Shown here piece by piece: positions 1 through 34,490 of a stretch of 34,490 bases of DNA. The stretch lies in contig JALXCB010000182.1 of assembly GCA_026991225.1 (NCBI GenBank), positions 1 through 34,490 on the forward strand, in the 5' to 3' direction. The notes below the pieces were generated by a model that was given only the letters and a program-made list of their open reading frames with translations, was not told where the DNA came from and searched no databases. This DNA comes from Anaerolineae bacterium (GTDB taxonomy: Bacteria; Chloroflexota; Anaerolineae; J102). Every line of letters begins with the position of its first letter. The stretch's first letter is position 1. The position numbers and the translations under genes are program-made.

Positions 1-342
1 ACCCCCTTCATCGTGGATTGGGCCGCCTCGCCCAGCAATTATGTGGGCCCCGGCCCCGATGTGGGCATCACCCTCGCCAACCGGGGCACGGTGACCGACG
101 CCTTGTTGCTCACCCTGGAAAATGTGCAATTGCCCTCCGGCTGGAGCGTGGTCATCTGCTATGGGGATGATTGCGGCCTCGCCAAGACCACGCCCAACAC
201 GCCGCCGGGCGGCTCCACCACACCCATCGTGCGGTTCACCATCCCCGCGGGGTCACAGGGGACGGCCCGGGTGCAGCTTAAAGGCATCTCCGTCAGCGAC
301 CCGGATTTCGTTATCCGCGTGCCCATCACCGTGCAGCGATAA
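1..342 (+). CDS. C-terminal part of a secreted or surface protein (5' end outside the window)
   Basis: The reading frame is open from base 1 (reading T-P-F-I-V-D-W) to a TAA at 340-342, so the GTG at 13 is probably an internal valine and not the start. About 113 residues are visible. They look like one beta-sandwich, Ig-like/NEW3-type domain: alternating hydrophobic stretches, a 'LPSGWSV' segment typical of such domains in bacterial surface proteins, and a closing strand 'FVIRVPITVQR'. There are no catalytic motifs and no C-terminal anchor in this fragment. The stop codon lies at the first bases of repeat element A. Function is unknown; an extracellular or cell-surface role is inferred from the fold type only. 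Confidence 0.7.
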   Translation, partial: TPFIVDWAASPSNYVGPGPDVGITLANRGTVTDALLLTLENVQLPSGWSVVICYGDDCGLAKTTPNTPPGGSTTPIVRFTIPAGSQGTARVQLKGISVSDPDFVIRVPITVQR

Positions 343-514
343 CTGCTTTGAAAATAGATTTGGAGGACGCAGATGACGCAGATTGAAACGGATGAACGCA
401 GATAAAAAGAAAAAATCTGTAAAAATCATCTGCGGAAATCTGCGATGCGAAGCATCCATGTCATCTGCGTTCTCATTTTCATCGGTATCGGCGAGCTATC
501 GCTCGTGTCGCCTG
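341..514 (+). repeat. Modular palindromic element A (CGCAGATGA-word core)
   Basis: The left end AACTGCTTTGAAAATAG (341-357) is followed by a long imperfect palindrome whose arms are built from CGCAGATGA/CGCAGATT words (about 366-474), then by a right end containing the small hairpin GGCGAGC-tatc-GCTCG and GTGTCGCCTG (489-514). The same left and right ends frame element D (5142-5346) with an entirely different core, and element B (6301-6463) has the same core. The gap from 343 to 698 contains this element, then an AT-richer spacer with 'ggattcggatcaggattagg' (528-547), then element C. I see no gene in the gap. Confidence 0.8.
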
Positions 515-555
515 CCATGTAAATAGGATTCGGATCAGGATTAGGATTGAGGATC

Positions 556-660
556 GCCAGGCCCACGTTGGCCGGATCTGCAACGGGCGTCAAACGTGAT
601 GATGTTACGCATCACGCATTACGGATTACGAAGCCAGTTCTCGCGACAACGCGGTCGCAA
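556..660 (+). repeat. Modular palindromic element C, partial (CGCATTACG-word core)
   Basis: This stretch aligns with the interior of elements D and H: 'cccacgttggcc', 'ctgcaacgggcgt', then a core with 'ttacgcatcacgcattacg' (605-623) and 'ggattacg', then 'ttctcgcg'. The left arm of the core ('caaacgtgatgatg') resembles the CGTGAAACG words of element F, so this copy may be a chimera of two core types. The element ends about 40 bases before the ATG of the phosphatase gene at 699. The left and right terminal modules are missing or too diverged to recognise. Confidence 0.6.
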
Positions 661-698
661 CAGGATTATCGCTATCATCGCATTTTTTCAACAAGTCC

Positions 699-1427
699 AT
701 GGAAATCCAACTCGCTGTTTCGAAGATCGAAAAGTACGCCATGAGCGAATCGGGCGACACCGTGGAGGTGGTCGAACGGCCTCATGGCGGCGTCTCGGTG
801 GTGTTGGTGGACGGCCAGCGCAGCGGGCGTTCCGCCAAGATGATCAGCAACATCGTCGCCCGCAAGGCCATCGCCCTGCTGGCGGAAGGGGTGCGGGATG
901 GCGCCGCCGCCCGCGCGGCCCACGACTATCTTCGCACCCACCGCGGAGGCAAGGTCAGCGCGGAGATGATCATCCTCTCCGCGGATATGGACACGGGCAC
1001 CGCGGTCATCTCGCGCAACAGCCGTCCCCCCGTGGTGGTGATGGAGGGGGGCGAATGGCGCTTGCTCGATGCGCCGGCCGAGGCCATCGGCATCTATAAA
1101 CGCACGCGGCCGCAGATCGTGGAGCTGCCCTTGCGTCCGGGCCTGACCGTGATCGCGTTCAGCGATGGCGTTTGGACGGCGGGAGAGCGTCATGGGGGCA
1201 GGCTGGACATCCTGGATCTGCTGCAAAGCTTTCCTCAGACGCTGGGAGCGCGGGCTTATGCCGATGAGTTGCTGGCGCATGCGTTGCAACGGGAAAAGGG
1301 ACGTCCCTCGGATGATTTGACCGTGGTGGCGATGCATATCGACGCGATCGCCACGGACAATGTGCGCCGCATGAGCATGACCCTGCCCATTCCCCCTCGC
1401 ATCTACCAGGCGTGGAGAGCGTCGTGA
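699..1427 (+). CDS. SpoIIE-family (PP2C-type) serine/threonine protein phosphatase
   Basis: This is a 242-residue stand-alone PPM/SpoIIE-like phosphatase domain. Members dephosphorylate Ser/Thr on partner proteins, classically anti-anti-sigma factors, using two metal ions held by aspartates. The candidate metal ligands are present: SGD (D20), VDG (D38, where DGMGHG is usual but here it reads DGQRSG), FSDG (D156) and PSDDLTVV (D205/D206). The region 'EGVRDGAAARAAHD' (64-76) fits the helix after the first Asp motif. No sensor or membrane segment is fused to it. It starts at ATG 699 without a clear Shine-Dalgarno sequence, 40 bases after a repeat element. The next gene overlaps its stop (GTGA), so a membrane protein and a P-loop ATPase are co-translated with it. 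Target and pathway are not evident, and no STAS or anti-sigma gene is adjacent. Confidence 0.8.
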   Translation: MEIQLAVSKIEKYAMSESGDTVEVVERPHGGVSVVLVDGQRSGRSAKMISNIVARKAIALLAEGVRDGAAARAAHDYLRTHRGGKVSAEMIILSADMDTGTAVISRNSRPPVVVMEGGEWRLLDAPAEAIGIYKRTRPQIVELPLRPGLTVIAFSDGVWTAGERHGGRLDILDLLQSFPQTLGARAYADELLAHALQREKGRPSDDLTVVAMHIDAIATDNVRRMSMTLPIPPRIYQAWRAS

Positions 1428-2017
1428 GTCCTGGCTCCCATCTGGATGATCTCGCCCTAAAACTGGCGAAGCAGCGGGCGAACGCCGAGCATCGGCGGCT
1501 GCGCAGCATCCAGCAATTCTCCCATCGATTCCGTTTCGCCGGGGTGCTGGTGATGGCGCTGTTTTTGCTGTTGAGCTACATCCTCTATGTCCTGGCCCAG
1601 CGTCAGACCCATCCTTTTTATCTTACCCTGGCGTGGACGTCGCTGATTCTGGGCTGGGCCTATCTGCTGGCGCTTCCTCTGGCTTTCGGCTGGCGGCTGG
1701 CGTTGCCCGCCTACGTGCTGCGCAAACACTGGGTGTGGCTTTCCGTGGCCGTCGGATTGCCCATCGACGTCTACCTGCTGCCAGCCATCTTTCACCCCGA
1801 CGCCTCCGCCCTCTGGGCGAGGATTCCCCTCGTCTTTTTCGCCATGCTGTTCTGGGGATTGATTCGCCGCGGGGCCCGGGAACGGGCGTTCCGGGAGGAA
1901 GTGCATCGGCAAGAAAGGCTTTGGGATCAGCTTCTGCGTCTGGGCGTGACCGATATCGCCCTTTTTGGCTTCTGGCGGTTGCGTTCGGCAGGGATGGAGG
2001 GGAGCAGGAGCCCGTGA
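1424..2017 (+). CDS. Integral membrane protein of unknown function
   Basis: About 197 residues. GTG 1424 is preferred over the in-frame GTG at 1412 because a GGAG sits at 1414-1417, 6 bases upstream, and because it gives the GTGA overlap with the phosphatase stop that also occurs at the next junction. The first ~35 residues are charged and helical (possibly coiled). They are followed by about four hydrophobic segments: one beginning 'FAGVLVMALFLLL', one around 'LAWTSLILGWAYLLALPL', one around 'WVWLSVAVGLPIDVYLLP', and one around 'IPLVFFAMLFWGLI'. A basic and acidic C-terminal tail follows. No family was recognised. Its position between a PP2C phosphatase and a nucleotide-binding protein suggests a shared signalling or membrane process, but that is inference. 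Confidence 0.7.
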   Translation: MSPGSHLDDLALKLAKQRANAEHRRLRSIQQFSHRFRFAGVLVMALFLLLSYILYVLAQRQTHPFYLTLAWTSLILGWAYLLALPLAFGWRLALPAYVLRKHWVWLSVAVGLPIDVYLLPAIFHPDASALWARIPLVFFAMLFWGLIRRGARERAFREEVHRQERLWDQLLRLGVTDIALFGFWRLRSAGMEGSRSP

Positions 2018-2379
2018 CCAAGGCCCCGGTTGTGCACATCGTCGGCGTCTGCGGCAGCGGCAAGAGCACGCTGGCCCGTTTTCTCAGCGCCCGCGGCTAC
2101 CAGGCCCGGCAGATTTCTCAGGAGCATTCGGGCGTGCCCGACCTGTGGCGCTGGAAGCGCACGCCCGATGCGCTTATCTATCTCGACGTCAGTGGGGAGG
2201 AGGTGCGGCGGCGGTATCCCAAGCTGAATCTGACCGATGCATATCTGGCGGAGGAGCGCAGACGGCTGGCTCACGCCCGCGAGCACGCGGATTGCATCAT
2301 CCTCACCGACGGCATGACGCCCGAGCAGGTGGGGGCGAAGGCGCTGGCCTGTCTGGAGGAAATGGGGATGGATATTTGA
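2014..2379 (+). CDS. Small P-loop NTPase/kinase-like protein
   Basis: A 121-residue protein starting at GTG 2014, which overlaps the previous stop by four bases (GTGA). A textbook Walker A motif, GVCGSGKS (residues 11-18), follows a short hydrophobic beta-strand. A second strand 'ALIYLDVS' (53-60) and a third 'DCIILTDG' (93-100) fit a Rossmann-like P-loop core. The protein is shorter than typical adenylate- or shikimate-kinase-type enzymes (about 170-200 residues) and I see no clear lid or substrate motif, so substrate and even kinase activity are unassigned. Its TGA stop lies inside the -35 box of the secD promoter. It is the last gene of the 699-2379 operon. Confidence 0.7.
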   Translation: MTKAPVVHIVGVCGSGKSTLARFLSARGYQARQISQEHSGVPDLWRWKRTPDALIYLDVSGEEVRRRYPKLNLTDAYLAEERRRLAHAREHADCIILTDGMTPEQVGAKALACLEEMGMDI

Positions 2380-2404
2380 CACCACGCGCCGCCCGACCTA
2401 TAAT
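2376..2404 (+). promoter_or_regulatory. Consensus sigma-70-type promoter for secD
   Basis: TTGACA (2376-2381), a 17-base spacer, and TATAAT (2399-2404): both hexamers match the housekeeping consensus exactly. The -35 box contains the TGA stop codon of the upstream P-loop gene. Transcription would start near 2411 and give a leader of about 64 bases. The leader contains a 6-bp hairpin, GCGCCC-ggt-GGGCGC (2433-2447), before the AAGGA at about 2464. Confidence 0.85.
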
Positions 2405-2474
2405 CATCTGGTTTGTGTGATTGGTCTTTATCGCGCCCGGTGGGCGCTTATCCCCGAACGAATAAGGAATCGCT

Positions 2475-3833
2475 ATGCAGTCACGTAACAACATTATCCT
2501 CGTCATTCTCATTTTGCTTGTGGCTTTGGCGACCTACATCGCCCTGCCCATCGACCATCCCGATTGGTTCAAAAACATTGTGGCGCCTCATCAGAAGGGG
2601 GATCCCAACGCTTTGACGTTGCGTTTGGGGCTCGACTTACGGGGCGGCACCCAGATTCAGCTCCAACCCGACCTGCCCGAAGGGCAGACGGCCACGGAAG
2701 ATGACCTGGATCGGGCGCGGGCCATCATCGAACGCCGCGTCAACGGCCTGGGCGTCAACGAATCCCTGGTGCAGACGGGCAAGGACCGCATCATCGTCGC
2801 CCTGCCCGGCGTCGAGGACCCGGACGCCGCCATCGAGACTCTGCGCGGCACGGGCCAGCTCGAATTCGTCGATCTGGGAGACAATCCTGATCGGCTGGGG
2901 GCTGGCGATCAGATCAACACGACCCTGGGCCCTGCGCCCAATCCCGTCAACGACAAGGTCTATACGACCGTCATGACGGGCGACAAGTTGAAGAATGTGG
3001 ATGTGCGCCGCGACCCCAACACCCAAAAGCCCTACATTGCCTTCGAATTGACCAAAGAGGGTTCGGAGATATTCGGGAAGTATTCCGGGGAAAATATCGG
3101 CAAATACCTGGCCATTGTCATGGACAAGACCATCCTCTCCGCTCCCGTGATTCAGGCCAAGATCACCGATGCGGGCCAGATCACCGGCAATTTCACGCTG
3201 GATGAGGCTCAGAACTTGGCTATCCAGATGAAGTATGGCGCCCTGCCCGTGCCCTTGGAGGTCGTGGACGTCCGCACGGTGGGGCCTTCCCTGGGCGAGG
3301 ACTCCATCCGTCGCAGTCTGTTGGCCGGGACGATTGGCATCATTGTTGTGCTCCTGTTCATGTTGGCCTTCTATCGTCTGCCGGGCTTCATCGCCGACCT
3401 GGCCCTCCTGAGCTTCGTCTCCTTCAACATTGCCCTCTACAAAATCATCCCGGTGGTGTTGACATTGCCCGGCATCGCCGGTTTTCTGCTCACGACTGGC
3501 ACCGCCGTGGATGCAAACATCCTTATCTTCGAGCGTATGCGGGAAGAACTGCGAGCGGGGCGGTCTTTGCCCAGCGCCGTGGAAGCGGGTTTCTCCCGAG
3601 CATGGACCTCCATCCTCGACTCCAACCTCTCCACCATCCTCACGGGCCTCATTCTCCTCTACTTCGGCTCCAACTTCGGCGCCACCGTGGTCAAAGGCTT
3701 TGCCATCACCCTGATCATCGGCGTGCTCGTCTCCATGTTCACGGCAGTCTTTGCCACCCGCACCTTCATGCGCTTCTTGATCCAATACTTCGCCGAACCA
3801 CTCAAGTCCAAACTCTCCTGGTTCAGCATCTAA
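2475..3833 (+). CDS. secD: Protein translocase subunit SecD
   Basis: A 452-residue SecD, the RND-type partner of SecYEG that uses the proton-motive force to help pull exported proteins across the membrane. Evidence: an N-terminal membrane segment (about 6-24), the signature LGLDLRGG (51-58), a periplasmic P1-type domain with 'RAIIERRVNGLGVNE', and a C-terminal block of five membrane segments from about residue 285, including 'TAVDANILIFERMREE' and the conserved 'GFSRAWTSILDSN'. It is shorter than E. coli SecD (about 615), as in many Gram-positive and Chloroflexota forms with a compact P1 domain. ATG 2475 has AAGGA about 7 bases upstream. It has its own strong promoter. Its TAA stop coincides with the left inverted repeat of the element that separates it from secF. 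Confidence 0.95.
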   Translation: MQSRNNIILVILILLVALATYIALPIDHPDWFKNIVAPHQKGDPNALTLRLGLDLRGGTQIQLQPDLPEGQTATEDDLDRARAIIERRVNGLGVNESLVQTGKDRIIVALPGVEDPDAAIETLRGTGQLEFVDLGDNPDRLGAGDQINTTLGPAPNPVNDKVYTTVMTGDKLKNVDVRRDPNTQKPYIAFELTKEGSEIFGKYSGENIGKYLAIVMDKTILSAPVIQAKITDAGQITGNFTLDEAQNLAIQMKYGALPVPLEVVDVRTVGPSLGEDSIRRSLLAGTIGIIVVLLFMLAFYRLPGFIADLALLSFVSFNIALYKIIPVVLTLPGIAGFLLTTGTAVDANILIFERMREELRAGRSLPSAVEAGFSRAWTSILDSNLSTILTGLILLYFGSNFGATVVKGFAITLIIGVLVSMFTAVFATRTFMRFLIQYFAEPLKSKLSWFSI

Positions 3834-4073
3834 ACTGAAAGCAAATTGAAACCAAGGCTTTTGGTTTGCATTGGATCATCCATGAAAGGCGATTCTCTGG
3901 CCGCGCTGCCGCCCGCAGGTGAACCTGCGGGCTAAAAACGACGCCCCATAAATGGGGCTATGACGCATGTCGCGCGCCGCGGGAAGCCGGGTTCACCCGG
4001 CGTCGTTTCGTAGCCCGGAGCTTCAGCTCCGGGTGGCCGAGGCCGAAAACACCTGATTTCAAAATGCGTTTAG
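3830..4073. repeat. Hairpin-chain repeat with terminal inverted repeats, inserted between secD and secF
   Basis: The ends form an imperfect inverted repeat: CTAAAC...GCAAATTGAAACCA at 3830-3856 against the complement of TGATTTCAAAATGCGTTTAG at 4054-4073. Inside is a chain of hairpins: CCCGCAG/CTGCGGG (3912-3932), CCCCAT/ATGGGG (3942-3957), GCCGGG-ttca-CCCGGC (about 3988-4003) and CCCGGAG/CTCCGGG (4014-4034). 'GTAGCCCGGAGNTTCANCTCCGGG'-like wording recurs at 21252-21277. I find no clear target duplication here, unlike the two related elements at 13503 and 21095. No gene is present in 3834-4132. Confidence 0.65.
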
Positions 4074-4132
4074 TTTAAAACCGATTTTTATTGCCAATTG
4101 TCATCTGATTTCTGAATACTGGACATTGTCCC

Positions 4133-5089
4133 ATGTACGATATCATCAAGCATCGCCGCTGGTACTACATTTTCTCCACCTTCATCATTGTCCCGGGCCT
4201 GCTGATCATGCTCTATTCCATGATCACGATTGGCACGCCCTTCCGGCTGGCCATCGATTTCACGGGCGGTTCGCTGTGGGAGCTGCGCTTCCAGAAGCCC
4301 GTGGCTCCGGGCGAGATGGTCTCCTTTTTCCAGTCCCAGGGCATCAGCGACGCCAATGTGCACACCATTGGCGACGAATACACCCTGGTCATCCGCACCA
4401 AACCCCTGACGCCCGAGGAGAAAACCCAACTGCTCACCGCCATGGAGCAAACTTTCGGCGAGAAACCGGAGGAGTTGCAATTCCGCGCCGTCGGCCCCAC
4501 CGTGGGCAAGGAGGTGACCCGCACCGCCTTCATTGCGGTGATCATGGCCTCCCTGGTCATTCTGGGATTCATCATCTGGGCCTTCCGGCAAGTGGATCAT
4601 CCCGTGCGTTATGGCGTCTCCGCCATCATCGCCATGGTCCACGATGTGCTGGTGGCGTCCGCGTTCTTCTCCCTCATGGGGTTCATTTCCGGCTGGGAAG
4701 TGGATGCGCTCTTCCTGACGGCGTTGCTCACGGTCATCGGCTTCTCGGTGCAGGACACCATCGTTGTGTTCGACCGCATTCGGGAGAACAGTCGCCGCCG
4801 CAAGGGCGAGTCCTTCGAGGTTATCGCCAATCGTTCTCTGCTGGAGACCATGCAGCGGTCCATCGCCACCCAGATCAACGCCATGTTCGTGATGATTGCG
4901 CTGCTGCTGTTCGGCGGCGTCACCATCCGTCAGTTCATCGCCACCATGTTCGTGGGGATGCTCAGCGGGACCTACTCCTCCATTTTTATCGCCACGCCCT
5001 TGCTGGTCTCATGGCACAACCATGAAGGCATTTTCGGATGGTTTGGCGGCAAGAAGAAGAAAGCGAAGGCCAAAAAGGCTTCCGCCTGA
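4133..5089 (+). CDS. secF: Protein translocase subunit SecF
   Basis: A 318-residue SecF, the obligate partner of SecD. The first membrane segment is at about residues 11-30, followed by the IDFTGG signature (41-46), a small periplasmic domain, 'FRAVGPTVGKEVTRTA', and the conserved membrane block with 'ALLTVIGFSVQDTIVVFDRIREN' followed by 'SLLETMQRSIATQINAM'. The C-terminus is a lysine-rich cytosolic tail (GGKKKKAKAKKASA). The start is ATG 4133 with no visible Shine-Dalgarno sequence; a 'tgaatactggac' word lies just upstream. In most genomes secD and secF are adjacent or overlapping, but here 299 bases of repeat DNA separate them, so secF may depend on read-through from the secD promoter. A strong terminator follows. 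Confidence 0.95.
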   Translation: MYDIIKHRRWYYIFSTFIIVPGLLIMLYSMITIGTPFRLAIDFTGGSLWELRFQKPVAPGEMVSFFQSQGISDANVHTIGDEYTLVIRTKPLTPEEKTQLLTAMEQTFGEKPEELQFRAVGPTVGKEVTRTAFIAVIMASLVILGFIIWAFRQVDHPVRYGVSAIIAMVHDVLVASAFFSLMGFISGWEVDALFLTALLTVIGFSVQDTIVVFDRIRENSRRRKGESFEVIANRSLLETMQRSIATQINAMFVMIALLLFGGVTIRQFIATMFVGMLSGTYSSIFIATPLLVSWHNHEGIFGWFGGKKKKAKAKKASA

Positions 5090-5109
5090 TTGACCATGCA
5101 ACGACAATG

Positions 5110-5135
5110 ACCGGGCCTATTGCGCCCGGTTTTTC
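5110..5135 (+). terminator. Rho-independent terminator after secF
   Basis: A 7-bp GC-rich stem ACCGGGC (5110-5116) / GCCCGGT (5124-5130) with a 7-base loop, followed by TTTTTC. It lies 20 bases after the secF stop and closes the secDF transcription unit. Confidence 0.9.
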
Positions 5136-5141
5136 TTTGCG

Positions 5142-5346
5142 AACTGCTTTGAAAATAGCGTTGCGTTGGTTTGCAAAAATGACTTGGAGCCCCCGTTGGG
5201 CGAGTTTGCCACGGGCGTGATGCGTAATCCGTAATCCGTGAGGTCATTACGCATCACGCATTACGCATTACGTGCTTGGCTTCTCGCGCTGCCCTGGCCG
5301 CGCGGCGTTTTCATTCGTATCGGCGAGCTTCCGCTCGTGTCGCCTG
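5142..5346 (+). repeat. Modular palindromic element D (CGTAATCC-word core)
   Basis: The left end AACTGCTTTGAAAATAG (5142-5158) is identical to that of element A. It continues as 'cgttgcgttggtttgcaaaaatgac' plus 'cgttgggcgagtttgcc', into a palindromic core built from GTAATCC words on one side and ATTACGC words on the other (about 5218-5272). After 'cttctcgcgctgccctggccgcg' comes the right end with GGCGAGC-ttcc-GCTCG and GTGTCGCCTG (ending 5346). It begins 7 bases after the secF terminator and ends 11 bases before the dehydrogenase ATG. Element H (31993-32200) matches along its whole length. Confidence 0.8.
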
Positions 5347-5357
5347 TTCCACAAATC

Positions 5358-6353
5358 ATGCTTGCACTGGTTCTGAAAGCCGGTCAACTCACCCTGCAAA
5401 CCGACTATCCCTGCCCCACGCCCGCGGCGGGCGAGGCCCTGTTGCGGATGCGGTACGCCGGCATCTGCGGCACGGATCTGGCCCTGACCGCCGGCTACAA
5501 GGGGGGATTCGAGGGGGTGCTTGGACATGAGTATGTGGCCGAGGTGGTGGAAGCGCCCGGCCATGAGGATTGGATCGGGCGCAGAGTCGTGGGGGAGATC
5601 AACACCTACTGCGGGGAATGTGATCACTGTCGCCGCGGGCTGCTGACCCACTGCCAGCGCCGTCGCGTGTTGGGCATCATCGATTGGGATGGCGCGTTCG
5701 CCGACTATTTGCTAAGCCCCATCTATCTGCTCCATCCTGTCCCCGATAACGTCCCCGACGAGATGGCCGTCTTTGTGGAGCCGTTGGCCGCGGCCTATGC
5801 GGCCTTGCGCGACGTCCCGCCCGATGCAGGCGACCGGGTTATCGTTCTAGGGGATGGCCGGTTGGGCCAGCTCATCGCCCGGGTGTTCCAGGCGGAGGGG
5901 TATCATCCGCTGCTGGTCGGGCGTCATAGTCATAAACTGGCTCTCGCCGCGGACGCGGGCATCCGGGTGGCCGCGGAATTGCCCGCGGGCCAGGAATTCG
6001 ACATCGCGGTGGACGCCACCGGCAATCCCCAGGCCATCGCTCAGCTTTTTGGCATCCTGCGCCCTCGCGGCGCGCTGATTCTGAAAACCACCAGCGCCTT
6101 TCCCTCCGAGATCGATCTGAGCCCGGTGGTGGTGAACGAATTGCGCATCATCGGCTCTCGCTGCGGGCCTTTCCCTCGCGCCATCCAGGCCCTGGCCCAG
6201 GGGCTCGTCGATCCCCGGCCCCTGATTACAGCGGTCTATCCCCTGGAGCGGGCGCTGGAAGCCTTCGATCACGCCCGTCAGCGCCAGAGTCTCAAAATTT
6301 TGCTTCGAAAATTAGGATCAGGGAACGCAGATGACGCAGATCGAAACGGATGA
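5358..6353 (+). CDS. Zinc-dependent medium-chain alcohol/polyol dehydrogenase-like protein
   Basis: A 331-residue MDR-superfamily oxidoreductase that would oxidise or reduce an alcohol or polyol with NAD(P). Catalytic-zinc ligand candidates are C37 (in GICGTD), H57-E58 (in LGHEY) and E141 (in VEPLAAA). Structural-zinc cysteines are C85, C88, C91 and C99. The Rossmann loop VLGDGRLG covers about 163-170. ATG 5358 is chosen because the upstream open frame (from 5238) lies inside repeat element D and the family begins at 'MLALVLKAGQ'. No Shine-Dalgarno sequence is visible. The last ~15 codons, from 'LLRKLGSG' onward, are encoded by repeat element B, so the natural C-terminus has been replaced or extended. 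Substrate is not determinable; relatives include threonine and sorbitol dehydrogenases. Confidence 0.85.
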   Translation: MLALVLKAGQLTLQTDYPCPTPAAGEALLRMRYAGICGTDLALTAGYKGGFEGVLGHEYVAEVVEAPGHEDWIGRRVVGEINTYCGECDHCRRGLLTHCQRRRVLGIIDWDGAFADYLLSPIYLLHPVPDNVPDEMAVFVEPLAAAYAALRDVPPDAGDRVIVLGDGRLGQLIARVFQAEGYHPLLVGRHSHKLALAADAGIRVAAELPAGQEFDIAVDATGNPQAIAQLFGILRPRGALILKTTSAFPSEIDLSPVVVNELRIIGSRCGPFPRAIQALAQGLVDPRPLITAVYPLERALEAFDHARQRQSLKILLRKLGSGNADDADRNG

Positions 6354-6463
6354 GCGCAGATAAAAACTGTGAAAATCATCTGCGCAAATCTGCGATGCGA
6401 AGCATCCGTGTCATCTGTGTTCTCATTTTCGTTCGTTCGGCGAGCTGTCGCTCGTGTCGCCTG
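6301..6463 (+). repeat. Modular palindromic element B (CGCAGATGA-word core)
   Basis: A close copy of element A: left end TGCTTCGAAAATTAG (6301-6315, compare CTGCTTTGAAAATAG), a palindromic core with CGCAGATGACGCAGAT (6325-6340) and its complement at about 6377-6420, and a right end with GGCGAGC-tgt-CGCTCG plus TGTCGCCTG (ending 6463). The 3' end of the dehydrogenase gene is read through the left end and into the core, where it stops at TGA 6351-6353. The remaining space to 6688 contains a promoter and a leader of about 160 bases, with no other gene seen. Confidence 0.8.
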
Positions 6464-6510
6464 CTTCGAAATGCGCGCGCCCAGCGGATTCATCCATCCA
6501 TGGGTGGTGA

Positions 6511-6519
6511 TGCTATAAT
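6511..6519 (+). promoter_or_regulatory. Extended -10 promoter for the FG-GAP protein gene
   Basis: TGCTATAAT (6511-6519) is a perfect extended -10 element (TGnTATAAT). The -35 position (catcca, 6491-6496) is poor, as expected for an extended -10 promoter. Transcription would begin near 6526, giving a ~160-base leader. The leader includes a possible GCGGC...GCCGC stem (about 6629-6650) and ends with an AAAGGAG ribosome-binding site (6674-6680). Confidence 0.6.
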
Positions 6520-6688
6520 CCTATCTTGCACTTCGACGCCTTCTCGCCATCTCGCCTTGTACTATCTCGCGACTCTTACAACCTTCATCGGAGTCGAAGA
6601 AGGGGCGCGGAGCGTGCGCAACGTTCGCGGCGAGGCCCTGTGAGCCGCTTAAACCGCAATCAACACTTCAAAAAAGGAGCAACAACCC

Positions 6689-9040
6689 ATGAGAAATCGC
6701 TATAAGTTCGCTTTTCTGTTTCTGATCGTGACAGCCCTGGGCTTCGCACTGCTTGCCAATAGCGCCGGCGTCACGGTCAATGCCCAGGGATCCATTCCCG
6801 ATGACGAATTGGCCTATATCGACGCGTCGGGATACATCAACATTGTGGATCCGGTCACGTCCTCGGGCGGAACGCCTTTCACCTGGCGTTCGCCCACAGG
6901 CGGCTATACCGACATGTCCACCATCGATGTGAACGGCGATGGCGTGGATGAGATCATCGCCATTGCTGGCGGAAGCGTGCGCCTGCTCACCCCCTACAAT
7001 CCCGGCGGCGCGCTGCCCCAATTCAGCCAGACCCTTCCCGCCGGTTTTCGGTATGTCTCGGTGAGCGCGGGCGATTTCGTGCCGGGCGATGGCGGCCGCG
7101 ATGAGATTCTGGTGCAACGCACCGACAATCGTAACAACAGCCCTTACAGCGTTCAGATCTACGACGGCAACGCGGACGGCACCTCCTGGCAACTGGTCTT
7201 CGACGAGCTGTATGGCGTGGACTGGATTCGGATGGTGGGCGGTGATGTGGACGGCCTGGAAGGCGACGAGCTGATCATGATCCGCAACGGCACCCAGCAG
7301 AATCGCGACAAGCGGCTCATGATTCGCAAATACGCCCCCACCGATCCCAACGGCCCCTGGATCACCCTCTACAATCACGTGTACAACTTCCCCTGGATCG
7401 ACCTGGTCACGGGCAACACGCATCTGAACAACGGGGACATCGAGGAGATGGTTCTGAGCCGCAGCGGCGTGCTGGGCGAGCGTGACTCCTTCCTCGTGTT
7501 CCAGTACTACAACTACAACATTAGCAATGCGCCCGAGGGCGGCGGCAAATACTATCCTTACTGGCAGGATATCGGCATCGGCGACATCAACGCCAGCGGC
7601 GATGACGAGGTCTTCGTCATTCGCGATCCCGAGGTGCAGGGAGGCGTGTCGTTGCTGGGCCGCAACTGGGGGCCGGACGGCATGCCCGAATGGAAGCTGG
7701 CCCTGGGCCGCGATCTGAAACGCATCGAACTGGGGGATGTGGATGGCGATGGCAAGGACGAAATCGTCCTGGCCCAGTCGAGCTCCTACCGCATCTACTG
7801 GTCCCCCGACCTCAATTACAATCACAGCAACGACCAGTCGGTGAGCCTGCGCCAGCCGGTGGTCATCCAACTGGGCAATTACGACGGCACGGGCATCTCC
7901 ACCGAGCCCCCGAAGATGGTGGTCTCCCCCACGTCGTTGGGATTCGAGATGACCCGAGGCGAGAGCGCACCTCCTTCCCAGACCTTCCAGGTGACCAACG
8001 CGGGCGGCGGCATCCTCAACGTGCATGTGGACGCCCGCACCGTCAATGGCGGCGACTGGCTGGAGGTGACGCCTTTCGACGCGACCGCGCCCGCCACCTT
8101 CACTGTGCGGGTGAAGGACGTGGTGACCAGCATGAACCCCGGCACATATGACGCCAACATCACGGTGACCGGCACATCCTCCTCTGGCGAGGTGGAAGAT
8201 GGCACGCAGGTGGTGAAGGTGCGTCTCACCATTCGCCCCACCGGCCCGATGTTGGAAGTGACGCCCGATCGTTATGACTTCTCCATGAACTTCGGGGGCA
8301 TTATTCCCTCGGCCGATCCCATCACCCTCCGCAATATCGGCGATGGCGGCGCGCTATTCTATCGCATCACCGTCACCACCAGCGACGGCAGCGATTGGCT
8401 GAAGTTGAGCAAATACTCGGGCTTCACCGATGACACGGTCGATGTCATCCTGGAGCCGCACAATCTGGGCCCGGGCGACTACACCGCGCTGATCACGATT
8501 ACGGCCGACGATGCGGTCAGCGGCAGCCCCGCCACGATTCCGGTGACGCTGCATATTGAGGCTACGGGCATGGTGGTGACCCCGACCGAGCTATACATGC
8601 TCGCCTTCAAGGGACAACCCACCCCCTTTGGGGAGATCCATGTCGATCAGGCTGCGCCCGGCTCGGGCGCGATCTCCTGGTACGCCTATGTGGTTCCCTC
8701 GGGCGACTGGTGGGATGATTTCGCCCCGGCCTATGATGCTGGCGATCTCGAGTTCGTGAAGCGCACCGATCAGGGATTGGTCTTCCGCAATGCGGACGGT
8801 CAGGAGCGCGTCTTGCAATATGTGCCCTGGGTGCGTCTGGTGCCCGATCACGGCGTCACCCCGCGCATCATGCAGGTGGCGTTGGATGTGCCCAACGCGC
8901 CCGTGGGCGAGACCCGCGTCACCATCATCGTGGATGGCGGACCCGGCACGCCAAACCGTTTCCAGGGCGTGGATACGCGCATCGTGGTTGCGGCCGAGAA
9001 CGGCGCATTGTGGCTGCCCGTGGTCATCAACCAGCAGTAA
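6689..9040 (+). CDS. Secreted FG-GAP/VCBS-repeat protein with tandem Ig-like (BACON-type) domains
   Basis: A 783-residue exported protein. Residues 1-33 form a signal peptide (basic start, hydrophobic core, likely cleavage after VNA). The first ~400 residues carry about five FG-GAP/VCBS calcium-loop motifs, such as 'DVNGDGVDEI', 'GDGGRDEI', 'GDVDGLEGDEL' and 'DVDGDGKDEI', consistent with a partial beta-propeller. Two or three ~110-residue beta-sandwich domains follow (about 405-515, 520-630 and 632-780), with the pattern 'GGDWLEVTP...MNPGTYDANITV' typical of BACON-like domains. The protein ends 'ALWLPVVINQQ', resembling the W/Y-L-P-x-V termini I associate with exported Chloroflexota proteins. 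ATG 6689 has AAAGGAG 8 bases upstream. It has its own extended -10 promoter and a terminator, so it is monocistronic. Adhesion or carbohydrate-related surface function is a guess. Confidence 0.8.
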   Translation: MRNRYKFAFLFLIVTALGFALLANSAGVTVNAQGSIPDDELAYIDASGYINIVDPVTSSGGTPFTWRSPTGGYTDMSTIDVNGDGVDEIIAIAGGSVRLLTPYNPGGALPQFSQTLPAGFRYVSVSAGDFVPGDGGRDEILVQRTDNRNNSPYSVQIYDGNADGTSWQLVFDELYGVDWIRMVGGDVDGLEGDELIMIRNGTQQNRDKRLMIRKYAPTDPNGPWITLYNHVYNFPWIDLVTGNTHLNNGDIEEMVLSRSGVLGERDSFLVFQYYNYNISNAPEGGGKYYPYWQDIGIGDINASGDDEVFVIRDPEVQGGVSLLGRNWGPDGMPEWKLALGRDLKRIELGDVDGDGKDEIVLAQSSSYRIYWSPDLNYNHSNDQSVSLRQPVVIQLGNYDGTGISTEPPKMVVSPTSLGFEMTRGESAPPSQTFQVTNAGGGILNVHVDARTVNGGDWLEVTPFDATAPATFTVRVKDVVTSMNPGTYDANITVTGTSSSGEVEDGTQVVKVRLTIRPTGPMLEVTPDRYDFSMNFGGIIPSADPITLRNIGDGGALFYRITVTTSDGSDWLKLSKYSGFTDDTVDVILEPHNLGPGDYTALITITADDAVSGSPATIPVTLHIEATGMVVTPTELYMLAFKGQPTPFGEIHVDQAAPGSGAISWYAYVVPSGDWWDDFAPAYDAGDLEFVKRTDQGLVFRNADGQERVLQYVPWVRLVPDHGVTPRIMQVALDVPNAPVGETRVTIIVDGGPGTPNRFQGVDTRIVVAAENGALWLPVVINQQ

Positions 9041-9074
9041 CCAACCCCTTCGTCTGAACGTCACCCAGCCCTCG

Positions 9075-9103
9075 AAAGCCCTGGCGCTTTTGGGGGCTTT
9101 TTG
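9075..9103 (+). terminator. Rho-independent terminator after the FG-GAP protein gene
   Basis: Stem AAAGCCC / GGGCTTT with a GC-containing loop, followed by a short T run (9097-9102), 35 bases after the stop. A second inverted repeat, CCTCCGG-actt-CCGGGAGG (9104-9122), follows. Between 9137 and 9197, 'ttgacctggcgctttttg' is mirrored by 'gaggtcaaaaagcgc', which may terminate the sirtuin transcript arriving on the opposite strand. Confidence 0.75.
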
Positions 9104-9197
9104 CCTCCGGACTTCCGGGAGGTGGACAAGCATTTTCGCTTGACCTGGCGCTTTTTGTCCGCCTCCTGGAAGTCAAAAGGCTCGAGGTCAAAAAGCG

Positions 9198-9983
9198 CTA
9201 CAACCGCTGCGCCAGCCAGGGCAGCGTCTGCGCCACATCCCCGCGCAACAACACATCCGCCAGATGGTCGTAGGGCGTCATGCCCAGGGTGGCGATGATC
9301 AATTTGGAGCCGCTGCGCACGGCCAGCGCGGGCAGGTCCGCCGCGGGCATGACCTCCAGCGAAGAGCCCGCCACCAGCATAAGATCACTGTGCAGCGCGG
9401 CCTCCTGCGCCGCCACCACGATATCGTGGGGCAGCGCTTCGCCGAACAGCACGACCTTGGGCTTCATGACGCCGCCGCACTGGGGGCAGATGGGCAGTTC
9501 TCCCGATCGCAGGAAAGCTTCCAGATAGGGTGGACTCTCTCCTTCCCAGCCACACGTCAGACAGTGCACCTCGCGCACATGCCCGTGGATCTCCAGCACC
9601 CGTTGCGAGCCTGCGACCTGGTGGAGGCCGTCGATGTTCTGCGTAATGATGGCGTCGATGATCCCGCGGCGCTCCATCTCGGCCAGGGCGAGATGAGCGG
9701 GATTGGGACGGGCTTTGAGGATGTCCGCGGCCAGGGGTTGCAGCCATTTGTAAAACCGCTGGGGATGGTCGCGAAAAGCCCAAAGGCTGGCCACCTCGAA
9801 GGGATTGGTGAAACTCCACAACCCCGTCATGTCGGACCGGAAGTCGGGAATGCCGGAAGGGGTGGAGATGCCCGCACCCGTCAATACCACCACCCGCTTC
9901 GCTTCTTTCAGAAGCGCCAGGGCGCGCGCCAGGTCCTGCTGGATGGCGTGGAGGGATGGGGGCGAGGATCGACGGCGGAACAT
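9198..9983 (-). CDS. cobB: NAD-dependent protein deacylase, sirtuin (CobB-like)
   Basis: A 261-residue sirtuin that removes acyl groups from protein lysines using NAD+. Motifs in order: GAGIST (36-41) and GIPDFRS (44-50) for NAD binding; TQNIDGLH (114-121); catalytic H133 in EIHGH; zinc cysteines C141, C144, C166 and C169; and GSSLEVMP (206-213). The start is set at 9983 (reading MFRRRSSPPS). The frame remains open to 10247, but that extension would run antisense through the next gene and has no sirtuin homology. No clear Shine-Dalgarno sequence is present. It is divergent from the CDP-alcohol phosphatidyltransferase, with a shared 121-base intergenic region. Confidence 0.92.
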   Translation of the reverse strand: MFRRRSSPPSLHAIQQDLARALALLKEAKRVVVLTGAGISTPSGIPDFRSDMTGLWSFTNPFEVASLWAFRDHPQRFYKWLQPLAADILKARPNPAHLALAEMERRGIIDAIITQNIDGLHQVAGSQRVLEIHGHVREVHCLTCGWEGESPPYLEAFLRSGELPICPQCGGVMKPKVVLFGEALPHDIVVAAQEAALHSDLMLVAGSSLEVMPAADLPALAVRSGSKLIIATLGMTPYDHLADVLLRGDVAQTLPWLAQRL

Positions 9984-10050
9984 GGGAGGCGGACGGAAAG
10001 GGATTGTATTTGAAAAAACACGCTCATCTGGTGTAAACTTGGTCGCGTCT

Positions 10051-10056
10051 ATTATA
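10051..10056 (-). promoter_or_regulatory. Possible -10 box in the divergent cobB / CDP-alcohol transferase region
   Basis: The complement strand reads TATAAT at 10056-10051 in 'attgtataatagacg', about 70 bases upstream of the sirtuin ATG. A matching -35 box is not evident (gctgat at 17-base spacing). On the + strand the overlapping TATACAAT (10053-10060) could serve the downstream gene, also without a good -35. Confidence 0.35.
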
Positions 10057-10104
10057 CAATCACACTTTCCAGAATCAGCTATCTTTTCTTCAAGGAAATT
10101 CACT

Positions 10105-10743
10105 ATGATCACTGAATGGGGTCGCCGCAACCTCAAGGTCATTTTTGAACCCATCGCCGGGGTTTTCCGGGCGCTGCACATCACGCCCAACGTGATTACA
10201 CTGGCGGGTTTTTTACTCAACCTTGTGGTGGCGTATCTCATCGTCATCGATCAGGTGTTCTGGGCGGGCGTGGTTTTTCTCATCGCCGCGGTGGCGGACG
10301 CCATCGATGGCACGTTGGCCCGACAGTTGGACGTGCGCAACAAATTTGGCGCTTTCTGGGATAGCACCCTCGACCGGCTCAGCGAGTCCTTTGTGCTCAT
10401 GGCCATGGGATATTATTTTGCTGTGAGGGGTGAAGTTTGGTCTGTGATGGCAGTTTTCCTGGCGTTGATCGCCAGTTTTCTGGTCAGTTACACCCGGGCC
10501 CGAGGCGAGGGGCTGGGCGTCGATGTGAAAGTGGGCATCGGCACCCGGGTGGAGCGGTTTATCGTAACCGCATTGGCGTTGCTGTTCAACAAGCTCCTCA
10601 TCGGCCTGATTGTCATCATCGTGTTGGCCGGGATCACCGTGCTGCAACGCATGTGGGCGGTGTACAAGATCACCCACCAGATGGCGGCGGAGGAAGCCGC
10701 GGCGGAGGCGGCGAAAGAGGCTGGCAGCGTAGAAAATGGGTAG
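10105..10743 (+). CDS. CDP-alcohol phosphatidyltransferase (PgsA / phosphatidylinositol-phosphate synthase-like)
   Basis: A 212-residue integral membrane enzyme that transfers a phosphatidyl group from CDP-diacylglycerol to an alcohol. The signature DxxDGxxARx8Gx3Dx3D is complete: D65, D68, G69, A72, R73, G82, D86 and D90. Several hydrophobic segments lie on both sides (about 30-60, 93-135 and 155-185). A 'GIGTRVERF' segment (about 147-155) resembles the second conserved region of inositol-phosphate synthases, so the acceptor may be inositol phosphate or glycerol phosphate. The tail is alanine/glutamate rich. ATG 10105 is chosen for its AAGGA at 10092-10096; the frame is open upstream to 9805, but that part is antisense to cobB. 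It appears to be monocistronic. Confidence 0.85.
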   Translation: MITEWGRRNLKVIFEPIAGVFRALHITPNVITLAGFLLNLVVAYLIVIDQVFWAGVVFLIAAVADAIDGTLARQLDVRNKFGAFWDSTLDRLSESFVLMAMGYYFAVRGEVWSVMAVFLALIASFLVSYTRARGEGLGVDVKVGIGTRVERFIVTALALLFNKLLIGLIVIIVLAGITVLQRMWAVYKITHQMAAEEAAAEAAKEAGSVENG

Positions 10744-10819
10744 GGAGTCCGGAAATCGGCAAAACCAGAAGAATTGAAAAACCGGGAATGAGCGCCTTAT
10801 CAGTGACATTTTAGCCCAG

Positions 10820-11090
10820 CGAGCTAAAAGTTACTCAGAGCTCACAGAGCTGCCTTGGAGCGTAACTGCTAACGTACTCGACTTTAGACCGCAAGAAGCC
10901 ACGAAGGCTCGAAGTTTTACGAAGACACGAAGAAAAAATAAAGAAAAATGCGTCGTGCCTTCGTTTTTCTTCGTGTCTTCGTGGCAAAAAGTTGCAGCGC
11001 GACCTTAGTAGTTACCTTGGAGCTTCGCAGGGCTCACAGAGATTCATGGAGCATTTTCCTCTGTGCAACTCAGTGCTTCTTCTTGGTTCC
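10820..11090. repeat. Composite palindromic repeat J (CACGAAGA-word core)
   Basis: The inner palindrome (about 10891-10995) has arms 'gccacgaagg...cgaagacacgaag' and 'cttcgtgtcttcgtggc'. Outer words 'ctcacagag' plus 'ccttggagcgtaac' (10840-10866) recur as 'gttaccttggagc' plus 'ggctcacagag' (11010-11041), framing the core. The region lies in the 591-base gap 10744-11334. From 11091 to 11334 I see only a possible hairpin around 'cgcgggg' (11184) and a weak -10-like 'cataat' at 11221. Two short open frames there (10992-11225 and its antisense) lack coding character. Confidence 0.65.
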
Positions 11091-11334
11091 AGCTTGTCCA
11101 GGTTAGGGGGTTCCAGAAATGGCTTCGGTGCGCGCTCTTTTTCTGGGGCGACCGCCGATTTGCCGTCCCGCAAATCCATCCCTCGCGGGGCGGTTTGCAT
11201 AAACTCAGATAGTTGGTTATCATAATCCTGATTTTCGGCGCGCGCTGGATAGCGCGACAGCAAATCGAGGCGATCCAGGCGATTTCCTTCGACTGAGAGC
11301 GTTTCCCCCGTAACTTTTTCTCACGTCCCCCGTC

Positions 11335-11910
11335 TTGACTCACGAAAGCGTATTACCGCCAACGTTTTCCGCCTCGGAGGCGGCGCTGGTGGAGCGGGCT
11401 GCAGCACGAGACCCCGACGCCATCGCCAAACTCTATGATCTTTACGCGCCCAAAATTCAGAGCTTTATTTACCACCGCACCAGCGATCCTGTGGTGACAG
11501 AGGATTTGACGGCGCAAGTGTTCTTACGGGTGCTGGAGGCCATGCGGGGTGGAAAAGGTTGGCATACATCGTTTTCTGGCTGGATTTATCGCATCGCTCA
11601 CAACCTCATTGTCGACTATTATCGCAAACGCAGTCAGGCCACCTACACGAATATCGACGACGCGCCCCATCTTCCCGCGGGTGATGGCGATCCCTACCGC
11701 GCCACCGCGGCGAAACTCGACCGGGACGCGCTTTTGCGCGCCATCAACCAGCTTACCGATGAGCAGGCCGAGGTCATTACCTTGCGCTTTTTAGAAGGCT
11801 ACAGCATCGCTGAAGTCGCCAGGATGATGAATAAGTCCGAGGGCGCCATCAAGGCCTTGCAATTTCGCGGCATGGCCACCCTGCGTCGTCTATTGGAACA
11901 GCGATCATGA
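11335..11910 (+). CDS. RNA polymerase ECF-type sigma factor
   Basis: A 191-residue sigma-70 family ECF factor. The region-2 motif lies at about residues 20-80 ('DAIAKLYDLYAPKIQSFIYHR', 'EDLTAQVFLRVLEAM', 'FSGWIYRIAHNLIVDYYR'). Region 4 occupies about 130-188 ('INQLTDEQAEVITLRFLEG', 'SIAEVARMMNKSEGAIKALQFRGMATLRRLL'), including the helix-turn-helix that reads the -35 box. The start is uncertain: TTG 11335 is the only upstream candidate near the expected length, and it lacks a good Shine-Dalgarno sequence. The stop overlaps the next ATG (ATGA, 11907-11910), which links it tightly to the putative anti-sigma gene. It probably directs an envelope-related regulon together with that partner. Confidence 0.9.
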   Translation: MTHESVLPPTFSASEAALVERAAARDPDAIAKLYDLYAPKIQSFIYHRTSDPVVTEDLTAQVFLRVLEAMRGGKGWHTSFSGWIYRIAHNLIVDYYRKRSQATYTNIDDAPHLPAGDGDPYRATAAKLDRDALLRAINQLTDEQAEVITLRFLEGYSIAEVARMMNKSEGAIKALQFRGMATLRRLLEQRS

Positions 11911-13415
11911 GCACCGACGAACGCCGCTTACACGATCTCTTCCAGGAGATGTTGGAAACCCGGGATGACTTCCAGACCGGGGAGTCCGACGCGAGCGAGA
12001 CCGGCCTGGAAGACATGCTGTTCCTGGCCCGAGAATTGCAGACGCTGGGCCGCGCGTCCATGCCCGACGCCCAGGCGGCGTTGGCGCGGGCTCGGGAGCG
12101 GGTGTTGCAATCCCTGCCCGCGGCCCCGCCCCAGACCTCGCCGCAACCCCAGCCCCAACAGCGGATTCCCTTTTGGCAGCGATGGGGCGCGGTGATGGCT
12201 CCGGCCATGGCCTGGGCTCCGGCCACGCTGATAGCCTTCCTCGCCATGGTGATCCTGCTGGCGGTCAGCATCTCCGTCTCCGCCAGCGCCATGCCCGACA
12301 GCCCCTTCTACCCGGTCAAGCGCACGACCGAGAATGTGGCCTTGCACATGGCTCCGGCCGCCAAACGGGCCGTCATCGAGGCTGCGATTGCGCATCATCG
12401 GGCGGAGGAGATCGATTATCTCCAGGAAAAGGGCATTCGGGCCATCGTGCCGTCGTATGAGGGCGAGGTGCGCGGTTGTGTGGAGAATGTTTGTCAGATT
12501 GGCCCCTTCCAGGTGACGCTGCCGCCCGATGTGGCTGCGAAACTGCGGCCTGGCGATCGGGTGAAGGTCGATATCGAAGTGCATCCTGGCAGGTTGATGG
12601 CGCTCTCGGTGGCTCCCGGAAAGACGCCTACGCCCACTTCCACCGTGCTGGTGGCCACCGAAAACCCCAATGTGCTCTCCCCTGGCGCCACGCTTGAATC
12701 CCGCCCCTTTGACACGCCCGCCGTGGTGCGGGTGACGCCCACAAAGAAGCCCGTTCACAAACCCACCCAACGCCCCACAAAGAAGCCCACCCGGGTCAGG
12801 ACGAAAGCCACCGCGAAACCCACCCGCCAGAAGCCGCCCTCGGCCACGCCATCCCGTCCGCGCAAGGCCAGCACAGCCACCATGGCTCCCCTGCCGCCGC
12901 CTCAGGCGACGCCCACGCCCTCCCCGCGACCCACCATCGCGCCCACGGCGACGCCTGCGCCCACGCGGCCGCCCAAGGCCACGCCCCGAGCGACCCCCAG
13001 AACCAAACCCGGCATCGGCACAGCCACTCCCGTGCCGCGACGCTCGCGGGTGACGCCCAACCCCGAAAGCCGCGGCGATCAAATCCAGGCGAAGAAAGTG
13101 ATTCGGGGCAGAATCAACCGCATCTACCGGCCGCGCGGTCGGGTTGTGTGGGTGGTTATTGGCCGTTATCGCGTGTATATGACCCAGAATACGAAGGTGG
13201 TTGGCAGGCTTGTAGTCGGTCGACAGGCGACCGCGCGCATCTATCAGAAGCGCGGACGGTGGTACGCCACGAAGATCACGGTGCGCAAGCCCTCCAGCGG
13301 CTCGGGGACGGCCCCTACGCCCACGCCCAGCGGCCGCAAGATCAAGCCCAAACGTCCAACGCCCACCCCCACGCCTCGCCCGGTGGGCACGCGTCCGCCT
13401 GTGCGTCGCCCCTAG
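11907..13415 (+). CDS. Membrane protein with DUF5667-like and DUF5666-like regions, probable anti-sigma partner
   Basis: 502 residues. A cytosolic N-terminus (1-90), with an 'LHDLFQEMLETRDDF' helix, could bind the sigma factor. One membrane segment follows (about 98-125). Directly outside is 'PDSPFYPVKRTTENVAL' (130-146), the hallmark of DUF5667 proteins that pair with ECF sigma factors. Residues ~182-235 ('GEVRGCVENVCQIGPFQVTLPP...GDRVKVDIEV') and ~395-460 ('IRGRINRIYRPRGRVVWVVIGRYRV...TKVVGRLVVGRQATARI') resemble DUF5666 beta domains. They are separated by a long proline/threonine/lysine-rich linker that probably spans the wall layer, and the C-terminus is again PTPTP-rich. ATG 11907 overlaps the sigma stop, implying translational coupling. 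The anti-sigma role is inferred from topology and pairing; no ZAS-type zinc motif is visible. Confidence 0.75.
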   Translation: MSTDERRLHDLFQEMLETRDDFQTGESDASETGLEDMLFLARELQTLGRASMPDAQAALARARERVLQSLPAAPPQTSPQPQPQQRIPFWQRWGAVMAPAMAWAPATLIAFLAMVILLAVSISVSASAMPDSPFYPVKRTTENVALHMAPAAKRAVIEAAIAHHRAEEIDYLQEKGIRAIVPSYEGEVRGCVENVCQIGPFQVTLPPDVAAKLRPGDRVKVDIEVHPGRLMALSVAPGKTPTPTSTVLVATENPNVLSPGATLESRPFDTPAVVRVTPTKKPVHKPTQRPTKKPTRVRTKATAKPTRQKPPSATPSRPRKASTATMAPLPPPQATPTPSPRPTIAPTATPAPTRPPKATPRATPRTKPGIGTATPVPRRSRVTPNPESRGDQIQAKKVIRGRINRIYRPRGRVVWVVIGRYRVYMTQNTKVVGRLVVGRQATARIYQKRGRWYATKITVRKPSSGSGTAPTPTPSGRKIKPKRPTPTPTPRPVGTRPPVRRP

Positions 13416-13493
13416 CAGGCGAGCGGGCGAATGCGCCGAGGGGGGTGAGAGGGCGCGTGGTGATTATCTATCCGGCCTACTGGCCATCCGTGG

Positions 13494-13708
13494 ATTTCTT
13501 TTGGGTGTGTCCTTTTTCGGTTGAAGCGTTGCACCGCTGTTCTCATCGACTAAAGTCGGACTCTTAAGGCCTGCGGCCAGTGGACGGCCTTCGCCGTCCC
13601 ATGTTCCGGTCGACGGAGGTCGACCACGGGCGCGAAGCGCCTAAAACGCCCGAGTTCACTCGGCCAGGACGCTGATGCCAACTCATTTGGGACGCACCCA
13701 TTTCTTTT
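13494..13708. mobile_element. MITE-like element copy 1 with 9-bp target duplication
   Basis: The element proper spans 13503-13699 (197 bp). The left end GGGTGTGTCC (13503-13512) and right end GGACGCACCC (13690-13699) are terminal inverted repeats. ATTTCTTTT occurs directly on both sides (13494-13502 and 13700-13708), an exact 9-bp target duplication. The inside is a chain of short hairpins: CGACT/AGTCG, GGACGGC/GCCGTCC, GGTCGAC/GTCGACC, GGCGC/GCGCC and CCGAG/CTCGG (13547-13664). There is no open frame for a transposase, so it is non-autonomous. It lies in the gap 13416-13820 upstream of the ffh promoter. Confidence 0.8.
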
Positions 13709-13736
13709 GACGTGCGGAATTCATACGGGGCGGGAT

Positions 13737-13765
13737 TTGACCAAAACCCTTCAAATCCATACAAT
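13737..13765 (+). promoter_or_regulatory. Sigma-70-type promoter for ffh
   Basis: TTGACC (13737-13742), a 17-base spacer, and TACAAT (13760-13765): 5/6 matches in each hexamer with ideal spacing. The predicted start is near 13772, giving a leader of about 50 bases before GTG 13821. It lies just outside the MITE-like element's right target duplication, so the insertion left the promoter intact. Confidence 0.75.
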
Positions 13766-13820
13766 TACATTTTGGCGCATCAGCGCGCCCAAAATTCGTC
13801 GCCCGATCTCCCATTGAACC

Positions 13821-15155
13821 GTGTTCGATAATCTTTCCGACAAACTCCAGGACGTATTCGACAACCTGGGCAAGAAGGGCCGTCTCACCGAGGCCGATGT
13901 CGACAGAGCCTTGCGGCAGGTGCGTCTCGCCCTGCTGGAGGCCGACGTCAACTACAAGGTGGTGAAGGACTTCATCGTCCGGGTGAAGGAACGCGCGGTG
14001 GGCGCGGACGTGATGCACAGTCTCTCGCCCGCGCAGCAGGTCATCAAGATCGTCCACGAAGAGCTGATCAACACCCTGGGCGAGGCCGCGCCCCTGAACC
14101 TCTCCGGCGCGCCGCCCCATGTGATCATGCTGGTCGGTCTCCAGGGGTCTGGTAAGACGACCACCGCTGGCAAGCTGGCCCGCCGTCTGCGCAAGCAGGG
14201 CCGCCGTCCGCTGCTGGTCGCGGCCGACACCTACCGTCCCGCCGCAGTGAAGCAGCTCGAAGTCCTGGGCGAGCAGTTGGATATTCCCGTGCACAGCGAG
14301 GGCGTCGAACCGCCCCCGCCCGAGATCGTGAATCGGGCGTTGAAGCGGGCCCGCCGCGAAGCCCGCGACGTGGTCATCATCGACACCGCGGGCCGGCTCA
14401 CCATCGACGATCAGATGATGGATGAGCTGGTCAAAATCAAGGCCCTCTCCAAGCCGGATGAGGTGCTGTTGGTGGCGGATGCGATGACGGGCCAGGAGGC
14501 GGTGCGCGTCGCTTCCGATTTCCACGAGCGCGTGGGCCTGACCGGCATCATCCTCACCAAGATCGACGGCGACGCCCGCGGCGGCGCGGCCATCTCCATG
14601 CGATCGGTCACGGGCGTGCCCATCAAATTCGTGGGCGTCAGCGAGAAGCTGGACGGCCTGGAGCCCTTCTATCCCGACCGCATGGCCTCCCGCATCCTCG
14701 GCATGGGCGACGTGCTCACCATGATCGAGAAGGCCGAGGAGGTGATGGACAAAGAGGAAGCGGCCCGGATGGAGAAGAAGCTCCGTAAGGGCGAGTTCGA
14801 TCTGGACGACTTCCTCAAGCAGATGCGCCAGATGCGCAAGATGGGCCCTATCACCAGCCTGCTGAGCATGATTCCCGGCATGGGCCAGATCGCCAAAGAG
14901 ATCGATCCCGAGGCGACGGACAAGCAGCTCAAGCACATCGAAGCTATCATCAGCTCCATGACCCTGGAGGAGCGCCGCAATCCCCGCATCATCAACGCCA
15001 GCCGCAAACGTCGCATCGCCCGCGGCTCGGGCACAACGGTGCAGGAGGTCAATGAACTCCTCTCCCAATTCCGCCAGATGCAGCGTCTGATGAAGCAATT
15101 GCAGTCGGGCAAGCGCGGCGGCCTGGGAGGACTTCTCGGCGGCTTTGGCTTGTAA
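13821..15155 (+). CDS. ffh: Signal recognition particle protein Ffh (SRP54)
   Basis: A 444-residue GTPase that binds SRP RNA and signal sequences of nascent membrane proteins and delivers ribosomes to FtsY/SecYEG. It has an N domain (1-90, starting 'MFDNLSDKLQ'), the G1 P-loop GLQGSGKT (106-113), 'DTYRPAA', the G3 'DTAGR', 'TKIDGDARGG' and 'GVSEKLDGLEPF' closing the G domain. The methionine-rich M domain begins around residue 320 ('FLKQMRQMRKMGPITSLLSM', then the 'IPGM' finger, 'RRIARGSG' for RNA binding) and ends in a glycine-rich tail. GTG 13821 fits the family N-terminus; no strong Shine-Dalgarno sequence is seen. It heads the ffh-rpsP-khpA-rimM cluster, a common bacterial arrangement. Confidence 0.96.
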   Translation: MFDNLSDKLQDVFDNLGKKGRLTEADVDRALRQVRLALLEADVNYKVVKDFIVRVKERAVGADVMHSLSPAQQVIKIVHEELINTLGEAAPLNLSGAPPHVIMLVGLQGSGKTTTAGKLARRLRKQGRRPLLVAADTYRPAAVKQLEVLGEQLDIPVHSEGVEPPPPEIVNRALKRARREARDVVIIDTAGRLTIDDQMMDELVKIKALSKPDEVLLVADAMTGQEAVRVASDFHERVGLTGIILTKIDGDARGGAAISMRSVTGVPIKFVGVSEKLDGLEPFYPDRMASRILGMGDVLTMIEKAEEVMDKEEAARMEKKLRKGEFDLDDFLKQMRQMRKMGPITSLLSMIPGMGQIAKEIDPEATDKQLKHIEAIISSMTLEERRNPRIINASRKRRIARGSGTTVQEVNELLSQFRQMQRLMKQLQSGKRGGLGGLLGGFGL

Positions 15156-15218
15156 ATTACCTACCTTATCCACCCGTTTTTCATAATCCCAAATCAATTC
15201 AGGAGTAAAATTCGATCC

Positions 15219-15482
15219 ATGGTACGCATTCGACTACGTCGCACAGGAGCCAAGAAGCAGGCTTCTTACCGCATTGTGGTGGCCGACTCTCGGGCGCCCC
15301 GCGATGGTAAATTCATTGAGATCCTGGGCTGGTACAACCCCCGCACCGATCCGCCCACCTTCGAGATCAACAAGGCGCGCGCGGACTACTGGCTGAGCCA
15401 GGGGGCGCAACCCAGCGAAGCGGTGGCCCGTCTTCTGAAGAAGATGGAGACCGCTCAGCCCGAGAGCGCTGAGGCCGCTTGA
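15219..15482 (+). CDS. rpsP: 30S ribosomal protein bS16
   Basis: An 87-residue bS16, a small-subunit assembly protein. It begins '[21 protein letters not shown]' with the expected '[19 protein letters not shown]' and '[20 protein letters not shown]'. ATG 15219 has AGGAG at 15201-15205, a long spacing of 13 bases. The 63-base gap after ffh has no terminator, so the two are probably co-transcribed. A strong hairpin follows its stop and may adjust read-through into khpA. Confidence 0.97.
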
Positions 15483-15514
15483 TCTCCCAGCCTCGACAAT
15501 GCACGCTTCACGAA

Positions 15515-15540
15515 CGCCGCCCCACCTCGGGGCGGCGCTT
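15515..15540 (+). terminator. GC-rich intercistronic hairpin between rpsP and khpA
   Basis: CGCCGCCCC (15515-15523) pairs with GGGGCGGCG (15529-15537) around a 5-base loop, a 9-bp stem followed by 'cttcttccc' with no long T tract. It may be a partial terminator/attenuator or a 3' stabilising hairpin for the ffh-rpsP message, since khpA begins only 22 bases later. Confidence 0.5.
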
Positions 15541-15558
15541 CTTCCCATTGAGGTTATC

Positions 15559-15786
15559 ATGCAGGACGTGATTGCATACATCGCCCGTTCCCTGGTCGAA
15601 GAACCGGACAAAGTTCAAGTGGATTCCCATCGCGTGGGCAGCACCCTCTACGTGGACGTCACTGCCGCGCCCGGCGATGTGGGACGGCTCATTGGCCGCA
15701 AGGGGCGCACAGCCCAGGCCATTCGGGCTGTGGCCAAAGCCGCCGCCGCCCGCGAAGGTCTTCGCGTTGTGGTGGATATCGACTGA
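15559..15786 (+). CDS. khpA: KhpA-like KH-domain RNA-binding protein
   Basis: A 75-residue single-KH protein (YlqC/KhpA family), which forms a small RNA chaperone, often with KhpB/Jag. It starts 'MQDVIAYIARSLVEEPDKVQV', and the nucleic-acid-binding loop is 'GRLIGRKGRTAQAIR' (GxxG within IGRKG). ATG 15559 is preferred over the upstream in-frame ATG 15499, because 15499 would add 20 residues crossing the hairpin and absent from the family; GAGG lies 5 bases upstream of 15559. Its TGA at 15784-15786 is followed immediately by repeat element E. Confidence 0.92.
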   Translation: MQDVIAYIARSLVEEPDKVQVDSHRVGSTLYVDVTAAPGDVGRLIGRKGRTAQAIRAVAKAAAAREGLRVVVDID

Positions 15787-16002
15787 GCAGGCGTCCCCGA
15801 GCGATAGCCCGCCGATACGAACGAAAATCTCACGCAAAGACGCAAAGACCGCTAAGACAAGTTTGCAAGTCGCAGGCGGCAGGTGGCAAGTAGGGCCGCA
15901 CAAGCTGACTTGCCACTTGCGACTTGCCACCTGCAAACCATACTTTGCTTCTTTCCCTCTGCGCCTTAGCGACTTGGCGTGAGATCGATTTTTCAAAGCA
16001 GC
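15787..16002 (-). repeat. Modular palindromic element E, reverse orientation, with nested palindromes
   Basis: Read on the minus strand, the left end GGCTGCTTTGAAAAATC (from 16002) and the right end 'ttcgttcgtatcggcgggc' plus 'tatcgctcggggacgcctgc' (to 15787) match the termini of elements A, B and D. The outer palindrome uses ACGCAAAG/CTTAGCG words (15830-15859 against 15958-15983). A second, unrelated palindrome of GCAAGTCGCAGG/TGGCAAGT words (15861-15938) sits in its loop. The element occupies exactly the space between the khpA stop (15786) and two bases before the rimM ATG (16005). Confidence 0.8.
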
Positions 16003-16004
16003 CT

Positions 16005-16523
16005 ATGACCCGACGACGAGAAGCGATCATGGCCGTGGGACGGATTGTGGGAGCTCACGGCATCCGTGGCGAGATCAAAGTCAAACAACTGACCGATTTC
16101 CCCGAACGCTTCGCGCCCGGCTCCCGCCTCTATGTGGGTGAGGAGGCGTTCCAGCGGGAGGTGATCGCGTCGCGTCCGCACCGCGGGATGCTTTTGGTCA
16201 AGCTGTCGGGGCTGAGCGACCGCAACGCAGTGGAGCATCTGCGGGGCAAATACCTCTTCATCGACCGGGAAGAGGCCATGGAACTGGAAGAAGATGCGTA
16301 TTACGAGGATGAGCTCGTCGGCCTGACCGTGGAAACGATGGAGGGGGAGCTTTTGGGTGAGCTCATGGAGATCATGTGGACCGGGGCCAATGAAGTCTAC
16401 ATTGTGCAAGGCCCGCGCGGCGAGGCGCTGATTCCCGCCATCGCTCAGGTGGTGCAGGAGGTGGACCTGGAAGCGGGGGTGATGCGTGTGAAGCTGTTGC
16501 CCGGGCTCGTGGATTGGGAGTAA
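16005..16523 (+). CDS. rimM: Ribosome maturation factor RimM
   Basis: A 172-residue 16S rRNA processing factor that binds uS19 during 30S head assembly. The N-terminal RimM barrel begins at 'VGRIVGAHGIRGEIKV' with 'LTDFPERFAPGSRLYV'. The C-terminal PRC-barrel-like domain has 'YYEDELVGLTVET...GELMEIMWTGANEVYIV' and 'EALIPAIAQVVQEVDLEAGVMRV'. ATG 16005 gives the usual 8-10 residues before the first strand; ATG 16029, with GAGAAG upstream, is an alternative. The open frame further upstream (to 15924) lies in repeat element E and is not coding. The usual downstream trmD and rplS are absent; a TPR protein follows 4 bases later. Confidence 0.93.
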   Translation: MTRRREAIMAVGRIVGAHGIRGEIKVKQLTDFPERFAPGSRLYVGEEAFQREVIASRPHRGMLLVKLSGLSDRNAVEHLRGKYLFIDREEAMELEEDAYYEDELVGLTVETMEGELLGELMEIMWTGANEVYIVQGPRGEALIPAIAQVVQEVDLEAGVMRVKLLPGLVDWE

Positions 16524-16527
16524 GACG

Positions 16528-17970
16528 TTGAGCCATCTGCAAACGCGCATCCAGGAGAACGACAGGCTCCGCCTGGGGCTCTTCATGGGCGCGGGGATCG
16601 CAATCGTTTTGTTGCTGCTGGCGGGCGCGTTGCTCATCCGGGCGGCGCTTTCGCCCGCGCGCCGGGCCGGGGACATTGCGCCCGCGGGCCCCGACGAGTT
16701 CCTCATTCTCATCGCGCCCTTCCGACATGATGGCGGGGAGGCGTATGATTTCGGGATGGAGCTGGCCAATGACCTGCGGCAAACGCCTCACGTGCTGGGC
16801 GCGCACCGCGTCGAAAATCTGGACGCCGCCCCGGCCGAAGAGGACATTCCCGAATGGATGCAAAAGCTCGGGGCCAGGGTGTTGGTCACGGGCCGGTATG
16901 ATGAAAAGACCGTCGAGGCCTGGGTGTATTTCGTTCCGCCCGAGGATGCGCCGCCGCTGCCGCCCGACAGTCCCGGCCCCCCCACCTATTTCTTCGGCCT
17001 TGCGCCCGCCCGCTACCATCTCTACGCCCCGCGCGGCATCGGGCATCCCCTGCAGTATCTGCAATACTGGATCATCGGCCAGAGCCATTTCTGGCGCAGG
17101 GAATTCAGTGAGGCGCTGGGGAGTTTCGAGCTGGCCCAGCAGATGCTTCCCGGCCAGATTCCCGTGGAGCGCCGGGCGGACATGGATCGTTTCGTCTCGG
17201 CCTTGCTGTGGTCGATGGGGTATGTCACCGGGCCCGTGCAGGGCGATTGGCGGGTGGCTGTCGATGTCTTCCATCGCTCCCTGGCCCGGGACCCGGCCTC
17301 GCTGCCTTCGATACTGGGACTGGCCCAGGCGCTGGTGCAGACCAATCGCCCCGACCAGGCCCTCGATCTCCTGCAAGCGGCCTTGCGCTCCCAGCCCGAT
17401 GCCTGGCAGATCTATTTCGCCATCGCCGAAATCAAAGGGCAGCAGGGAGCCGTGGAAGAAGCCCTGGCCCTCTACGATAAAGCCATCTCCCTGCTCTCCG
17501 CCGATGGGGCGCCCCAGAGCCAGCGGGCTTTGGCGGACGTCTATTTCTATCGCGGTTATTTCTATTACGAACAGGGCGACTACGCCAACGCCCTGAGCGA
17601 TTATCAGCAGGCCCAGGCGTTGGGCCGAGAAGACGTTTATCTGCTCAGCAATCTGGGTTGGACCGCGTATCTGCTGGGCGATTACGAGACCGCGGCCGAG
17701 GCCAGCAGCAAGGCCGCGGATCTCGCTCCTGATCGTCCCGATCTCCTGTTTAACAAAGGCTTGCATTTACTGGCCGCTGGGCGGTATGATGAGGCGAAAG
17801 CCGCCTACGAACAGGCCATTCAACTCACGCTCACCATCGACGATACGCTCACCCGCAGTCAATACTTCGGCGCCGCGTATTACGACCTGGATGATCTGGC
17901 CCAGCGTCGTCCCGACCTGGAGCCCATCATACGCGACATCCAAAACGAAATCGACATTGCCAACGGTTGA
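16528..17970 (+). CDS. Membrane-anchored TolB-N-like / TPR-repeat protein
   Basis: 480 residues starting at TTG 16528, 4 bases after the rimM stop, with GGGAG (16516-16520) 7 bases upstream. It has one N-terminal membrane segment (about 16-40). An extracytoplasmic domain (about 55-140), 'EFLILIAPFRHDGGEAYDF...GARVLVTGRYDEKTVEAWVYFV', resembles the TolB-N/FlgO-type alpha-beta fold ('vlPF...G...yvl.G'). From about residue 180 there are tandem TPR motifs: 'FWRREFSEALGSFELAQQM', 'ASLPSILGLAQALVQTNRPDQAL', 'YYEQGDYANALSDYQQAQALG', 'YLLGDYETAAEASSKAADLAP' and 'LLAAGRYDEAKAAYEQAI'. It is probably a scaffold for protein interactions at the membrane surface. No specific partner is evident; coupling to rimM looks positional. 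Confidence 0.75.
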   Translation: MSHLQTRIQENDRLRLGLFMGAGIAIVLLLLAGALLIRAALSPARRAGDIAPAGPDEFLILIAPFRHDGGEAYDFGMELANDLRQTPHVLGAHRVENLDAAPAEEDIPEWMQKLGARVLVTGRYDEKTVEAWVYFVPPEDAPPLPPDSPGPPTYFFGLAPARYHLYAPRGIGHPLQYLQYWIIGQSHFWRREFSEALGSFELAQQMLPGQIPVERRADMDRFVSALLWSMGYVTGPVQGDWRVAVDVFHRSLARDPASLPSILGLAQALVQTNRPDQALDLLQAALRSQPDAWQIYFAIAEIKGQQGAVEEALALYDKAISLLSADGAPQSQRALADVYFYRGYFYYEQGDYANALSDYQQAQALGREDVYLLSNLGWTAYLLGDYETAAEASSKAADLAPDRPDLLFNKGLHLLAAGRYDEAKAAYEQAIQLTLTIDDTLTRSQYFGAAYYDLDDLAQRRPDLEPIIRDIQNEIDIANG

Positions 17971-18024
17971 CGGCAACTGATTACTGATTACTGGATACTG
18001 GTCATTTCCCCCGGAGGTTCCCCC

Positions 18025-20484
18025 ATGCGTCAAAAACGAATTCCTCTCATCCTCGCGCTTCTGGCCCTGCTTTTGATGGTGTTGCTGGCGGGTTGCAGCA
18101 AGCAAGAAGAGCAGCCTCAGGCGGGCGTCACGCCCGTGGCCACGTCGCCGAGCAATCTACCCGCGCCGGGGCCGGACGAAAGCGCCGTCCCCCAGACCAT
18201 CATCGTCAAGACCGAACTGCGCCCCGCCATTGACCCCGCTTGTACGCAAGCTCAGGGCAAATTCGCACTGGTCAGTGCGCCCTTGCCCGAGGGCGGCCTG
18301 GAGCCGGGCATGGTGCACGTCTTCTGTGCGGTGGGCGCGCCCGCCGATGAGACCGTGACCTTCACCCTGAAATCGCCCGATGGCCAGACTCAGACCTTCC
18401 AGGCGCCCAGCGTGGACCAGGGCGGCGTCTATGTGGCCGTCCAGCCCATCACCATCGGCGCAGACGCCAAATCGGGCAAGTGGACGCTGACCGCGTCGTA
18501 TGGGGACCAGTCGGACAGTCTGGATTTCGAGGTGAAGCCTGCGAGCCAGCCGTTCGTCGTGCTGGCCGAGCCTGTGCCCGAAGACCCTGCCATCATCAAG
18601 GCGGCGGTGGGAGGATTGGCTCCCAACGCCATGGTGCACTTCGCGGTCTATCGTCTGCAGCCGGGCCAGACCGAGGGCAACGTGGCCACCTCGCAGGGGG
18701 AATTGCTCATCGAGAATTTGATCCAGGTGGATGAAGAAGGCCGGGCGGATGTCCAGCTCGATGTGGCGGACCAGCCCAGCGGCCCCTATCTCCTGGCCAT
18801 CTTCCCGCCCGACCAGCCCGCGGCGGCCACCACGGTCATCGAACTGCCCCAGCAGGAGCGATCCGTGGTGGCGGTCAATATCCGCCGCGAGGGCGCAGGG
18901 ACCCCGCCGGGAGCGACGACGGAGCCCGGTTCGCCAGTCGCGCCCTCCCAGCCCGTGGTCTTCGACCGCAGCAATCTGCCTCCCGACCCGACTCTGGCGG
19001 AGGGCAGCGGCGGCCTGCCCGACACGGTGACCTTCGACGTGAAGGACGCCTCCCTGCCCGCCTGCGTCCCCACGGCGTCGCCTGTGATTCGCTTCTGGCC
19101 GGCGACGGGGCAGGTGGGGCAGTGGTGGTATGGCTGCGCCTCGGGCTTCGCGCCCAACACGCCCCTGCGGGTGGACGCCACCCTGGGCAATGGTTCGACA
19201 ACGTCCTTCGATCTGACCGCGACGAATGAGCAGGGCGTCAAGTCCTTCCGCTGGTACGCGCTTCCCTCGGAGGGGACGGGCAAATTCACCGCGGCCATCT
19301 CCGATCCCTCCGGCAATCGGGCGCAGATCGCCTGGCGCATTGCACCGGCCAAGATCCCTCACGTGTTGGTTTACCCCCACGTGGTGCTCAAGGATGTGGG
19401 ATCCGACCTGATTCTGGCCGGATTCAAGCCTCGCCAGCAGGTGCAGATGGGCCTCTATCGCATCGAGGGGAACACAGGCGCGAAGGTGACCGCCTTCAAG
19501 GTCAAAGCGGACAAGAACGGCGTGCTGCAACGGCCCTTCGACCAGGCCCAAGACCTGGAGCCGGGCGTTTACGGTCTGCTGGCCCAGAGTGCGCCCACCT
19601 ACAACTTTGCGGGCATCGATGCGCCCGCCACCGCCATCGAGTTTTTCAGCGTGGGAACGCCTCTGCCCGAAAAGTACGAGCTCTACACCCTGTTCCTGGG
19701 ACGCTCTGGCGGTCAATTGGTCATCAGCACGGAGAAGGAAGAGGCCGCAACGCCCGCGGAGACGCCTTCCGGCCCCAGCGCCTCGGGCATCCCCGCCACC
19801 CTCGCCATCCCGGCTGACAACAGCCAGCCCCCGACCTGCCCCGATGCGCAGGCGGGCCAGCCCGCCATCTGCATGATGCCCGACGTCACCCAGCGGGCGA
19901 CCTATGTCTACATGCTCATGCACGACTTCAAGCCGGGTGCGAAATTCGTCATCGCCGTGACCACGCCCACGGGCAAAACCGTCAAATTCAAGGCCCAGGC
20001 CAACCAGGATGGCCTCGCGGACGCGCACTGGTACGCGCTGAACAACGAAAAGCTGGGCGCGTATCGCGTGAAGATTCGCGGGGGCGGCAAGACGTTCAAT
20101 GGCGTGTTCAAGGTCGTGAAAGCCACGTCGCCCCATATCGTGGTGCAGCCCCGCTCGCCCGAGCCGGGCACGGGCATGTACATCAGCATCAGCGGCCTCA
20201 AGCCCAACACGACCTACGTGGTGGCCCGCTACCGCAGCGTGGGCGAAAGCGGCGGTCAGGTGCAGTTCGAGCTGATGGATACGACCGACATGACCACAGG
20301 CAAGGGCGGCGGCGCGCAGGAAACCTTCCGCGTGGGCAAGGAGGAAGCCGGGACCCTGTTCCTGGCCGCGGTCTACGAAAAGGACGGCTCCCAGCCCCTG
20401 GCGAAAGAGGTGTACGCGCCGGGCCAGGACCTCTACCTGCGCTATCCTTTCGCCTGGGGTCAGAACTCGCAGGAAGGGAATTGA
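18025..20484 (+). CDS. Large lipoprotein with three internal beta-domain repeats
   Basis: 819 residues. A signal peptide with lipobox LLAG-C gives lipidation at C24, followed by a proline/serine-rich spacer. Three similar modules are visible at about residues 72-200, 345-460 and 620-715. Each opens with a cysteine pair (DPAC...VFCAVG; LPAC...YGCASG; PPTC...AICMMP), then a strand such as 'VTFTLKSPDG', 'LRVDATLGNG' or 'FVIAVTTPTG', then 'WYAL' and a proline-led 'PHVLV'/'PHIVV' exit. Between them are MG2-like domains, for example 'ILAGFKPRQQVQMGLYRI'. ATG 18025 has a strong GGAGG 8 bases upstream. The stop overlaps the uracil-DNA glycosylase start (TGATG). No enzymatic motif was found; it is probably a cell-surface structural or binding protein. 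Confidence 0.8.
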   Translation: MRQKRIPLILALLALLLMVLLAGCSKQEEQPQAGVTPVATSPSNLPAPGPDESAVPQTIIVKTELRPAIDPACTQAQGKFALVSAPLPEGGLEPGMVHVFCAVGAPADETVTFTLKSPDGQTQTFQAPSVDQGGVYVAVQPITIGADAKSGKWTLTASYGDQSDSLDFEVKPASQPFVVLAEPVPEDPAIIKAAVGGLAPNAMVHFAVYRLQPGQTEGNVATSQGELLIENLIQVDEEGRADVQLDVADQPSGPYLLAIFPPDQPAAATTVIELPQQERSVVAVNIRREGAGTPPGATTEPGSPVAPSQPVVFDRSNLPPDPTLAEGSGGLPDTVTFDVKDASLPACVPTASPVIRFWPATGQVGQWWYGCASGFAPNTPLRVDATLGNGSTTSFDLTATNEQGVKSFRWYALPSEGTGKFTAAISDPSGNRAQIAWRIAPAKIPHVLVYPHVVLKDVGSDLILAGFKPRQQVQMGLYRIEGNTGAKVTAFKVKADKNGVLQRPFDQAQDLEPGVYGLLAQSAPTYNFAGIDAPATAIEFFSVGTPLPEKYELYTLFLGRSGGQLVISTEKEEAATPAETPSGPSASGIPATLAIPADNSQPPTCPDAQAGQPAICMMPDVTQRATYVYMLMHDFKPGAKFVIAVTTPTGKTVKFKAQANQDGLADAHWYALNNEKLGAYRVKIRGGGKTFNGVFKVVKATSPHIVVQPRSPEPGTGMYISISGLKPNTTYVVARYRSVGESGGQVQFELMDTTDMTTGKGGGAQETFRVGKEEAGTLFLAAVYEKDGSQPLAKEVYAPGQDLYLRYPFAWGQNSQEGN

Positions 20485-21089
20485 TGGCGGACGAGCTTGC
20501 CCGCATCCAGTTGCAAATCCGAGCCTGTCAGCGCTGCGCGCTGGCAGGCTTTCCCATCCAGGGCCCGCCCATCTTCTCCGGCCATGCCGACGCCCGGCTC
20601 ATGGTCATCGGCCAGGCGCCGGGCAAGGTGGAAGCGAACACGACCCACCAGCCCTTCAGCGGCAATGCAGGCAAACGCCTGTTTCGCTGGTTCAAGCAGG
20701 TGGGCTGGGAGGAGGCGGAGTTCCGGGCGAAGTTCTACATGACTTCAGTGACCAAATGCTTTCCAGGCCCCAACAAATCGGGGCGGGGCGACCGCGCGCC
20801 CTCGCGCAAGGAGCAGCAGTTGTGCGAGGAGTGGCTGCTGGCCGAGATCGCGCTGGTGGACCCGGAGGTGGTCGTGCCCGTGGGCAAGATGGCTATCGAA
20901 CGCTTTTTCGGGCGGGGACGCCGGCTGGATGAGATCATCGGCGGTCGCTATCAGATTGATGGACGGATCGTGATCCCTCTGCCGCATCCCTCGGGCGCGT
21001 CCGCCTGGATTCAGAAACGGGAGCATCAGGTTCTCATCAGCCGGGCGCTGGGGCATCTGGCCGTGGTAAAGGCGGAGCTGGGGCTTTGA
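20484..21089 (+). CDS. Uracil-DNA glycosylase, family 4-like with Fe-S cluster
   Basis: 201 residues. It removes uracil from DNA as the first step of base-excision repair. Motif A is GQAPGKVE...QPFSGNAG (43-63), where most family 4 members have GEAPG; the motif B equivalent is HPSGAS (168-173). Four cysteines, C15 and C18 (ACQRC), C92 (TKC) and C114 (QLC), fit the 4Fe-4S ligands of this family. ATG 20484 is chosen (TGATG overlap with the lipoprotein stop, GGAAGGGA 4 bases upstream); the TTG at 20481 would add only one residue. An insertion 'GPNKSGRGDRAP' follows C92. Its TGA stop lies inside the 9-bp target duplication of the MITE-like element that follows. Confidence 0.85.
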   Translation: MADELARIQLQIRACQRCALAGFPIQGPPIFSGHADARLMVIGQAPGKVEANTTHQPFSGNAGKRLFRWFKQVGWEEAEFRAKFYMTSVTKCFPGPNKSGRGDRAPSRKEQQLCEEWLLAEIALVDPEVVVPVGKMAIERFFGRGRRLDEIIGGRYQIDGRIVIPLPHPSGASAWIQKREHQVLISRALGHLAVVKAELGL

Positions 21090-21321
21090 TGACGGGGTGC
21101 GTCCTAAATTTTGGGCAAATCGCGTTGTCATCAGGAATTCGGTCATGCAGGTTCCAACCGGCGCTGAAGCGCCGGGCTACAAAACAACGCCGGGTGAACC
21201 CGGCTTTTGGCGCGGGCTGGCTCTGAAAGCCCCCTTGAGGGGGCGTCATTTCTAGCCCGGAGGTTCACCTCCGGGGCACCAGGCGCAACGCGCCAAAATT
21301 TGGGACGCCCCCTTGATGACG
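21086..21321. mobile_element. MITE-like element copy 2 with 9-bp target duplication
   Basis: The element proper spans 21095-21312 (218 bp). The left end GGGTGCGTCCTAAATTTTGG (21095-21114) and the complement of the right end (21312-21293) differ at only two positions. TTGATGACG occurs directly on both sides (21086-21094 and 21313-21321). The inside is again a hairpin chain: CCGGCGC-tgaa-GCGCCGG, CCGGG/CCCGG, CCCCC/GGGGG and CCCGGAGG-ttca-CCTCCGGGG. There is no transposase. The target duplication includes the TGA stop of the glycosylase gene, so insertion at this spot preserved the protein. The element also lies just upstream of the folC promoter. Confidence 0.88.
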
Positions 21322-21328
21322 CGACAGC

Positions 21329-21358
21329 TTGCCGCCTTTTACCCAATTGGGATACAAT
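21329..21358 (+). promoter_or_regulatory. Sigma-70-type promoter for folC
   Basis: TTGCCG (21329-21334), an 18-base spacer, and TACAAT (21353-21358). The predicted start near 21365 leaves a 20-base leader before ATG 21385. The promoter begins 8 bases after the MITE-like element's right target duplication. Confidence 0.6.
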
Positions 21359-21384
21359 GAAGGGCCCTCTCATACGGTTTCCCC

Positions 21385-22773
21385 ATGACAGACGACGCTT
21401 ACGCCCGCACCCTGCGGGAGATCTTCGCTCACGTCGATTATAGCCGCAGCCGTCAGCATCCCTACAACGCCGAGACCTACAATCTCGACCGGATGTGGGC
21501 GCTGATGCGACTTCTGGGCGATCCGCAGGATGCGTTTCCTTCCATCCATATCGCGGGCAGCAAGGGCAAGGGCTCCACGTCGGCGATGACCTCATCCATC
21601 TTGCAAGCCGCGGGGCGTCGCACAGGCCTCTATACCTCCCCCCATCTCCACACCTTTCGCGAACGCATCCGCATCGACGGCGCGTTCATCGCCCGCGAGC
21701 GGCTCATCAGCCTGTGGGATGAGCTCAAACCCGTCATCGCCCGCCTGCCCCGCACGACCACCTTCGAGATCATCACCGCACTGGCCTTCATGGATTTCTC
21801 CCGCCCGCCCGTGGACATGGCGGTCATCGAGGTGGGTTTGGGCGGTCGATTGGACGCCACCAACGTGATCACGCCCCAGGCCTGCGCCATCACCGCCCTC
21901 AGCCTGGAACACACCGACCTGCTGGGGGATAACATCGCCGCCATCGCAGGCGAGAAGGCGGGCATCATCAAGCCGGGCGCGCCCGTAGTGACGGGCCCGC
22001 AGCCTCCCGAGGCCATGGCCGTCATCGAACGGGCCGCGGCTGCGGCCGGGGCTCCGTTGATCCGCGTGGGCCAGGACTGGCGGTGGGCGATTCGCGAGCT
22101 CGCGCCCGACGGCCTGCGGCTTGACATCTACGGCCCAGATAGTACCATTAAGGAAGCCTTCGTTCCCCTCACGGGCGAGCATCAGGCTGTCAATGCCGCC
22201 ATTGCCGTGGCCCTCGTGCACGCCCTGGATGATCCCCGGATATCGGAGGACGTCATTCGCCAGGGACTGGCCCGTACCTACTGGCCCGGACGTCTGGAAA
22301 TGCTCTCCCATCGCCCCGCCATCCTGCTGGACAGCGCCCATACGCGCGACAGCGCCACCCGCCTGCGCAACGCCCTTCGCCTCTTTCCCCACCAGAGGCT
22401 CATCCTCCTCTTCGGCGCTTCTGCGGACAAGGATATCGCCGGGATGCTGGCGATCTTGGGCGAAGACGCCGACGCCATCATTCTCACTCGCAGCTTTCAT
22501 CCCCGGGCAGCGAACCCCAGCCGACTCTATGCCGCCGCCCGCGGCATCTTCCCCGAGAAAGCGCTGTACATCACTGGAGACGCCGCACCGGGCCTGGAAC
22601 AGGCCCTCTCCCTGGCCGAAGAGGAGGACCTCATCTTGGCGAGCGGCTCCATCTTCGTCGTGGCCGCGGTTCGGGAAGCGTGGGCCCGTCTCCATCCCCA
22701 GGCCCTCCCTCCCGACGATTGGGCCTTCTTCGCCGAGCCCATCGACGGCCAGTTTACGCCGATGCTGTCCTGA
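21385..22773 (+). CDS. folC: Bifunctional folylpolyglutamate synthase / dihydrofolate synthase
   Basis: A 462-residue Mur-ligase-family enzyme that adds glutamate to dihydropteroate and/or folates, trapping folate in the cell. Motifs: the ATP loop 'HIAGSKGKGSTSAM', 'GLYTSPHLHTFRERI', 'AVIEVGLGGRLDATN', 'SLEHTDLLGDNIAAIAGEKAGIIK', and the C-terminal domain 'WPGRLEML', 'LLDSAHTRDSA' and 'LLFGASADKDI'. Canonical FolC has HIAGTNGKGS; the S-K substitution here is seen in some lineages. ATG 21385 is used with a short leader and a weak Shine-Dalgarno sequence. It appears monocistronic. Its TGA stop (22771-22773) lies in the left end of repeat element F. Confidence 0.93.
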   Translation: MTDDAYARTLREIFAHVDYSRSRQHPYNAETYNLDRMWALMRLLGDPQDAFPSIHIAGSKGKGSTSAMTSSILQAAGRRTGLYTSPHLHTFRERIRIDGAFIARERLISLWDELKPVIARLPRTTTFEIITALAFMDFSRPPVDMAVIEVGLGGRLDATNVITPQACAITALSLEHTDLLGDNIAAIAGEKAGIIKPGAPVVTGPQPPEAMAVIERAAAAAGAPLIRVGQDWRWAIRELAPDGLRLDIYGPDSTIKEAFVPLTGEHQAVNAAIAVALVHALDDPRISEDVIRQGLARTYWPGRLEMLSHRPAILLDSAHTRDSATRLRNALRLFPHQRLILLFGASADKDIAGMLAILGEDADAIILTRSFHPRAANPSRLYAAARGIFPEKALYITGDAAPGLEQALSLAEEEDLILASGSIFVVAAVREAWARLHPQALPPDDWAFFAEPIDGQFTPMLS

Positions 22774-22930
22774 AAAGAGCGTTGCGATGGTTTGCAAAAA
22801 CGGCTCCACGCCGACGCTGGCCGAGGCGGCAACCGACGTGAAACGTCAAACGTGAAACGTCATGCCCTCACGCATCACGTTTCACTCGTCACGTCTTCGG
22901 CTTCCCGCGCCAATCTGGCTGGCAAGGGCT
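22769..22930 (+). repeat. Modular palindromic element F (CGTGAAACG-word core)
   Basis: The left part 'cctgaaaagagcgttgcgat' plus 'ggtttgcaaaaacg' aligns with 'ctttgaaaatagcgttgcgt' plus 'tggtttgcaaaaat' of element D. The flanks 'gacgctggccgag' and 'cccgcgccaatctggc' match the inner flanks of D and H. The core (about 22835-22895), however, consists of GACGTGAAACGTC words against CGTTTCAC/GTCACGTC, unrelated to the GTAATCC core of D. It lies between the folC stop and the lon ATG. Confidence 0.7.
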
Positions 22931-22976
22931 TCATTCCTTCAAAAACCAATCTCAAGCGAGCTCTACCCATTCCAAT

Positions 22977-25451
22977 ATGCCTTACGACCCAAACGACCCC
23001 TTTATGCGCCGTTTCAATGAGGATTTTCCTATCCTCAGCGCCACCATGCAAAATCCCGACATGCAAACGCCTCGCCCGGACCTGGACGAGGACGATCTGA
23101 TTCAGGAATATCCTGTCATTCCCTCGCGCGATATCGTCATCTACCCGCGCATGGTCACCCCCATCTTCATCGGGCGGGACGTATCTCGCCGGGCGCTGGA
23201 AGCCGCCCAGGATGAGGACCTGCCCCTGCTGGTGGTGGCCCAGCGCGATCCGACGGTGGAGTCGCCCACGATGGACGATCTCTTCGTCATGGGCACGGAG
23301 ATCACCATCGAACGGATGCTGCGCATGCCCGACGGCACGCAAAGCGCGTTCGCCCACGGCGAATACCGGGTGGAGATCATGGAGATCATCCACGAGCGTC
23401 CCTATCTGCGGGTGCTGGGCCGCCGCATCCCCGAGCGCGCCGCGCCTTTCGAGAACGAAGATGAGATGCTGCGACGGGCCGTGCTCGTCCTCTTCGAGAA
23501 AGTGACCTTCTTCAATCCCTCCATCCCCGAAGAAGTGCTCATCGCCGCCATGAACGCGGACGATCCCGGCTGGCTCTCCGATCTCATCATCTCCTCCCTG
23601 CCCATCCCCCTGGACCGGCGGCAGCAGATCCTGGAGACGCTGGATCCCATGGAGCGCTTGCGCAAGACCAGCATCTTCCTGGCCGAAGAGCTGGACGTGC
23701 TGGAGCTGGAGAACGAGATCCACGAGCAGGTGCAGCGCAAGATGGAGGATTCCCAGCGGGAATACTTCCTGCGAGAGCAGATGCGCGTGATCCAGGCGGA
23801 ATTGGGCGAGGGCGATGAATTCAGCCGGGAGGTCGTGGAGCTGCGCGAGCGTATCCAGGCGTCGGCCATGCCCGAAGAGGTCAAGGCCAAGGCCAACAAG
23901 GAGCTGGGCCGCCTCAGCGCCATGCCGCCCATGGCTCCCGAAACGAATATCGTTCGCACCTATCTGGACTGGCTACTGGACCTGCCCTGGGGCGCGCCCG
24001 AGGACGAGGAGGCCATCGATATCGACCGGGCCGAGGAGGTGCTGGAAGCGTATCACTACGGCCTGAAGAAGGCCAAGGAGCGCATCCTGGAGCATATCGC
24101 CGTACGCAAACTGGCTGGCGACAATATGCGCACCCCCATCCTCTGCTTCGTGGGCCCGCCCGGCACGGGCAAGACCTCCATGGGCAAGTCCATCGCCGAG
24201 GCCCTGGGCCGCGAGTTCGTGCGCGTCTCCCTGGGCGGCGTGCGGGATGAAGCGGAGATCCGGGGGCATCGCCGCACCTACATTGGCGCGTTGCCGGGCC
24301 GCATCATCCAGACCATGCGCAACGCGGGCGTGGTCAATCCGGTGTTCATGCTGGACGAAGTGGACAAGATGGGGTACGACTTCCGCGGCGACCCGTCCTC
24401 CGCCCTGTTGGAAGTGCTGGACCCGGAACAGAACAACGCGTTCATGGACCATTATCTGGACGCGCCCTACGACCTCAGCCACGTCCTCTTCATCACCACG
24501 GCCAATAATCCCTATCAGATTCCCTCGCCCCTCCTGGATCGCATGGAGGTCATCGAATTTCCGGGCTACGCGGATTTCGAGAAGCATCTCATCGCCCGCA
24601 AATTCCTCATCCCCCGCCTGCTCAAGGAGCACGGCCTCACCGATCTGGGACTGCATATCTCCGACGCGGCCCTGGATGAGATCATCCGCCATTACACCTA
24701 CGAGGCGGGCGTGCGCAATCTGGAGCGGGAGCTGGCCAAGATCTTCCGCAAGATCGCCCGCCGCGTCGCCGCGGGCAGGACCATCCGCAAGCGCATCACC
24801 CCGGCCATCGTCCACGATCTGTTGGGGCCGCCCCGGTACGCCAGCTTCAAGCTGGAGGAAGATGACCAGATCGGCGTGGCCACGGGCCTGGCCTGGACCG
24901 AAGGCGGCGGGGACGTGATGCAGGTGGAGGCGTTGATCATGCCCGGCAAAGGCGGCCTCATCCTCACCGGGCAATTGGGCGAGGTGATGCAGGAATCCGC
25001 ACAGGCCGCACTCTCCTACGCCCGCAGTCATGCTGTGGCGTATGGCTTCGAGAACTTTGATTTCGACAAGTATGACATCCATCTCCATTTCCCCGAGGGA
25101 GCGATCCCTAAAGACGGCCCTTCCGCGGGCGTGACCATCGCCACCGCTCTCATTTCTGCCCTCACCCGACGCCCGGTGGATCACACCATCGGCATGACCG
25201 GGGAGATCACCCTGCGCGGGCGGGTGCTGGCCGTTGGGGGCTTAAAAGAAAAACTGCTCACCGCCCATCGCAACCGTCTCAAAACCGTCATTCTGCCCAA
25301 ACGCAACGAAAAAGACCTGGCCGAAGTGCCCCGGCACGTGCGCCGGGCCTTGAATATCCAATTCGTCACCCACCTCGAACAGGTGTTGGCTCTGGCCTTG
25401 CTGGAAGCGGACGCCGCACCTCAATCTCCCGAACCAACCGCATCTGGCTAA
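22977..25451 (+). CDS. lon: ATP-dependent Lon protease (LonA)
   Basis: An 824-residue hexameric AAA+ protease that degrades misfolded and regulatory proteins in the cytosol. Layout: LON substrate-binding domain (about 35-240, opening '[24 protein letters not shown]'); helical linker with '[19 protein letters not shown]'; AAA+ domain with Walker A GPPGTGKT (393-400), 'MLDEVDKM' as Walker B, and '[21 protein letters not shown]'; and protease domain with catalytic S716 (KDGPSAG) and K757 (GGLKEK). The start is uncertain between ATG 22977, 23004 and 23046; none has a good Shine-Dalgarno sequence, and the first ~30 residues are acidic and not conserved. A membrane-anchored protein gene follows after 12 bases. 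Confidence 0.96.
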
Positions 25452-25463
25452 CGGACTCTCCCC

Positions 25464-26573
25464 ATGTTCCGCACCATCCTGGCGATTCTGGGCATCATCT
25501 TCGCCGTCATCATCATCTATTTCGTCTTCTTTTATGACGGCCAAAAACGCATCCAGGCCACGCCCCTCAACATCAATCTGGAAGAGATTAAGCCGCCCGA
25601 GTGGAAAGCGTACGATAATGGTCTCGAGTTGATCAACATCGATCACGACGCCGAGCCTGAATGGCTTTTCCTCTACAAGGACGGGTATGGCACGAACCAG
25701 ATCGGAGGCGTGATCTACGACGCCCAGAATCGTCCGCGCGACGACTTCAGCATCCCCATCGCCAGCCAGGTCCCCACTTACCTCGTTCCCTACAAGCTCC
25801 TGCCCGATTACCCCGCTTCCAAAAATCAGGGCTACCTGGGCGACAGCGCCGTCGACCGCAAGACCGCGGGGTCGCAGGTGGTGCTCACGCCCCTGCCCAC
25901 CTCCGCACCGGACGCGACGCCCCAAGCCCCGGCCAAGGCTATGGCAGGAGACCGGCTACTGGTGCGGGGAAAGTTCAACAATCTGGTCGATCGGGTTTCC
26001 ATCTTCTGGTGGGTGGGGCCGGAGTATGGGTATAGCGGGGCGCTGGCCTACACTCCAGGTTGGTTTAGCCTCGATGACAAAAATCCGAATGACTGGGGCC
26101 AATGGGATAACGATCCCGCAGGCATCACGACGTTGTGGGCCTGGGAGCCGCAAGTCGATCGGTCGAATATCTGCCGGGTGGCCCGGTGGCAGTTGGATCC
26201 GGGCGACAATCCTCCCAAGACCTGGCATTTTCAGGCCCTGTACGAAGAAAGTTTTCTCCGGTTCTGCACGAACGGCGTTCCCTCCGAACCCGCCTTCCCG
26301 GAAGGCCAGGTGCTGGCCTATCTGCTCGATGGGCGCAGCAGCCGCTGGAAGAAGGAAGCGGAGAGTCCGCCAAAGTATGCTAGAGTGAACGTTTTTGCCA
26401 TTTCCGAGCCTGAGATCACGGACCAACCTTTCCAGCGCCCCATTGCGTCTGTGGATGTGGATTTCAAAGCTGCGGATGGTTTCCACAGCATGCGCTGGGT
26501 GCTGGAAATGATTCCACCCGCCACCGTGAGAGACCCTGTGCGCTGGCGCATCTTCCGGGCGGAGGATCGATGA
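25464..26573 (+). CDS. Membrane-anchored protein of unknown function, downstream of lon
   Basis: 369 residues. The N-terminal hydrophobic segment 'TILAILGIIFAVIIIYFVFFY' (about 4-24) lacks a cleavage site and is probably a signal anchor. The rest is predicted outside the membrane: an early region 'GLELINIDHDAEPEWLFLYKDGYG', a proline/alanine-rich linker around 140-160 ('PLPTSAPDATPQAPAKAM'), then a tryptophan-rich domain ('VSIFWWVGPEYGYSGALAYTPGWFSL', 'WDNDPAGITTLWAWEP') and a final strand region. Two cysteines (in SNICRV and LRFCTN) may form a disulphide. No family was recognised. The 12-base gap after lon suggests co-transcription. An envelope-related stress function is possible but unsupported. 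Confidence 0.7.
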   Translation: MFRTILAILGIIFAVIIIYFVFFYDGQKRIQATPLNINLEEIKPPEWKAYDNGLELINIDHDAEPEWLFLYKDGYGTNQIGGVIYDAQNRPRDDFSIPIASQVPTYLVPYKLLPDYPASKNQGYLGDSAVDRKTAGSQVVLTPLPTSAPDATPQAPAKAMAGDRLLVRGKFNNLVDRVSIFWWVGPEYGYSGALAYTPGWFSLDDKNPNDWGQWDNDPAGITTLWAWEPQVDRSNICRVARWQLDPGDNPPKTWHFQALYEESFLRFCTNGVPSEPAFPEGQVLAYLLDGRSSRWKKEAESPPKYARVNVFAISEPEITDQPFQRPIASVDVDFKAADGFHSMRWVLEMIPPATVRDPVRWRIFRAEDR

Positions 26574-26576
26574 GGT

Positions 26577-26677
26577 AACCTGACAGGTTCCCCACGGGCG
26601 GCTCCCACATCCATTCCAGGCCCGCAGCAAAGCGCCGGCGTGGCGGTTGCGATGTCTGCGTTAGAACCTGTCAGGTT
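26577..26677. repeat. Pair of AACCTGWCAGGTT palindromes upstream of the AlbA_2-type gene
   Basis: AACCTGACAGGTT (26577-26589) and AACCTGTCAGGTT (26665-26677) are each near-perfect palindromes and are exact inverted copies of each other, 88 bases apart. They fill the 160-base gap between two + strand genes. They may be twin operator sites for the downstream winged-helix protein, or the ends of another dispersed repeat; no target duplication is visible. Confidence 0.55.
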
Positions 26678-26733
26678 GGCGCACTGGCGGGCCAAGCCAT
26701 GACCAACACGTCCTCATCGACTGTCTCGTTCCC

Positions 26734-28137
26734 ATGCCGACTATGTCCCCCAACGCCCTGTCTCCCGACAAGCTGCTCGAAACCATCCAGGCCGGGCCCG
26801 GCCCCAAGGCCATCCTGCTGGGCGCCCGCGCGTCCGTGCGCAAGATCGCCGAAGCCATGGCCGCGCTGGCCAACGCCCATGGCGGCCTGGTCATCCTGGG
26901 CGCGACCAACGCCCGCAAGATCGTAGGCGTCAGCGACGCGGACGTGGCCCGCGAACTCATGACCTCGGCCGCGCTCATCCCCTCCCCGCCCCTGATCCTG
27001 CCCCTGCCCGCCCTCGTCGAGGTGGAGGGCAAGACCCTGTGCGTCAGTCAGATTCCCGCCGGGCTGCCTCATGTGTACAGCGTGCGGGGGCAGTACCTGG
27101 TGCGGTCGGGCAGGGAAACGCGACCGCTTATGCCCCACGAACTGCGCACCCTGCTGCTCAACCGCAGCGAGGCCAGCTTCGAGGCCCAAACCCCCCGCGG
27201 GGCCACCCTCGAAGCCCTAGACCCGGACAAAATCGAAGCCTACCGCGAGCTGCTGAAGCTGCCCCCCGAGGAAGACACGCACGATCTGCTGCTCAGCCGG
27301 GGCTGCCTGGCCGAAACCGACAAGGGCCTGCGCCCCACCATCGCCGGGCTCCTCCTCTTCGGCAAAAATCCCCAACGCTGGCTGCGTTCCGCCGAGATCA
27401 CGGGCGTGCGTTACGCCGGCCCCACCATGAGCGACGACTTCATCCGCGAAGACATCCGCGGCGTGCTGGCGGAGCAAATCCGCCAGGCCGAAGCTTTCGT
27501 CAACGCCAACATGCGGCGGGGGATGCGCATCCGCGGTCTGGAGCGAGAGGAAGCGCCCGAGTATCCCCTTTCGGTAGTGCGCGAAGCCATCGTCAACGCA
27601 GTCGCCCATCGGGATTACAGCATCCGCGGGGACAACATCCGCGTGCTCATGTTCAGCGACCGCATGGAGGTCTATTCGCCCGGACGGCTGCCCGGCCATG
27701 TCACCCTGGACAACATCGTCGAAGAGCGGTACAGCCGCAACGAGGCCATCGTGCAGGTGCTCTCGGAGATGGGCTTCATCGAGCGCCTGGGTTATGGCAT
27801 TGACCGGATGATCCGGGTGTGCGAGGAAGAGGGGCTGCCCCCGCCCGATTTCACCGAAACCAGCGCCGGATTCAAGGTCACCATTCACAGCCAAGCCGCG
27901 TCCCTGTTGGGCGCGGGCCCGCCCATCAACCTCTACGCCCACCTGCAACTCAATCCCCGACAGGAAAAGGCCCTGGCCTTTTTGCAAAAGAACCGCCGCA
28001 TCACCAACCGCGAATATCAAACCCTCTGCCCGGACGCCAGTCCTGAAACCCTGCGCCGCGATCTGGCTGACATGGTGGACAAGGGCCTGATCCTCAAGAT
28101 CGGCCAGAAGCGGGCGACGTTTTACATTCTAAAGTAG
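26734..28137 (+). CDS. AlbA_2 / GHKL ATP-binding protein with C-terminal winged helix
   Basis: 467 residues of the COG2865 type ('Schlafen AlbA_2 domain-containing' putative transcriptional regulators). The N-terminal AlbA_2-like domain (about 10-130) has 'KIAEAMAALANAHGGLVILGAT' and 'YSVRGQYLVRSGRETRPLMP'. The central HATPase_c_4 region (about 280-380) has 'VVREAIVNAVAHRDYSIRGDNI', 'DRMEVYSPGRLPGHVT', and 'RNEAIVQVLSEMGFIERLGYGIDRMI'. The last ~65 residues form a winged helix ('RQEKALAFLQKNRRITNREYQ', 'SPETLRRDLADMVDKGLI'). ATG 26734 is used (26743 is an alternative); there is no Shine-Dalgarno sequence. Such proteins are thought to act as regulators or in defence, but their biochemistry is poorly defined. 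Twin palindromes upstream make autoregulation plausible. Confidence 0.85.
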   Translation: MPTMSPNALSPDKLLETIQAGPGPKAILLGARASVRKIAEAMAALANAHGGLVILGATNARKIVGVSDADVARELMTSAALIPSPPLILPLPALVEVEGKTLCVSQIPAGLPHVYSVRGQYLVRSGRETRPLMPHELRTLLLNRSEASFEAQTPRGATLEALDPDKIEAYRELLKLPPEEDTHDLLLSRGCLAETDKGLRPTIAGLLLFGKNPQRWLRSAEITGVRYAGPTMSDDFIREDIRGVLAEQIRQAEAFVNANMRRGMRIRGLEREEAPEYPLSVVREAIVNAVAHRDYSIRGDNIRVLMFSDRMEVYSPGRLPGHVTLDNIVEERYSRNEAIVQVLSEMGFIERLGYGIDRMIRVCEEEGLPPPDFTETSAGFKVTIHSQAASLLGAGPPINLYAHLQLNPRQEKALAFLQKNRRITNREYQTLCPDASPETLRRDLADMVDKGLILKIGQKRATFYILK

Positions 28138-28184
28138 ATACCGAAGCTTTCGACGAGTCTTTCCATGCCATTTGGACGCGTGGG

Positions 28185-28317
28185 ACCACGATCGCGAAAC
28201 GTAATGCGTGATGCGTAAGGTCGCCACGGATTACGGAATACGCATTACGTCCGTTGCAGACTCGCCCAATGCAGGCTTCAAGTCCCTTTTACAAATCAAC
28301 GCAACGCTATTTCGGAA
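28185..28317 (-). repeat. Modular palindromic element G, reverse orientation (CGTAATGCG-word core)
   Basis: Read on the minus strand: 'gttccgaaatagcgttgcgt' (from 28317), 'gatttgtaaaagggacttg', 'attgggcgagtctgcaac', then a core of 'cgtaatgcgtattccgtaat' against 'cttacgcatcacgcattacg'. This is the left half of elements D and H. The right terminal module is not recognisable. It lies directly upstream of yqeY, in the opposite orientation to D and H, with the yqeY ribosome-binding site (CAGGAG, 28318-28323) adjoining it. The gap 28138-28329 holds nothing else. Confidence 0.65.
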
Positions 28318-28329
28318 CAGGAGTCATCC

Positions 28330-28779
28330 ATGAGCCTGATAGACACCCTCAACCAGGATTTGAAAACCGCCATGAAGACGGGCGATGAGCCCGCGAAGCG
28401 GGCTTTGCGCGGGGTCAAGGCCGCCATCACCCGCGCGGAGAAGGACAAGGGCAACCAGCCTCTCACCGACGAAGAGATCATCGCCGTCCTGCGCAAGCAG
28501 GCCAAACAACGCCAGGACAGCATCGACGCCTATCGCAAAGCGGGCCGTCAGGATTTGGTGCAGGAGGAAGAGGAGGAGCTGGCCGTCATCGAGAAATATC
28601 TGCCGCAGCTCATGAGCGAAGATGAAATCCGGACTGTCGCCCAACAGGTCATCGACGAGGTGGGCGCGACAAGCCCGCGTGATATGGGCAAAGTCATGGG
28701 CAAACTCATGCCTCAGCTCAAGGGCAAAGCCGATGGCCGTCTCGTCAACCAGGTCGTTCGCCAGCTCCTCAGCGGGTGA
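28330..28779 (+). CDS. YqeY/GatB-C-terminal-like protein
   Basis: A 149-residue YqeY-family protein (GatB/YqeY domain), related to the tail domain of the tRNA amidotransferase subunit GatB; its own role is not well established, though tRNA or amino-acid binding is suspected. Characteristic segments: 'LIDTLNQDLKTAMKTGDEPAKRALRGVKAAI', 'LTDEEIIAVLRKQAKQRQDSI', 'EEEELAVIEKYLPQLMSEDEI' and the C-terminal 'DMGKVMGKLMPQLKGKADGRLV'. The length is normal for the family. ATG 28330 has CAGGAG upstream. A 205-base repeat-bearing gap separates it from the pgpH-like gene. Confidence 0.9.
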   Translation: MSLIDTLNQDLKTAMKTGDEPAKRALRGVKAAITRAEKDKGNQPLTDEEIIAVLRKQAKQRQDSIDAYRKAGRQDLVQEEEEELAVIEKYLPQLMSEDEIRTVAQQVIDEVGATSPRDMGKVMGKLMPQLKGKADGRLVNQVVRQLLSG

Positions 28780-28833
28780 ATTTTGCAGGTTGACTGAATA
28801 CTGATCACTGGATGCACTGCAAAAAGATTTTTC

Positions 28834-28939
28834 AACACGGAGACACGGAGGACACAGAGAAAAATAAAGGGATTCACGGAGAAAATCCTCTCCAAACCTT
28901 ATCTTTCTCCTTCTCCGTGCTCTCTGTGTCTCCGTGGTT
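28834..28939. repeat. Palindromic element I (ACACGGAG-word core)
   Basis: The arms 'aacacggagacacggagg' plus 'acacagag' (28834-28859) and 'ctctgtgtctccgtggtt' (28922-28939), with inner 'ttcacggagaaaatcc' and 'ctccttctccgtgc', form a ~106-base imperfect palindrome made of ACACGGAG and CACAGAG words. No AACTGCTTTGAAAATAG-type end was found, but a CTGAATACTGATCACTGG word (28793-28810) precedes it. It lies between yqeY and the pgpH-like gene, ending 45 bases before the ATG. Confidence 0.7.
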
Positions 28940-28984
28940 AAGGTTTTTTCAGGACATCCATCACTGAACACGGATGACTCCCCC

Positions 28985-31162
28985 ATGACCCTGCCTCCCA
29001 CCGAATTCATCCCCGGCCCGCGGGAAAACTTTCTGCGACGGGTAGGCCGCGACCCGAGGCGCTGGCGCGCGCGGCTGCGCCTGGTCCTGTTCGCCATCGT
29101 GATGGGCGCGGTCATCTTCATCGTACAGACGGTGGATTTCCCCGGCGCGGGGAACGTGAAAGTGGAGGTGGGACAGCCCAGCCCCAAGACCGTGGTCTCG
29201 CCCATCTCCACCAGCTACACCAGCGAGGTGCTCACCAACGAGGCCCGAGAGCAGGCCCGGGAGAATGTACAACCCATCTACGACCTGCCCGACACCCGCG
29301 TGGCCCGTCGCCAGATCGCTCGGGCCCAGGACGTCATCGCCTTTATCACGCAGGTGCGCAATGACCCCTACGCCACGCGAGAAGAAAAGATCGTCTGGCT
29401 GCAAGCCATCCCCGAACTCCATTTGACCGAGGCTCAAGCCGCCAATATCCTGGATCTGAGCGATGAGGAGTGGCAGGAGGTGACCAAGGAGGCGCTGCGC
29501 ATTCTGGGCATTATCATGCAGCAGGAGATTCGGGAGGGGGAGGAGCAGAAAGCCCGGAGGTCGGCGCCCTCGCTGATTTCCCTTCAACTTAACGAGGATC
29601 AGGCCGCGGCTGTGGAGGCTCTGGTCTCGGGCCTGATTGTGGCCAACACGTTTTACAACGAAGAGGCGACGCAGCAGGCGCAGGAGGAGGCCGCCCAGAA
29701 AGTGCCGCCGGTCCAGCGCAATATCGAGGCGGGCGAGGTGCTCATCCGGGAAGGAGAGATCGTGACCGACCTGGATATCGAAGCGTTGAAACATGCGGGC
29801 GTGTTGCAGCGCACCCGCACCTGGTACGATTTCCTGGCCGCGTTCATTTTCGCCATCATCCTGGATGGCCTCATTGTGGCATTCGTCAGCTTTCGCCGCC
29901 GCGATTTCTGGAAAGAAAACCTGCCGCCTCTGCTCCTGGGCTCCATCTTCAGCCTGTTCATTCTCGCCGCCAAACTGCTCATCCCCATGCACCCCTTGTT
30001 TGGCTTTCTGTTTCCCCTGGCCAGCATGGCGATGCTTGTGGGTTCGCTTATCGACCTCCCCATCGCCATTCTCATCACCGCCATCCATGTGATTCTGGTG
30101 GGACAGTTCGCCGCGGGCGGGGTGGAATTGCTGATCTACCTGTTCATTGGCTCCGTGGTGGGCGCGCTGGCCTTGGGAAAGGCGGAGCGGTTGCACAGCT
30201 TTGTGCGAGCGGGCCTGTGGGTGATCGTGACCAATCTGCTGGTGATGCTGGTCTTCCGGCTGCCCACCTTGTCCACCATCGACAATCAAACCCTCATCGA
30301 ACTGGCTTTTTCGGGCGCGGTCAACGGCATCTTCGCCAGCAGCTTCACCCTGGTCATCTTCTATCTGCTGGGCCAGCTTTTTGGCGTCACCACCAGCCTG
30401 CAATTGCTGGAGATCTCCCGCCCCAACCATCCCCTGTTGCGCCAATTGCTATTGAAAGCGCCTGGAACGTATCATCACACCCTGATCGTCAGCAACATGG
30501 CCGAGGAAGCCGCGGTGGCCATTGGTGCGGATTCCTTGCTCACCCGCGTGGGCAGCTATTACCACGACATCGGCAAGATCATGCGCCCGTATTTCTTCAT
30601 CGAGAACAACACCGATGGCGAGAACCCGCATGATCGCATCGATCCTTACACCAGCGCCCGCATCATCATCAGCCATGTGCCCGACGGCGTGGAACTGGCC
30701 GAGAAATATCGTCTGCCCCAATCCATCATCGACTTTATCCGTGAGCATCACGGCACGACTCGCGTGGAATACTTTTATCACAAAGCGGTGCAGATGGCCG
30801 ACGATCCCAACGCGGTGGATGAGGCCGCATTCCGCTATCCCGGCCCCAAGCCTCACACCCGCGAGACGGCTATCCTCATGCTGGCCGATAGCTGCGAGGC
30901 CACGGTGCGGGCGATGCGACCTCAGTCGCGAGAGGAGATGCTGGAGATCATCCGCAGCGTCATCAACCGGCGGCTGATGTCGGGCCAACTCGACCATAGC
31001 CCGCTTACCCTGCGCGACCTCACCCTCATCTCCGAAGCCTTCGCCCGCGTTTTGCAGGGCATCCACCATCCCAGGGTGAAGTATCCGGGTGAGGAAACGA
31101 AGACCGCCCCACCCGCTGCATCCAAAGAACCCGTCGTTGTTACGCCCAAACCTGCTGGCTGA
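28985..31162 (+). CDS. 7TM-HD domain phosphohydrolase (PgpH/YqfF-like, c-di-AMP phosphodiesterase)
   Basis: 725 residues. PgpH-type enzymes hydrolyse c-di-AMP and sit in the membrane. There is one N-terminal membrane segment (about 33-50), a large extracytoplasmic 7TMR-HDED domain (55-280, helical, 'VLTNEAREQARENVQPIYD', ending 'IEAGEVLIREGEIVTD'), a seven-helix membrane block (about 285-475) and a cytosolic HD domain with H497/H498 (TYHHTL), HD at 527-528 (YYHDIGK), 'HGTTRVEYF' and 'ADSCEATVRA'. ATG 28985 is chosen: the GTG at 28934 lies inside repeat element I. No strong Shine-Dalgarno sequence is present. The order pgpH-ybeY-dgkA matches the conserved yqfF-ybeY-dgkA cluster of Gram-positive bacteria, supporting the assignment. 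Confidence 0.92.
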   Translation: MTLPPTEFIPGPRENFLRRVGRDPRRWRARLRLVLFAIVMGAVIFIVQTVDFPGAGNVKVEVGQPSPKTVVSPISTSYTSEVLTNEAREQARENVQPIYDLPDTRVARRQIARAQDVIAFITQVRNDPYATREEKIVWLQAIPELHLTEAQAANILDLSDEEWQEVTKEALRILGIIMQQEIREGEEQKARRSAPSLISLQLNEDQAAAVEALVSGLIVANTFYNEEATQQAQEEAAQKVPPVQRNIEAGEVLIREGEIVTDLDIEALKHAGVLQRTRTWYDFLAAFIFAIILDGLIVAFVSFRRRDFWKENLPPLLLGSIFSLFILAAKLLIPMHPLFGFLFPLASMAMLVGSLIDLPIAILITAIHVILVGQFAAGGVELLIYLFIGSVVGALALGKAERLHSFVRAGLWVIVTNLLVMLVFRLPTLSTIDNQTLIELAFSGAVNGIFASSFTLVIFYLLGQLFGVTTSLQLLEISRPNHPLLRQLLLKAPGTYHHTLIVSNMAEEAAVAIGADSLLTRVGSYYHDIGKIMRPYFFIENNTDGENPHDRIDPYTSARIIISHVPDGVELAEKYRLPQSIIDFIREHHGTTRVEYFYHKAVQMADDPNAVDEAAFRYPGPKPHTRETAILMLADSCEATVRAMRPQSREEMLEIIRSVINRRLMSGQLDHSPLTLRDLTLISEAFARVLQGIHHPRVKYPGEETKTAPPAASKEPVVVTPKPAG

Positions 31163-31170
31163 ATCCCATC

Positions 31171-31638
31171 ATGACCATCGAGATCGACGTGCTCGAACCC
31201 TATCAGGAACTTGTGGACGCAGCCCGGCTGGAAGAAGTCGCCCGCCGGACCCTGGAGGCGGAACGCGCCCAGGGTGACATCACCATCCTCATCACCGATG
31301 ACGAGACGGTGGCGGAGCTCAACCAGCGTTATCTGGGCAAAGAGGGCCCCACCGACGTGCTCAGCTTCCCAGCCAATGGCCCCAACGCGTCCGACGGCTT
31401 TGTGCTTCCGCCCGGCGAGGCCGCCTACCTGGGTGATATCCTCATCGCTCTTCCCTACACCCAACGCCAGGCCGAACGGCTGGGCCGCCCCCTGGCGGAT
31501 GAGTTAGCGCTGTTGGTGGTGCACGGCGTTCTCCATCTGCTGGGCTATGATCACGCCACGCCCGAGGAGAAAGCGGCCATGTGGGCGCGGCAGAACGCGA
31601 TCCTGGCGGCGTTAGGGATGCCGCCCCTGGAGGCGTAA
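31171..31638 (+). CDS. ybeY: Endoribonuclease YbeY (rRNA maturation factor)
   Basis: A 155-residue zinc-dependent single-strand RNase that functions in 16S rRNA 3'-end maturation and ribosome quality control. The metal-binding signature HGVLHLLGYDH (H118, H122, H128) is complete, preceded by 'NQRYLGKEGPTDVLSFP', 'LGDILIALPYTQRQAERLG' and 'ELALLVVHG'. ATG 31171 starts 8 bases after the pgpH-like stop. The next gene begins 2 bases after its stop, so the three genes are very probably one transcript. Confidence 0.95.
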   Translation: MTIEIDVLEPYQELVDAARLEEVARRTLEAERAQGDITILITDDETVAELNQRYLGKEGPTDVLSFPANGPNASDGFVLPPGEAAYLGDILIALPYTQRQAERLGRPLADELALLVVHGVLHLLGYDHATPEEKAAMWARQNAILAALGMPPLEA

Positions 31639-31640
31639 GG

Positions 31641-32000
31641 ATGAAGCGGGAGGTCGCGCGGCTGCGACGGTCGTTTGGCTACGCCTGGGCGGGCGTTCGT
31701 TTGTTGTTCGGGCAAGAGCGCAACGCCCAGATTCATCTGGCCCTGGCCGTCGTGGCGGTTCTCCTGGCCTGGTGGTTGGATTTCTCCACGACGGAATGGG
31801 CGCTGCTTGCCCTGACCATCGGCGTCGTGATTATCGCCGAAGCCATGAACACCGCCATCGAGACCCTGACTGACCTCATCAGCCCCGACTATCATCCTCG
31901 GGCCAAGGCGGTCAAGGATCTGGCTGCGGGCGGCGTGTTGTTGGCCGCGATCATGGCCGTCATCGTCGCTCTCTTCCTTTTTCTGCCCAAGTTACTTTGA
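31641..32000 (+). CDS. dgkA: Diacylglycerol/undecaprenol kinase family protein DgkA
   Basis: A 119-residue small membrane kinase that phosphorylates diacylglycerol or undecaprenol, recycling lipid carriers for phospholipid and wall synthesis. There are three hydrophobic helices (about 32-46, 51-68 and 94-116) and the family signature 'EAMNTAIETLTDLISPDYHPRAKAVKDLAAGGVLL' around residues 65-99, with the catalytic Glu in EAMNTAIE. ATG 31641 has GGAG 9-12 bases upstream and follows ybeY by 2 bases; the TTG-started frame from 31581 overlaps ybeY and is rejected. Its TGA stop (31998-32000) is within the 'ctttgaagatag' left end of repeat element H. Confidence 0.93.
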   Translation: MKREVARLRRSFGYAWAGVRLLFGQERNAQIHLALAVVAVLLAWWLDFSTTEWALLALTIGVVIIAEAMNTAIETLTDLISPDYHPRAKAVKDLAAGGVLLAAIMAVIVALFLFLPKLL

Positions 32001-32200
32001 AGATAGCTTTGCGCTCGTCTACAAAAATCAACCCAAAGCCAGTGTTGGGCGAGTCTGCAATTGGCGTGATGCGTAATCCGTAATCCGTGAGGTCGTTACG
32101 CATCACGCATCACGCATTACGGGATTAGCTTCCCGCGCCAACGTTGGCCGTGAGGCGTTTTCGTCCGAATCAGCATGCTGTCGTTCGCGTCGCTTGCTCT
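31993..32200 (+). repeat. Modular palindromic element H (GTAATCC-word core)
   Basis: It aligns with element D over its full length: left 'ttactttgaagatagctttg' plus 'cgctcgtctacaaaaat', 'gtgttgggcgagtctgc', core 'gcgtaatccgtaatccgtg' against 'catcacgcatcacgcattac' (32070-32121), 'cgccaacgttggcc', and a degenerate right end 'cagcatgctgtcgttcgc' plus 'gtcgcttgc'. It spans from within the dgkA stop codon to 8 bases before the methyltransferase ATG. The ORF extension of the methyltransferase to 32175 is part of this element. Confidence 0.75.
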
Positions 32201-32207
32201 TCACCTT

Positions 32208-32963
32208 ATGACCGATTTTCCCGGAGTTGACACGCCCCCTCTGCCGGATGAGGACGCCATCGGCGTTGAGACCTTGCGGCGGATGGCTTCGGTCAGGCAT
32301 TATAATCAGTGGATTTACGAGGAACTGGCTCCTTTCGCAGGGCAGCGGCTGTTGGAGGTGGGCTGCGGCATCGGGAATATGACGGGCTATTTTCTGGACA
32401 GGGAGCTGCTAGTGGGCATCGACCGGCTGCCCGCCAGCGTGGAATACACCCGCCAGCGGTTCAAGGACCACGCCAACGTCGAGATATTCCAGGGCGATAT
32501 CGTCGATCCGGACATCCTTCCGCGTCTGAAGCCCTATCGGTTTGATACGGCCATCTGCATCAATGTGCTGGAGCATATCCGGGAGGATGGGCGGGCGTTG
32601 CGGCATATCTGGCAGACGCTGAAGCCGGACGGACGGCTGCTGTTGCTCGTGCCCGCGGGGAAATACATGTATGGAACGTTGGACCAGGCGTTGGGCCACT
32701 TTCGCCGTTACGAGCGGGCGGAGTTGGGGGAACGCGTCCGCGAAGCGGGTTTTCATCTCATCCAGCTTCGCTATATGAACCTGGCAGGCATTCCCGGCTG
32801 GTATCTGAACAGCCGCATCCTCAAACGCCACCTGCTTCCCCAGAGCCAGCTCAGATGGTTCGATCGCCTGGCTCCCTTCTTCATCCGCACCGAGCGATTC
32901 CTCCGCCGCGGGTGGGATATCCCCGCGGGCCAGTCGCTCATTTGCATCGCCGAAAAAACGTGA
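32208..32963 (+). CDS. Class I SAM-dependent methyltransferase
   Basis: A 251-residue methyltransferase. Motif I EVGCGIGN (50-57) binds S-adenosylmethionine; the acidic residue at the end of strand 2 is D72 (GIDRLP); motif II-like 'GDIVDPDIL'; then 'YRFDTAICINVLEHIREDGRALRH' and 'LKPDGRLLLLVPAG'. The C-terminal part ('LGHFRRYERAELGERVREAGFHL...NLAGIPGWYLNSRIL') resembles methyltransferases often found with glycan or polysaccharide genes, but the substrate is unknown. ATG 32208 is chosen over 32175, because the latter lies in repeat element H. There is no Shine-Dalgarno sequence. It is monocistronic and converges on rplI. Confidence 0.85.
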   Translation: MTDFPGVDTPPLPDEDAIGVETLRRMASVRHYNQWIYEELAPFAGQRLLEVGCGIGNMTGYFLDRELLVGIDRLPASVEYTRQRFKDHANVEIFQGDIVDPDILPRLKPYRFDTAICINVLEHIREDGRALRHIWQTLKPDGRLLLLVPAGKYMYGTLDQALGHFRRYERAELGERVREAGFHLIQLRYMNLAGIPGWYLNSRILKRHLLPQSQLRWFDRLAPFFIRTERFLRRGWDIPAGQSLICIAEKT

Positions 32964-32966
32964 CAT

Positions 32967-33000
32967 AAAAAAGCCCCAGAAGCGGGAAGCTTCCAGGGCC
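32967..33000 (-). terminator. Rho-independent terminator for rplI (probably bidirectional)
   Basis: On the minus strand, GGCCCTGGAAGC (33000-32989) pairs with GCTTCTGGGGCT (32983-32972), followed by TTTTTT (about 32971-32966). It sits 27 bases after the rplI stop and immediately after the methyltransferase stop, so it can serve both convergent genes. Confidence 0.85.
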
Positions 33001-33026
33001 TGGGAAAGGCGTAGTGAAAGGCGGAT

Positions 33027-33590
33027 TCAGGCTTCTTCGGTCTCGACCGCCGCTGCTTCCTCTTCGGTCTCCTCCGCGCCGACGCCCTGTTGCAGCGCTG
33101 CCGCCTCCAGCTCCTCTTCCGAAAGCTGGTCCTTCTCCAATTCGCCCTCAGGTTCGACCACGACCTTGAACGCGGCGTCCACGCCCTGGGTCAGGTGGAT
33201 GACGACCTCGTGTTCGCCCAGCTCGCGCAGGGGGTGATCCAGGCGGATGCGGCGGCGATCCACCTCGGTTCCCAGCTCCTCGGCCAGGGCCTCGGCGATG
33301 GCCGAGGAGGTGATGGAGCCATACAGCCGCCCGCTCTCGCCCGCCTTGGCCTTGAAGTTCAGGGTGACCTGGCTGATGCGGTCGGCCAGGTCCTGGGCGG
33401 TCTTGAGTTCACGCAGACGGCGGCGTTCAGCAGCCTGTTTGATCTGCGCAGATTGTTTGCGCAGGCCCGGGGTGGCGGGCATGGCCAGGCCGCGAGGGAT
33501 CAGATAGTTGCGGGCAAAACCAGGTTTGACATTGACGATATCGCCAGCCGAACCCAGATTCTCGACATCTTGTTTCAGCAAAATTTCCAT
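33027..33590 (-). CDS. rplI: 50S ribosomal protein bL9
   Basis: A 187-residue bL9. The N-terminal rRNA-binding domain begins 'MEILLKQDVENLGSAGDIV' with 'VKPGFARNYLIPRGLAMPAT', then the long connecting helix (about 45-75) and the C-terminal domain 'RLYGSITSSAIAEALAEELG...DHPLRELGEHEVVIHL'. It is about 35-40 residues longer than the usual ~150: the extra tail (from about residue 150) is strongly acidic (Glu-rich, 'SEEELEAAALQQ...ETEEEAAAVETEEA'). AAGGAG lies about 11 bases upstream of the ATG on the minus strand. Usual neighbours (rpsF, ssb, rpsR, dnaB) are not present on this side. Confidence 0.96.
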   Translation of the reverse strand: MEILLKQDVENLGSAGDIVNVKPGFARNYLIPRGLAMPATPGLRKQSAQIKQAAERRRLRELKTAQDLADRISQVTLNFKAKAGESGRLYGSITSSAIAEALAEELGTEVDRRRIRLDHPLRELGEHEVVIHLTQGVDAAFKVVVEPEGELEKDQLSEEELEAAALQQGVGAEETEEEAAAVETEEA

Positions 33591-33626
33591 TTGAAGCGTG
33601 CTCCTTCTGTATCATTTCCGATTGAT

Positions 33627-33690
33627 CGCCCGCATTCGGGCGTTGATGATTGACTTGCATAGAAGACCGGCCCCGAATGAAGGCCGGTTT
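33627..33690 (-). promoter_or_regulatory. Two hairpins in the rplI leader
   Basis: CGCCCG-catt-CGGGCG (33627-33642) and ACCGGCC/GGCCGGT (33666-33688) lie in the probable 5' untranslated region of rplI. The second, read on the + strand, is followed by TTTCG; read on the minus strand, it is followed by 'cttct'. An rplI leader regulatory structure is possible, but it matches no leader motif that I can name. Confidence 0.4.
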
Positions 33691-33720
33691 CGTAGCGTGA
33701 CCGTGTAAGGCCAACATCAA

Positions 33721-33765
33721 ATTTTACATCAATTCCCGTGGATTCCCCAAATCTACATCAATTCC
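33721..33765 (-). promoter_or_regulatory. Possible rplI promoter overlapping 12-bp direct repeats
   Basis: On the minus strand, TTGGGG (33750-33745), an 18-base spacer, and TAAAAT (33726-33721). Two exact copies of TACATCAATTCC (+ strand 33725-33736 and 33754-33765), 29 bases apart start to start, overlap or flank these boxes. A degenerate third copy (aacatcaaat, 33713) is present. The gap 33591-33896 otherwise contains the rplI leader and the divergent promoter of the lipoprotein gene. Confidence 0.35.
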
Positions 33766-33804
33766 AATAAGCAGCGGTTTTCCCTAATCAAAACCCGCTT
33801 CCAG

Positions 33805-33834
33805 TTGGAAAGGGCGCGAGGCCCGTGCTATACT
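33805..33834 (+). promoter_or_regulatory. Promoter for the SH3 lipoprotein gene (extended -10)
   Basis: TTGGAA (33805-33810), an 18-base spacer, and TATACT (33829-33834) preceded by TGC (33826-33828), forming an extended -10. The start is predicted near 33841, with a ~56-base leader to ATG 33897. Confidence 0.65.
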
Positions 33835-33896
33835 TGCACTTTGTAACGTCCTTAACTTTGCATACACTGAAGGATATCCCAACGAGGTTTCCGTAT

Positions 33897-34490
33897 ATGT
33901 TGAAACGTATCGCTATCGCCGCGCTTCTGCTAGCGTTGGTCCTCATTGTTGTTGGATGCAGTGCGGCGCGGCAGCCAACCGAGGTTGCACAGAAACCCAC
34001 GCCGACCCTGCACCCCACCTTCACGCCCACAGCCACGAAGGATATCGGCGTGCCGGCGCCCACCTTACCGCCCATGCCCACAGGACAGGCTCCGGTCGAA
34101 CAACCAACGATGCCGCCGCCACCGCCTCCGGAAGCCACGCAACCGCCGCCTCAGGAACCCCCCACCCCCACTCCAACGCCCGAACCCCCGACCCCCACGC
34201 CCACGCCGGCGCCACCTCAAGTCGTGGTCACTGCGGACGTGGTCAATCTGCGCGCGGGACCGGGTACGAATTACCCGCGAGTGGGACAGGCCAGGCAAGG
34301 ACAGGTCTTCAATATCCTTGGTAAAAACCCGAAAGGAAGCTGGTTCCAGATTTCCGTGAACGGCAAAACCGCCTGGATCATCAATGACGCCCGGTGGACG
34401 AAGCCGCAAGGGGATATGAACGCCGTGGCCGTAGCCGAGAATATCCCCACGCCCCCGCCCACGCCCAAACCGCGTCCCACGGCCACACCC
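33897..34490 (+). CDS. Lipoprotein with proline/threonine linker and bacterial SH3 domain (3' end outside the window)
   Basis: 198 codons are open to the last base with no stop, so the gene continues beyond the window. The signal peptide has lipobox IVVG-C, giving lipidation at C21. Residues ~30-105 are a Pro/Thr-rich spacer (PTPTPEPPTPTPTP style). A single SH3_3-type domain follows (about 107-165): 'VVTADVVNLRAGPGTNYPRVGQ', 'GQVFNILGKNPKGSWFQISV' and 'GKTAWIINDARW', with the typical NLRAGPGTNY signature of wall-binding SH3 domains. A second PT-rich linker starts near residue 185, so another domain probably follows. ATG 33897 starts the obvious signal peptide; no strong Shine-Dalgarno sequence is seen. 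It is likely surface-located, possibly binding peptidoglycan or another envelope polymer. Confidence 0.88.
   Translation, partial: MLKRIAIAALLLALVLIVVGCSAARQPTEVAQKPTPTLHPTFTPTATKDIGVPAPTLPPMPTGQAPVEQPTMPPPPPPEATQPPPQEPPTPTPTPEPPTPTPTPAPPQVVVTADVVNLRAGPGTNYPRVGQARQGQVFNILGKNPKGSWFQISVNGKTAWIINDARWTKPQGDMNAVAVAENIPTPPPTPKPRPTATP

Follow-up and report, generated by a model that had tools for sequence, protein, structure and literature searches.

A promoter-spaced miniature element with ISKra4-type ends and an IS200-type (Y1) hairpin core in an Anaerolineae genome

Some members of the ISKra4 group of insertion sequences insert upstream of sigma-A promoters, where they produce target duplications of 8-9 bp and leave the promoter 13-17 bp from the inverted repeat (IR). 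Where the IRs are nearly symmetrical, promoters are found on either side of the elements; MITEs are not mentioned in that work (PMC3942029). The REPIN/BIME elements and the GTAG-tagged REP families with RAYT or IS200-type Y1 transposases carry an inverted pair of tagged palindromes, and the same hairpins flank the Y1 genes with tandem arrays adjoining (PMC2817692, PMC3116915, PMC3733652). The IS630-derived bacterial MITEs (Correia, RUP) are short, gene-less, high-copy elements of the DDE type. They duplicate a TA, and their ends are unrelated to those of the element described here. In the literature searched, mostly papers outside subscription, we came across no account of bacterial MITEs targeted to promoters, of MITEs with REPIN-type cores from several Y1 transposases, or of an ISKra4-type MITE combined with a REPIN core, including in Chloroflexi.

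The window, the whole stretch of DNA that was analysed, is 34,490 nucleotides long and is contig C182 of a 3.87-Mb Anaerolineae genome (97% complete, 201 contigs). The following features are referred to below.

3833..4075, no strand: second, unrelated MITE shell with ends AACTGAAAGC / AACTAAACGC, TA-flanked, type A core
13494-13502 and 13700-13708: target duplication ATTTCTTTT of copy 1
13503..13699, no strand: copy 1 of the first-pass annotation, sister subfamily with type B core, terminal inverted repeats GGGTGTGTCCTTTTTCGG / GGGTGCGTCCCAAATGAG
20481..21089, + strand: uracil-DNA glycosylase (UDG) superfamily gene, 202 aa (PF03167, E 1e-30)
21086..21094, no strand: left target duplication TTGATGACG, including the UDG stop TGA at 21087-21089
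21095..21312, no strand: MITE of 218 bp, read as ISKra4-type and REPIN-cored, type A; the genome holds about 50 relatives, of which most have 9-bp duplications
21095..21118, + strand: left terminal inverted repeat GGGTGCGTCCTAAATTTTGGGCAA; across 22 bp the ISKra4 IS end in L095 is the same as the consensus of 104 MITE ends
21158..21276 (about), - strand: miniature Y1 (IS200-type) core, about 120 bp, four hairpins
21289..21312, - strand: right terminal inverted repeat GGGGGCGTCCCAAATTTTGGCGCG (reverse complement)
21313..21321, no strand: right target duplication TTGATGACG, identical to the left one
21329..21358, + strand: folC promoter TTGCCG-18-TACAAT, whose -35 box begins 16 bp beyond the element/genome junction
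21385..22773, + strand: folC-like gene, with Mur-ligase domains as in FolC

With a probability of about 0.86, we read the 218-bp element as a non-autonomous MITE that has ISKra4-type ends and a miniature Y1 interior, was mobilised in trans by a DDE transposase of the ISKra4 group with a 9-bp duplication, and sits at a set distance from a promoter. This reading is carried by what the sequences show: the 9-bp duplications, the termini held in common with an ISKra4 element of the genus, the promoter spacing, the identity between the core and the flanks of Y1 genes, and an empty site.

A genome search with the 218-bp element returned 53 matches, the majority full-length and with 85-95% identity. 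Alignment of the flanks showed perfect 9-bp duplications at most full-length copies, with sequences differing between copies. No full-length copy carried an exact duplication of another length, except for two 9-mers in which the outermost base was changed. All fetched loci were furthermore scanned for paired termini, yielding 52 segments of 68-602 bp (composites included) bounded by the termini and a 9-bp duplication, 38 of which agreed at 9/9 and 14 at 8/9 positions; in the shifted control, four shifts of 3867 end pairs produced 9 hits. A 61-bp element with matching termini and duplication TTGTCGATC was seen in a Caldilineaceae MAG (L091 1526-1586) and is perhaps the smallest form of the shell. 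The contig ends, where a truncated autonomous copy was sought, gave MITE pieces only.

The first-pass annotation had described a 218-bp unit between identical TTGATGACG duplications, with ends matching at 18 of 20 positions, and had interpreted it as a MITE. The sequence bears out the description (the ends are GGGTGCGTCCTAAATTTTGG and, reverse-complemented, GGGGGCGTCCCAAATTTTGG), and the interpretation is upheld by the roughly 50 genome relatives, the 52 units with a 9-bp duplication and the empty site in a relative. Absent or variable duplications, which it had named as evidence against itself, were looked for genome-wide, and the length of 9 bp was constant over the 52 units.

The empty site was found in the closest member of the genus (G002, locus L175), where the UDG and folC genes are adjacent without an insert; UDG ends in TGTGACGGCTTGGC and folC comes next. 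Orthologues of the window's UDG are present in seven genus members (75-89% identical), and the -10 region GGGATA(A/C)AAT upstream of folC is kept in relatives. As had been claimed, the TGA of UDG lies inside the duplicated target; since the stop codon is thereby kept, the reading frame is unchanged by the insertion. The placement of the hairpins between the UDG gene and the folC promoter was likewise confirmed, the promoter being the sole promoter-like site within 20900-21500. From this arrangement it is plausible that the hairpins shield the folC promoter from UDG read-through.

Fourteen type A copies differed by a mean of 4% from their consensus and by 6.8% pairwise. Their duplications carry just 4 mismatches in 126 positions, so that a large part of the divergence among copies may be older than their insertion.

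The core consists of two inverted (G/C)TAG-tagged palindromes, with GTAG at 21180-21177 on the - strand and CTAG at 21252-21255 on the + strand. When 14 type A cores from five genomes were aligned, the inverted tagged pair was recovered with an invariant GTAG; the second palindrome has a variable tag (CTAG, TTAG, GTAG, CAG), and four predicted pairs show changes on both sides. On contig C128, a Y1 (IS200-like) transposase gene has tandem units next to it that match core A, and the gene is itself enclosed by the two halves of the module, the left one (element positions 131-183) and the right one (64-97). For copy 1, joining the left and right ends that surround the Y1 gene of C167 reproduces the core, which is also found beside Y1 on C23. 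The same hairpin halves flank the Y1 genes at C128 (L068) and at C23 and C167 (L066, L067); Y1 genes that look intact are present in the genome. Of the 52 units, 27 carry core A and 21 carry core B, the other 4 having neither, so that 48/52 match one of two Y1 families. A third core, in 120-bp units, gave no more than weak, suggestive matches of 14-24 bp when compared with the Y1 gene of C112.

Judged by its sequence, the core is REPIN/BIME-like, consisting of the two hairpin ends, left and right, of a Y1 (HUH) transposon that lacks the gene. In contrast to REPIN/BIME, it is enclosed in DDE-type termini with target duplications. The C128 and C23 Y1 proteins score above the cut-off for NF033573 (IS200/IS605), and the REP-transposase model NF047646 was absent or below its cut-off in these two proteins. 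'REPIN-like' therefore refers to anatomy and not to formal membership. With a miniature IS200-type (Y1) element forming the interior of an ISKra4-type MITE, this is a nesting of two unrelated mobile-element systems. A wider picture would be a chimera of two transposases, in which ISKra4 ends deliver REPIN cores in front of promoters, the core also spreads by itself with the help of its own single-strand transposase, several REPIN families have adopted the shell and many promoters gain an upstream insulator; at present we consider this doubtful.

Both strands of the element carry terminator-like hairpins and fold far better than shuffled sequences (z -7.0 and -5.0). This would suit an explanation in which the core was selected by the host as a bidirectional terminator or insulator and Y1 elements captured hairpins from the MITE. 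We regard that order of events as unlikely, as the Y1 gene between the core halves in C128 and C167 is the anatomy of an autonomous Y1 element, and free-standing cores are present in several family members.

In the vicinity of one of these Y1 elements, an N-rich template-like repeat (L141 on C167, about 1970-2430) adjoins a protein ending in a matching GGSWLDF...GFRLVVS stretch, which together look like a diversity-generating retroelement. A core-B Y1 element lies just downstream of the repeat, before a possible reverse-transcriptase C-terminus.

A scan of the collection with the terminal consensus matched five stretches. One of these (L094, HyVt-591), the same locus as G002:C106 in the window's genus, holds a 1463-bp element with both termini. 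The complete IS spans L095 40-1502 (HyVt-591/G002) with ends GGGTGCGTCCCAGATATTTGGCA and GGGTGCGTCCCAAATTATTGGCA, and its 342-aa ORF scores 256 bits to NF033572 transpos_ISKra4 (cut-off 205). The consensus of the 104 MITE ends, GGGTGCGTCCCAAATTATTGGC, is identical over 22 bp to one end of this IS, and the similarity between MITE and IS ends is far above that of shuffled ends. The MITE thus has its termini in common with an autonomous ISKra4 element, which comes from a congener's genome rather than the window's own. Terminal repeats of similar length and a 9-bp duplication, within the 8-9 bp of the group, are further likenesses to ISKra4 (PMC3942029). Unlike the ISKra4 ISs, the MITEs have no transposase gene, are mostly 120-290 bp against about 1.4 kb, and have a Y1-element hairpin interior.

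The ISKra4 element of G002 has no target duplication. Its transposase matches fall in two reading frames (L095 223-459 and 464-1456), which could be either a programmed frameshift or decay. On a Caldilineaceae chromosome (L092) one matching end lies near a nuclease-like gene, and a transposase was not seen there.

No ISKra4 transposase was matched in the window's genome bin (NF033572, E<=0.001; 97% complete, 201 contigs), nor any PF01609 (DDE_Tnp_1), PF00872 (IS256) or PF12762 domain (E<=0.001 for PF01609 and PF00872). Because the window genome gave no transposase match of these families, the ISKra4 partner is deduced from the congener. An ISKra4 transposase would nevertheless have done the moving in this genome; it may have been lost, or be missing through repeat collapse in the assembly. 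The transposase gene between these termini, which the first-pass annotation had proposed to look for, was thus not found in the window genome and was found in a congener as an ISKra4-family IS.

For the partner, the first-pass annotation had named the IS256 or IS4 groups as examples of compatible DDE families. An element of the IS256, IS4 or IS1595 type, with a convergent likeness to ISKra4 ends, would agree with the 8-9 bp duplications and G-rich ends occurring in several DDE families. IS256 is also Mutator-like (p-MULT 1), and IS256 insertions appeared random, the promoter spacing being reported for ISKra4, ISLre2 and TnGBS (PMC3942029). With no PF01609, PF00872 or PF12762 match in the genome and with the 22-bp end identity to an ISKra4 IS of the same genus, we hold such an assignment to be very unlikely, and the earlier suggestion of IS256 or IS4 is replaced by ISKra4.

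Flanks were scored for promoters at each distance from the junction, using TTGACA/TATAAT spaced by 16-19 bp; the calls rest on consensus matching. A single sharp peak was obtained at 14-17 bp from the junction with its maximum at 16 (26% of 93 flanks), most other offsets giving 0-3%. At offsets 14-17 a promoter of at least 8/12 matches was present in 30/35 insertions outside type B (at least one tandem array among these being counted twice), compared with about 5% at control offsets (binomial p ~1e-33). None of 16 type B insertions, including copy 1, had a promoter at this offset, and the flanks of the unrelated TA-flanked MITE in the same genome showed no promoter peak. Insertion 13-17 bp upstream of sigma-A promoters, as in the ISKra4 group, was accordingly confined to type A and related units. 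Promoters occur on both sides of the MITE insertions; insertion about 16 bp upstream of a sigma-A -35 box, on either side of a near-symmetrical element, is a property of ISKra4 elements (PMC3942029).

Intergenic insertions are in general less harmful, and promoter clustering could in principle reflect survivorship after random insertion, with selection against insertions in genes. Selection would not be expected to yield a constant distance of 16 bp to the -35 box, and no such peak exists for type B or for the TA-flanked MITE in the same genome. We consequently give survivorship a very small chance.

IS200/IS605 elements insert with no target duplication. That a Y1 (IS200-type) transposase moves the whole 218-bp unit with the termini as passengers is scarcely credible, in spite of the core matching Y1-gene flanks and of intact-looking Y1 genes being present, since 9-bp duplications abut the GGGTGCGTCC termini in 52 units and contradict such movement, and a further shell, whose ends are unrelated, encloses the same core; the core alone could still move independently.

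Following the ISKra4 reading, an ISKra4-group transposase (prokaryotic Mutator-like, p-MULT 4) would bind both element ends, and the element would be cut out, probably as a circle. It would then be inserted into a staggered cut of 9 bp whose distance from a promoter with bound RNA polymerase is fixed. The -35 box of the sigma-A promoter would end up starting 14-17 bp, mostly 16, beyond one element end, with the hairpins placed between the upstream gene and the promoter. As the literature proposes, the targeting is probably mediated by the RNA polymerase initiation complex. The MITE family supplies dozens of natural insertions at a fixed promoter distance, and target choice by ISKra4 thereby becomes directly testable. 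Furthermore, it offers an explanation for REP-like hairpins just upstream of promoters, with a possible effect on read-through or regulation.

The two copies in the window had earlier been taken as one family. Both are real and have 9-bp duplications, but they belong to different subfamilies, as inner ends, core and target preference rule out that copy 1 is the same element as the 218-bp copy. This split, the IS200-type core and the fixed 16-bp promoter distance were all missing from the first-pass annotation. Type B duplications are AT-rich (76% AT versus 45% outside type B). Because type B has the same outer 10 bp as the 218-bp element without the promoter preference, more than one transposase is probably involved.

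Neighbouring units are usually spaced by exactly 9 bp (10/17 adjacent end pairs). On C166 two units with different cores have the same 9-mer outside and between them, and C15 is nearly so; the 9-mer common to all three sides and the different cores rule out tandem duplication as the sole origin of arrays. Repeated insertion at one promoter-fixed site would fit C166 and C15. On C164 and C194 the outer duplication is not the same as the spacer GAGAGAAAG, which is seen again on C16; this would fit block movement or circular intermediates. Circular intermediates of this superfamily carry 6-10 bp of flanking DNA (PMC3942029). Tandem copies with a 9-bp spacer may hence have arisen by either repeated insertion or circles.

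The TA-flanked MITE at 3833-4075, which is nearer to the IS630-derived MITEs (Correia, RUP), has at least 41 near-full-length copies in the genome (96-99% identical), and its tandem copies are separated by just TA (L173). Since core A also sits in this unrelated shell, cores and shells have been combined more than once. A chimera on C42 (L078, 1-240) has one ISKra4-type and one TA-flanked shell end joined via the common core. In a sister species (G001, L184 615-842) core A lies inside a shell with variant ends GGGTGCGTTYC, and in the window's genome L009 and L172 have core B enclosed by closely similar variant ends.

Additionally, the window has dispersed intergenic repeats at 5209-5280, 22830-22901, 28186-28257, 32058-32129 and 588-630, which are built from short words such as CGTAATGCGTGATGCGTAA and are 65-89% alike to the first copy.
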